A DNA stretch of 48,638 nucleotides, from contig CAIPTY010000005.1 of the NCBI GenBank assembly GCA_903868145.1, positions 1-48,638 on the forward strand. The letters are read 5' to 3'. A program made the position numbers and the translations under genes. This DNA comes from an uncultured Desulfuromonadales bacterium (lineage in GTDB: Bacteria > Desulfobacterota > Desulfuromonadia > Geobacterales > Pseudopelobacteraceae). This document shows positions 1 to 48,638 of this stretch, one piece after another. Each line of letters starts with the position of its first letter. The stretch's first letter is position 1. The notes below the pieces were generated by a model. The model was given only the letters and a program-made list of their open reading frames with translations. It was not told the origin of the DNA and ran no database searches.

Positions 1-1173
1 AGTCAGGTATGTCTGCTGCTCGGGATTGATGGGGGTGGTGAGGCAGAGTTCAGTCATCCCGATGATCCCGTTCATGGGGGTGCGGATCTCATGGCTCATG
101 TTGGCAAGAAACATGCTCTTGGCACGGTTCGCTGACTCGGCACGGCTTTTGAGTTCAATTGTTATCTGTAGATCCTTTTCACGCTGTCGAAGCACTCTCA
201 TGATAGCGATAACACCGGAAAGCAGCGCGGCAATGCAACAGAGGGACAAGGCCACTATTCCCTTAACAGTGTGGCGCCAGTTGGAGAGAAAAAAGTCTTC
301 CGTAATGGCAATATTAATAATAAGGGGATAGCGCTTCACCATCCTGGCGGCCGCCAATCGCGCCTCGATACGATTTTCCTGTGAAAAACGGGGGGTCTTG
401 CTGTATATGACGTCGTTGTCTTTCCGCAGTTTTTCAATAATGGTGTATGCCGAACCGGTTTTATTGGTTTTACCAATCAGGGTGTCATTGCGCGGCCAAC
501 TGGTAAGAAGCGTAAAATCGCTGCGATAGAGCAGAATAACAGCCCCTTTGCCGAGATTCTGCCCCAACTGCTTATAAAAGTTGGTGAAGACATCGACTGA
601 TATTCCCACCAGCACCAGTCCCATCATATTTCCACGACTATCGTCAATCCGGCGGCTGATGTAGAAAACCCATTTGCCGTTGCCCTTGTTGTGTACGGAC
701 GTGCTGATAAACTCTCCGGCATTGTGTCCCCCGGCCTGCGCCTTGAAATAATCGCGGTCGGCAAGATTGATGGGGGGGGGCGGATGTGAGCGGGTGAAGT
801 TGAGAACATCGCCGTTGTCGGCGACGACAGTGGCAACATCAACCTGCGGCAGAGATTCGGTCTTATCCTTCAGGATTCGAAAGATCTTCTGGGAACCCAT
901 TATTTTCCGGAATGATTCAGGACTGTCAGCCCCCTCGGCGCGAACACTGTCTGCAATACCATCAAGCGCCAGATTGGCCGATGCCATTGTCTGATAGGCG
1001 TGTTCTGACAAAAGCAGCGAACTGTTGCTCATCTGCTTTCTCCACACCTCGGTTTCCTGTTTGCGTAAGGTCAGTGCAGCAAATACGGCAACACAGATAA
1101 TGAGAAGAACAAGCAGCACGCCGAACCAGATAGTGAGCTGACTTGCCTGGTATTTTCTCCAGAATTTGAACAT
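1..1173 (-). CDS. Hybrid-type sensor histidine kinase, N-terminal part (partial at left edge)
   Basis: An open frame of 391 codons starts at ATG 1173 and runs off the window without a stop. A membrane segment lies at about residues 14-34. A roughly 270-residue periplasmic region follows with double-Cache (PDC) character ([11 protein letters not shown] near the middle, a [12 protein letters not shown] stretch later). A second membrane segment is at about 309-331, then a HisKA dimerisation domain with the H-box [15 protein letters not shown], phosphorylatable His361. By family, this is an inner-membrane kinase sensing a small extracellular ligand and autophosphorylating on His. The ATPase domain, and any receiver, lie outside the window. 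A possible AGGA ribosome site is 9 nt upstream. Kinase identity is firm; ligand and partner are unknown. Confidence 0.88.
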
Positions 1174-1475
1174 AAAACATGTCCTGTCGGATCGAGCTGG
1201 CATATCTCAGGGGCGGTATCGGGTTATATATCTGCCTGGTTTTAAACAGGTCCTATTCTGCGATAACAATCTATAACCGGTTTGCTGATAAAGGCAAACT
1301 ATAATCTACTGCAATTTTACCACGTGTGATGTCGGGGATACCGTCATCAGTAACAAAATATGGGCGTCGGCCTTGACGTCAATTGTTTTGCCGATGAACA
1401 GGGTATGAATTCCTGTTTTTACGGGTTTTTAGAAGTATGCATCTCGCTCCCCTTGTTATACCAGTTTTCAGAATT
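1174..1475. other. Intergenic region between the kinase and the GDSL lipoprotein gene
   Basis: No credible gene is seen in these 302 bases. It must hold the kinase promoter (minus strand); a weak candidate reads TTGCCT, 16 nt, TATAGA around 1271-1298. A short inverted repeat GTTTGC/GCAAAC (1280-1285 and 1294-1299) and a 10-bp palindrome TTGACGTCAA (1373-1382) are visible but are not unusual for such length. Confidence 0.35.
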
Positions 1476-2087
1476 CTACAGGGCACCAGAGTTCCGCAGC
1501 AGTTGTGCCACCGACTCCGCCAGGATGGTGTACCCAGCGGCGTTAGGATGAATCGAATCTGATTTCAGACGGCCTTTTGAGAGGATCTGTTTCAGGGTTT
1601 TTCCTTCCAGTGGGATGGCGAACTCTTTCGCAAGCTCTCCATAGAGCCTTGGCACCTCCAACCCTAAACCGAGCCTTGGAACTCCTATCAGCACAACGCT
1701 GACGCCGCGACTTTGGGACAGAGAGATCATGGCTCTCAGATTTTCGGTCGCCTTGATCTCATCCTGATGCCGCAGAAAATCGTTACCGCCGAGGCAGAGG
1801 AGCATCAATTTCGGATTATATTCGTCAAGCACCGACGCAAGGCGGGCTCTCCCCTCTGCAGTCACTTCTCCCGGTATGCCCGCATTCACGACGCGCCTCC
1901 CGATACGCTTCTCGAGGACGCTCGGATAGCTCTCTGCCGGGGAAGCCCCGGTACCAAAGGTAATGCTGTCCCCAAAAGCCAGAATCACACTGTCTGCCGA
2001 TACGTTAGCTACCTGTGGCGTCTTGCTGCAGGAGGAGAGTCCCATTAATCCGCAGATGAGCAGCAGCGCGGTTGCAAAGCGGTTCAA
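1476..2087 (-). CDS. SGNH/GDSL-family esterase lipoprotein (TesA-like arylesterase)
   Basis: Predicted envelope lipoprotein hydrolase of 203 residues. The best start is TTG at 2087, preceded by GAGAGGAG with 5-nt spacing, giving a clean lipoprotein signal peptide ending in LSSC. An upstream TTG at 2102 is also open but has no such site. The SGNH blocks are all present: block I FGDSIT (nucleophile Ser), block II NAGIPGE (Gly), block III GGND (Asn), block V DSIHP (Asp and His). The family hydrolyses short esters or thioesters; the substrate cannot be told from sequence. It lies 11 nt downstream of the thiamine-binding-protein gene and is probably cotranscribed with it. Confidence 0.85.
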   Translation of the reverse strand: MNRFATALLLICGLMGLSSCSKTPQVANVSADSVILAFGDSITFGTGASPAESYPSVLEKRIGRRVVNAGIPGEVTAEGRARLASVLDEYNPKLMLLCLGGNDFLRHQDEIKATENLRAMISLSQSRGVSVVLIGVPRLGLGLEVPRLYGELAKEFAIPLEGKTLKQILSKGRLKSDSIHPNAAGYTILAESVAQLLRNSGAL

Positions 2088-2098
2088 GGCGGCTCCTC

Positions 2099-2395
2099 TC
2101 AAAGCTTCTCTCGCACGCTTCGCACTTTGTCTTCCATGCTCTGGTCCCGGTCGGTTCGGGTGCCAAGCTTGATGGTGGTGGTGATACGTGGTGCCCCCAT
2201 CTTGTGCACGACTTCATGACAGTGCTTTACCGCCAAAAATACATCTTCCCATTCCCCCTCGATATTCGTGCCATACGAGTGCAGTGAGGTCTTCAGCCCG
2301 GCCGCAGTCAGCACCTTTTCGCAGGCCGCAATGTATGGGGAGAGGGATACACCGACACCGATCGGTACGATGCACAAATCTATCATTACTTTCAT
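2099..2395 (-). CDS. MTH1187/YqgV-family thiamine-binding protein
   Basis: A 98-residue protein of the UPF0045/MTH1187 family: small ferredoxin-like fold proteins, several of which bind thiamine or HMP. It begins MKVMIDLCIVPIGVGVSLSPY and carries the family's LHSYGTNIEGEWEDVF stretch and the C-terminal TTTIKLGTRTDR. The start at ATG 2395 is chosen because AAGGAG lies 11 nt upstream and matches the family N-terminus; an open extension upstream (to 2458) is low in complexity and has no site. It is the first gene of a two-gene unit with the GDSL lipoprotein. Its role in binding or moving thiamine precursors is family knowledge; no TPP riboswitch was recognised upstream. Confidence 0.85.
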   Translation of the reverse strand: MKVMIDLCIVPIGVGVSLSPYIAACEKVLTAAGLKTSLHSYGTNIEGEWEDVFLAVKHCHEVVHKMGAPRITTTIKLGTRTDRDQSMEDKVRSVREKL

Positions 2396-2703
2396 AATAT
2401 GCTCAACTCCTTCGTGGAAAAACATTTGCCGGTTGAGGTCACAGCCGTTACAACACAATTATTGCTGGAAAAGCGGGTCGAATTATTCAGTGATGCCGCT
2501 GCAAAATCGGTGAACTCGGAGCATCCCAGAATGTTCTCACTCGCAACATAATGACCGGATAAGGTTCCCCGCCTCGCCCTCGATTGTAGCAATATTTCAG
2601 TAAATATGCTACAAATGCAAATTAATACGTATGGCTCATATCCCACCGAAAAAATTCGTTACATCTTAACCGGGCTGTTTTAGGGCACAGGCGCACGTAC
2701 ATC
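2396..2703. other. AT-rich divergent intergenic region with an operator-like inverted repeat
   Basis: These 308 bases separate the minus-strand thiamine-binding unit from the plus-strand cupin gene. No gene is convincing; a minus-strand frame through it (2392-2646) is Ser/Thr/Asn-rich and lacks any family signature. Its notable content is the inverted repeat at 2584-2614. Confidence 0.5.
2584..2614. promoter_or_regulatory. Long imperfect inverted repeat, candidate operator
   Basis: Left arm 2584-2597 (TTGTAGCAATATTT) is matched by right arm 2602-2614 (AAATATGCTACAA) around a 4-nt centre, with a single unpaired T. It is not followed by a T run, so an operator in the shared divergent promoter region is more likely than a terminator. 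The binding protein is unknown; no regulator gene is adjacent. Confidence 0.45.
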
Positions 2704-3000
2704 ATGGATAATCGAGATATTATCAGAACTAACAATGTATTAGTGCGGATCATGAAGCTGGAGAAGGGCTCCTCCACTGAGTGGCACTACCATACTGAAG
2801 TGACAGATTTCTTCGTTGGATTGCAGGGGCTTGTCAGGGTGGAAGCACGGAATCCAGATGAAGCGGTAACATTACATCCAGGTCAACGCTCGGAAATCGC
2901 CCACCATCACATCCATCGAGTCGTTAATGCTTATGACGGCACATCTGAATATTTACTTGCGCAGGGTATAGGACAATACGACTTTATCAAGTCGCCATGA
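2704..3000 (+). CDS. Small cupin-domain protein
   Basis: A 98-residue single-domain cupin. The metal-binding motif 1 pattern is visible as WHYHTEVTDFFVGLQGLVRVE and a motif 2-like HHHIHRVVN follows the LHPGQ turn, so a beta-barrel with a His-bound metal is expected. The substrate is not deducible. No good ribosome site precedes ATG 2704; a second ATG at residue 17 would cut the first strand. Its stop overlaps an ATG of the following frame (ATGA), suggesting coupling with the next gene, which probably uses a slightly later start. Confidence 0.75.
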   Translation: MDNRDIIRTNNVLVRIMKLEKGSSTEWHYHTEVTDFFVGLQGLVRVEARNPDEAVTLHPGQRSEIAHHHIHRVVNAYDGTSEYLLAQGIGQYDFIKSP

Positions 3001-3026
3001 CTAACATTATAAACGGGAGGCCCTCG

Positions 3027-3581
3027 ATGAACTGGATAAAAAAGTTTATTGTCAAGGGTATATTGCTGAATGTCTGGGTATACATTGCGATTATTACCGT
3101 TTATCTCCTCATATACTCAGAAACAAAGAATCAATCCCGATACGTTTTAATGCTCCAGGAATCAACTGGCAATATGTATCATGCAAGCCTAACCAGCCCG
3201 AGCTACAATACCTATTTTGATCGATTCAATATTTTAGATGATGACGATGTATTCAACATCAAGTCGTATAATGTAAAATATCTGCATTATATCGGCAACA
3301 TCAATAAAGAAATAAAAGTGGATAACAAGATAGAATTTCCAACGCTGACCGTATTGCCGAATAGAAAATTTGTCATCTTTAACTCACTACCTGAAATCAT
3401 AATAAAATCGACTTCACAAGCGGATGTGTTCAATGCAGATTTGACCGGCCTTGAATCCAAGGGACTAATCGATGTAAAAATGATTATGGGCGATTCGGCC
3501 GAAAACCTGGAGAAGATTTTAAAAGAACGGTCAGATAAATTTAAAGCGCAAAATCCAGTAAAAACCAATAAAGTTAAGTAG
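3027..3581 (+). CDS. Unknown membrane-anchored protein
   Basis: Not recognised. The 184-residue product has one N-terminal hydrophobic segment (about residues 6-30, VKGILLNVWVYIAIITVYLLIY), then about 150 residues rich in Asn, Asp, Ile and Lys that should lie outside the cytoplasm. No signal-peptidase site or lipobox is obvious, so an N-terminal anchor is likely. ATG 3027 is chosen because GGGAGG lies 6 nt upstream; a frame extension to 2997 overlaps the cupin stop. Composition is markedly AT-rich compared with surrounding genes, consistent with recent acquisition. It probably shares a transcript with the cupin. Confidence 0.65.
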   Translation: MNWIKKFIVKGILLNVWVYIAIITVYLLIYSETKNQSRYVLMLQESTGNMYHASLTSPSYNTYFDRFNILDDDDVFNIKSYNVKYLHYIGNINKEIKVDNKIEFPTLTVLPNRKFVIFNSLPEIIIKSTSQADVFNADLTGLESKGLIDVKMIMGDSAENLEKILKERSDKFKAQNPVKTNKVK

Positions 3582-3642
3582 CTTACAGCTCATTCTGGTC
3601 CGCCAGATCTCAATTTGACTCCACCGGAAAAGGACGTAAGGT

Positions 3643-3972
3643 ATGGCATACAACAAATCCATTGAACAACGTATCAATGCCCTGATTGAAAATTGGCCGA
3701 ACATGGAAAGGAAAAAGATGTTCGGAGGGGTCTGCTATCTGACGCGGGGTAATATGTGCTTTGGAATCTGGCAGGAATATCTTATTGTGCGCACCGACCC
3801 CGCAACTTCACAGAGGCAAATGCAGAAAGATCATGTACGTCCGTTTGACATTACCGGGAAACCGATGAAAGGGTGGTTCATGGTCGCTTCTGATGGGTGG
3901 CCAACAGATTCGGCAATGAATGAATGGTTAAGGATGGGTCTGGAATTTGCCATGACACTGCCAGAGAAGTAG
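3643..3972 (+). CDS. TfoX N-terminal domain protein
   Basis: A 109-residue protein made up only of the TfoX/Sxy N-terminal domain: the KKMFGGVCYLTRGNMCFGIWQEYLIVRTDP stretch and the C-terminal GKPMKGWFMVASDG are typical. The stand-alone domain is common in environmental bacteria; unlike Sxy of Haemophilus it lacks the C-terminal half, so a role in competence regulation should not be assumed despite the nearby ComEA-like gene. Start ATG 3643 has a weak purine-rich AAGGACGTAAGG upstream. It stands alone between the unknown membrane protein and convergent minus-strand genes. Confidence 0.85.
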   Translation: MAYNKSIEQRINALIENWPNMERKKMFGGVCYLTRGNMCFGIWQEYLIVRTDPATSQRQMQKDHVRPFDITGKPMKGWFMVASDGWPTDSAMNEWLRMGLEFAMTLPEK

Positions 3973-4066
3973 ACAGCCCGGTATATCTGTAGACGCTTTG
4001 TATCAATAACAAAGGAGAACACGTCGCCGGGTTTTCCTTTATCTGTTGTATAGCAGAGCTGAACGG

Positions 4067-4222
4067 TCAGCCGAGATGGGTATTGCTGTTGCGAACCCGG
4101 TTGGCCATAATCGTTGAATCAAGCAATTCCCCGCAGCAGGAACATTTCCAGGCATCAAAAGAACGCACAAAATCGTAGAACTTTTCGCTGAACATCCGGC
4201 CTCTGCAGCGTGGGCATTGCAT
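4067..4222 (-). CDS. Small zinc-ribbon protein (51 aa)
   Basis: A 51-codon gene starting at ATG 4222 with an excellent ribosome site (GGGAGGT, 5-6 nt spacing). The product has two Cys pairs, CPRC at residues 3-6 and CSCC at 27-30, separated by an aromatic stretch (FYDFVRSFDAWK), the layout of a treble-clef or zinc-ribbon. Similar short proteins are recalled from Geobacterales genomes; no function is known. The stop is TGA at 4067. It stands apart from comEA (about 125 nt downstream on the minus strand is that gene's 3' side... the ComEA-like gene starts further upstream at 4905), so it likely has its own promoter. Confidence 0.65.
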   Translation of the reverse strand: MQCPRCRGRMFSEKFYDFVRSFDAWKCSCCGELLDSTIMANRVRNSNTHLG

Positions 4223-4347
4223 GGTAAACCTCCCGTGACATTGAATTCATCACATAATAAGGAGGGAAACATATACAGCAAGCGTGCCAGTCCGAAACGT
4301 TTGATAAAAACATATCCTACCTTTAATTATTAATACAGAAAATATAG

Positions 4348-4905
4348 CTACTTGAAATATTTGCCCAGCGAAAAAAACTTCTTTTCTCCGATACCTTCGA
4401 CCAATAGAAGATCCTTTTTAGACATTATGCCGCCATTTTTTTGACGATATTCGACTATCCTCCTGGCCATTACCGGACCGATACCCGGAACCCGATCAAA
4501 GTCGACATCATTCATACTGTTGATATCGAGCGGAATACCCAGCACCAGGCGCTCTGCAACAGGAATCGAACCTTTAACCAGGGACGTTTTTCCGTTGGGT
4601 AAAATGACAACATTGATCGAATCCCCCGAAACGACTTGCATAACCCCAATTGGCGCAAGGACTCCTGTAGCAACGCCTGGCACCGGCTCTGCCATTTTTA
4701 TGGCGTCTTCTGCCATTTTATTGGCGCTAATTGCATAGATTCCGGGATGCTTGACTGCCCCCCCGATGCGCACATAGCCGGTTACCGAAGCCGAAACGGA
4801 AGAAGCCGCCGAACCAGACTCAAACCTGCCGGGGCGGCTTCTTGAAGAGAGAGAGAGCATCAGCAGGAGTGCCAGTACTACTAAAATGACGCGGTAATGA
4901 GGCAC
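4348..4905 (-). CDS. ComEA-like helix-hairpin-helix DNA-binding protein
   Basis: A 185-residue exported or membrane-anchored protein starting at GTG 4905. Residues 5-20 form a hydrophobic anchor; residues about 42-110 match the SLBB-type domain of ComEA (VTGYVRIGGAVKHPGIYAI); residues about 130-185 are the tandem HhH motif (DFDRVPGIGPVMARRIVEYR and LLLVEGIGEKKFFSLGKYF). ComEA proteins bind incoming double-stranded DNA in the periplasm during transformation. No other com genes are in the window, so natural competence is only a possibility. The ribosome site before the GTG is weak, and two tiny ORFs with strong sites lie just upstream, suggesting that translation may be coupled to them. Confidence 0.85.
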   Translation of the reverse strand: MPHYRVILVVLALLLMLSLSSRSRPGRFESGSAASSVSASVTGYVRIGGAVKHPGIYAISANKMAEDAIKMAEPVPGVATGVLAPIGVMQVVSGDSINVVILPNGKTSLVKGSIPVAERLVLGIPLDINSMNDVDFDRVPGIGPVMARRIVEYRQKNGGIMSKKDLLLVEGIGEKKFFSLGKYFK

Positions 4906-4920
4906 CGTAAGGTTCCGCCG

Positions 4921-4986
4921 TTACTTGTCAGAGTTGAGCAGTCTGAATACGACGAATGAACATAAGCAATTGAAATTTTTATTCAT
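4921..4986 (-). CDS. Candidate 21-codon small ORF upstream of comEA
   Basis: ATG 4986 is preceded by AGAGGTGAAATA, a plausible ribosome site, and reads MNKNFNCLCSFVVFRLLNSDK before TAA at 4921. It ends 15 nt before the GTG of the ComEA-like gene. No family is recognised. It could be a leader peptide that couples translation to comEA, or chance; only the ribosome site and spacing support it. Confidence 0.3.
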   Translation of the reverse strand: MNKNFNCLCSFVVFRLLNSDK

Positions 4987-4996
4987 TATTTCACCT

Positions 4997-5083
4997 CTAT
5001 TTTACTGGGTTGGATTTGGGCAGGATATGGCTGTATTTCCTACATAAAAAACAGAAGTATTGCAATAACTGTTTATTGGACAT
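4997..5083 (-). CDS. Candidate 28-codon small ORF upstream of comEA
   Basis: ATG 5083 follows a near-perfect ribosome site (AGGAGGT, 5-6 nt spacing), stronger than that of any neighbour. The peptide has a CxxC (YFCFLCRKY) and ends with TAG at 4997, 10 nt before the next small ORF. No family is recognised. The unusual site strength in an otherwise gene-free stretch is the evidence for translation. Confidence 0.35.
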   Translation of the reverse strand: MSNKQLLQYFCFLCRKYSHILPKSNPVK

Positions 5084-5121
5084 ATAAAACCTCCTGACAT
5101 AATTACAGATCGGGGGATACA

Positions 5122-5484
5122 ATGTTCTTGAAGATACTATCCGTATGTTTTTTAGCTGTTATGCTCTCAGGTTGCGCTCAGTACCGGTGGCAAAAACCCG
5201 GAATGACTGTAAACGAATTTGAAAGAGATAAATATGAATGCCAGTCTGATGCAGCAAATATGTATCCACCTGCATTTGTAACAACTAAAATTTCTCCCGA
5301 CTACGTAACGCCTTCCACAACTAACTGTGTTGGAAGTGGAAATATGACGAGTTGCACGACGATCCCGGGGAAATTTGTACAGGGTACCAAGATCACCTCG
5401 GACAGTAACACCTATGCCAGAGAGCAATCTGCGTCCCAGTGTTTACGTGCACGAGGCTATGAACTGGTACGGATTGAACAATAA
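5122..5484 (+). CDS. Small lipoprotein of unknown function
   Basis: A 120-residue predicted lipoprotein: signal peptide MFLKILSVCFLAVMLSGC with lipobox LSGC (Cys18). The mature part begins AQYRWQKPGMTVNEFERDKYECQSDA, a pattern seen in many short outer-membrane lipoproteins, and has further Cys at about 69, 78 and 108 that could form disulfides. No specific function can be given. It lies upstream of, and in the same direction as, the tetR-efflux cluster but is separated from it by about 85 bases that contain a separate promoter and operator. Confidence 0.75.
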   Translation: MFLKILSVCFLAVMLSGCAQYRWQKPGMTVNEFERDKYECQSDAANMYPPAFVTTKISPDYVTPSTTNCVGSGNMTSCTTIPGKFVQGTKITSDSNTYAREQSASQCLRARGYELVRIEQ

Positions 5485-5507
5485 TATCGTTCGTAAAAAA
5501 TAATGAA

Positions 5508-5558
5508 TTGACAAACGCACACTTAGAGAGGTAAAAGGAATGAACGTTCATTCCTTTT
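5508..5558 (+). promoter_or_regulatory. tetR promoter region with perfect 26-bp palindromic operator
   Basis: Bases 5533-5558 form a perfect 26-bp palindrome centred on AACGTT, whose core half-site is GGAATGAA. It lies 11 bases before the tetR start, next to its ribosome site, as expected for autorepression. A consensus -35 TTGACA is at 5508-5513, with a poor -10 overlapping the palindrome. A related palindrome precedes the efflux operon. Confidence 0.75.
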
Positions 5559-5569
5559 GAGGTCCAGTC

Positions 5570-6145
5570 ATGTCAAAAACAGATAAGCGCGAAGAGATTG
5601 TCCGCGCGGCACTGGAGCTTATTGCCGAGAACGGTTTTCACGCCGCACCCATGGCGCTCATAGCCGAACGGGCGAAAGTTGGCGCCGGAACCATCTATCG
5701 TTATTTTGCAAACAAGGATGTACTCATCTCGGAGCTGTATCAGGAACTGGAACAGCGGTTGTATCCGGTCATACTGGAGAACTATGTTGAGAACAAACCT
5801 ATCAGGGAACGCTTTCTGCGCCTTTTCACAGACCTCATACGCTACTTCATCGCAAATCCTCTCGACTTTCGCTACCTGGAACAGTTTCACAATTCCCCCT
5901 ACGGTACGGAATACCGGCGGGACAAGATTCTGGGGAAACGGGAAGGCTGCGATGTCTTCCGTAATCTCTTCGAGGATGGAATCTCCCAGCAGGTTGTAAA
6001 GGATCTTCCGCTGGTCATACTTTTCGATCTGGCTTTTGGCCCCATTCAGGCTGTCACACGCGATCATATCCTGGGCTTTGTAACTCTGGACGAGGCCATG
6101 GTCTCACGAACTATCGAGGCTTGCTGGGATGGAATCAAGAGATAA
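5570..6145 (+). CDS. TetR/AcrR-family transcriptional repressor of the RND efflux operon
   Basis: A 191-residue one-component repressor. Residues about 8-55 are the TetR helix-turn-helix domain (REEIVRAALELIAENGFHAAPMALIAERAKVGAGTIYRYFANKDVLISELY); the remainder is the all-helical ligand-binding and dimerisation domain. ATG 5570 has GAGG 7-8 nt upstream. It is followed by the adaptor, pump and outer-membrane genes in the same direction, and both its own upstream region and the adaptor's carry GGAATGAA-type palindromes, so it most probably represses itself and the pump until an inducer binds. The inducer is unknown. Confidence is high for family and good for regulatory target. Confidence 0.92.
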   Translation: MSKTDKREEIVRAALELIAENGFHAAPMALIAERAKVGAGTIYRYFANKDVLISELYQELEQRLYPVILENYVENKPIRERFLRLFTDLIRYFIANPLDFRYLEQFHNSPYGTEYRRDKILGKREGCDVFRNLFEDGISQQVVKDLPLVILFDLAFGPIQAVTRDHILGFVTLDEAMVSRTIEACWDGIKR

Positions 6146-6175
6146 GATCACAGGATTCTGCCGGTATATCAAATG

Positions 6176-6191
6176 GAATGAATATTCATTC
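6176..6191. promoter_or_regulatory. Second TetR-type operator before the efflux operon
   Basis: A perfect 16-bp palindrome GAATGAATATTCATTC lies 20 bases before the adaptor start. It shares the GAATGAA half-site with the 26-bp palindrome before tetR, differing in the central bases (AT instead of CG). Shared half-sites on both sides of tetR support one regulator acting at both. Confidence 0.72.
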
Positions 6192-6211
6192 TAAAATTTA
6201 CTGAGGTGTCT

Positions 6212-7414
6212 ATGAATTTCACGTACAGATTATCTTTGTTTGTCGGCGCAGGGTTGCTCTTTGTCAGCCTTGCGCTCACCGGTTGCGGCAAGAAAGCGTC
6301 AAACGCGCCGACGACACCGGCCGCTCCACCCGAAGTCGGTGTGGTGAGCGTCAAGCCGCAGAATGTGGTTCTGACTACTGAACTCGCAGGTCGCACCGTG
6401 TCATCTATGGTAGCCGAGGTGAGGCCTCAGGTGGGCGGAATTATCCTCAAACGACTTTTTAGAGAGGGGAGCGAAGTCCGCGCCCGTCAGGCGCTCTATC
6501 AGATTGATCCGGCGAGCTACCAGGCCGCATATGCCAGCGCCAGAGCGTCCCAGGCCAGGGCAGAGGCAAACCTGATCCCGGCGCGCCTCAAAGAGGAGCG
6601 CTATCGTGACCTTGTGAAGATCAAGGCGGTGAGCCAGCAGGACTATGATGATGCCCATGCCGCCTTCAAGCTGGCAGAAGCCGATCTTGCCTCCGCCAAA
6701 GCTGCGGTTGAAACAGCCCGGATCAATCTGGCCTATACGAAGGTGACTGCTTCAATCTCAGGACGGATAGGCCGTTCGACCGTGACCGACGGAGCATTGG
6801 TGACTGCCAACCAGGCATCGGCACTGGCAACCATCCAGCAGCTTGATACAATATATGTGGATGTGACCCAGTCTGCAGCCGAAATGCTGAAGCTGAAGCA
6901 GAATCTCTCCAGCGGGATATTGAAAAAAAGCGCCTCTGCCAAGGTCAAACTCGTACTGGAGGACGGCTCCACATATCCCGTTCCCGGAACCCTCAAGTTT
7001 TCGGAGGTAACGGTTGATCAGAGTACCGGTTCAGTAACGTTACGTGCAATCTTTCCCAATCCTAAACAGGGCCTTCTTCCCGGTATGTTTGTACGTGCCG
7101 TTCTGGAAGAGGGAGAACAGGAAAATGCGATCCTCATCCCGCAACGCGGCGTCACCCGGAACCCCAAGGGAGAAGCCCTGGTTCTGGTGGTCGGATCCGA
7201 AGAAAAAGTAGAGCCTCGCACGATCAAGGTTGTGCGAACAGTTGGGGACAGCTGGCTGGTCAGTGAAGGGTTGAAAACGGGTGATCGCGTTATCCTGGAA
7301 GGATTGCAGAAGGCGCGACCGGGTACACAGGTCAAGGCGGTTCCGTTCGGCAGCGCACCGGCAGCGCCTCCTGGCAGTGCTCCACAGCCAGCAGCCGGCG
7401 TGGGGAAAAAATAA
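6212..7414 (+). CDS. RND efflux periplasmic adaptor (membrane fusion) lipoprotein, AcrA/MexA type
   Basis: A 400-residue adaptor linking an RND pump to an outer membrane channel. ATG 6212 (GAGGTG at 5 nt) gives a lipoprotein signal ending in LTGC (Cys25). In order: barrel-sandwich lipoyl half (AEVRPQVGGIILKRLFREGSEV), alpha-helical hairpin (about residues 95-165, Ala/Glu-rich), second lipoyl half (YTKVTASISGRIGRS), beta-barrel domain and membrane-proximal domain. The Pro/Ala-rich tail after about residue 380 is typical. It is the first gene of a three-gene operon with pump and channel and is 36 bases from the pump gene. Confidence 0.95.
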   Translation: MNFTYRLSLFVGAGLLFVSLALTGCGKKASNAPTTPAAPPEVGVVSVKPQNVVLTTELAGRTVSSMVAEVRPQVGGIILKRLFREGSEVRARQALYQIDPASYQAAYASARASQARAEANLIPARLKEERYRDLVKIKAVSQQDYDDAHAAFKLAEADLASAKAAVETARINLAYTKVTASISGRIGRSTVTDGALVTANQASALATIQQLDTIYVDVTQSAAEMLKLKQNLSSGILKKSASAKVKLVLEDGSTYPVPGTLKFSEVTVDQSTGSVTLRAIFPNPKQGLLPGMFVRAVLEEGEQENAILIPQRGVTRNPKGEALVLVVGSEEKVEPRTIKVVRTVGDSWLVSEGLKTGDRVILEGLQKARPGTQVKAVPFGSAPAAPPGSAPQPAAGVGKK

Positions 7415-7449
7415 GAAAAAGGTTTCAGATTTGATAAGGAGTTACCTGT

Positions 7450-10400
7450 ATGCCTAAGTTTTTCATAAAACGTCCGATCTTTGCCTGGGTGATCGCTATC
7501 ATGGTAATGCTTGTCGGCCTGTTATCGATAAAGAAGCTTCCGGTTTCCCAGTACCCCCCCATCGCACCGCCGCAGATAGCCATAAACGCCACCTATCCGG
7601 GCGCTTCGGCTCAAACCGTGCAAGATACGGTCACGCAGATTATCGAACAGAAGCTCAATGGCATCGATAACCTGATCTACATGGCCTCCACCAGCGACTC
7701 GGCCGGGGCGGTGAGCATTACGCTGACCTTCAAGGCCGGCACAGACCCCAACATTGCCCAGGTGCAGGTGCAGAACAAGCTGCAACTGGCCGTGCCGCTC
7801 CTCCCGCAGATTGTTCAGCGATCGGGAATCCAGGTAGTCAAGTCGACCAGGAACTTCCTGCTGATCGTCGGCCTCGTCTCGGAGGACGGCTCCATGGATC
7901 GCAATGACCTGACCGACTACATGGTCTCCAACCTACAGGATATTGTCAGCCGTCTGGAAGGGGTCGGCGAACTGGTGCTGTTCGGCACCCAGAATGCCAT
8001 GCGTATCTGGCTGAATCCTTCAAAGCTGAACGATTTTCACCTGACCACCAATGATGTCATTACGGCGCTGCAGGCCCAGAACGTACAGGTTTCTGCCGGT
8101 CAGTTCGGCGCCGTCCCTGCCAATAAAGGTCAACAGCTCAATGCCACCATCAACGCACGAACCCTCCTTCAGACCCCGGAGCAGTTCGATGCCATTATTC
8201 TGCGTACCAACCCTGACGGTTCCACGGTCAAAATGAAGGATGTGGCGGAAAGCAAGATCGGCACCGAAAATTACGAAGTGCAGTCGTACTATAACGGAAA
8301 ACCGTTAGGGGGGATGGCTATCCGCCTGGCGGCCGGAGCCAACGCTCTCGAGACCGGCAACCGGGTCAAGGCAAAGATGGCGGAACTGGAGAAGTATTTC
8401 CCGCCCGGCATGAAGGTGGTATATCCCTACGATACAACCCCCTTTGTCAAGATATCCATCGAAGAGGTGGTACACACCCTGATTGAGGCCGTCTTCCTGG
8501 TCTTCATCATCATGTTCCTCTTCCTTCAGAACATTCGCGCAACCCTGATCCCCACCATTGCCGTACCGGTGGTTCTCCTGGGCACCATGGGCGTTCTGGC
8601 AGCCTGCGGCTACTCCATAAATACCCTGACCATGTTTGCCCTGGTAATCGTTATCGGCCTGCTGGTGGATGACGCCATCGTTGTTGTCGAGAACGTGGAA
8701 CGCATCATGATTGAAGAAGGACTGCCACCCAGGGAAGCAACCATCAAATCCATGGGACAGATCACCAGCGCCCTCTGGGGCATTGCCACCGTATTGACGG
8801 CGGTATTCCTTCCCATGGCCTTCTTTCCCGGTTCCACCGGCGTAATCTACCGTCAGTTTTCTATCACCATCATCTCAGCCATGATCCTCTCGGTGATGGT
8901 GGCCATGATCTTGACGCCGGCTCTCTGTGCCACCCTTCTTAAACCGGTTGCAAAGGGGCACCATGCCGGAGAAAGCGGCTGGTTTGCAGGGTTTTTCCGT
9001 TATTTCAACCGGGCTTTTGAGTTTTGCCGGCACAAATACGAGGGGATCGTCGGACGCTCCTTCGGCAAGCCGGTGAGGTATCTGGTGGTCTACGTTGCCA
9101 TTGTTGCCGCCATGGCCTTCTTCTTTCTGCATCTCCCCACCTCCTTCCTGCCGGATGAGGACCAGGGTTTTATTATCTGTCAGATCCAGTTGCCGGCCGG
9201 CGCAACCCAGGAGCGAACGATTCAGGTCATACGGCAGCTGGAACGGCATTTCCTTGAGAAAGAATCCAAAAACGTAGAAGGGGTCATAACCGTTGCCGGA
9301 TTCAGCTTTGCCGGGCGGGGTCAGAACATGGGACTGGCTTTTGTCAGGCTCAAGCACTGGGACCTTCGCAAAACTCCCGATATGAAGGCATCGGCTATAG
9401 CCGGTCGAGCCATGGGAGCTTTTTCCAGGTTCAGGGACGGTCTGGCTTTCGCCTTCTCGCCGCCGGCGGTACTTGAACTGGGCGTTGCAAACGGTTTCGA
9501 CTTTCAGTTGCAGGATCGCGGCGGACTGGGTCATGAAAAGCTGATGGAGGCACGCAACCAGCTGCTCGGCATGGCCATGAAAAATCCCAAGCTGATTGCG
9601 GTGCGTCCTAACGGCCAGGATGATTCGCCCCAGTTCAAGCTGGACATCGATGATGTGCGGGCCGGTGCCCTGGGGGTCTCCCTTTCCCAAATTAACGATG
9701 TCCTTGCCACTGCCTGGGGGAGTTCCTATGTCAACGACTTTATCCAGAACGGTCGTGTAAAGAAGGTCTATCTCCAGTCCGACGCCCGCTACCGCATGCT
9801 GCCGGATGATATCAACAAATGGTATGTCAGCAATAAACAGGGTGAGATGGTTCCGTTTTCTGCATTTGCCACTGCCCGCTGGCAGTACGGCTCGCCCCGC
9901 CTGGAGCGTTACAACGGTATTCCGGCAGTGGAAATTCTGGGACAGGCCGCCCCAGGGATAAGTACCGGCGAGGCAATGGCGGAGATGGAAACGATGGCCA
10001 CCAAGCTGCCGCCGGGAATCGGCTATGAGTGGACCGGACTCTCCTACGAGGAAAAAAACGCCGGAGCCCAGGCGCCGATGCTCTATGCAATCTCATTGCT
10101 GGTGGTGTTTCTCTCTGTGGCGGCTCTGTATGAAAGCTGGACCATCCCCTTCGTTAACCTGTTGATGCTGCCGCTGGGACTGGTAGGGGCTGTGGTCGCT
10201 GTCAAGCTGCGGGTCTTTCCCAATGATGTCTATCTTCAAATCGGACTTTTGACTACAATTGGACTATCTACCAAGAACGCCATCCTGATCATCCAGTTCA
10301 TCAAGGAGCAGATGCATCAGGGGCATGAACTGGTGGAGGCGACCCTGTTGGCGGTCAGAATACGGCTTCGGCCGGTTATCATGACCTCGCTGGCGTTCTT

Positions 10401-10617
10401 CTTCGGAACCCTGCCACTGGCGCTTACCAAGGGAGCCGGAGCCGCTGCCCAGAACGCGATCGGTACGGCTGTTACCGGTGGTCTGCTCTCGGCCACCTTC
10501 ATCGATCTGCTCTTCATACCATTCTTCTTTGTGATGGTTTCACGCCTGTTCGGCCGGAAGAAATACGGATCGCACACCGAAGACCCCGCATTGGCCAATG
10601 CCACGGAGGTACACTGA
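7450..10617 (+). CDS. RND multidrug efflux pump, HAE1 family (AcrB/MexB type)
   Basis: A 1055-residue inner-membrane proton-driven drug exporter of normal family length. It opens with the classic [21 protein letters not shown] first helix; twelve membrane helices and two large periplasmic loops are expected. TM4 holds the paired acidic residues of the proton relay in [17 protein letters not shown], and TM10 the matching lysine in [13 protein letters not shown]. The HAE1 motif [34 protein letters not shown] is intact in the porter domain. It would form a trimer with the adaptor and outer-membrane genes on either side. Substrate range cannot be read from sequence; TetR control suggests induction by a hydrophobic compound. 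Confidence 0.97.
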
Positions 10618-10618
10618 T

Positions 10619-12052
10619 ATGAAACAGATACGGCGGATGATTGCAAGCCTGTGTCTCCCACTGGCCACGATACTTTTTTTTACCGGATGCTCAACCATGG
10701 CTCCAAAATACGCCCGACCAGTGGCTCCGGTCCCATCCGCCTGGCCCACAGGGCCATCCTACCTGACCGAGACCGGCGGTCCCGCACTTAAAGCGGTAGC
10801 GGATATTCCGTGGCAGGAATTTTTTGTTGATGAGCGGCTACGCAAACTTATCGCACTGGCTCTGGAGAACAACCGCGATCTGCGGGTTGCCGCCCTCAAT
10901 ATTGAGAAATCACAGGCACAGTTCCAGATCAAGCGCGCCGATCTCTTCCCCAAGGTTGACGCTTCTGCCGCGGGAACCTTCCAACGGATACCGGAAACCC
11001 TTTCCGGCGCAGGGAGGGCAATGACCACAGAACAGTACAATGTGGGACTGGGCGTCGCCTCATATGAGCTGGATCTGTTCGGGCGTGTGCGAAGCCTCAA
11101 GGACCAGGCTCTGGAGCAGTATCTTGCCACAGGTCAGGCGCAGCGGAGTCTTCAGATCAGTCTGGTCTCTCAGGTTGCCGCCAGTTGGCTTGCACTGGCT
11201 GCCGACCGTGAGCATCTGCATCTGGCCGATAATACGCTGGCCAGCCAGCAGGAGTCATTCGGCTTGACCAAGAGCCGCTATGAAGCCGGAGCCTCTTCTC
11301 TGCTGGCTCTTCATCAGGCGCAGACCACTGTGGATTCAGCACGGGTGGACATTGCCCGCTACACCACTCTGGTGGCGCAGGACGAAAACGCGCTGGCCCT
11401 GGTTGTCGGTTCTGCCGTGTCACCGGACCTGCTGCCGCAATCCCTTTCCGAAACAGTGACATCGCTCAGGAACCTTTCTTCCGGCCTGCCGTCCGATGTG
11501 CTGCTTAACCGCCCCGATATCCTCCAGGCCGAAGGGACGCTTAAGGCAGCCAATGCCAACATTGGAGCCGCCCGGGCGGCTTTTTTTCCGCGGATCACCC
11601 TGGTCTCGTCGGTCGGGTTCGGCAGTGATGACCTGGCAGGGTTGTTCAAGCCCGGTTCCTTCGCCTGGAAGTTTGCTCCCCAGATAACTGTTCCCATCTT
11701 CGACGGCGGCAGTAATCTGGCCAATCAGAAAGTGGCGGAGGTGGATCGAACCATTGCCGTGGCCCAGTATGAAAAAGCTATCCAGACCGCATTCCGGGAA
11801 GTGGCTGATGCCCTGGCCCAGCGTGGAACCATCGACAATCAGGTTGATGCGCAGCAGTCACTTGCCAATGCGACCTCGGAAAGTTACCGGCTTTCCCGGG
11901 CGCGCTACGAAAGAGGAGTAGACAACTATCTGACGGTGCTGGATTCCCAGCGCTCACTCTATGGCGCCCAACAGAACCTTATCAGCACGCGCCTGACCAG
12001 GTTGCTAAACCACGTCACACTCTACAAGGTTTTTGGTGGAGGAAAAGAGTGA
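10619..12052 (+). CDS. Efflux outer membrane factor lipoprotein, OprM/NodT family
   Basis: A 477-residue outer-membrane channel. ATG 10619 is one base after the pump's stop, with GGAGG about 9 nt upstream inside the pump gene; an in-frame ATG at 10598 is too far inside it. The signal peptide ends in FTGC (Cys24). Two repeated outer membrane efflux (OEP) domains follow: the first with long helices around SYELDLFGRVRSLKDQALEQYLA, the second with RPDILQAEGTLKAANANIGAARAAFFPRITL and VPIFDGGSN. It completes the tripartite pump. Transcription probably ends within the next 140 bases, where no strong terminator is seen. Confidence 0.95.
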   Translation: MKQIRRMIASLCLPLATILFFTGCSTMAPKYARPVAPVPSAWPTGPSYLTETGGPALKAVADIPWQEFFVDERLRKLIALALENNRDLRVAALNIEKSQAQFQIKRADLFPKVDASAAGTFQRIPETLSGAGRAMTTEQYNVGLGVASYELDLFGRVRSLKDQALEQYLATGQAQRSLQISLVSQVAASWLALAADREHLHLADNTLASQQESFGLTKSRYEAGASSLLALHQAQTTVDSARVDIARYTTLVAQDENALALVVGSAVSPDLLPQSLSETVTSLRNLSSGLPSDVLLNRPDILQAEGTLKAANANIGAARAAFFPRITLVSSVGFGSDDLAGLFKPGSFAWKFAPQITVPIFDGGSNLANQKVAEVDRTIAVAQYEKAIQTAFREVADALAQRGTIDNQVDAQQSLANATSESYRLSRARYERGVDNYLTVLDSQRSLYGAQQNLISTRLTRLLNHVTLYKVFGGGKE

Positions 12053-12192
12053 GTATTCCAACTGCCGCAAACCCGCCGACGGGGTAGTGTCGCCACGGGT
12101 AACCTCAATCCCGGTTGCATGTTTGTAAATTTATTGCGCAGTGTATCCATAAAATGATTGTTCATTAGAAGATTATTCTGTATGTCTTCCGT

Positions 12193-12489
12193 ATGACCAG
12201 TGAAATTCAACATATTATCCAGGAATATGCTGATGATATTGCTCAACAGTTGGGAATAAAGCTTTCCTGGATCTCTGTTGTTGACGGGCAGCGTCTGGGG
12301 TGTCGTGGCGTGCATCTGTTAAAGCTTGCCTCTGACGGGCAGCTCGTCTGTACGCTGGTGTATCAATCTGAACTGGATGACCTGCAAAGTGATTTATTCT
12401 CCGACCGCCTGGAGATGAAGGTACGAATGGCTCTGTCACGGCTTAAAATTTTATTGGAGGCAGATGCCTTTGCAGGTTCGGGGATTTGA
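12193..12489 (+). CDS. Small unknown protein
   Basis: Not recognised. The 98-residue soluble product has no signal peptide or membrane segment; it mixes an N-terminal helix (MTSEIQHIIQEYADDIAQQLG), a central beta-rich part and a C-terminal helix (DRLEMKVRMALSRLKILLEADAF). No clear ribosome site precedes ATG 12193. Its TGA overlaps the TTG start of the protease gene, which suggests translational coupling and a shared transcript. Coding potential rests on this overlap and on codon use like the neighbours. Confidence 0.6.
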   Translation: MTSEIQHIIQEYADDIAQQLGIKLSWISVVDGQRLGCRGVHLLKLASDGQLVCTLVYQSELDDLQSDLFSDRLEMKVRMALSRLKILLEADAFAGSGI

Positions 12490-13208
12490 CCGTGCGGCTT
12501 TTTTCACTCCTTCGCTTTATGAGTGCCACTGCGTACCGTATCTGTATAATTGGCCTTTTGGGCTTTTCAACCCTTGCGTCAGCGGAAGAAAAGGTCAAAT
12601 ATGTTGATCGGAATGGATTGGTCTTCTGGCTTGACGGAAAAGCCGAGGTACCGCCGCCTGTTCCCATACATCACAAGTACGTGGATAAAAACGGTCTGAC
12701 CCACTGGGTTGACAGCATCGATAAGATCCCCGAAGAGTACAGGAACAAAGTTGCCGCGAAAGACGACGGTACCGCACAGCCCAAGCCGGTTTTGCACCAG
12801 ACCCCGGTAGAAATAATAAAATACTCAACAAAAATAACTATAGTCAATAATCAGATTATCGTCCCGGTAATTTTCAGAAACAGGGGACATACCGTAAAAG
12901 CACGAATGCTTCTTGACACGGGTGCATCCGTAACCACAATCTATGCCGATGTGGCTTCCAGACTCGATCTTCACAAAAACAAACTGTCCAGAGTCAGGAG
13001 CATCAGTGCAAATGGCGCTGCCACAGACAGTCTGTTAACCAAGATCGAGTATATGGAGCTGGATGAAAAAATTCTGGCAAATCCGGAAGTTATCGTAATG
13101 CCCTCCCAGAGTAATATTGGTGCGGATGGTCTCCTGGGAAATTCATTCCTGCGGTTCTTTAATTTCACCATAGACTACGAAAAACAGCTTCTGATCTGGA
13201 ACAAGTAA
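12486..13208 (+). CDS. Retropepsin-like aspartic protease, exported
   Basis: A 240-residue protein of the clan AA single-domain aspartyl protease family found in bacteria. A signal peptide covers about residues 12-33 (ICIIGLLGFSTLASA). Two near-repeats follow: KYVDRNGLVFWLDGKAEVP (about 38-56) and KYVDKNGLTHWVDSIDKIP (64-82). The protease domain is at about 120-240 with the catalytic LLDTGAS (Asp144) and the closing GADGLLGNSFLRFFNFTIDY; such enzymes work as dimers. The start may be TTG 12486 (overlapping the preceding stop), GTG 12492 or ATG 12519; only the last gives a standard-length signal. The substrate is unknown. A small hairpin (13214-13231) follows. Confidence 0.85.
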   Translation: MTVRLFSLLRFMSATAYRICIIGLLGFSTLASAEEKVKYVDRNGLVFWLDGKAEVPPPVPIHHKYVDKNGLTHWVDSIDKIPEEYRNKVAAKDDGTAQPKPVLHQTPVEIIKYSTKITIVNNQIIVPVIFRNRGHTVKARMLLDTGASVTTIYADVASRLDLHKNKLSRVRSISANGAATDSLLTKIEYMELDEKILANPEVIVMPSQSNIGADGLLGNSFLRFFNFTIDYEKQLLIWNK

Positions 13209-13213
13209 GGAAG

Positions 13214-13231
13214 GCCGGGATTCCGCCCGGC
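13214..13231. other. Short GC-rich hairpin after the protease gene
   Basis: GCCGGG (13214-13219) pairs with CCCGGC (13226-13231) around a 6-nt loop, immediately after the protease stop. There is no T run, so it may be an intergenic stabilising hairpin or a weak terminator. Confidence 0.35.
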
Positions 13232-13259
13232 TGAGAAAGTGCGGTAAATGGGGGAACTG

Positions 13260-14621
13260 ATGAATGTACGAAAACGTAGCGGGTCCCTGCTGATTACCCT
13301 GTCACTGATCGCTGCCCTGTGTCCAGGCGCGCAGGTCAGGGCGAATGCGGCGGACAAGCCCAGGGATGAAGCCTTTCGCACGGTGATAAGAAAAGAAACA
13401 TCCACACTGAACATACCAATTGAGGCAACGGCAGAAGAACTTGCCAGAATAGTGAACAAGACGGCCCCAATAGAGCTTTATCAGGGCTCGACGCGGACCA
13501 GAGGTCTTACGGCGCATGTGGTGCGAAACGCACCCATAACAATCAGCGCTGCGGATAACTACCTGTATATCACCCTGCCTGTCTCCCTGTCTTTAAGCTA
13601 TGGCATGTTCTCGGCAAAGGCCATTCCTCTGAAGCTGAAATTCAAGGCAACTGCCAGCGTCACTCCCGACTGGATGCTGCACACGGAGATCACGTATATG
13701 GGATTGAGCGATCTGCTTGTGGAGGAGGTCGGAGCCGGTCCTTTATCACTAAAGCCCCGTAGCATAATTGAAGGATTCACCCAGCCCCTGCAGAAGGTTT
13801 TGTCTGATCTGGTCGCGCAAAAGATCAATGAGCTGTTTCCATTGAAGGCACAGATTCTCAGGGTCTGGAACACTGCGCAGAAACCGGTTCTTCTGGACAG
13901 GAACTACAACGCCTGGCTGAAGCTGACCCCCCGCGAAGTTCTCCTGTCCCCGCTGTATGCCAGAAATAACAGGGTTAAATTAAGCATCGGGATCAACACG
14001 CTTGCCGAACTGCTGGTCGGACCGGAGCCGGTTGCGCAACCGCTGCTTCAACTCCCTGATCTCAGAGTTGTCAGCAGCTTTGACAAGACATTCCGCATTG
14101 CCCTGAGTGCCGATCTCTCCTACAGGGATCTTCGTGCTGCTCTGGCACCGCTCCTGCTCAATAAACAGTTCGATTCCGACGGTAAAACCGTTGTCGTCAA
14201 GGATTTCGATCTGTATGGAAATGGGGATAAGCTGGTCATTAAACTGGAGACTCAAGGGTCGCTGGACGGCGTATTCTATCTGACTGCACGGCCGTCTTTC
14301 AATCCTCAGACCAAAATGTTTTCGGTGGAGGATGTGGATTTTGACATGCAGACACGGAGTCTGTTGCTCAAGACAGCGGACTGGTTTTTACATGGAGCAA
14401 TCAGGAGTATGATCCAGGACAGGCTCAATCTGAACCTGGCCAATCAACTGGAGCAGTCACGTCAGATGGCGGAAAAGGCGCTTGTCCGCATACCATTGAT
14501 GGGGAATATGTTTATGAAAGGCGACATAAAAACGCTGACATTCAAAGATGTAATTGTCCAGCAGGAAAAAATATCCATCCAATTGTATTCCGAAGGGGAA
14601 TCTACGGTATTCTTTCAATAA
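13260..14621 (+). CDS. DUF4403 family exported protein
   Basis: A 453-residue protein. ATG 13260 is preceded by GGGGGA at 5 nt; an ATG at 13248 is in frame but poorly served. Residues about 8-30 are a signal peptide (SLLITLSLIAALCPGAQVRANA). The rest matches the DUF4403 layout: two large beta-rich lobes, with features such as STLNIPIEATAEELARIVN near the start, GPLSLKPRSIIEGFTQPLQKVLSDL in the middle, and PLMGNMFMKGDIKTLTFKDVIVQQEKI near the end. The family resembles lipid-binding tubular proteins in fold predictions but has no established activity. It probably lies in one transcript with the aspartic protease 51 bases upstream. Confidence 0.85.
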   Translation: MNVRKRSGSLLITLSLIAALCPGAQVRANAADKPRDEAFRTVIRKETSTLNIPIEATAEELARIVNKTAPIELYQGSTRTRGLTAHVVRNAPITISAADNYLYITLPVSLSLSYGMFSAKAIPLKLKFKATASVTPDWMLHTEITYMGLSDLLVEEVGAGPLSLKPRSIIEGFTQPLQKVLSDLVAQKINELFPLKAQILRVWNTAQKPVLLDRNYNAWLKLTPREVLLSPLYARNNRVKLSIGINTLAELLVGPEPVAQPLLQLPDLRVVSSFDKTFRIALSADLSYRDLRAALAPLLLNKQFDSDGKTVVVKDFDLYGNGDKLVIKLETQGSLDGVFYLTARPSFNPQTKMFSVEDVDFDMQTRSLLLKTADWFLHGAIRSMIQDRLNLNLANQLEQSRQMAEKALVRIPLMGNMFMKGDIKTLTFKDVIVQQEKISIQLYSEGESTVFFQ

Positions 14622-14725
14622 AGGCAGGCAGCAATTTCGGCACGTTGAGATAACGCTGATGGTGCGGGTGTAAAGCCCGGGGGCGTGATTCCTCATCTAT
14701 CGGCAGGATCGCGCCCCGGCGCTTT

Positions 14726-15088
14726 TTAGTTGCCCTGGTTGTACTTTCGGCGTTCGTATTCCATTTTATCATTCTCTTCCTGTATTCTGCGTTCATCCCG
14801 CAAGCGTTGCGCAGCCTCTTCACGCAATGCGTTGCGACGTTCCTCCTCGCGGTTTTTCCTCTCCTCGATGTCCTGTTCAAGCATCTTGTTCTTTAAATAC
14901 TGCTCCCGCACGAGACTACGCTCATAATCTGTGGAATACGAGCAGGACGGCAGGCAGTATCTGTATGAGTGCCCTCTGTCTGCACACCGTTCCATACAAA
15001 TATGATCGGTTGCAGCCAGAGCAGACGTTGCTGTCATAGCCACAAAAACTGCGGCGGCCATCAGGTAGTTCAAAATGTTTTTTCGCAT
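14726..15088 (-). CDS. Exported Cys-rich coiled-coil protein of unknown function
   Basis: A 120-residue exported protein. ATG 15088 has AAGGAG 9 nt upstream. Signal peptide: residues 1-25 (MRKNILNYLMAAAVFVAMTATSALA). Four Cys follow in a compact block (HICMERCADRGHSYRYCLPSCSY), which could form two disulfides, and then a strongly charged helix of about 65 residues (Glu/Arg-rich, likely coiled coil). No family is recognised. It is a single gene, convergent with DUF4403 and divergent from the epimerase gene. Confidence 0.7.
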   Translation of the reverse strand: MRKNILNYLMAAAVFVAMTATSALAATDHICMERCADRGHSYRYCLPSCSYSTDYERSLVREQYLKNKMLEQDIEERKNREEERRNALREEAAQRLRDERRIQEENDKMEYERRKYNQGN

Positions 15089-15217
15089 GGGTCAGATCTC
15101 CTTTAATGTGATGTGAGACATAAATTTGAAGTCCGCATGTAAACCCGTCTTCAGGACTGTTTCCACCTTACTCTATTTGCCACATATATCAGGTTTAAAA
15201 AGGTATTTACAGAAAAT

Positions 15218-15238
15218 TATTTTCCTGACCGGAAAATA
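15218..15238. promoter_or_regulatory. Perfect 8-bp inverted repeat between divergent genes
   Basis: TATTTTCC (15218-15225) and GGAAAATA (15231-15238) flank TGACC. It lies in the divergent region between the exported coiled-coil gene and the epimerase gene and could be an operator. A CGTTTTTG stretch follows on the plus strand, so a weak terminator is possible. Confidence 0.35.
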
Positions 15239-15364
15239 CGTTTTTGGGATATGCCAGGTACCACCCCAGACATAACCACCCCCCTTTTTAACAGGGTTTG
15301 ACTTTTCCGCAATAGAGCAGTTATTGTGACGCGGTTCGGCATCCAATCTCTTCTGGAGGTTATC

Positions 15365-16378
15365 GTGGGATCAAAAATATTGGTGACCGGTGCAGCCGGT
15401 TTCATAGGCTTCCATCTTTCAAAAAGGCTGTTGGAGGGTGGCAATGATGTTGTGGGGCTGGACAATCTGAACGACTACTACGATGTCCGTCTCAAGCACG
15501 ACCGTTTAAAACAGCTTGAGGGAAAAACAGGATTCAGATTCGTCAGGCTGGGGATGGAAGATCGGGAAGTCATTGAGCAGCTCTTCGTTCAGGAAAAGTT
15601 TGAATATGTGGTCAATCTGGCTGCCCAGGCCGGTGTGCGTTATTCCCTGAAAAATCCCCACGCATATATTAGCAGCAATATCGACGGCTTCATGAATATT
15701 CTGGAAGGCTGCCGGCACACTGGCGTCAAGCATCTGGTGTACGCGTCATCAAGCTCGGTCTACGGCGCCAATACGACTATGCCTTTCTCGGTTCACCACA
15801 GTGTTGACCACCCGGTTTCGCTCTACGCCGCCACCAAAAAAGCCAATGAACTGATGGCCCATACATATTCCAGCCTCTACGCCCTTCCCACAACCGGTCT
15901 GCGCTTCTTCACCGTCTACGGCCCCTGGGGCAGGCCGGATATGGCTCCCTTCCTTTTTACCCGGTCGATCCTAGAAGGAAAGGCGATTGATGTATTCAAC
16001 TACGGCACAATGCGGCGAGACTTTACCTTTGTCGACGATATTGTTGAAGGTGTCGTGCGTGTGATTCAAAAAGTCCCGGAGGGCAATCCGGCCTGGGATG
16101 CTGCCCTGCCGGATCCCGGCAGCAGTTACGCTCCCTACAGGATTTACAATATCGGCAACAACAATCCGGAAGAGCTTATGCGCTTCATTGAGGTGCTTGA
16201 AAGCTGTCTTGGGAAGAAAGCCGTGATGAACCTGTTGCCGATTCAGGCAGGTGACGTGCCTGCAACGTTTGCGGACATTGACGATCTGGTTCGGGATGTT
16301 GGATTCGCTCCGTCAACCTCTCTTGAAGATGGAATCAGGAGTTTTGTAACGTGGTACAGGGATTATTATGGCGTGTAG
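15365..16378 (+). CDS. NAD-dependent epimerase, probable UDP-glucuronate 4-epimerase
   Basis: A 337-residue cytoplasmic short-chain dehydrogenase/epimerase. GTG 15365 is chosen because CTGGAGGT lies 5 nt upstream and gives the normal N-terminus ([20 protein letters not shown]). The NAD-binding TGAAGFIG, the Ser/Thr site in [17 protein letters not shown] and the catalytic YAATK are intact. [41 protein letters not shown] and the unusually tight match to the LpsL/CapI type point to conversion of UDP-glucuronate to UDP-galacturonate for surface polysaccharide. The exact sugar remains an inference. It is convergent with thrC. Confidence 0.9.
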
Positions 16379-16385
16379 CCAGGGA

Positions 16386-16402
16386 TCAGCACTTTGTGCT
16401 GA
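16386..16402. terminator. Hairpin between convergent epimerase and thrC genes
   Basis: TCAGCAC and GTGCTGA form a perfect 7-bp stem around TTT in the 28-base gap between two convergent stops. No T run follows on either strand, so it would be a non-canonical bidirectional terminator. Confidence 0.4.
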
Positions 16403-16406
16403 CGAC

Positions 16407-17804
16407 TCAGGATGAAAGCTGTTTCGCGCGAGGTACGAAGAAGGCCTTGACCTGCTCAAGGTCAGCGTCCATGACCTCGCAGCGGCTCGCTAATCCCGAG
16501 AGAACCGCAACGGCATCGGGAACAGGAGCAGGTTTGCCGGTCGCCTTTTCCACCGCTTCACTGAATTTGGCCGGATGGGCGGTGGCCAGACAGACACGGG
16601 GTATGCCGGATGGGAGTAGATCCAGCGCTGCCCGAACCCCGACCGCAGTGTGCGGATCCAGCAGGTAACCGGTTTCACGGAAAAAGTCCCCGATTGTCGC
16701 CAGGGTGGCCGTCTGATCCACAGAGGCGGAACAAAAGTCCTGCCTGACCTGCAGCATCTCCGAAGGGGAAAAGCTGATGCGCCCTTCCTTCCGGAGCCCT
16801 TCAAACGCAGATCGAACGCGACCCGAATCCTCACCGTAGAGATGGAAAAGATAACGTTCAAAATTTGATGCGACCTGAATATCCATCGAGGGTGAAGCAG
16901 TCGGAACCACCCCGGTCAGCGAGTAATCCCCGTCGTTGACAAAACGGGTGAGAATGTTGTTCTCATTGGTGGCCAGCAGGAGTGAGGCGATGGGGAGCCC
17001 CATCCGCTTTGCAACATACCCGGCAAAAATGTCACCAAAATTTCCGGTGGGAACAGAGAAAGATACCGGCTGACCCGTTCTGTCGCTCACCCTCAGCCAG
17101 GCATGGAAGTAATAGACCACCTGGGCAAGCACACGTGCCCAGTTGATGGAATTTACCGCGCCGAGAGCATATTTACTTTTGAAATCAAGGTCATTAAAGA
17201 GTGCCTTGACCATATCCTGGCAGTCGTCAAAGGTTCCCCTGATGGCGATATTATGGACATTTGCATCGGTTACGGTCGTCATCTGCATGGCCTGTACGGC
17301 CGAGGTCTTTCCATGCGGGTGCAGGATGAATATGGTGATCCCCTGTTTGTCGCGCACGCCGTGAATAGCCGCGCTGCCGGTATCTCCCGACGTAGCGCCA
17401 ATTATATTCAGACGTTCCCCACGCTCTGCCAGAATATATTCAAACAGGTTGCCCAGAAACTGCAGGGCAACATCCTTGAAAGCCAGCGTTACCCCGTGAA
17501 ACAGCTCGAGAATATACACACCATTCTCCCTGACTACCGGCGTCACATCGGGGTGCGTGAAAGTTGCGTATGATCGCCGGATCATCTCCTTCAGCGCATC
17601 GCCAGGAATATCGTCCGCAAATGGAGCAATGATGTTGAATGCCAGTTCGGAATACGGGAGCGTTCGCCAGCTCTCAAGCTGGTCCCTGGTGACGTGTGGA
17701 TAGGATTCGGGCAGGAGCAGGCCGCCATCGGTCGCCAGCCCCATCATGACGGCATCCTTGAAGGGGATTGGAGAGATCCCGCCTCGTGTACTGATGTAAC
17801 GCAT
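16407..17804 (-). CDS. thrC: Threonine synthase
   Basis: A 465-residue PLP enzyme converting O-phosphohomoserine to threonine and phosphate, the last step of threonine synthesis. The N-terminus MRYISTRGG and the length mark the longer class of ThrC (enterobacterial/fungal type). The PLP lysine is Lys110 in GVTLAFKDVALQFLG; the phosphate-binding loop is GATSGDTGSAAIHGV; NSINWARVLAQVVYYF and SFSVPTGNFGDIFAGYVAKRMG are typical. Start ATG 17804 has AAGGA 10 nt upstream. It stands as a single gene; the DUF218 gene upstream is on the same strand, 73 bases away. Confidence 0.97.
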   Translation of the reverse strand: MRYISTRGGISPIPFKDAVMMGLATDGGLLLPESYPHVTRDQLESWRTLPYSELAFNIIAPFADDIPGDALKEMIRRSYATFTHPDVTPVVRENGVYILELFHGVTLAFKDVALQFLGNLFEYILAERGERLNIIGATSGDTGSAAIHGVRDKQGITIFILHPHGKTSAVQAMQMTTVTDANVHNIAIRGTFDDCQDMVKALFNDLDFKSKYALGAVNSINWARVLAQVVYYFHAWLRVSDRTGQPVSFSVPTGNFGDIFAGYVAKRMGLPIASLLLATNENNILTRFVNDGDYSLTGVVPTASPSMDIQVASNFERYLFHLYGEDSGRVRSAFEGLRKEGRISFSPSEMLQVRQDFCSASVDQTATLATIGDFFRETGYLLDPHTAVGVRAALDLLPSGIPRVCLATAHPAKFSEAVEKATGKPAPVPDAVAVLSGLASRCEVMDADLEQVKAFFVPRAKQLSS

Positions 17805-17877
17805 CGGATAATTCCTTTCTCAATCAATTACGTGGGGAAAATGTAGCAGTTATTGTGAACTTTTGAAAGCTTTTGAG

Positions 17878-18489
17878 TCAGTCGGACGTTGGCGGGAAGA
17901 TTCCTGACCGCAATTCACCGGGCGCCAGCAGAAAAAAAGCCCTGAACATGCAGTATTTGTAAAACTCGGTGAACAGCAGTCGGAAGCTGCCGCTGTGGCT
18001 CCACCAATCCTCTTTAAGATTTCTGGTATCAACCGGGTAGGGGTAAATGGCCAGATCCCTGGGCAACGCGTTGCGAAGCAGGATTGTGGCCCTCTTCATG
18101 TGGTAACGGGACGTTATAAGCAGAATGGACCGCACATCCTGCCGCATGATGATATCACGCCCCAGTATTGCATTCTCAAGTGTGTTGCGTGATACCTTTT
18201 CAAGTATTACCCCGTCAGGTGAGGGTTCTCCTGACAGCGGTCGATAAAAATCGCTTTTACGTACCGACGGATCGACACCGATCAAAAACAGGTGCGCCGC
18301 CTTGCGTTCACGATACAGACGCACACCTTCTTCGACCCTTCCCCTGCCACCGGCCAGGACTACAATGGCATCGGCTTTCACCGGATTCTGGCGATACGAG
18401 AACGTCTTGTAGGTAAAATCAATGAACAAGGCCGTAATCACGACCAGCACGATCACCAACAGAGAAATGAATGCTTTCAAGATATTCAT
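17878..18489 (-). CDS. YdcF/SanA-like DUF218 family membrane protein
   Basis: A 203-residue protein with one N-terminal membrane helix (about residues 6-27) and a DUF218 domain: ADAIVVLAGGRGRVEEGVRLYRERKAAHLFLIG, then SRNTLENAILGRDII and ILLITSRYHMKRA. Members such as ElyC and SanA are linked to envelope or lipid-carrier maintenance; the biochemical activity is not settled. AGAGGA lies rather far (about 14 nt) from ATG 18489. The gene is divergent from rpmB with about 80 bases between them. Confidence 0.85.
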   Translation of the reverse strand: MNILKAFISLLVIVLVVITALFIDFTYKTFSYRQNPVKADAIVVLAGGRGRVEEGVRLYRERKAAHLFLIGVDPSVRKSDFYRPLSGEPSPDGVILEKVSRNTLENAILGRDIIMRQDVRSILLITSRYHMKRATILLRNALPRDLAIYPYPVDTRNLKEDWWSHSGSFRLLFTEFYKYCMFRAFFLLAPGELRSGIFPPTSD

Positions 18490-18570
18490 CCGGGAGAATT
18501 TTTTCCTCTTGCAACCAGTTAATCAATCTGCTATATGTTTCCATTCAATGACCGATTGGAGGAACAGAGT

Positions 18571-18762
18571 ATGTCCAGAAAATGCGATATCTGCGGTAAA
18601 GGCCCCAGCTTCGGCAATAACGTAAGCCACGCCAACAACAAAACCCGTACCGTATGGTACCCGAATCTTCAGAAAATAAAAGCGGTTAAAAACGGCAGCA
18701 TCATGACCGTCAAGGTCTGCACCCGTTGCATCCGGTCCGGCCATGTGACCAAGGCACTTTAG
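18571..18762 (+). CDS. rpmB: 50S ribosomal protein L28 (zinc-binding C+ form)
   Basis: The 63-residue L28 of the large ribosomal subunit. ATG 18571 with GGAGGAA 6 nt upstream gives the conserved start [12 protein letters not shown]. Four Cys in two pairs (C5xxC8 and C50xxC53) make the zinc-binding C+ type; genomes with this form sometimes have a zinc-free paralogue elsewhere. It is a single-gene transcript ended by the hairpin at 18803-18828. Confidence 0.96.
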
Positions 18763-18802
18763 TACGCTGTTTCTCAAAATTCCACGAAACAATCAACTCA
18801 AT

Positions 18803-18828
18803 GCCGCAGTGCCTGATGTGACTGCGGC
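18803..18828. terminator. Bidirectional terminator between rpmB and ridA
   Basis: GCCGCAGT (18803-18810) and ACTGCGGC (18821-18828) form a perfect 8-bp stem with a 10-nt loop, between the convergent rpmB and ridA stops. The downstream tract (GTTATTGTG) is only moderately T-rich. Confidence 0.65.
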
Positions 18829-18829
18829 G

Positions 18830-19246
18830 TTATTGTGTGTGCGACACACCCTGCCCCGGCGTTCCCTGCACGCTGGCAAGAACTTCTATCTCCACCAGTG
18901 CGCCACGGGGCAGAGACTTTACGGCGACCGTCGACCGGGCCGGTTTATGAGTGCCGAAACAGCCGCCATACACTTCGTTCACCACGGCGAAGTCGTTCAT
19001 GTCCACCAGGAAAATCGTTGTCTTTACCACGTTGTCAAACCCGATTCCCGCTGCTTCCAGCACAGCCGCAATATTATTCATCACCTGCACGGTCTGCTCA
19101 CGAATCCCGCCATCCAGCAGTTCACCGGTATCGGGGACAAGCGGAATCTGACCTGAGCAGAAAAGAAGGTTTCCGACCAGGATTGCCTGGGAATACGGTC
19201 CGATGGCGGCGGGCGCCTTGTCTGTTACAACAGCCTGTAGTGTCAT
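18830..19246 (-). CDS. ridA: RidA-family reactive enamine/imine deaminase
   Basis: A 138-residue RidA (YjgF/YER057c) protein, a trimer that hydrolyses reactive 2-aminoacrylate and similar imines. The family signature is clear: [39 protein letters not shown], and the catalytic-site Arg in [21 protein letters not shown]. The C-terminal tail [11 protein letters not shown] exceeds the usual family end by about ten residues. Its ATG overlaps the rel stop (ATGA), so the two are translationally coupled at the end of the gmk-rpoZ-rel block. Confidence 0.94.
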
Positions 19247-21393
19247 TGTTTGAGCCTTTCCACTTTGATTACGCCCTTCACCTTCATAATCGCGTTCATT
19301 ACCTTCTGTAAATGACCAAGATCAATAACATTAACCTCGAAGGTGTTTTCTCCGCGCTGGTCAACGGTACTCTGGATGTGAGCACTGGAGATATTTGCTT
19401 CGCTGTTGGTAATTGCCATGGTGATATTGGCCAGGATGCCCTTGACATCGTGGCACACAACCCTGATCTTGACCGGCAGGGCCGCCGTTTTCACCTTGTT
19501 CCAGGCCACGTCTATCCGCCGTTCCGGTTCACTCTCCAGTGCCAGTTGACAATCGGAGGTATGTATCGTTACACCCTTTCCACGGGTAATAAATCCGATG
19601 ATTTCATCACCCGGAACCGGATTGCAGCATTTGGCGAACCGTACCAGCACATCATCGACACCGCTTATTTCAACCGCGCTGGATGATTTGCCCTTGAGTC
19701 TGTTGATAATGGCGCTGAGTCGTGATTCCTTGCGCTCAGAACGTTCCTGAAGCTTTTCATCCGGCAGGAGTTTTCCTATAATCTGCCCGGAGGAAATCTT
19801 GCCATAGCCAACCGCCGCGAGCAGGTCTTCATCACCGGCAAATCCGTACTCAGACGCAATTTTTCTGAATTCCCCGCTCTTTTGTATCTTCTGCAGATTT
19901 ATCGAGTATTTTCTGAAATCCTTTTCGCACAATTCACGCCCTAGCACAATGCTCCGCTTGCGCTCTTCGGTCTTGATCCAGCTCCTGATCTTGTTGCGGG
20001 CGCGTGAACTTCTGACGATCTTGAGCCAGTCCTTGCTGGGGGTGTGGTGCGGAGATGTAATTACCTCAACGATATCACCATTTTTAAGCTCATATTTAAG
20101 CGGCACCAGTTTGCCGTTCACCTTGGCGCCGACACAACGGTGGCCGACATCGGTATGCACGCTGTAGGCAAAATCGATGGGTGTGGAGCCCTTCGGATAC
20201 CCCTTCACATCACCTTTGGGCGTAAAGACATACACCTCTTCCGGGAACAGTTCCACCCGGACCGAATCCATGAACTCCTTGGAATCCTGCAGTTCATGCT
20301 GCCACTCCAGCAATTGACGCAACCAGGCAAATCGTTTGACATCCTTTTCGTCATACCCCTTGCCTTCCTTGTACTTCCAGTGGGCGGCGATACCTGCGTC
20401 GGCCACGTTATGCATCTCATGGGTGCGGATCTGCACCTCCATCCGATCGCCATGGGGGCCGATCACCGTTGTATGCAGTGACTGGTACATGTTGCCCTTG
20501 GGCATGGCAATGTAGTCTTTGAAGCGCCCGGGGATCGGCTTCCAGGATGAGTGGATGACCCCGAGAACCTCATAGCACTCCCGCAGGTCTGCCACCAGGA
20601 TGCGAATGGCGATCAGATCATAAATCTCCTCAAATTCAACATTGCGTTTTTCCATCTTGCGGTAGATCGAGAAAAGATGTTTGCTGCGTCCCGACACCTC
20701 ACTCCGGATGCCATGTACCGCAAGTTTGTCAAGAATGATTTTTTTGGCTTCATCAACAAACGCCTCCCGCTCCTTTTTTTTGAGCGATATCTTGCGAACC
20801 AGCTCGAAATAGGTTTCGGGGTGAAGATAGCGGAATGAAAGATCCTCGAGTTCGACCTTGACCCAGGAAATTCCCAGTCTGTTTGCGATGGGCGCGTAGA
20901 TATCCATCGTCTCACGGGCAATACTGCGCTGTTTTGCCTCGGACTGGAATTCCAGGGTGCGCATATTGTGCAGTCGGTCGGCAAGCTTTACCAGAATGAC
21001 GCGTATGTCGTTTGCCATTGCCAGGAGCATCTTGCGAAAGTTCTCCGCCTGGCTCTCTTCCTTGGTTTTGAAGTGGATCTTGCTGATTTTGGTAACGCCG
21101 TCCACCAGCAGGGCAATCTCTTCGCCGAACATTTCTGCAAGCTCTTCGTAGGTTGCAAGCGTATCTTCAATGGTGTCGTGGAGAAAACCGGTGACAATAC
21201 TGGGAACATCAAGACGAAGATCTGCCAGAAGACCAGCCACCTCCATCGGATGGATGATATACGGCTCCCCCGAAAGCCGGGTTTGTCCCTGATGAACCTT
21301 TGCACAGTAGACATACGCCTTGCGGATGACATTAAGATCTGCAGAAGGGTTATACGCAGCTACCTTATCGAGGATGTCGCTGAGCCTGATCAT
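19243..21393 (-). CDS. Bifunctional (p)ppGpp synthetase/hydrolase, Rel/SpoT type
   Basis: A 716-residue stringent-response enzyme. The N-terminal HD hydrolase site is intact (His48, His72-Asp73 and Glu76-Asp77 in FLHDTIEDT). The synthetase domain carries [21 protein letters not shown]; the RxKD form, rather than ExDD, is the signature of bifunctional enzymes. TGS ([25 protein letters not shown]), a Cys-containing zinc-finger region ([15 protein letters not shown]) and a C-terminal ACT domain follow. It makes ppGpp from GTP/GDP and ATP and degrades it. It lies between rpoZ and ridA, downstream of a strong terminator, so it may also have its own promoter; the ribosome site before ATG 21393 is weak. 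Confidence 0.96.
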
Positions 21394-21445
21394 GTATTAT
21401 CAGATGCCTGACGTGAATTGTTGGTGAGGCACATACGGGAAGGAC

Positions 21446-21484
21446 AAAAAAGGGTGAAAGCGCATACCGACGCGGCTTCACCCC
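21446..21484 (-). terminator. Rho-independent terminator between rpoZ and rel
   Basis: On the minus strand GGGTGAAGCCGCG pairs with TGCGCTTTCACCC (one mismatch, two wobbles) around a 6-nt loop and is followed directly by six T. It lies 12 bases after the rpoZ stop, so most transcription of gmk-rpoZ should stop before rel. Confidence 0.85.
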
Positions 21485-21495
21485 GTTGAGCAGAA

Positions 21496-21705
21496 TTAGT
21501 TGGCGTGATGTTTTTTACTGATTTCAAAACTGACCTTGCCGGCGGCAATCTCCCGCAGGGCCGTAACGACCAGGCGGTTGTTCTTTGGATCGATCAGCGG
21601 CTGATTCCCCTTGTAGAGCTGTTTCACTCTTTTTGAGGCCAGCATGACCAGAAGAAACCGGTTATCAACCTTTTCAAGACAATCTTCGACGGTTACCCGT
21701 GCCAT
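21496..21705 (-). CDS. rpoZ: DNA-directed RNA polymerase omega subunit
   Basis: A 69-residue omega subunit that assists folding and assembly of beta' in RNA polymerase. The conserved block [30 protein letters not shown] and the [19 protein letters not shown] segment are clear. In many proteobacteria omega forms part of a ppGpp-binding site, which fits its place between gmk and rel. The gene is 58 bases after gmk and followed by a strong terminator. Confidence 0.96.
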
Positions 21706-21763
21706 AACGTTAGTACCCCTTCCTGCAGCAAATGATGGAGTGTCGTTATTACCCTATTTCACT

Positions 21764-22372
21764 TCAAATATCAAACAATTTCGCCACCTGATCCAGCATT
21801 CTGAATGTCTTGCGGCTCTGTGCGATGACAATGGAGGATAATTCCTCCGTCGCGGTCTCAAATCGATCATTGATGATGATGTAATCATACCAGCGCGCCT
21901 CCCTGATTTCTCCAGTGGCCCGTTCGATACGGAGATTGATCACATCCTGCGAGTCAGATGAACGGCTTTCGAGACGTCGTCGCAACTCAGCCATGCTTGG
22001 CGGAAGAATGAATACATAGAGGCACCGCTCGATCTGCTCCTTGAGCCGGCGGGCTCCCTGACAGTCAATATCCAGAACAAGGTCAATACCGTCGGTGCGG
22101 GCTTTCTCCAGTGTTGTAAGGGCAGTCCCATACATGTTTCCGTGAACTTCAGCCCACTCGGCAAAGGCATCGTCGGCCACCATCTGCTGGAACGTTTCAG
22201 GGGATACAAAGAAATAATCAACACCGTCAACTTCTCCCGGTCGTGGTAAACGGGTGGTATAACTGATGGACTCCTTCATGTTGGGAAAGCGCTTCAGAAG
22301 ATTGTGACAGAGTGTAGTTTTTCCGGCTCCGGATGGAGCAGAAATAATCAGGATAATGCCTTCGCGCTTCAT
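21764..22372 (-). CDS. gmk: Guanylate kinase
   Basis: A 202-residue enzyme phosphorylating GMP to GDP with ATP. The start MKREGIILIISAPSGAGKTTL (ATG 22372, GAGGT 7 nt upstream) places the P-loop at about residues 10-18; the open frame upstream to 22426 is not used by homologues. GMP-binding residues are in SYTTRLPRPGEVDGVDYFFVS, and EWAEVHGNMYGT and DIDCQGARRLKEQ are standard. It sits 71 bases after yicC and before rpoZ; its product feeds GTP/ppGpp metabolism of rel nearby. Confidence 0.96.
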   Translation of the reverse strand: MKREGIILIISAPSGAGKTTLCHNLLKRFPNMKESISYTTRLPRPGEVDGVDYFFVSPETFQQMVADDAFAEWAEVHGNMYGTALTTLEKARTDGIDLVLDIDCQGARRLKEQIERCLYVFILPPSMAELRRRLESRSSDSQDVINLRIERATGEIREARWYDYIIINDRFETATEELSSIVIAQSRKTFRMLDQVAKLFDI

Positions 22373-22443
22373 ATAACGACCTCTACTTTCGCAGATGCTC
22401 CAGAAATTCCCTTCAGCCAGCCACAACGTGCAACGTATCAGCG

Positions 22444-23322
22444 TTACTCCACGTTCTGCACCTGCTCACGCATCTTTTCCATCTCGGCCTTGATCTGGAT
22501 CACCAGTGTGGTAATGATGCTGTCACTGGCCTTTGAGCCGATAGTGTTGACCTCCCGATTCATCTCCTGCATGAGAAAATCCAGTTTGCGACCCACAGGT
22601 TCCGACATCAGGAGTGCGTCGTCGAACTGGGCAAAATGGCTGGTCAACCGCACCAGCTCCTCGGTGATATCACAACGATCAGCCAGCAATGCCACCTCCT
22701 GAATGATCCTGCCGGGGTCCAGTTCCAGATCTCCCGCCAGCAGTTCGATCCGCGCGGCCAGTTTCTGCTGATACTCTGCAACCGCCAGCGGACAGCGTTC
22801 CCTGATTCGGCTGCCCCATTCTGCCACCTGGGTACGTCGGGCACGCAGATCCTCGGCCAACGCAGCCCCTTCGACAGCCCTCATCCTGTCGATAGCCTCA
22901 ACAGCCGTTGCAACCGCCTGTATAAGCTGCGGTTGCAATTCTTCCGTGCCGTTCAGTTCACACGACTCCTGCATGACTCCTTTTTGAGCCACTATCAGGG
23001 ACAGCGGAACTTCCTGTGACAGACCAAGCTCCCGTGTCAGGCCATTGAACGCATCAAAATATCCCCGGGCAAGCAGTTGATCGATCCGGGGTGTCGAATC
23101 GGTACGTGTGCGATCCTCCCACTGGACAGATATTTCAATTTTTCCTCGCTTGAGAGTCGATGAAGCAATCTGTTTGATTTCTTGTTCCGCACAGAAAAAC
23201 TGACGGGGCAGACGGACTGACACCTCCCCGTAGCGGTGATTGACCGAGCGAATCTCTACCGAAAAAACGCCTCGCTCCGAGACTGCTTCTCCCTTTCCGA
23301 AGCCTGTCATGCTTTTTATCAT
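22444..23322 (-). CDS. yicC: YicC/YloC family endoribonuclease
   Basis: A 292-residue protein of the YicC family, shown in E. coli to be an endoribonuclease taking part in small-RNA turnover. It begins MIKSMTGFGKGEA, contains EIRSVNHRYGEVSVRLP and RGKIEISVQWE, and ends with the DUF1732 domain (GRKLDFLMQEMNREVNTIGSKASDSIITTLVIQIKAEMEKMREQVQNVE). It starts immediately after the stop of the PilZ gene with no gap, so translation is probably coupled. The yicC-gmk pairing is widely conserved. Confidence 0.94.
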   Translation of the reverse strand: MIKSMTGFGKGEAVSERGVFSVEIRSVNHRYGEVSVRLPRQFFCAEQEIKQIASSTLKRGKIEISVQWEDRTRTDSTPRIDQLLARGYFDAFNGLTRELGLSQEVPLSLIVAQKGVMQESCELNGTEELQPQLIQAVATAVEAIDRMRAVEGAALAEDLRARRTQVAEWGSRIRERCPLAVAEYQQKLAARIELLAGDLELDPGRIIQEVALLADRCDITEELVRLTSHFAQFDDALLMSEPVGRKLDFLMQEMNREVNTIGSKASDSIITTLVIQIKAEMEKMREQVQNVE

Positions 23323-24393
23323 CTATTTCCTCTGAATTTCCCGGTATTTTTTGATCCCATCCTCAAATACCTCTTCAATTTCATTTTTGGGGCGATCCGC
23401 CGTGTAGCGCCTGAAATAATGTACCACCCCCCAGATAAAACCCAGCATAATCAACCAGATGATACATTTTTTGAGGATATGCCGCCAACCGGGACGTGCA
23501 GGCTCTGATCCGGCTTCCCGGGCATCCGGGCCATCCGTGGAACGGAACAGGTATTTCTCCCTCAACTGACGGATTCGCAGGAGTTGAACACCGGAAATAT
23601 GGCTGACGATTGCATCACGATCCCGTTCATCTATAAAAACAAACTTCAGGCCGGTATTAAAATATTCACGCTCTGCTCCCGCTGCATTATTCGGGGTGGC
23701 AAAAGCAACCCGTGCCACGGCATCCACTACGTGTCGGGGATGGGGAACAAGAATTTCAAGCAGGACATACTCTCCGCTCTCGAAGCTCTGATGCGCCACT
23801 ATTCTGAGACCACCGCCGCTTACATTAGCGGCGAGCGGGATAATGGAGTCCCAGGCCTCGTCGGGAGAATCACCCGTCTCCTGTTCCTGGAGACGCTCCC
23901 GGGGAAGCTCGGCCTCTCCCGCCTGGTACATCACGGCATCCCACCGTTTCTGCTTTTGCAGGAGTTCATCATTCAAACGTTCCTGACGGCGCGCCTCCCA
24001 TTGTTTTTCAAGAATTTCAGGATTCTGCTCCTGTGACAGATAGTATTTTATCGGGAGAAATGCGTCGATCCGGTAAAACTCGCGCAACTCATCCGAAACG
24101 ATCTCGCCGATCAGACGAAGCAGCAATACCTTGGCATAGCTTTCGCTGACAATGATGGCGCGCACCGAGAATCCGGCTTCCTCTTTACCGCCGCGAATCT
24201 CAAGTATCTGACCGACATGAAGAGAAACCCTGGCAGGAAGCTGATCACGTGAAAGCTGAAGCGAGACGAGATCCTCGTCCAGTTCGCGGATGACCGCCCA
24301 ATCGCGGAAAATCTCGGCGTTCGGCAGAGGGATACCGACACCGACTTTCGTACCGGCGGTAAAATAGCGCGCGTATTGATCCATTTCACTCAT
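23323..24393 (-). CDS. PilZ-domain c-di-GMP effector with long insertion and C-terminal membrane helix
   Basis: A 356-residue protein. An N-terminal YcgR-like beta domain (about 10-100) precedes the two c-di-GMP motifs: RxxxR as REFYR (Arg104 to Arg108) and NxSxxG as NVSGGG (Asn190). These are usually about 25 residues apart; here a charged, helical insert of about 60 extra residues (about 120-180, rich in Glu, Gln and Arg) lies between. The PilZ barrel ends near 285. Near the C-terminus (about 314-335) is a membrane helix (IIWLIMLGFIWGVVHYF), then a short charged tail. The domain order suggests a membrane-tethered c-di-GMP receptor. It is next to yicC-gmk-rpoZ-rel, which may reflect co-regulation only. 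Confidence 0.85.
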   Translation of the reverse strand: MSEMDQYARYFTAGTKVGVGIPLPNAEIFRDWAVIRELDEDLVSLQLSRDQLPARVSLHVGQILEIRGGKEEAGFSVRAIIVSESYAKVLLLRLIGEIVSDELREFYRIDAFLPIKYYLSQEQNPEILEKQWEARRQERLNDELLQKQKRWDAVMYQAGEAELPRERLQEQETGDSPDEAWDSIIPLAANVSGGGLRIVAHQSFESGEYVLLEILVPHPRHVVDAVARVAFATPNNAAGAEREYFNTGLKFVFIDERDRDAIVSHISGVQLLRIRQLREKYLFRSTDGPDAREAGSEPARPGWRHILKKCIIWLIMLGFIWGVVHYFRRYTADRPKNEIEEVFEDGIKKYREIQRK

Positions 24394-24429
24394 GGATTAT
24401 ACTCCGGCAAGGCAGGGTGGAACGGCAGG

Positions 24430-24621
24430 TCATTCAATGGATCGGTTCAGGGCGTCGAGCAGTTCATTGACAGCAACCTTGTGCACCCCGGCGCCATGTT
24501 CAAGGGTTTCGATATCGGCAATCTGGCATTCGTAACAATCAAGATTGAACTGCTGGAATACTGGCAGGGTTTGGGGATACTGGCGAATGATATCGGCAAT
24601 AATCATCTCTTTCGTGATCAT
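24430..24621 (-). CDS. DUF1858 domain protein (ScdA-N-like, CxxC)
   Basis: A 63-residue protein covering only the DUF1858 domain: MITKEMIIADIIRQYPQTLPVFQQFNLDCYECQIADIETLEHGAGVHKVAVNELLDALN. The CxxC (CYEC) in the middle is the family's conserved pair and resembles the N-terminal domain of ScdA/hybrid-cluster related proteins; a redox or metal role is thought likely but not shown. ATG 24621 gives the family N-terminus; the ribosome site is weak. It lies after a 12-bp hairpin that separates it from the aminotransferase gene and 36 bases before the PilZ gene. Confidence 0.82.
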   Translation of the reverse strand: MITKEMIIADIIRQYPQTLPVFQQFNLDCYECQIADIETLEHGAGVHKVAVNELLDALNRSIE

Positions 24622-24653
24622 GGTTCGCACCCGCATGGATATTGTCACTCTAC

Positions 24654-24693
24654 CGGACAGGGGAGACGCGGCGAAGGGCGACTCCCCTGTCCG
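24654..24693. other. 12-bp perfect hairpin between aspartate aminotransferase and DUF1858 genes
   Basis: CGGACAGGGGAG (24654-24665) pairs perfectly with CTCCCCTGTCCG (24682-24693) around 16 nt. No T run follows on the minus strand (GGTAGAGTG), so it is not a canonical terminator; it may act as an RNA-stabilising or processing hairpin, or as a protein-binding site. Confidence 0.55.
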
Positions 24694-24700
24694 AAATTGA

Positions 24701-25897
24701 TTACACGAGGTTCCTGATGGCCGCTTCGATCCGATCCATCCCCTTTTTGATGTTCTCCATGCTGATGGCATATGAGAGACGGGCATATTTATCAGCGCCA
24801 AATGCGACACCCGGCACCAGTGCTACATTTGCATCTTCAAGCAGATAGGCCGCGAAGTCTCCGGAGTTTTCAAGCAGTTTACCGGCAGGTGTTTTCTTTC
24901 CGTAAACCGTTGAAAAATTCGGGAAGACATAAAAAGCACCGGTAGCGGTAAAACAACTGACTCCGGGCATGGCATTCAGGCGCTCAACAATATAGGTGCG
25001 ACGCTTTTCAAATTCAACGCACATGTCGGCCACCGGTTCCTGGGGGCCGTTCAATGCTTCCACGGCAGCCTTCTGGGCGATTGAGGTCGCGTTGGATGTT
25101 GATTGGGACTGCATTTTTGTCATGGCGCCTATCAGATCCTTGGGGCCGCAGGCGTAGCCGATGCGCCAGCCGGTCATTGCGTAGGTTTTTGAGACACCGT
25201 TTACCACCACCGTGCGTGACTTGAGTTCCGGAACAACCTGCACGATGTTGGCAAACTTCAGGCCGTCATAGATCAGGCGCTCGTAGATGTCGTCCGAAAT
25301 AATCAGAAAATCGTGTTTCAGCGCTACCTGTCCGATGGCTCTGAGTTCCGCTTCCGAGTAACTGGTTCCGGTGGGGTTGCAGGGCGAATTGAGGATCAGC
25401 GCCTTGGTCCGGGGGGTGATAGCCTTTTCGAGCTGCTCGGGTGTAATCTTGAAAACAGTTGACTCGTCGGTATCGATAAAGACGGGAGTTCCTCCGGCCA
25501 GAACGACCTGATCCGGATAGGAAACCCAGTAGGGGGCCGGGATGATGACCTCGTCACCCTCCTGGATGAGAGCCTGGGAGATGTTATAGAGTGTGTGTTT
25601 GGCGCCGCAGGCCACAGAAATTTCGTCACGGGTGTACTCCAACCCATGATCGCGTTTCATTTTGGCAATAATGGCATCTTTCAGATCGTCAGCGCCGCCA
25701 ACCGGCATATAACGGGTAAAACCGGCATCGATTGCCTTTTTCCCCGCCTCCCTGATATGGGCCGGGGTGTCGAAATCAGGCTCGCCCGCGCCGAAACCGA
25801 CCACATCAACACCCTGCGCCTTTAAAGCCTTGGCCTTGGCGTCGATGGCAAGCGTTGGAGATGGTTGAATCTTGTTTACTCGATCTGCAAGTTTCAT
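24701..25897 (-). CDS. aspC: Pyridoxal-phosphate aspartate aminotransferase
   Basis: A 398-residue class I aminotransferase of the Ib (thermophile/Rhizobium-like) type. ATG 25897 has AAGGAGGA 8 nt upstream; the frame extends to 25933 but without a site. GFGAGEPDFDTP at the start, SPCNPTGTSYS, SDDIYERLIYDG and the PLP lysine in VSKTYAMTGWRIGY (about residue 236) are intact. It would interconvert aspartate/2-oxoglutarate and oxaloacetate/glutamate; some members also act as prephenate aminotransferases, which would match the nearby chorismate mutase, but the sequence alone does not decide this. Other name aspB/aatA. Confidence 0.93.
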   Translation of the reverse strand: MKLADRVNKIQPSPTLAIDAKAKALKAQGVDVVGFGAGEPDFDTPAHIREAGKKAIDAGFTRYMPVGGADDLKDAIIAKMKRDHGLEYTRDEISVACGAKHTLYNISQALIQEGDEVIIPAPYWVSYPDQVVLAGGTPVFIDTDESTVFKITPEQLEKAITPRTKALILNSPCNPTGTSYSEAELRAIGQVALKHDFLIISDDIYERLIYDGLKFANIVQVVPELKSRTVVVNGVSKTYAMTGWRIGYACGPKDLIGAMTKMQSQSTSNATSIAQKAAVEALNGPQEPVADMCVEFEKRRTYIVERLNAMPGVSCFTATGAFYVFPNFSTVYGKKTPAGKLLENSGDFAAYLLEDANVALVPGVAFGADKYARLSYAISMENIKKGMDRIEAAIRNLV

Positions 25898-25940
25898 CTG
25901 GTATTCCTCCTTGGAATGTGTGGTGTTACTCAAAATATTT

Positions 25941-26426
25941 TCAGTTCAGACCGAATTTCATACGAAGAGCGACCTTGACCTCGGGGGGGACAAAGCCGTC
26001 GATATTACCTTTCAATGAACAGACCTCTTTGACGATGGAAGAGGACAGGTAGCCATACTGCAGCGATGTCATCATGAACAGGGTCTCGACATTCTGGCTG
26101 ATGCAGCTATTCATCTGGGCGATCTGGAATTCATACTCAAAGTCCGAGATGGCCCGCAGCCCCCGTATCACGACATGAGCCTTTTTCAGGGCAACGTAAT
26201 CTATCAGAAGTCCGGTGAATGTGTCAACGATGACCCGATCCGTATCGCCGCATACCTGCCTGATCATATCAACCCGCTCCTCAAAGCTGAAAAGGGCATT
26301 TTTCTGGGAGTTGCAGGCAACAGCAACAATCACCTGGTCAAAAACCTTGAGGCCACGGTTGATGATGTCCAGATGCCCATATGTGATGGGATCAAATGAT
26401 CCTGGGTAGACTGCAATCTTCTTCAT
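25941..26426 (-). CDS. coaD: Pantetheine-phosphate adenylyltransferase
   Basis: A 161-residue enzyme adding AMP to 4'-phosphopantetheine to make dephospho-CoA. The nucleotidyltransferase motif is GSFDPITYGHLDII near residue 9; RGLRAISDFEYEFQIAQMN and the SSSIVKEVCSLKG signature are present. Length is normal. Its ATG overlaps the rsmD stop (ATGA), the usual rsmD-coaD pairing, and the aminotransferase gene begins 43 bases downstream. Confidence 0.97.
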   Translation of the reverse strand: MKKIAVYPGSFDPITYGHLDIINRGLKVFDQVIVAVACNSQKNALFSFEERVDMIRQVCGDTDRVIVDTFTGLLIDYVALKKAHVVIRGLRAISDFEYEFQIAQMNSCISQNVETLFMMTSLQYGYLSSSIVKEVCSLKGNIDGFVPPEVKVALRMKFGLN

Positions 26427-26989
26427 GGTGTGTGATCCCCCGCAAAAAACTCCAGAGATGAATCGCCATAGACACGACGGTCAAACTTTATCAGGTTTCC
26501 AAAATGATCAGACAGGGTGATCCGTGAGGAGCACTCGACCGCCAGAAGAGCCGTATCAGACATGAGCGACAGTGAGCCCAAAATCCCGGATACAGTGGAA
26601 TATAAATTTGATGTGTACGGTGGATCGAAAAAAACGATGTCAAATATTTTACCTTGACGTGCCAGGAGTTTAAGACCCTGTACGGCATCAAGCATCACGC
26701 ATTCTGATCTGGCAGCGCAATCGCTTGTCTGGAGGTTTTTTTCCAACACCGCCATGGCAGAGCGGTCATGCTCAATAAAGCAGCCGAAAGCAGCTCCACG
26801 GCTCAGAGCCTCTATCCCGAGACTCCCGGTGCCGGCACAAATATCCAGAATCCGGGCTCCTTCAAAAAAGCACCGGCAGCCGAGTATGTTGAAGAGGGCC
26901 TCTTTGACCCTGTCAGCCGTCGGGCGGGTCTTAATCCCGCGTGGGACTGCCAAACGCTTGCCCCTGGCGCTTCCCGCGATCACGCGCAT
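26423..26989 (-). CDS. rsmD: 16S rRNA (guanine966-N2)-methyltransferase
   Basis: A 188-residue SAM-dependent methyltransferase acting on G966 of 16S rRNA in the assembled small subunit. It starts MRVIAGSARGKRLAVPRGIKTRPTADRVKEALFNIL, the family hallmark, and carries the SAM loop DICAGTGSLGIEALSRGA and catalytic DPPY (FFDPPYTSNLY). Start ATG 26989 is preceded by GGAGG 10 nt upstream. It is the first gene of the leftward block ending at ridA. Confidence 0.96.
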   Translation of the reverse strand: MRVIAGSARGKRLAVPRGIKTRPTADRVKEALFNILGCRCFFEGARILDICAGTGSLGIEALSRGAAFGCFIEHDRSAMAVLEKNLQTSDCAARSECVMLDAVQGLKLLARQGKIFDIVFFDPPYTSNLYSTVSGILGSLSLMSDTALLAVECSSRITLSDHFGNLIKFDRRVYGDSSLEFFAGDHTP

Positions 26990-27157
26990 GACCGGCTGCC
27001 TCCGATTTATATCATAGCCGCGAAAAACTACCTGAATTATGACGAACCGTCAAGCTGGAACCGGATACAAACAGCAGGATCAGCGATCAAAGCTCAGGTG
27101 AGAAGAGGTGCAATCACACCAAAAGCCCCCCGAAAGAAAAATTAACCCCCTCTCTGC

Positions 27158-27186
27158 TTGACAAACCATCCGCTGGAGTCAATAAT
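27158..27186 (+). promoter_or_regulatory. Near-consensus sigma-70 promoter for nadB
   Basis: TTGACA at 27158-27163, exactly 17 bases, then AATAAT at 27181-27186 (5 of 6 to TATAAT). Transcription would start near 27193, giving a leader of about 40 bases before nadB. Confidence 0.8.
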
Positions 27187-27234
27187 TCGCATCGACTTTG
27201 TTGTACACACCGTTCAGAAGAAGGGTACTCCAGC

Positions 27235-28830
27235 ATGCGTATCGAAAGCGATTTTCTGGTCATCGGCAGCGGCATAGCCGGTCTCTCATTCGCCCTCCAG
27301 GCAGCCAACCATGGCAGCGTCGCCATCGTTACCAAGCGGGACATCTCCGAATCGGCAACCAAATACGCCCAGGGCGGCATTGCCTCAGTCTTTTCGGCTG
27401 AAGACTCCTTCGATGCACATGTGGAGGACACCCTGGTCGCAGGCGCCGGGATCTGCCATGAAGATGTTGTCAGAATGGTTGTGGAAGAAGGTCCGCAGAC
27501 GATCCGAAACCTGATCGAATGGGGGGTCAAATTCACAACCAGCGGCGCAGACTATGACCTGACGCGCGAAGGTGGACACAGCGCCCGGCGCATCCTGCAT
27601 GCCGAAGACATCACCGGTCGCGAGATCGAACGTGCACTGGTGGAAGCGGTGCGTCAGCACCCCGACATACAGGTCTACGAAAACCACATCGCAATAGACC
27701 TTATCACCGCCGCAAAACTGGAAAAGAAGACGCTGCCCGAAAACCGCTGTCTGGGAGCATACACGCTGGACATAAACGGCGGAAACGTCATCACCTTTTC
27801 TTCAACCGTTACCCTTCTGGCCAGTGGTGGCGCCGGCAAGGTTTACCTCTACACCTGCAACCCGGATGTTGCCTCGGGTGACGGTGTCGCCATGGCATAC
27901 CGCGCCGGGGCAACCATCGCAAATATGGAATTCATGCAGTTCCACCCCACTACCCTCTTTCATCCGTTGGCCAAATCCTTCCTGATCTCGGAGGCGGTGC
28001 GCGGCGAAGGAGCCATCCTGCGCCGACGTGACGGCACCCCCTTCATGGAAAAATATCACAAGCTCAAGGACCTGGCGCCGCGTGACATCGTTGCCCGCGC
28101 CATAGACAACGAGATGAAAACCAGCGGTGACGACTGCGTTTACCTTGATATCACCCATGAGCCGCCTGATTTTGTCCGCAGCCGTTTTCCCAACATCTAC
28201 CAGACCTGCATGGAATTCGATCTGGATATGACCAAACAGTGGCTGCCGGTGGTTCCGGCTGCCCACTACCTGTGCGGCGGTGTGGCGGTCAACCAGAATG
28301 CCGAGACCGACATCCCCGGTTTGTACACCATCGGTGAAGCAGCTTTCACCGGACTGCACGGCGGCAACAGGCTGGCCAGCAATTCTTTACTGGAGGCAGC
28401 GGTCTACGCAGGCAGGGCCTTCCAGCATTCCTCCAACGCATTGAAATTTCTGAAGCGGGATCAACGCAAGATTCCCGCATGGGATTCCGGAACCGCAACA
28501 AACAGTGACGAGATGGTGGTAGTCTCCCAGAATTGGGACGAGATCCGCCGCACCATGTGGAATTACGTCGGTATCGTACGCTCGGACAAACGTCTGGCCA
28601 GAGCCATGCGGCGCATCAAGCTGATCCAGGACGAGATCGAGGAGTACTACTGGAACTTCAACGTGACATCAGACCTGATCGAACTGAGGAATATATCCAC
28701 CGTGGCGGAGTTGATCGTCTCCTGCGCCCAGATGCGAAAAGAGTCACGGGGACTCCATTACACCATCGATTACCCGGAGCGGGATGACGCGAACGGGAAG
28801 CAGGACTCTTACATCAAGAAACAGTTTTAA
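27235..28830 (+). CDS. nadB: L-aspartate oxidase
   Basis: A 531-residue flavoprotein oxidising aspartate to iminoaspartate, the first step of de novo NAD synthesis. The FAD Rossmann motif is FLVIGSGIAGLSFALQA near the N-terminus; EGGHSARRILHAEDITGREIERAL, LASGGAGKVYLYTCNPDVASGDGVAMAYRAGA, PAAHYLCGGVAVN and GLHGGNRLASNSLLEAAVYAG are all typical; the C-terminal helical domain is complete. Under anoxia the enzyme uses fumarate as acceptor. Its own promoter lies upstream. The chorismate mutase gene begins 15 bases after its stop. NAD+ synthetase genes lie 9 kb away, but nadA and nadC are not in the window. Confidence 0.97.
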   Translation: MRIESDFLVIGSGIAGLSFALQAANHGSVAIVTKRDISESATKYAQGGIASVFSAEDSFDAHVEDTLVAGAGICHEDVVRMVVEEGPQTIRNLIEWGVKFTTSGADYDLTREGGHSARRILHAEDITGREIERALVEAVRQHPDIQVYENHIAIDLITAAKLEKKTLPENRCLGAYTLDINGGNVITFSSTVTLLASGGAGKVYLYTCNPDVASGDGVAMAYRAGATIANMEFMQFHPTTLFHPLAKSFLISEAVRGEGAILRRRDGTPFMEKYHKLKDLAPRDIVARAIDNEMKTSGDDCVYLDITHEPPDFVRSRFPNIYQTCMEFDLDMTKQWLPVVPAAHYLCGGVAVNQNAETDIPGLYTIGEAAFTGLHGGNRLASNSLLEAAVYAGRAFQHSSNALKFLKRDQRKIPAWDSGTATNSDEMVVVSQNWDEIRRTMWNYVGIVRSDKRLARAMRRIKLIQDEIEEYYWNFNVTSDLIELRNISTVAELIVSCAQMRKESRGLHYTIDYPERDDANGKQDSYIKKQF

Positions 28831-28845
28831 CCTACGGAGAGACCA

Positions 28846-29124
28846 GTGGATATCAATGAAACCCGCAAACGGATCGACCTGCTGGATGATGTGCTGCTGC
28901 GCATCTTCAACGAACGCGCCCGGCTGGCGCTGGAGATCGGGCATCTCAAGAAGGAACTCAGTCTGCCGGTTTTCGATCCTGCCCGGGAAAAGCGCATCTT
29001 TGCCCGCATGAAAGACGAAAATCCCGGGCCGCTGGACGACGATGCCATCGTCAGAATGTTCGAACGCGTCGTGGATGAATCGCGGCGGCTGGAACGTATC
29101 ACATCACATAAAGAAGAAGATTAA
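28846..29124 (+). CDS. Monofunctional chorismate mutase, AroQ class
   Basis: A 92-residue all-helical protein. GTG 28846 has CGGAGA 6 nt upstream. The AroQ pattern is visible: ETRKRIDLLDDVLLRIFNERARLALEIGHLKKELSLPVFDPAREKRIFARM, with the expected Arg near the start and in helix 2, Lys in the KKE stretch, and DDAIVRMFERVVDESRRLE as helix 3. It converts chorismate to prephenate for Phe and Tyr. It has no attached prephenate dehydratase. It sits between nadB and the free-standing DAHPS domain gene 16 bases downstream. Confidence 0.9.
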   Translation: MDINETRKRIDLLDDVLLRIFNERARLALEIGHLKKELSLPVFDPAREKRIFARMKDENPGPLDDDAIVRMFERVVDESRRLERITSHKEED

Positions 29125-29140
29125 GGAGTTAGTTAATATC

Positions 29141-29350
29141 ATGTTGATAATAATGAAAAAACACGCCGAAGAATCCGCATTGGACCAGATCAAGGAGTAC
29201 CTGATTACCCGGGATTTTGATATCCACCAGTCAACAGGGGCCAACCGCACCATCATCGGAGTGATCGGCGACACGGAAACCCTCGATGATCACGCAATCG
29301 AGGCAATGCCGGCGGTCAGCCAGGTGGTCAGAATCAGGAAAGATGATTAA
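29141..29350 (+). CDS. Free-standing DAHP synthase ferredoxin-like (FXD) regulatory domain
   Basis: A 69-residue protein reading MLIIMKKHAEESALDQIKEYLITRDFDIHQSTGANRTIIGVIGDTETLDDHAIEAMPAVSQVVRIRKDD, which matches the N-terminal ferredoxin-like domain of type I-beta DAHP synthase (first enzyme of the shikimate pathway). In fused enzymes this domain binds Tyr/Phe and inhibits the barrel. Here TAA at 29348 ends it and no catalytic barrel follows (a minus-strand gene lies downstream), so it is a stand-alone domain or a truncated aroF. AAGGAG lies about 12 nt before ATG 29141. Its place right after chorismate mutase supports an aromatic-pathway role. Confidence 0.8.
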   Translation: MLIIMKKHAEESALDQIKEYLITRDFDIHQSTGANRTIIGVIGDTETLDDHAIEAMPAVSQVVRIRKDD

Positions 29351-29369
29351 ACCGGAACGCGAACGCTGC

Positions 29370-30443
29370 CTACTTCGGAATAAACTCTTCCTTCGACGTA
29401 ATCCTTCCCAGCGCAGCCACAATAAGTTTCGCCGCACCCTCAAGGTCTCCCAATGAAACCGTTTCCACCGGCGTGTGCATATAGCGCAGCGGAATCTTGA
29501 CCAGCGCCGTTGCAACACCACCGCGCGATATCTGCATGACATTGGCGTCAGTCCCGGTTGCACGCGGATTGGCAGTGCGCTGTACAGCGATCTTCTCTTT
29601 TTCCGCCGTCGCCGACAGCAACTCGAATAAACGGGGGTTGATATTGGCGCCGCGGGTCAATATCGGTCCCTTGCCCAGACCGACTTCGCCGTTATGCTTC
29701 TTTTCCACATCCGGCTGGTCGGTCGCAAAGTCAACCTCTACGCAGATACCCACATCCGGGTTGATGGTATAGCAACTGGTGGTGCCCCCCCGCAAACCGA
29801 TCTCCTCCTGAACCGAAGATACGCCGTACAGTTCTACGTTCAGTTTTTTCCCTCCAGCCTTCACCAGGCGCAGCACCTCGGCCACAACAAAACAGCCCGC
29901 CTTATCGTCGAACCCGCGTGATGCGACCCGGTCGCCATGCAAACGGGTGAAGGCGCTTTCAAAGGTAACCGCATCCCCTATGCTGACCAGCTTCTGAGCC
30001 TCTTTTTTGTCCCTGGCGCCGATATCGATGTACTGAGCCTCCAGCTTGACGACCGTTTCGCGGTCCTTGGTATCCATCAGATGAATCGGCTTTTTACCGA
30101 TAACGCCGGGCAACGCGCCGGCCGCCGAGTGGATGTTGACACGTTTACCCGGCGTCAGATGGGCATCCACGCCTCCGACTGCGGCAAAATAGAGAAAACC
30201 GCGATCATCGATGTACTTGATTTGCAGGCCAATCTCATCGGTGTGACCGACAACCATAACCTTCGGCAGGTCCCGGCCCTTGCCGGCAACACGGGCAAAA
30301 ACATTTCCCATCACATCTGTCGTCACCTCATCGCAATACGGAGTGACATACTCACGGAACACCCGTTGTGCGGGCTGTTCATAACCGGAAGGGCTGGGGG
30401 CATCAAGCAGTTTTTCAAGAAATTTCAGAGACTCTTTACGCAT
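29370..30443 (-). CDS. M42 family metallopeptidase (glutamyl aminopeptidase/deblocking type)
   Basis: A 357-residue dinuclear-metal aminopeptidase, usually a dodecameric cytosolic shell trimming peptides. The metal ligands are visible in VVGHTDEIG (His, Asp), in GFDDKAGCFV (Asp), in SVQEEIGLRGG (catalytic Glu plus metal Glu), in VCVEVDFATD (Asp) and in the C-terminal PLRYMHTPVE (His). ATG 30443 with AGGAG a few bases upstream is chosen; the frame runs to 30458. It is convergent with the DAHPS-domain gene and stands alone. Confidence 0.93.
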   Translation of the reverse strand: MRKESLKFLEKLLDAPSPSGYEQPAQRVFREYVTPYCDEVTTDVMGNVFARVAGKGRDLPKVMVVGHTDEIGLQIKYIDDRGFLYFAAVGGVDAHLTPGKRVNIHSAAGALPGVIGKKPIHLMDTKDRETVVKLEAQYIDIGARDKKEAQKLVSIGDAVTFESAFTRLHGDRVASRGFDDKAGCFVVAEVLRLVKAGGKKLNVELYGVSSVQEEIGLRGGTTSCYTINPDVGICVEVDFATDQPDVEKKHNGEVGLGKGPILTRGANINPRLFELLSATAEKEKIAVQRTANPRATGTDANVMQISRGGVATALVKIPLRYMHTPVETVSLGDLEGAAKLIVAALGRITSKEEFIPK

Positions 30444-30760
30444 GACTACTCCTGTCAATAAATAATGTTTTAAAATCTTTACGACTCGTTTGTACTAAAT
30501 AATATGATGAGTCCGCGATAAAGTCCTAATTGCGGGCAAATATGCGAGCCGGAACGGCGACAATACTTCGATTTTAGACCCTGGGGAAAGTAGCATATTT
30601 TCCCTCCCATGACATTTTATTTCCTATAAATATCGATAAATCTTCTGTTTTGCGGTTTACCACAATAGACAGCGCTTTATATTGCTCTACACTTGGCAAT
30701 AGTTGTTGAGCAGAATTGGCAAACAGCACAACTGATACGTAAAGGGGAGGAAGCAACAGC
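30444..30760. other. AT-rich intergenic region upstream of the signalling cluster
   Basis: No gene is supported in these 317 bases. It should hold the divergent promoters for the M42 peptidase (minus) and the response regulator (plus). A direct repeat TTGGCAA occurs at 30693-30699 and 30716-30722, 23 bases apart, upstream of the regulator's ribosome site; a sigma-54 site was looked for but not found convincingly. Confidence 0.4.
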
Positions 30761-31171
30761 ATGAAAACCTTGATAGTTGAAGACGACCCGGTCGCCAGCA
30801 AGATGATGCAGGCGATGCTTGCACCGTTCGGAGAATGTGTTCATGCCGCAAATGGTGCCGAGGCGATCGAGAAATTCCAGGCCGAGATCGAGAAGTTATC
30901 CCTGTTTGACCTGGTTTGCCTGGATATCATGATGCCCGGCGTCAGCGGTCATGACGTGCTGAAAGCGATTCGCACCATTGAAGAAGAGCGGCACATTCTG
31001 CCTCCGCGTGCCGCAAAAATCCTCATGACCAGCGCGCTGGACGACTCAAAAAATATTTTGGGAGCTTTTGCCAACCAGTGTGAGGCCTATCTTGTCAAGC
31101 CTATCGAGTATGAACAACTCGTGGCAAAAATCCGGTTTCTTGATCTGGAAAGGGAAGCAGGATTGAAATAG
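30761..31171 (+). CDS. Single-domain response regulator (CheY-like)
   Basis: A 136-residue lone receiver. The acidic pocket is Glu7-Asp8-Asp9 (MKTLIVEDDP), the phospho-acceptor Asp55 in LVCLDIMMPGVSGHDVLKA, the switch Thr/Ser in ILMTSA and the Lys in AYLVKPIEYEQLVAK. There is no output domain, so it must act by protein contact or as a phosphate shuttle. GGGGAGG lies 9 nt before ATG 30761. It is 40 bases upstream of the split hybrid kinase, which contains an Hpt domain, so a His-Asp-His-Asp relay ending on this receiver is plausible. Confidence 0.92.
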   Translation: MKTLIVEDDPVASKMMQAMLAPFGECVHAANGAEAIEKFQAEIEKLSLFDLVCLDIMMPGVSGHDVLKAIRTIEEERHILPPRAAKILMTSALDDSKNILGAFANQCEAYLVKPIEYEQLVAKIRFLDLEREAGLK

Positions 31172-31211
31172 CCGTGCTGCAGGTCAGCGCCACGGTACAG
31201 GGAAATTATCC

Positions 31212-32453
31212 ATGAAAAAAAAACAGCTGCATGAAACATCAGAGCAAAGGTTGCGCAGGATGGCCGAGGAGAGGATTGCCCGGCAAGATGATACGCCCCT
31301 CGAGCTCTCTGAGCAGATGAATGCTCAAAAACTGCTGCATGAGTTGCAGATCCACCAGGTTGAGCTGGAGATGCAGAACGCCGAACTTCAGAAGTCCTAT
31401 TGTGATCAGGAACTCCTGCTGTCTCAGTACAAGTTGCTGTACGACTTTGCACCTGTCGGTTATTTCACCCTCGATCGGGGCGGCTGCATACTTAAAAGCA
31501 ACCTTGCGGGCGCCAGATTAATCGGTAAGGTGCATTCCATGCTCCATAAACTCCTGTTAATACAGTGCGTTATCGAGAGTGATAAACCAAAACTCCTTAT
31601 ATTTCTTGAGGAAGTTTTTTCGGATCAATCCGAAAAACGAACCTGTGAACTCCGCCTGGAACAGACCGGGCGAGCGCCCTTTGTTGTTCTGCTGGAAGGG
31701 CATACTAACGGCTCCGGGTTGGAGTGCATGGTATCGATTACTGAAATCTCAAAACTTCGTATCGAAGAACAAAAATTCCGCATAGTTGCAGACAACACCG
31801 CTGACTGGGAGTTTTGGCTGGCCCCTGATGGTTCCTTTAACTACAACTCTCCATCCTGCTACAGAATCACCGGCTATAATCCTGCCCTTTTTTTCGACGA
31901 TCCTAAACTCTTGCTCACTATCATCCATCCGGACGACCGGGACATCTTCATACATCACAGACATGCCTATGCAGAAATAGGTCGGAGTGATCAAATTGAT
32001 TTTCGTATTATCAGGGCTGACGGCAAAATCCGCTGGATCGGCCATCTCTGCCGCCCCGTCCATGACCGGGATGGTGTTTTTCTGGGCACGAGGGGGAGCA
32101 ATCGCGATATCAGCGAACAGAAACGCTTTGAATCACAGATTATCGCGTTAGGTTCTCTCAAGGAGCGTCTCATTGCCACCATGAGCCTCAAAGAAAAGCT
32201 TAACATTATCACTGATGGCATCGTGGCTATCTTCGGCGCAGATTTTGCCAGAATCTGGCAGATCAGGAAAGGCGACCTGTGTAAAAAGGGTTGCATAAAT
32301 GCAGGGTTGAAAGAAGGAGCAGATATATGCCGTGACAGGGCACACTGCCTTCACCTCGTAGCCAGTTCAGGCCGATACACTCATATCGACGGTAATCACC
32401 GAAGAGTTCCCTTTGGCAGCTACAAGATAGGACGTATCGCTTCCGGAGACTAA
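31212..32453 (+). CDS. N-terminal part of hybrid kinase (coiled coil-PAS-PAS-GAF), ended by an in-frame TAA
   Basis: A 413-codon frame: a charged coiled coil (about 1-75, including the [13 protein letters not shown] motif found in many Geobacter kinases), a first PAS domain (about 75-180), a second PAS/PAC (about 185-305, DNTADWEFWLAPDGSFNYNS to RGSNRDISEQKRFE), and the first half of a GAF domain (about 310-413). The TAA at 32451 falls inside the GAF domain. Reading through, the same frame continues with [31 protein letters not shown], exactly what completes the GAF domain, and goes on to the kinase. So this is one gene broken by a nonsense codon, not a complete sensor. AGGGA lies 9 nt before ATG 31212. 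Confidence 0.8.
   Translation: MKKKQLHETSEQRLRRMAEERIARQDDTPLELSEQMNAQKLLHELQIHQVELEMQNAELQKSYCDQELLLSQYKLLYDFAPVGYFTLDRGGCILKSNLAGARLIGKVHSMLHKLLLIQCVIESDKPKLLIFLEEVFSDQSEKRTCELRLEQTGRAPFVVLLEGHTNGSGLECMVSITEISKLRIEEQKFRIVADNTADWEFWLAPDGSFNYNSPSCYRITGYNPALFFDDPKLLLTIIHPDDRDIFIHHRHAYAEIGRSDQIDFRIIRADGKIRWIGHLCRPVHDRDGVFLGTRGSNRDISEQKRFESQIIALGSLKERLIATMSLKEKLNIITDGIVAIFGADFARIWQIRKGDLCKKGCINAGLKEGADICRDRAHCLHLVASSGRYTHIDGNHRRVPFGSYKIGRIASGD
32451..32453 (+). other. In-frame TAA splitting the hybrid kinase gene
   Basis: TAA is codon 414 of a frame that is otherwise open from 31212 to 34709 (1166 codons with the stop). No frameshift is involved: both halves share the same frame and the GAF domain is continuous across it. 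Homologous GAF domains usually have Glu or a similar polar residue here, one base change from TAA. Confidence 0.85.
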
Positions 32454-32528
32454 TCCCGGTTTGTCACCAACGACGTTACCCACGATCCCAGAGTTCATAA
32501 CCATGAATGGGCAGAGTCACACGGGCTG

Positions 32529-34709
32529 GTGTCCTTCGCCGGATTCAGGATTCTCTCGACCGAGGGGAAACCAATAGGCGTACTGGCGCTGTTCAGCAAA
32601 CACGCCATTCACAGTGTCGAAGAGGGGCTCCTCGCCGACCTCGCCAATTATACGTCTCAAGTTATTTTGTCGGCTATTGTTCATGAGACAGTGCGGGAAA
32701 ATGAAGCAAAATACAGATCCATGTTCGAAAATGCCAACGACGCAATATTCATACTGAAGGGTGATGCGTTTGTCGATTGCAATGCCAAGACGCTGCAGAT
32801 GTTTGGCTGTTCAAGAGAACAGATTATCGGACACTCTCCATGCAGATTTTCACCGCCACTTCAACATGATGGTCAAAACTCAATGGCAAAGGCTCTTGAA
32901 AAAATAAACGCCGCGTTAGCAGGTGAGCCGCAGTTCTTCGAATGGCAACACGCTCACTATGACGGTGTCCCTTTTAGCGCAGAAGTAGGTCTCAACAGAA
33001 TAACCATCGGCGGTGAATTGTTTGTTCAGGCGATCGTACGGGATATAAGCGAGCGCGTCCAGGCAGAGCAAACTCTTCTTGCAACCAATCGTATGCTCAA
33101 GAAGGCAAAAGAGCAGGCCGAATGTGCCAATATTGCCAAGAGCCTGTTTTTGGCCAATATGAGTCATGAAATCCGCACCCCGATGAATGGCGTACTCGGC
33201 ATGACCTCCCTCCTCCTGAATACCGGTCTCGACTATACGCAGCGGGATTACGCGGAAACCATCCATTCCTGCGGCAATAAACTCCTGAGCCTGATTAACG
33301 ACATTCTCGATATTGCAAAAATCGAGGCGCACAGGATCGAGCTTGAGTCCACTGTCTTCGACCTGCAGGCACTTGTTGCCGATACGTTTAAGCTGTTCTC
33401 CCCGGCGGTGCTGGGTAAGGGGCTGGAGCTGAAAATATGTATTGATGAGCATTTGCCGAAACTGTTGAAAGGCGATCCGACGCGTCTTCGCCAGGTCATT
33501 ACCAATCTGGTCGGAAACGCCATTAAATTCACCACCTCCGGATCCATACAACTGGATGTACGAAATGGGCATGAAGATGATCAGGAATGTACCCTGAACG
33601 TTACCGTCTGCGACAGTGGCATCGGGATTGCCGAAGATACTCTGGAGATGATTTTCAAACCATTTGTTCAGGCCGACGGCTCTACAACCAGACGCTTTGG
33701 TGGTAACGGGCTCGGTTTGGCCATCTGCAGGGAGCTTGTGGAACTGATGGGGGGCACTATTACGGTAACGAGCGAGTTGGGAAAGGGCTCTGATTTCTCC
33801 TTTACCGCAGTTATATCTAAAACGACTGAGCAGGAAGCCCGGTTTTTTGCCGTGACAAATGTTCCAACTGTTACCGGTTATGCACCTCCACCGCCAGACT
33901 GCAGATTACTTCTGGCTGAGGATGATTTGATAAATCAAAAAGTGGCCAAGGGTCTTCTGGAAGGGCTCGGCTATGAAGTGGATGTAGTTGAAAATGGCAT
34001 TCTGGCCATTGAGGCCTTGCAGAGTCGGGACTACGACCTGGTGCTTATGGATTGCATGATGCCGGTGATGGGTGGCTTTGAAGCAACCGCCGTGATTCGC
34101 GATCCACTCTCGTCAGTACGTAATCATCTCATACCGGTAATTGCCATGACAGCCAACGCCTTGATAAGCGACCGGGACAAATGTCTGGTTGCCGGTATGA
34201 ACGATTATCTCAGCAAGCCGTTTGAAGTTGAAGAGCTGCAGCGTCTCTTACATAAATGGCTTTCACCTGAGGAGGAAATACGGCAAAAACCGGCAACTGC
34301 CGATAGGTGCGCGGCTGTTTTCAATGCTGAAAAGTTATTGAAACAGAGCCAGAACGACCTGAAATTGGCGCATGAAGTGGCGCTTATGTTTCTTGACTCC
34401 AAAGAAGAGTACGAGGGTGCTATCTGGCGCGCTGTCTACTCTTCGGATGTGCATGAACTGCTGCATAAGGCTCATAAACTCAAAGGCGCCACAGCCAGTC
34501 TAGCCCTGCCGCAACTCAGCAAAACGGCCGGTAAGATTGAGGCTATCGCAGCAATAGGCAATATCAGCAACGCAGCAGAATTATTACCATTGCTTGAACA
34601 GGACTTCGACCAGGCTGCTGCCGCTCTGCGCTGCTTCCTGAGCGCACCGGCGGGTGATACGGACTGTTATGAGCATCACGGAGATTGCGTCAACTTAAAA
34701 CAGGAGTGA
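32529..34709 (+). CDS. C-terminal part of hybrid kinase (GAF end-PAS-HisKA-HATPase-REC-Hpt)
   Basis: The frame after the in-frame TAA; the first possible start is GTG 32529, which lacks a good ribosome site and would begin within the GAF domain. Domains: end of GAF (1-45), PAS (about 55-180), HisKA with His213 in [15 protein letters not shown], HATPase with N-box [19 protein letters not shown] and [10 protein letters not shown], receiver with Asp508 in [13 protein letters not shown], and a C-terminal Hpt domain with His649 in [13 protein letters not shown]. All catalytic residues are intact, so kinase function would survive if this part were made from an internal start or by readthrough. The next kinase gene begins 69 bases after its stop. 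Confidence 0.85.
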
Positions 34710-34778
34710 TCGTGCGAATGGATACGACGTTCGGCCTTATCCGTGCGCCGGTTTTTACTTGATGAAGGAGAACATATC

Positions 34779-36854
34779 ATGCAAGAAGCAATCACGGATG
34801 CAGAAGTGCGTTCGTATCTTAAAAATCTCACCGTATTGTATGTCGAAGATGATCATGAAACCCGTGAAATGGGCAGTAAATTTCTGTCACGCCTTGTCGG
34901 AGTTCTGATAACCGCTCAAGATGGCTCAGAAGGACTGAAGGCATATCAGGAACATAATCCGGATATCCTTATTACCGACATCAAGATGCCGTTCATGGAT
35001 GGGCTGGCGATGTTACAAAAAATCCGTACTCTTGACGATGGAGAGCCTGTTCCGGCCATAATCCTGACCGCCTTTGAGGAGCTTGAATTCCTGGAGAAAT
35101 CGATTGATCTTGGTGTGTGCAAATATGTGATCAAACCTGTCGATGCATGCAAACTTCAGGAATCTTTACAGGAATGCGCGCACGGGCTACTTGTGAGGAA
35201 AATTCTGCACCAGGCTCATGACTTTACCGAAACAATCGTAGAAAATGTTCGCCCTCCACTTATAGTTATGAATTCCGATCTTAAGATTCTTTTTGCCAAC
35301 TCCGGCTTCTATAACACCCTGAAAACACTGTCCGAGGAAACAATCGGACATTCAATTTATGATCTTGGCAATCGGCAGTGGAATAGTCCTGAACTGCGAA
35401 GGCTTTTTGACGAACTCCTTTCCCTTAATACATCCTTCATTGACTACGAAGCAGCTGGTGACTTTCCCCATGTCGGCTACAAGGTTTTTCTGCTCAGTGC
35501 GAAGCAGGTTATATGGGAAAGTACCTCCACAAACATTATTCTCCTCTCCATAGAAGATATAACCAAACGCAGACAGGCGGAACTGGACGTATCGGCGACG
35601 CATCACGCTCTGGAAGTACATCAGGTCGAGCTTGAGATGCAGAATCAGGAACTGCACTGCATTCGGGTCGAGTTGGAAAACATGAACATCATGCTTACCC
35701 AGCGTGGCGATGAAGCCGAATCTGCCAACCGTGCCAAGAGCGATTTCCTCGCCAACATGAGTCACGAAATACGAACCCCCATGAACGGTGTCATAGGTAT
35801 GACGCAACTCCTGGGGATGACCGACCTGAGCGAGGATCAGAAGGGCTATGTTGAAACCCTTGCTTCGTCAGGAAAATGCCTGCTTTCCCTTATCAACGAT
35901 GTGCTGGACCTGTCCAAGATCGAGTCGGGAAAAGTCACTATCGAGATGGCAGAGTTCAGCCTGAAGAGCTGTATTAAGGATGTTGTACTGACACAGAAGT
36001 CCGTAGCGTATCAAAAAGGACTTTCGTTGATGGTCAATCTGGCCGATGATATTCCCGGTCTGGTAACAGGTGACCAGTTGCGGATAAAACAGATAGCTCT
36101 GAACCTGATCGGAAACGCCATCAAGTTTACGGAAAAAGGGAGCGTAACGTTGACACTCCAGGTTCTCAAACAACACAGCGGATCAGCACTGATACAGTTC
36201 TCCGTTCAGGATACCGGCATAGGCATTTCAGGCGATGCCTTTGAAAAGATATTCAAGCCGTTTTCTCAGGAAGCTGCCTCCACATCACGCCTGTATGGCG
36301 GAACCGGCCTTGGATTAACCATCAGCCAGAACCTTGCAGAGCTTATGGACGGGAAGATCACCGTAGAGAGTACGCAAGGGGTCGGAAGCTGTTTCACACT
36401 GACTGTTCCGTTCTCCGTCGTCAACACATCAGCCCCGGAAAAAGAGGTACATGCAGAGTTAGCAGTTATCTGGGAAGGCAGGCCTCTGCGGATACTGCTG
36501 GTCGAGGACAACCCCGTCAACATCATTTTTCAGACTGAACTGCTTAAAAAAATCGGGCATGACGTAGTGGTGGCAGAAAACGGCATTGACTGCCTGTCAA
36601 AATACAAGCAGGATGCATTCGATCTCATCCTCATGGACATACATATGCCGCTCATGAACGGGGAAGAAGCACTGCGCGAAATCCGGAAGAGAGAAGAGGG
36701 GACAGCATGCCATCAGCCGGTTATCGCCCTGACAGCCTACTCGCTGCGTGGCGACAAAGAGCGATTCATTGAGGGTGGGTTCGATGGCTATGTATCCAAA
36801 CCGCTGGAAGTTGATCTGCTTGTCGAGGAAATGAAGCGGGTGCTGGCAGGCTGA
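34779..36854 (+). CDS. Hybrid histidine kinase REC-PAS-HisKA-HATPase-REC
   Basis: A 691-residue cytoplasmic kinase; ATG 34779 has AAGGAG 9 nt upstream (an in-frame ATG-like start at 34743 has none). N-terminal receiver with Asp67 in [16 protein letters not shown]-like region (about 160-280), a coiled coil repeating the [13 protein letters not shown] motif, HisKA with His329, HATPase ([28 protein letters not shown]), and a C-terminal receiver with Asp620 in [13 protein letters not shown]. No membrane segments. With a receiver at both ends and no Hpt, it could exchange phosphate with the Hpt of the preceding split kinase. The input signal is unknown. Confidence 0.93.
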
Positions 36855-36881
36855 ACAGGTATGAATGTTTATCAGGAGGTA

Positions 36882-36908
36882 TTGACACCCCGCCCCGTAT
36901 CCTACAAA
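36882..36908 (+). promoter_or_regulatory. Possible sigma-70 promoter before yraN
   Basis: TTGACA at 36882-36887, a short 15-base spacer, then TACAAA at 36903-36908. It lies 23 bases before yraN; an AGGAGGT just before it has no matching start of its own. Confidence 0.4.
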
Positions 36909-36930
36909 ATGAACTGCAATACTTACTACT

Positions 36931-37320
36931 ATGACCTCTGAAGCAAAAGACATACGCAAACGCACCGGCAACCAGGGCGAAGAAATCGCCACCAGTTTCC
37001 TGATCAGGTGTGGATATCACGTCCTGGAGCGCAACTTCCGCTGCAAGGGGGGGGAGGTTGACATCATCGCCCGTGATCCGGTTGACACAAGTCTGGTCTT
37101 TGTGGAGGTTAAAACCAGACGCAATCTCACCTACGGCCTTCCGCAACTGGCGGTGACACCCTTCAAGCAGCGCCAGATATCAAAGGCAGCCCTGACCTGG
37201 CTCTCGAAAAACCGCCTGCACGATCAGAATGCCCGCTTTGATGTCATCGCCATCCTGCTTGACGGCAACGGCCTTCATACGGTAGAGCATATCCGGAATG
37301 CTTTTGATCTGGCGTATTGA
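36931..37320 (+). CDS. yraN: YraN family (UPF0102) endonuclease-like protein
   Basis: A 129-residue protein with the restriction-endonuclease-like core of the UPF0102 family: GNQGEEIATSFLIRCGYHVLERNFRCKGGEVDIIARD followed by LVFVEVKTRRNLTYG, i.e. the E...D...ExK metal-site pattern. A nuclease or Holliday-junction role is suggested for the family but is not established. No clear ribosome site precedes ATG 36931. The yjbQ gene follows after 20 bases. Confidence 0.93.
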   Translation: MTSEAKDIRKRTGNQGEEIATSFLIRCGYHVLERNFRCKGGEVDIIARDPVDTSLVFVEVKTRRNLTYGLPQLAVTPFKQRQISKAALTWLSKNRLHDQNARFDVIAILLDGNGLHTVEHIRNAFDLAY

Positions 37321-37340
37321 AATGAGAGGGTGACGTTCCC

Positions 37341-37757
37341 ATGAAATCCTGCAGAAAAGAACTCTGGTTCGAGACCCGCCAGCGGCGGGAGCTGATCAAC
37401 ATCACGCCGAAGGTAGAGGAGTGCCTGCGAGAGAGCGGCATCCGCGAAGGCCTTCTGCTCTGCAACGCCATGCACATCACCGCCAGCGTCTTCATCAATG
37501 ACGATGAGTCCGGCCTGCATCAGGATTTCGAGACCTGGCTGGAAGGACTGGCACCGGAAAAACCCTATTCGCGTTACCTCCACAACGGCTACGAAGACAA
37601 TGCCGATGCCCACCTGAAGCGAACCATCATGGGTCGCGAGGTTGTGGTGGCGGTGACCGGCGGGAAACTCGATCTGGGGCCGTGGGAGCAGATCTTCTAC
37701 GGGGAATTTGACGGTAAACGCCGCAAGCGGGCGCTGGTCAAGATCATCGGCGAATAG
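37341..37757 (+). CDS. yjbQ: YjbQ family (UPF0047) protein
   Basis: A 138-residue YjbQ/UPF0047 protein; some members have weak thiamine-phosphate synthase activity. The family signature is clear: [36 protein letters not shown] with the conserved His, then [52 protein letters not shown]. It lies 20 bases after yraN and 22 bases before the nitrilase-type gene, suggesting one transcript through nadE. Confidence 0.92.
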
Positions 37758-37779
37758 CCGCACATCAAGGAGCATCAGC

Positions 37780-38628
37780 ATGAATTTTACCGTAACCCTG
37801 GCTCAGATCAAACCGAAACTCGGCTGCGTTTCCGATAACCTTGCACTGATCGTAGAGCGCATCAACCGGGCCATCACCGGGAAAACCGACCTGATCGTCT
37901 TCCCCGAACTGGCGCTGACCGGATACTTCCTGAAGGATCTGGTACCGGAAGTTGCCCGCAGACTGGACTCAAACGAGATTTCCTGCCTGAAAGAGCTATC
38001 CCGCCGGATATCCATCGCCGTCGGTTTCGTCGAAGAATCGGATGACTATCGTTTCTACAACACCGCAATTTATCTGGAAGACGGGGAAATTCGCCACCTG
38101 CACCGCAAGGTCTATCTGCCAACCTACGGCCTGTTCGACGAGCAGCGCTACATGGCTCACGGCGAACGCTTCCGGGCCTTTAACACGAAATTCGGCCGCA
38201 TGGGGATGCTGATCTGCGAAGATATGTGGCACCTGTCCAGCTCATATATCCTGGGCATGGATGGGGCGGCGACGCTGCTCTGCCTTTCCAGCAGCCCCGG
38301 TCGCGGAGTGGAAGGTGACGCGCTCGGTTCCGCCACAGCCTGGCAGCAGCTCACCTCTACGACCGCACTGTTTCTCAACTGCCGGGTACTGTACTGCAAC
38401 AGGACAGGCTTTGAGGATGGCGTCAATTTCTGGGGCGGTTCGGAATACGTCGCACCCTCCGGCGTATCCGTCAGCCGCGGCAAACTTCTGGAAGAAGACT
38501 CCCTGGGCGTGACCCTTGACGAGGGCTCGCTGCGGCGTGAACGGATCTTCTCACCGATGCTTCGGGACGAGAACCTGTTTGTCACCATGCAGGAGCTCCG
38601 ACGCATCGCGCGGGAAAGGGGGCAATGA
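37780..38628 (+). CDS. Glutaminase (nitrilase-fold) subunit of split NAD+ synthetase
   Basis: A 282-residue nitrilase-superfamily amidohydrolase. The catalytic triad is visible: Glu in [10 protein letters not shown], Lys in [14 protein letters not shown] and Cys in [10 protein letters not shown]. This motif set is the one found in the N-terminal glutaminase domain of glutamine-dependent NAD+ synthetase, which feeds ammonia to the synthetase. AAGGAG lies 8 nt before ATG 37780. Its TGA overlaps the nadE ATG by four bases (ATGA), so the two products, normally fused, are separate but coupled here. A general nitrilase is the alternative, made unlikely by context. Confidence 0.85.
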
Positions 38629-39449
38629 TGGCGGGACTGACGGCCAACACCGATCTGCTGCGCACCATTCTGGTCGGCTTTATTCGAGATGAGGTCCATA
38701 AAGTGGGGGTCAGGAAAGCGGTGCTGGGTTTGTCGGGCGGCATCGATTCTGCGCTGGTCGTCTTTCTGGCCGCCGAGGCGCTGGGGGCGGAGAATGTCCA
38801 CGCCATCTGCATGCCCTACCGAACCAGTAATCCGGAGAGTGAGCACCACGCCCGGCTGGTGGCTGAGGCCTGCGGTGTAAATTTTTCCGTTATCCCGATC
38901 AGCGCCATGATCGATGCGTACTTTGACCGCTTCCCCGATGCCGACAACATGCGGCGCGGCAACAAGATGGCTCGTGAGCGCATGACGATCCTGTTTGATC
39001 ATTCCGCACTGCTGTCCGCCCTGGTACTGGGAACCAGCAACAAAACCGAACTCCTCCTGGGATACGGCACTTTGTACGGCGATATGGCCAGCGCTCTGAA
39101 CCCCATCGGCGATCTGTACAAGAGCCATATCTGGCAACTGTCCGAGGCGATGGGCGTCCCGCAGGCGGTGATCGACAAGAAACCTTCCGCAGACCTGTGG
39201 GCCGGGCAGACCGATGAGGAGGAACTGGGTTTCTCCTATCGCCAGGTTGACGACCTGCTCTATCGCATGGTGGATCTTCGCCTGACCAGAGAGGAACTGA
39301 TCGCCGACGGGTGCGAAGCCGCTTTTGTAGATACGATTTATCGCAGGGTGCAGAATTCCCATTTCAAGCGCCGCCTGCCGGTGATCGCCAAGGTATCCAA
39401 CCGCACCATCGATCGTGATTTCAGATACTCGCGGGACTGGGGCACCTAG
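38625..39449 (+). CDS. nadE: NAD+ synthetase (ATP-pyrophosphatase domain)
   Basis: A 274-residue NadE domain making NAD+ from deamido-NAD+, ATP and ammonia. The PP-loop is [46 protein letters not shown] and [26 protein letters not shown] are the family's substrate-binding segments. The length is that of a single-domain enzyme; ammonia probably comes from the overlapping upstream glutaminase gene. The SUI1 gene starts two bases after its stop. With nadB elsewhere in the window this covers both ends of NAD synthesis. Confidence 0.95.
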
Positions 39450-39451
39450 GC

Positions 39452-39808
39452 ATGGCACGGGACACATCATCAACCCTTGTCTACTCGTCCGAATCGGGAA
39501 TGGTGCAAAAGAGTGGAAAAATTCCGGATAATCGTTCCAAACCGGCTGTTTGCAGGAATGTACCCACTGACGGCACCGTTCGTCTGCGCCGCGAAGTCAA
39601 GGGGCGTGGCGGCGGCACCGTGATCGTCATTACGGGACTCACTCTGGATGTAGCAGCCTTGAAAGAGATCGCCGGGGCTCTGAAAAAACGCTGCGGCTGC
39701 GGAGGCACAGTCAAGGGGGGGATCGTGGAGATTCAGGGCGACCACCGGGAGACCATTCAGACAGAACTCACAGCTCGTGGATTCAGGGTAAAACTGGCAG
39801 GAGGCTGA
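39452..39808 (+). CDS. SUI1/eIF1-family translation factor (YciH)
   Basis: A 118-residue protein. Residues about 40-118 form the SUI1 domain: LRREVKGRGGGTVIVITGLTLDVAALKEIAGALKKRCGCGGTVKGGIVEIQGDHRETIQTELTARGFRVKLAGG. Bacterial YciH affects start-site fidelity in vitro but is not essential. The N-terminal 40 residues are variable and poorly structured. It starts two bases after nadE, so is translated from the same transcript. Confidence 0.92.
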   Translation: MARDTSSTLVYSSESGMVQKSGKIPDNRSKPAVCRNVPTDGTVRLRREVKGRGGGTVIVITGLTLDVAALKEIAGALKKRCGCGGTVKGGIVEIQGDHRETIQTELTARGFRVKLAGG

Positions 39809-39847
39809 TTTCAGCAAACGTGCAGATTGGATTCAGGCAAATACTTC

Positions 39848-39876
39848 TTGACCCTGTTCAATTTTTCCCATATTTT
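39848..39876 (+). promoter_or_regulatory. Sigma-70-like promoter before tRNA-Leu and tig
   Basis: TTGACC (39848-39853), 17 bases, TATTTT (39871-39876), about 70 bases before the tRNA. A second weaker candidate (TTGCAC 39913-39918, 17 bases, TGAAAT 39936-39941) would start right at the tRNA 5' end. Confidence 0.5.
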
Positions 39877-39947
39877 TACCCATTCGATTTTATTCAGCAT
39901 CTCTGAACGTTGTTGCACGGAATCGGTTACTGCGCTGAAATGGCTAT

Positions 39948-40032
39948 GCGAGAGTGGCGGAATTGGCAGACGCACCAGACTTAGGATCTGGCACCGTAAG
40001 GTATAGGAGTTCAAGTCTCCTCTCTCGCACCA
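39948..40032 (+). tRNA. tRNA-Leu (anticodon UAG)
   Basis: A class II tRNA of 85 bases with encoded CCA. The acceptor GCGAGAG pairs with CTCTCGC (40022-40028); discriminator A. The anticodon stem CCAGA/TCTGG encloses CTTAGGA, giving anticodon TAG. A variable arm (GCACCGTAAGGT) and the T arm (GGAG TTCAAGT CTCC) follow. It lies 66 bases before tig. Confidence 0.97.
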
Positions 40033-40098
40033 GCGCCGTCAACACAAAGTTACATTGCACGATCACATACATCCCAGTTGTAAGGAAAGGTCTCACCA

Positions 40099-41409
40099 AT
40101 GCAGGTAACCGTCGAATCTACAAGCCCTGTCACCAGAAAAGTTTTCTTTGAAATTCCTGCCGAGCACGTTGATGCCGAGATAGAAAAAGCATTCGCCGGT
40201 ATCCAGAAGAAAGCAAAGCTCCAGGGTTTTCGCCCCGGTAAGGCCCCTTTGCATCTGATCAAACGCACCTACAGCGATACCATGCGCGATGAGGTCATGC
40301 GCAGGTTCTATGAGAAAACGCTTTTCAAGGCGCTTGATGAACACAAGATTGAACCGCTGGACTCTCCCACGATTGAGAGTGACATCCTTGAACAAGGCAA
40401 ACCCTTCAAATACAGCGCTCTGGTAGAGATTATGCCGGATGTGCAGATCAAGGACTACGCCGGTCTTCAGGTCACCAAGGAAATTTTTGTACTCAATCCC
40501 GACAGTATCACGGGAGAGATCAAACGGATGCAGGAGAACATGGCCCAGCTTGTGCCTCTGGACGAGGGCGCCACGGTTGAAAACGGCCACATCGTCACCA
40601 TCGATTATTCGTTCTCTATCGCCGGTTTTCCCGGTGATGACACCAGTGAAGAGGATGCCGAACTGGAAGTTGGATCGAATCGCATGGTACCGGAATTTGA
40701 ACGGCAACTGGTCGGCATGACATGCGGTGACACAAAAGACATCAGCGTCACACTGCCCGAAGGTTATCCAAGCCTGGAAGCCGTCGGCAAACAGGCTGTT
40801 TTCCAGGTAACACTCAAAGAGATCAAACGCAAGGATCTGCCCGAGCTTGACGATGATTTTGCGCAGCAGCTTGGCGACTATGAAACCATGGATCAGCTCC
40901 GCACACAGATGGAGGGCTACCTCCGGAAACAGGAAACCGACCGCATCGAAAACGACCTGAAAGAGTCTGTCATTCAGGAACTGATCAATAAGAACCCGCT
41001 GGAAGTTCCAAAAACACTGGTCAAGCGCCAGTTGGACTACATGCTGGAGAACCTCAAAAACCGCCTGAAAAGCCAGCGCATGTCCATGGAGATGATGGGA
41101 CTGGATGATGACGGTTTCCGCCTGCGTTTCCGGGCTTCAGCGGAAGATAAGGTAAAGGGCGGTCTGCTCTTGATGGCGCTGGTGGAGAAGGAAGAAATCG
41201 CCGTCAACGATGATGACCTGACGGAGCGTTACGAACAGATCTCCGCCGGTAATCCTGACATGCTGGGACGTATCAGGGAATACTACACATCTAACGCTAA
41301 TGCACGTAACGCCCTGGCTTCAGAGATAAAAGAGGACAAGGCCATAAGGTTTCTGCTGGAAAAAGCCGTGATCACCGAGATAGAGGCTGTAGAACAGAAA
41401 GCCGATTAA
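40099..41409 (+). CDS. tig: Trigger factor
   Basis: A 436-residue ribosome-associated chaperone with peptidyl-prolyl isomerase activity. Domains: ribosome-binding N-terminus (1-110) with the docking loop GFRPGKAPLHLIKRTY (near residue 45), an FKBP-type domain (about 155-240, ENGHIVTIDYSFSIAGFPGDD), and the long helical C-terminal cradle (about 245-436). ATG 40099 is preceded by AAGGAAAGGT. It heads the conserved tig-clpP-clpX group, 51 bases before clpP. Confidence 0.97.
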   Translation: MQVTVESTSPVTRKVFFEIPAEHVDAEIEKAFAGIQKKAKLQGFRPGKAPLHLIKRTYSDTMRDEVMRRFYEKTLFKALDEHKIEPLDSPTIESDILEQGKPFKYSALVEIMPDVQIKDYAGLQVTKEIFVLNPDSITGEIKRMQENMAQLVPLDEGATVENGHIVTIDYSFSIAGFPGDDTSEEDAELEVGSNRMVPEFERQLVGMTCGDTKDISVTLPEGYPSLEAVGKQAVFQVTLKEIKRKDLPELDDDFAQQLGDYETMDQLRTQMEGYLRKQETDRIENDLKESVIQELINKNPLEVPKTLVKRQLDYMLENLKNRLKSQRMSMEMMGLDDDGFRLRFRASAEDKVKGGLLLMALVEKEEIAVNDDDLTERYEQISAGNPDMLGRIREYYTSNANARNALASEIKEDKAIRFLLEKAVITEIEAVEQKAD

Positions 41410-41460
41410 CCAGAGCCACTATCCACCGCCTGATTGCGGTGCGCTCCATGAAAGGTCAGA

Positions 41461-42060
41461 ATGTACATCCCGATAGTTGTAGAACAGACAGGGCGTGGCG
41501 AACGGTCGTATGACATCTACTCCCGCCTGCTTAAAGAACGCATCATATTCCTGGGTGGCGGCATAGACGACCATGTTGCCAACCTGATCATAGCACAGCT
41601 TCTTTTTCTGGAGGCGGAGGACGCCGACAAGGACATTCACCTGTATATCAACTCTCCCGGCGGAGTCGTAACTGCCGGTATGGCGATCTTCGACACCATG
41701 CGCTACATCAAGGCGCCGGTTTCGACCATCTGCGTCGGGCAGGCCGCTTCCATGGGAGCCTTTCTGCTTGCCGCCGGTGAAAAGGGGAAGCGTTTCAGTC
41801 TCAATCACTCACGCATAATGATCCACCAGCCTCTGGGTGGATTTCAGGGGCAGGCCACGGATATCAACATCCATGCCAGAGAGATCCTCCGCATGAAGGA
41901 CGAGCTTAACGCACTGCTTGCCGAACTTACCGGACAGACCGTGGAAAAGGTTGAGGCCGATACGGAGCGCGATTACTTCATGTCTGCAGCGGACGCCGAA
42001 CAGTACGGACTGATTGATTCCATTGTTATCAGGAAGACGAGTAGCGGAGAGAAACCATGA
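41461..42060 (+). CDS. clpP: ATP-dependent Clp protease proteolytic subunit
   Basis: A 199-residue serine protease forming the 14-subunit chamber that degrades substrates fed by ClpX or ClpA. The catalytic triad is in place: Ser97 in GQAASMGAF, His122 in [11 protein letters not shown] and Asp171 in [14 protein letters not shown] lies 5 nt before ATG 41461; the start [32 protein letters not shown] is standard. It overlaps clpX by four bases (ATGA). Confidence 0.98.
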
Positions 42061-43316
42061 GCCGACGAGTCCCGAACCAGGAACATCTTACCTGTTCGTT
42101 CTGCGGAAAGAGCCAGGATGAGGTCAAGAAGCTGATCGCAGGACCGGCCGTGTATATCTGCGACGAGTGCATCGAACTCTGTAATGATATCATTACCGAA
42201 GAGATGAAGATGGAGGAAACACTCGGACCGGACATGAAAAAACTTCCGAAACCGAGGGAGATCAAAGAAATACTGGACGAATACGTTATCGGACAGGACA
42301 AGGCCAAAAAGGTTCTGTCGGTGGCCGTCTACAATCACTACAAGCGGATTGAATCACCCTTCAAGCCGGGCGATGTGGAGATGCAGAAAAGCAACATCCT
42401 GCTGCTCGGCCCGACCGGTTCCGGCAAGACGCTGCTGGCCCAGACCCTGGCCCGGATTCTCAAGGTTCCGTTTGCCATGGCCGATGCCACCAACCTGACC
42501 GAGGCCGGTTATGTGGGCGAGGATGTGGAAAACATCATCCTGACTCTGCTGCAGGCGGCCGACTACGATGTGGAACGCGCCCAGAAGGGCATCGTCTACA
42601 TTGACGAGATCGACAAAATTGCCCGCAAGAGCGAATCACCATCTCTTACGCGCGATGTTTCAGGCGAAGGGGTACAACAGGCCCTGCTCAAGATCATAGA
42701 AGGAACCGTGGCAAGCATTCCTCCAAAGGGGGGGCGTAAACACCCCCAGCAGGAATTCATGAAGGTGGACACCACCAACATTCTCTTCATTTGCGGGGGC
42801 GCTTTTGCAGGCCTGGAAACCGTCATCCAGCAGCGCATAGGGATGAAAAGTCTGGGTTTCGGCGCTGATGTCAAGAAACGCGAGGAGAAGAAACTGGGGG
42901 AACTGCTGGTCAATGTCACCCCGGACGATCTCCTGAAATATGGCTATATCCCAGAATTCATCGGGCGTCTTCCCATGCTGGCGACACTGACCGAACTGGA
43001 CGAAGATGCCATGGTGCAGATCCTCAAGGAGCCAAAAAATGCGCTGGTTAAACAGTACCAGAAGCTGTTTGACCTCGAAAGCGTGCGACTCCGCTTCACG
43101 GACGGCTCTCTGGTGGCGATTGCAAAGGAGGCCCTCAAGCGTAACACAGGCGCTCGCGGACTGAGATCAATCCTGGAAAATTCAATGCTGGACATCATGT
43201 ACGATGTGCCTTCCCAGCCTACGGTAAAAGAAGTCGTCATAAGTGAAGATGTTATCTATCACAAGGAAAAACCGATTGTCGTGCATGAGCAGCAGGCCGT
43301 TTCTGACGCAGCCTGA
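42057..43316 (+). CDS. clpX: ATP-dependent Clp protease ATP-binding subunit
   Basis: A 419-residue AAA+ unfoldase that recognises and threads substrates into ClpP. Features: N-terminal C4 zinc domain ([30 protein letters not shown]), Walker A GPTGSGKT, Walker [11 protein letters not shown], the pore loop in [10 protein letters not shown], the ClpP-contacting IGF-type loop ([14 protein letters not shown]) and sensor 2 near [12 protein letters not shown]. Length is normal. The lon gene, which often follows clpX, is not present downstream here. Confidence 0.98.
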
Positions 43317-43467
43317 GCAGACATCACCCAACAACTACTTGTATTTAAGCTAGTTATGAAATAAGGGCACGGGATATCAGAAGCATCGCATCCTTAAACG
43401 TCTATTGAAGTACAAGGGGAAATACCCCCTGATGCCCGTAAAACGCAGGTTTGCACCATGTTTTTTC

Positions 43468-43495
43468 TTGACAGGTCTCAAAAAAATCTGATAAA
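43468..43495 (+). promoter_or_regulatory. Sigma-70-like promoter before the HU gene
   Basis: TTGACA (43468-43473), 16 bases, GATAAA (43490-43495), about 50 bases before the start codon. The TTTTTT just upstream and the AT-rich run after it resemble promoters of abundant nucleoid proteins. Confidence 0.55.
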
Positions 43496-43545
43496 CACTG
43501 ACTCGCTTTGTATATAAATAAAACAAAAATTTCTGGAGGTGCATC

Positions 43546-43830
43546 ATGGCAACAAAGGCAGAACTCATCAGCGCAGTTGCAGAAAAAGCAGGACTGAAAA
43601 AAGTTGAGGCCGAAAAAGCAATCGCAGCTTTCATCGCCACAGTCACTGCAACCCTCAAAAAGGGCGATAAATTGAGTCTGGTAGGATTTGGAACCTTCTC
43701 CACGGCCAAAAGGGCTGCCCGCAAAGGCCAGAATCCCCAGACCGGCAAGAAGATCAATATTCCTGCTGCTACCGTACCAAAGTTCAAACCGGGTAAAACC
43801 CTCAAAGAGGCCGTCAACAGCAAGAAATAA
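43546..43830 (+). CDS. HU family DNA-binding protein
   Basis: A 94-residue histone-like protein of the HU/IHF family. MATKAELISAVAEKAGLKKVEAEKAIAAF, then GDKLSLVGFGTFSTAKRAARKGQNPQTGKKINIPAATVPKFKPGKTLKEAV matches HU, including the RxGxNPxTG arm with the intercalating proline. CTGGAGGTG precedes ATG 43546 with about 6-nt spacing. It is probably a single-gene transcript running towards the two tRNAs and their terminator. Confidence 0.96.
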   Translation: MATKAELISAVAEKAGLKKVEAEKAIAAFIATVTATLKKGDKLSLVGFGTFSTAKRAARKGQNPQTGKKINIPAATVPKFKPGKTLKEAVNSKK

Positions 43831-43856
43831 TCTGTAGACATCACTCTTTGATTTGC

Positions 43857-43933
43857 GGGGTTGTAGCTCAGTCGGTTAGAGTGCCAGCCTGTCACGCTGG
43901 AAGTCGCGGGTTCGAGCCCCGTCAACCCCGCCA
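43857..43933 (+). tRNA. tRNA-Asp (anticodon GUC)
   Basis: 77 bases with encoded CCA. The acceptor GGGGTTG pairs with CAACCCC (43923-43929), discriminator G. Anticodon stem CCAGC/GCTGG encloses CTGTCAC, anticodon GTC. The T arm is GCGGG TTCGAGC CCCGT-like. It lies 26 bases after the HU gene. Confidence 0.97.
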
Positions 43934-43942
43934 TTATAGTAC

Positions 43943-44018
43943 GGGCGAATAGCTCAGCTGGGAGAGCGCCAGCCTTACAAGCTGGATGTCACAGGTTCGA
44001 TCCCTGTTTCGCCCACCA
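43943..44018 (+). tRNA. tRNA-Val (anticodon UAC)
   Basis: 76 bases with encoded CCA. The acceptor GGGCGAA pairs with TTCGCCC (44008-44014), discriminator A. Anticodon stem CCAGC/GCTGG encloses CTTACAA, anticodon TAC. It is 9 bases after tRNA-Asp, so both are processed from one transcript. Confidence 0.97.
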
Positions 44019-44041
44019 AATTAAGTAGCAATATCAAAAAC

Positions 44042-44082
44042 TAAGGGGAGTCTAGTGTAGCAACTAGCTCCCCTTACTTTTT
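44042..44082 (+). terminator. Strong rho-independent terminator after the tRNA pair
   Basis: TAAGGGGAG (44042-44050) pairs perfectly with CTCCCCTTA (44068-44076); an inner CTAGT/ACTAG extends the stem. CTTTTT follows directly. It ends the HU/tRNA transcript. Confidence 0.9.
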
Positions 44083-44208
44083 ACTGGCAACCCCTCTGAA
44101 AACCTCTACTAATTTTTCTTGCCACCACCACATCTTTTGATCTTGAACAGTTAACGGCAATCCGGCTCAGCTGATCATGAACACCGGACTGTTATGCGAA
44201 GCATTCTT

Positions 44209-44517
44209 TTAATGAATAAATATAGGTGGTAAAAAGATACCGATACCCGGGGGTGAAGGCGGAGCATAGTAGACTGGCGGTGGGACATACACTCGTTCCC
44301 GATAGCCATATGTCCGGTATACGCGCCTACCCTGAACCGGATGTCCGCGATCATATCCGCGTCCTCTGTTCTCGTAATGGCCGTTGTTACCTTTCCCTTT
44401 ATAATCTTTTGCATGGGCCGACACAACTTCGATACTGCCGACCAACGCAGCTAAAACGAGCCCTATAAATACTGAGCCAATTACGGGTTTATAGTTCCAT
44501 CTGCTTGCTGTTTTCAT
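44209..44517 (-). CDS. Small exported Gly/Tyr/Pro-rich protein
   Basis: A 102-residue protein of no recognised family. Residues about 12-36 are a signal peptide or anchor (VIGSVFIGLVLAALVGSIEVVSAHA). The remainder is low in complexity: a Gly/Lys/Asn/Tyr/Arg-rich segment, then Tyr-rich RVYRTYGYRERVYVPPPVYYAPPSPPGIGIFLPPIF. Such short proteins are often envelope-associated. GGAGA lies about 7 nt before ATG 44517. It is in the accessory stretch after the tRNAs. Confidence 0.65.
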   Translation of the reverse strand: MKTASRWNYKPVIGSVFIGLVLAALVGSIEVVSAHAKDYKGKGNNGHYENRGRGYDRGHPVQGRRVYRTYGYRERVYVPPPVYYAPPSPPGIGIFLPPIFIH

Positions 44518-44589
44518 ACAGTCATCTCCATTCTTGGATCAATATCAATCGTCTCAGTGCCATCAATCTCAAGCTGCCAAAAACAGCTA

Positions 44590-45063
44590 TCACATCATCT
44601 TTTTCTTTCCATGTTTTCCTGTCCGGAATATGGAGTCTGAAATATTCTTCTGCTCCTCCGACATGCTTGTGTAGAGAGCCTCGAAAGGCGGGATGAATTT
44701 CTTCAGTTGCCCCGATTGGGTATCGGTAATTTGACTGTGAAATTTCATGCGTTCAACAGCATTCATGGTGTTCATTTTTTCAGCCCGGTCTTTGGAAAGG
44801 CTATCCATCTCTTTCGCATTTTCACGCATCACCAGCGTAAGGCTGTTCCATAATAATTCCTGTGCATCAGTAATCTTCAGTGCGCTCTGAAGCATTATAA
44901 TGCGTGACTCGGTCTGATCTGCAGCAGATTTTTTTACAACTGCCGATGATTTGGCCTTGTCCGAAGCTGCATAAGAAAAATTCGCATTGGCTAATAAAAG
45001 TGTGGCTAGAATTCCGGCCACTGCAACAATGAATGTAAACCCTTTATAAACTTCTTGTTTCAT
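44590..45063 (-). CDS. Exported Spy/CpxP-like helical protein
   Basis: A 157-residue periplasmic protein; ATG 45063 has AAGGAG 8 nt upstream (the frame runs on to 45105 without a site). The signal peptide ends at about residue 32 (LLLANANFSYAA). The mature part is all-helical with one clear LTxxQ-like stretch (LKITDAQELLWNSLTLVMRENAKEMDSL) and a second helical repeat towards the end, similar to Spy/CpxP periplasmic chaperones. It lies 72 bases before the small exported Gly/Tyr-rich gene on the same strand. Function as a chaperone or metal sensor is inferred from the fold only. Confidence 0.65.
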   Translation of the reverse strand: MKQEVYKGFTFIVAVAGILATLLLANANFSYAASDKAKSSAVVKKSAADQTESRIIMLQSALKITDAQELLWNSLTLVMRENAKEMDSLSKDRAEKMNTMNAVERMKFHSQITDTQSGQLKKFIPPFEALYTSMSEEQKNISDSIFRTGKHGKKKMM

Positions 45064-45216
45064 GTTCTGTCTCCTTGTAGGTTTAGTTGTACCGCGCCGA
45101 AACAACTTCTAATTGAATATGTTCAAATCTGTTTCCATTTGTGGTTGCTGCTATGCCGCACTCAGATAAACATCAATTTAATTCTACTTTTTGTGTGTAA
45201 GGCAAATAGTTCAGGA

Positions 45217-45360
45217 TTAACGGCGGTCACTCGTATCCTTTTGTTTGTCTTCACGGTGATCATCACCCTGTCTTTCACCACCAATACTCCAGGAGCAAGC
45301 GGTCATGGCCACGATCATCAGAAACAGAACTGCCAGTCTTATCAAACAAGTTTTTTTCAT
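45217..45360 (-). CDS. Small lipoprotein (47 aa)
   Basis: A 47-codon gene with GGGAGG about 7 nt before ATG 45360. The product MKKTCLIRLAVLFLMIVAMTAC is a lipoprotein signal with Cys22 as the lipid site (the Met at -3 is slightly unusual), followed by a 25-residue highly charged tail (Asp, Arg, Lys, Gln). No family is recognised. TAA at 45217 ends it. It is the first of three small exported genes on the minus strand here. Confidence 0.6.
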   Translation of the reverse strand: MKKTCLIRLAVLFLMIVAMTACSWSIGGERQGDDHREDKQKDTSDRR

Positions 45361-45486
45361 TTTTCATCCCTCCCTTTGTATGCTACCGGACACTTGTAAG
45401 CGCAAAAGTTCTCTTGCTATACGCAATATGGTTAAACGGCAACTAACGTGCCAGAAAAGGATCGCGAGCAGTCGATAGGTAACAAT

Positions 45487-45600
45487 ATGATTATAAAGAG
45501 ATTGTTCGGAAATAAGCAGTACGGCGGTCATGGTAAACCGTCAAATGAATCCGTCACGTTTGGCAAAACTGCCATATACGACAAATTATTTCGCCGGTAA
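45487..45600 (+). CDS. Candidate 37-codon ORF, doubtful
   Basis: ATG 45487 has a weak AGG 7 nt upstream and reads a basic, Gly-rich peptide (37 residues, NKQYGGHGKPSNE in the middle) to TAA at 45600. No family is known. It may be chance in this AT-rich accessory stretch. Confidence 0.22.
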   Translation: MIIKRLFGNKQYGGHGKPSNESVTFGKTAIYDKLFRR

Positions 45601-45655
45601 CCACCTCTATTTTGCTCTGCTTCATTGAATTTATCGACGCATCCGAAGAAGTTTA

Positions 45656-45778
45656 GCCGGCTGCCTGGCGCTGGAGATGTTTCTGACAAACGTGCCACAG
45701 GGGAGCAGAATGGCCCTCGTCATCGTTGAGCACCTGGACCCAAACCACAATCGGAATTGCAGCAGCGTACCACCTTCG
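45656..45778 (+). pseudogene. Remnant of a CheB-type methylesterase domain
   Basis: In one frame this segment reads AGCLALEMFLTNVPQGSRMALVIVEHLDPNHN, which closely follows the start of the CheB catalytic domain (normally SAGGLEALxxFLxNVPxxSGxAFVIVQHLDPxH). There is no start before it, a stop-laden context around it, and no continuation of the domain after it. It is a short gene fragment left in the accessory stretch, possibly from one of the CheB/CheR/PAS hybrid proteins common in this group. Confidence 0.65.
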
Positions 45779-45854
45779 GCGCGTATTCATTTGGTTATTG
45801 GACTTTTTGTTCTTAAATTGATACGCTTACGACTTCAGCATCCGAGGAAATATC

Positions 45855-46067
45855 ATGAAAATAATCCGTAATGTCTTTGCGCTCTGCACCATTGTTTTCG
45901 TACGTGCCACCTCCCCAGCAATGGCCTCCCAAACAGGGTGTTCAGAACATTTTGCCAATGGCCGGAGCCCTGACTTTATCAATCAAATGCTCCCCTCAAA
46001 AACACGTGAAATCTGTTGTTCGGGTTTTGTGTCAATCATTCCGACATCACCAAGCTGCGAAAGTTGA
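45855..46067 (+). pseudogene. Truncated secreted DNA/RNA endonuclease, N-terminal fragment
   Basis: ATG 45855 with GAGGAA 6 nt upstream gives a signal peptide (MKIIRNVFALCTIVFVRATSPAMA) and a short mature part, CSEHFANGRSPDFINQMLPSKTREICCSGFVSI. This resembles the beginning of secreted non-specific endonucleases (C..HFA.GQAPD..N.KL...T.E.C..GFAV). The catalytic DRGH region is absent: the frame ends at TGA 46065, 7 bases before the inositol-phosphatase gene. It is either a degraded endonuclease or a small secreted protein of its own. Confidence 0.5.
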
Positions 46068-46074
46068 GATAGTA

Positions 46075-46866
46075 ATGATAACGTATAACGACTATTTGAG
46101 AGAGGCCGTCCATGCAGCCAAAATTGCTGGGCAGTATCAGAAATCCCGCTTTGCTTCAACCCTGGACATAGAGATGAAAGGTGACAAGAATCTGGTAACC
46201 GAGGTTGACAAGGAGTCAGAACGACTGATTGTGGCCCACTTGCTCTCGTGCTTTCCCGACCATGGCATTGTTGCTGAAGAAGGAGATTACCTTCAGAGTG
46301 ATTCACCTTGCCGCTGGATCATTGATCCGGTTGACGGTACAACCAACTACGCCCACGCATATCCCTGGTTCTGCTCTTCTATTGCGCTGGAAGTAGACGG
46401 AGATCTGGTTGCCGGAGTCATCTATAATCCGATTTATGATGAACTCTTTACGGCAACCAAGGGAGGTGGCGCACAGTTAAACGCTAACCGACTGTCTGTA
46501 TCCACTCGCGCGACACTGAACAGTTCTCTTCTGGGAACCGGCTTCCCCTATGATTGCGCCACTGATCCGGCCAACAACTTTGCCAACTTTATTGCCTTTC
46601 AGAAAAGCGCAAGAGGCATTCGTCGGGCTGGTGCAGCCGCTCTTGACCTTGCGTATGTTGCCGCCGGAAGAATGGATGGCTTCTGGGAGCTTAAGCTGAA
46701 AGCATGGGATGTCGCAGCAGGAGTCCTGATGATCCGCGAAGCGGGCGGCCTGGTGACAACCTTCGATGGTTCAACCTACGACATCTTTAATGACCGGATC
46801 GTTGCAAGCAACGGCTTAATCCATGCCGAAATGCTCGATAAGCTCTCATCGGTTATCACAGAATAA
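46075..46866 (+). CDS. Inositol monophosphatase family protein
   Basis: A 263-residue Mg-dependent sugar-phosphate phosphatase. Motifs: GDKNLVTEVDKESE, the metal-site AEEG, the signature WIIDPVDGTTNYAHAYPWF and the C-terminal WDVAAGVLMIREAGG. The family dephosphorylates inositol-1-phosphate, and some members act on fructose-1,6-bisphosphate or NADP. ATG 46075 is chosen because the family begins about here; the frame is open back to 45871 but that part reads through the endonuclease remnant. The ribosome site is weak. The quinone oxidoreductase gene follows after 50 bases. Confidence 0.92.
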   Translation: MITYNDYLREAVHAAKIAGQYQKSRFASTLDIEMKGDKNLVTEVDKESERLIVAHLLSCFPDHGIVAEEGDYLQSDSPCRWIIDPVDGTTNYAHAYPWFCSSIALEVDGDLVAGVIYNPIYDELFTATKGGGAQLNANRLSVSTRATLNSSLLGTGFPYDCATDPANNFANFIAFQKSARGIRRAGAAALDLAYVAAGRMDGFWELKLKAWDVAAGVLMIREAGGLVTTFDGSTYDIFNDRIVASNGLIHAEMLDKLSSVITE

Positions 46867-46916
46867 GAGTCATATTGGCCAGCAGATTACAAAGTTGCGT
46901 AAAACAGGGGAGTTAT

Positions 46917-47891
46917 ATGAACAAAGCGATACGGTTTCATGAGTTTGGGGATGCTGGAGTGCTTCGCTGGGAAGAAGCTGATATTGCCGATCCAGGCCCT
47001 GGCGAGGCACGGATTCGGCACGAGGCAATCGGAGTTAATTTTGTCGATATCTACCAGAGGAGCGGTCTGTACAAGGTACCGCTTCCGGCAGTTGCGGGGA
47101 ACGAAGGCGCTGGTGTTGTTGAAGCAGTCGGTGACGGTGTCACTCAGGTTAAAGCAGGCGACCGGGTTGCTTATGCCGGGAGAAGCGGCTCTTACTGTGA
47201 AATACGTAACATTCCGGCTGACAGACTCTGCACCCTTCCTGACGAACTGAGCTTTGAGCAAGCTGCGGCAATGATGCTCAAGGGTTTGACCGTACATTAT
47301 CTCATCCGCAGAACGTACAGAGTACAACCGGGGGACACTGTCGTCTTCCACGCTGCAGCCGGTGGAGTAGGACAGATTGCCTGCCAATGGCTGAAATCTC
47401 TCGGAGCCACAATTATCGGAACAGCAGGATCAGCAGAAAAATGTGCGCTCGCACTCAAGCATGGTGCAGACTATTGCATCAACTACCGAACTGAGAATAT
47501 TGCCGAACGCGTACAGGAGATAACCAATGGTAAGGGGGTGCCGGTCGTCTACGATTCTGTCGGCAAGGACACGTTTGATGCCTCCCTGAAATGCTTGAGT
47601 CCACTCGGATTACTGGTAAGTTTCGGGAACGCTTCAGGACCTGTGTCACCATTAGAACTGGGGCTTCTGGCGCAGCACGGTTCCCTCTACATTACCCGCC
47701 CGACACTTGCCACTTATATAGCAGAACGTTCTGATCTGGAATTTGCGGCTCAGGAACTCTTTGACATCGTCCTGAGCGGCGGCGTTACAATCGACATAAA
47801 CCGGCGGTACAGCCTGAAAGATGCCGTACAGGCACATCGGGATCTTGAGGCGCGCAAAACCACCGGCTCCAGTATACTGCTGCCGGTTTAA
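46917..47891 (+). CDS. Zinc-independent NADPH:quinone oxidoreductase (MDR family)
   Basis: A 324-residue medium-chain reductase lacking the zinc ligands of alcohol dehydrogenases. ATG 46917 has AGGGGAG 5 nt upstream. GroES-like N-terminal domain (GEARIRHEAIGVNFVDIYQRSGLY, PAVAGNEGAGVVEAVGDGV), then the nucleotide-binding VVFHAAAGGVGQIACQWLKSLGATIIGTAGSAEKC with AAGGVG in place of GxGxxG, as in QorA. It transfers electrons from NADPH to quinones or enones. Next to the inositol-phosphatase gene in the same direction, but no functional link is evident. Confidence 0.93.
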   Translation: MNKAIRFHEFGDAGVLRWEEADIADPGPGEARIRHEAIGVNFVDIYQRSGLYKVPLPAVAGNEGAGVVEAVGDGVTQVKAGDRVAYAGRSGSYCEIRNIPADRLCTLPDELSFEQAAAMMLKGLTVHYLIRRTYRVQPGDTVVFHAAAGGVGQIACQWLKSLGATIIGTAGSAEKCALALKHGADYCINYRTENIAERVQEITNGKGVPVVYDSVGKDTFDASLKCLSPLGLLVSFGNASGPVSPLELGLLAQHGSLYITRPTLATYIAERSDLEFAAQELFDIVLSGGVTIDINRRYSLKDAVQAHRDLEARKTTGSSILLPV

Positions 47892-47970
47892 GCGGAGGAT
47901 AATTGATGTTCACCGGTTTTTGTCATGAGTAGCCAGGAGCCAATTTTGGCAAACAGTAAGTCCGCATCAG

Positions 47971-48255
47971 ATGAGTGACTTCAACGAAGTAACCACAGAA
48001 TACGACCGACATGAAAATCAATCCGAAGAAGGTGTCGTTGTTCCGTTTGAACGGATTGCCCCCGAAACGCTCCGCAAAATGGTAGAAGAGTTTGTGACGC
48101 GGGAGTGGAGCGCATTAGCCGACACAGGCTACACGTTTGACGACAAGATCGAGCAGGTACTCCAGCAGCTGGAGGATGGCAGGGCCAGCGTAGTCTTCGA
48201 CCTGACAAGCGAGAAGTGTAACATCGCTTCAACCGACACGATAAGAAACGGATAA
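47971..48255 (+). CDS. YheU family (UPF0270) protein
   Basis: A 94-residue protein whose core VVVPFERIAPETLRKMVEEFVTREWSALADTGYTFDDKIEQVLQQLEDGRASVVFDLTSEKCNI matches the short YheU/UPF0270 family of unknown function (about 72 residues in E. coli). The first 20 residues are extra, acidic and probably disordered. No clear ribosome site precedes ATG 47971. Confidence 0.85.
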   Translation: MSDFNEVTTEYDRHENQSEEGVVVPFERIAPETLRKMVEEFVTREWSALADTGYTFDDKIEQVLQQLEDGRASVVFDLTSEKCNIASTDTIRNG

Positions 48256-48362
48256 AATCAATGGCTCCAGCTATTACCGAAAGAAGAAATGGTAACGATA
48301 GAATATAGTTCCAAGGGACGATGTATATCGTGTAACGGCTGACAAACCGAATGGAGATGATA

Positions 48363-48638
48363 ATGCAGAACAAGGACAAGATACTTGTCAGCGATTTCGA
48401 CGGCACCATGACAGAACATGATTTTTACAAAGTAGCCCTCTCTCACCTACCTCCAGACGCCGCAGCGTCGTGGACAAGTTATGAGCAAGGTAAAACAAGC
48501 CACTTTGATGCGTTAGCAGAAATCTTTTCCGAGCTGCGAGCCGATGAAAAAGAATTTGATGTGATGCTGAATGAGATGCATGTCGAAAACAACTTAGCCG
48601 AGGCGCTTGAACGTCTGCAGCAGGCAAAATGGTCTCTG
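48363..48638 (+). CDS. HAD-superfamily phosphatase, N-terminal part (partial at right edge)
   Basis: 92 codons from ATG 48363 (GGAG 7 nt upstream) to the window end without a stop. The N-terminus KILVSDFDGTMTEHDFY holds the HAD motif I DxDGT with nucleophile Asp and the general acid Asp two residues on. The cap region that follows (SYEQGKTSHFDALAEIFSELRADEKEFDVML) resembles the phosphoserine phosphatase/MtnX type. The substrate cannot be stated without the rest. Confidence 0.85.
   Translation, partial: MQNKDKILVSDFDGTMTEHDFYKVALSHLPPDAAASWTSYEQGKTSHFDALAEIFSELRADEKEFDVMLNEMHVENNLAEALERLQQAKWSL

Follow-up and report, generated by a model that had tools for sequence, protein, structure and literature searches.

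A stand-alone FXD regulatory domain encoded next to chorismate mutase in Desulfuromonadia and its possible role as a tyrosine-sensing subunit

Organization of the locus

The stretch of DNA analyzed here (the window, 48,638 nucleotides from an uncultured Desulfuromonadales bacterium) corresponds to contig C5 of an assembly of 3.8 Mb and 103 contigs. Three genes follow each other in the same direction on its forward strand: an L-aspartate oxidase-like gene at 27235-28830 (FAD_binding_2, E 7e-94), presumably nadB, which heads the apparent operon; the gene of a monofunctional AroQ-type chorismate mutase (CM) at 28846-29124, which starts with GTG and encodes 92 aa; and, at 29141-29350, an ATG frame of 69 residues and a stop codon, which encodes a stand-alone ferredoxin-like, ACT-type (FXD) regulatory domain. 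The gaps are 15 bases between nadB and CM and 16 bases between CM and FXD, the latter as stated in an earlier note on this sequence, which also described a retained ribosome site. This site is the GGAG at 29125-29128 (forward strand), located in the CM-FXD gap twelve bases before the ATG and likely to serve the FXD gene. A promoter-like TTGACA-17-AATAAT precedes nadB (27158-27186, forward strand); it is a consensus match only, from a scan that found two such sites against a shuffle mean of 1.3 and listed none between nadB and FXD. Downstream, an M42 peptidase gene occupies 29370-30458 of the reverse strand, with 19 bases between it and the FXD gene. The earlier note had an opposing gene beginning there, but it is the 3' end of the peptidase gene that faces the FXD gene, and the two genes converge.

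The CM product, which we propose as the catalytic partner of FXD, matches CM_2 with E 3.1e-23 (82.2 bits) and retains the equivalents of R11, R28, K39, D48, R51, E52 and S84 of the E. coli CM, which we take, together with Q88, to be the catalytic positions. The equivalent of Q88 is Glu in all 158 aligned CM loci, including the window; CMs with Glu at this position can show a shifted pH optimum. The top four PDB hits of this CM (2d8d, 5j6f, 5gmu and 3nvt) bear names that assign them to CM-DAHP synthases. The other CM match in the genome is a 369-residue frame, i.e. of PheA size.

Elsewhere in the window, a single in-frame TAA (32451-32453) divides the gene of a hybrid histidine kinase (31212-34709, forward strand) into two parts; the frame contains no other stop until it ends, and the TAA is due either to a nonsense mutation or to an error in sequencing. 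PAS domains are found in the first part, and PAS, HisKA, HATPase_c, receiver and Hpt domains in the second.

Identity and predicted fold of the FXD product

The FXD product matches PF18152 (DAHP_snth_FXD) with E 2.9e-22 and 78.7 bits (cut-off 27), covers the whole domain (model positions 1-67 of 67), and, up to E 1, has no match elsewhere in Pfam. It was therefore correctly recognized in the earlier note as the equivalent of the N-terminal domain of type Ib DAHP synthase, and the catalytic barrel is indeed missing: the chain of 69 aa contains no (beta/alpha)8 barrel such as characterizes a type Ib DAHP synthase, and the converging gene lies only 19 bases further on. The AlphaFold2 model (mean pLDDT 90.6) has the predicted order of secondary structure elements E-H-E-E-H-E. 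In a search of the PDB with this model, the top eight chains (TMq 0.84-0.88) come from 4grs, 1rzm and 1vr6 and correspond to the FXD domains of the Thermotoga DAH7PS; we take 4grs to be a laboratory chimera that joins the Thermotoga FXD to an unregulated barrel. A structure of IlvN is also among the matches, as a weak one (rank 43, E 0.25).

Conservation of the stand-alone gene

Relatives keep the same stand-alone gene, a point that the earlier note had left to be checked. A profile of the stand-alone form detects it in 114 of the 117 genomes sampled from the window's class, in frames of 69-173 residues, too short to accommodate a barrel. PF18152 itself has matches in all 39 genomes of a set comprising the window's own and 38 relatives, with three matches in 31 of them. 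In a sample of 395 genomes from the phylum, searched with the threshold of E up to 1e-20, the stand-alone form is present in 26, namely 17 from the window's class and nine from one other family (termed here f31), in which the gene is patchy: two members (G100 and G162) show only fused FXD domains. Beyond the phylum, the survey comprised one scan of named genome contigs, limited to the 80 top-ranking relatives out of at least 560, and the gene may well be more widespread there. These 80, together with 37 loci from the 39-genome PF18152 search, 40 hand-picked from the 117-genome class sample, three further ones and the window, make up a set of 161 loci, represented by the window contig and by 160 other stretches of 3.4-8.5 kb; the set reduces to 139 by distinct FXD DNA. 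In none of the 161 did we find a DAHP synthase barrel.

Among the 14 closest comparisons listed, seven (two of them representing one and the same sequence) give dN/dS of 0.02-0.05, while dS is saturated in the other seven, so that the estimate is rough, though low. The FXD gene is under purifying selection. That it is a real, conserved gene linked to CM is close to certain, and the proposal of the earlier note that it acts in trans as a stand-alone gene is strongly supported.

CM and FXD form a unit to which nadB does not belong

CM lies directly upstream of FXD and on the same strand in 137 of the 139 distinct loci, and the remaining two are cut short, with a contig end no more than 100 bases away from the FXD gene. 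FXD thus has a gene of its own, constantly beside one catalytic gene, as befits a separate regulatory subunit of the IlvN kind. The median distance between the CM stop and the FXD start is 5 nt; it is at most 30 nt in 116 of the 137 loci, and the genes overlap in 30, although some of these spacings may be off by a codon because 20 of 158 FXD starts were taken at non-ATG codons (10 CTG, 6 TTG, 4 CTC). Of 158 FXD starts (not de-duplicated), 156 have a Shine-Dalgarno-like motif ahead of them, as compared with 15% of random positions. No single-chain fusion of CM and FXD was found in these searches. Four candidates (L257-L260), with FXD frames of 157-173 aa, were rejected: these frames cross the CM region, where CM is encoded in another frame.

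The association with nadB is looser. In 120 of the 139 distinct loci it occurs at most 500 bases upstream of CM. Among the other 19, two are the loci at contig ends, one (L132) has a nadB fragment at the end of the contig, two (L151 and L195) have nadB 823-1075 bases away, and 14 keep the CM-FXD pair with no nadB in the locus DNA examined. Ten of these 14 come from f31 and four belong to or resemble the window's class; the neighbors in f31, inspected by eye, vary from locus to locus and include no aromatic genes. Since ten loci of a distant family have the pair without nadB, we regard CM and FXD as the conserved unit and nadB as its usual neighbor.

Stand-alone FXD is missing from four genomes: G247, G258 and G259 from the class sample, and G033 from the 39-genome search. 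In all but G259, the sole CM_2 match lies in a frame of 359-393 residues, i.e. of PheA size; G259 has a short CM frame at the end of a contig. The joint absence of FXD and stand-alone CM is supporting rather than decisive evidence, because gaps in the assemblies could remove both neighbors at once.

The ligand loop

The FXD product aligns without gaps with the Thermotoga maritima enzyme (1rzm), and the His29 and Ser31 of the latter, which we take to be contacts of the tyrosine ligand, are identical in both. The H-x-S motif is retained in all 141 distinct stand-alone sequences; 138 of them read HQSTG in the loop and have Arg at position 36, and three have His at that position. The FXD domains fused to DAHP synthases present a different picture: of 49 distinct ones sampled in the class, 28 have H-x-I, 21 have neither residue and none has both, while outside the class ten have H-x-S, ten H-x-I and one another combination (the class was assigned by hand from locus numbers, and five rows that were neither clearly alone nor clearly fused were set aside as "other"). 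The residues of the loop suggest that the stand-alone FXD binds tyrosine or phenylalanine. According to the passages of the Thermotoga literature that concern this domain, two ACT domains of the T. maritima DAH7PS come together and form the tyrosine sites (PMC5493349), either phenylalanine or tyrosine binds the ACT domain (PMC5526877), and tyrosine binding drives a reorientation by about 110 degrees (PMC4822156).

One of the fused enzymes of the window's genome, located on contig C10 (G000:C10:40294-41265, reverse strand), reads APIPG at the place of the tyrosine loop. The 21 distinct sequences of this C10-like type in the class have Ala, Glu or Arg instead of the His, and Ile instead of the Ser.

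DAHP synthases in the same genomes

The genome of the window encodes two type Ib DAHP synthases (on contigs C87 and C10), both fused to FXD, as well as an AroF-like enzyme of 350 aa (C96) and a KdsA-like enzyme (C53) with adjoining genes that are presumably kdsC- and kpsF-like (all named by eye). No barrel-only DAHP synthase was seen in this genome. Such an enzyme, one of the two trans partners suggested in the earlier note, therefore has no support as a candidate and was set aside, the type Ib enzymes being the two FXD-fused ones.

In a tree of FXD sequences (one of 216, with under 60 residues, was removed beforehand), the stand-alone sequences are monophyletic (140 of 140 tips, support 0.966), and their clade groups with the FXD domains of the C10-type DAHP synthases (support 0.842, with one extra tip), in agreement with the clustering given in the relevant part of a paper from 2009 (PMC2700814). 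This grouping keeps a link of the stand-alone domain to DAHP synthase alive. Six class genomes that keep the stand-alone FXD (G029, G036, G206, G208, G228 and G267) have three PF00793 enzymes each: one AroF-like by its size, one FXD-fused with H-x-I, and one of KdsA size (the frame in G267 is longer). The distinct fused sequences of f31 comprise ten with H-x-I, nine with H-x-S and none of the C10 type. In G520, a metagenome-assembled genome that is 98% complete, the stand-alone FXD is the only PF18152 match; there are two PF00793 matches, and their assignment as DAHP synthases is ambiguous. An H-x-I DAHP synthase is a possible partner of FXD in the class.

Several fused enzymes deserve a mention of their own. 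In some loci, e.g. L079:1607-3508 (G141), the frame of the FXD-DAHP synthase comprises about 630-690 aa, roughly twice the usual length; inspected by eye, the extension in L079 contains a prephenate dehydratase-like stretch, which suggests that the first step of the pathway and a late one are joined in a single protein. In L076:3959-4896 (G172) the FXD-DAHP synthase is broken across two frames, by a frameshift or an assembly error, and by eye its neighbors look like trpE and trpB. Two loci of G023 (L250 and L251) have identical C10-type FXD domains, suggestive of a recent duplication of that DAHP synthase.

A proposed split enzyme and its alternatives

The genes fit a split enzyme, in which CM would be the catalytic subunit and FXD the tyrosine sensor, and we consider it probable that FXD is a free tyrosine-sensing regulatory subunit of the adjoining CM. 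In the proposed mechanism, the product of the FXD gene would remain a free regulatory subunit, two copies of which would pair like the FXD domains of the T. maritima DAH7PS and build, by means of the invariant His29-x-Ser31 loop, a site for tyrosine. This subunit would bind the CM encoded just upstream, adjacency being of course no proof of contact, and tyrosine (possibly phenylalanine) would alter the CM activity through it, most likely as feedback inhibition at the Phe/Tyr branch. The mutase was the other trans partner suggested in the earlier note, and we favor it because of its adjacency in 137 of 139 loci and its absence in stand-alone form from three of the four FXD-less genomes. For the class as a whole we advance a broader scenario tentatively, as somewhat less than an even bet: the tyrosine sensor may have moved off DAHP synthase, in which the fused FXD domains sampled have lost residues of the tyrosine site, onto a free subunit that gates CM, the CM-FXD unit occurring also in a second lineage. 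Because of this move, the point of control would have shifted from the first enzyme of the pathway to the Phe/Tyr branch.

The alternatives differ in what they take FXD to serve. The earlier note allowed for a simple truncation, i.e. a deletion remnant of a DAHP synthase, and the identity of the domain with the N-terminus of type Ib enzymes is what such a remnant would show. This explanation is refuted, and we give it practically no credence: the short form recurs in 114 of 117 class genomes, no barrel accompanies it in any of the 161 loci, dN/dS is about 0.02-0.05, and intact DAHP synthases are encoded elsewhere in the window's genome. A more serious, yet still unlikely, alternative is that the free FXD protein associates in trans with the FXD domains of a full-length type Ib DAHP synthase and lends it the lost tyrosine site, CM being merely co-regulated. 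The Thermotoga tyrosine site is built by FXD-FXD pairing, as described in the pertinent part of PMC5493349, the fused domains sampled in the class lack the His, the Ser or both, and in the tree the closest group to the stand-alone sequences is that of the C10-type fused domains. However, the six class genomes listed above have FXD together with a single FXD-fused enzyme, which is of the H-x-I and not the C10 type, the fused sequences of f31 likewise include no C10 type, and it is CM rather than a barrel that accompanies FXD in the loci. G520, with its sole PF18152 match being the stand-alone FXD, points the same way, weakly in view of its ambiguous DAHP synthase set.

It is also conceivable, if rather improbable, that FXD is a conserved partner of CM that senses a ligand other than tyrosine or phenylalanine (e.g. 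chorismate or prephenate) or only stabilizes CM. The ligand is deduced from residues alone, and the whole HQSTG loop is invariant, which is more than two contact residues require; on the other hand, the H-x-S motif coincides with that of a tyrosine-regulated enzyme, the one from Thermotoga, in a gap-free alignment.

If the split-enzyme interpretation is true, the CM-FXD pair would be an allosteric enzyme split by nature, with a free protein of 69 residues as its sensor, and would parallel in nature what the chimera 4grs represents in the laboratory. It would show which enzyme of the aromatic pathway tyrosine controls in Geobacter and its relatives, and its two small proteins would lend themselves to studies of how ACT-type domains come by their partners.

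Comparison with known systems

The window gene is a further member of a pair already described, as the idea that the stand-alone domain may regulate CM was put forward, in the section concerned, by the 2009 paper on the Geobacter metallireducens genome, for the orthologs Gmet_1955/1956 (GSU1828/1829, the latter pair being the CM and FXD genes of G. sulfurreducens PCA; PMC2700814). The type Ib DAHP synthases of G. sulfurreducens are two, GSU3333 and GSU3142. In GSU1829/Gmet_1956, as in the window, a Thermotoga-type Phe/Tyr-responsive domain stands alone beside a monofunctional CM (PMC2700814, same section). Among openly licensed full texts we found no other paper on these genes, and no test of the idea. 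The present analysis adds the breadth of the census, the occurrence of CM and FXD as a two-gene unit, free of nadB, in a second family, their joint absence from certain genomes, and the contrast in the ligand site. The same part of PMC2700814 proposes, from clustering, that the DAHP synthase of the Gmet_0024 type may be inhibited by tyrosine. We assume that this is our C10 type, because the C10 FXD groups with the stand-alone clade; the C10 type, however, lacks both the His and the Ser, and if the two are the same, the contrast at positions 29 and 31 argues against that proposal as worded there.

The T. maritima type Ib DAH7PS (1rzm and 3pg9; chimera 4grs) has the FXD/ACT fold, the gap-free alignment, H29 and S31 in common with the window protein, but its FXD is fused to the DAHP synthase barrel, whereas the window FXD is a separate gene beside CM. 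The CM-fused type Ib DAHP synthases of Bacillus, Listeria and Geobacillus, to which the top four PDB hits of the window CM are assigned by name, combine their parts in one chain, unlike the separate, barrel-free CM and FXD genes of the window. IlvN/IlvH are separate ACT-fold regulatory subunits of acetohydroxyacid synthase; like FXD, they represent an ACT-like amino acid sensor made as a small subunit of its own, with a different enzyme and ligand, and their role is established, whereas that of FXD is inferred. The Mycobacterium tuberculosis CM, according to the portions of PMC5493349 and PMC6435475 that deal with it, borrows its allostery from DAH7PS in a non-covalent complex. It is thus likewise a CM whose allostery comes from a non-covalent partner, as we propose for the window CM, but it belongs to the AroQ-delta type and is partnered by an entire type II DAH7PS, whereas in the window the partner would be the FXD domain alone.
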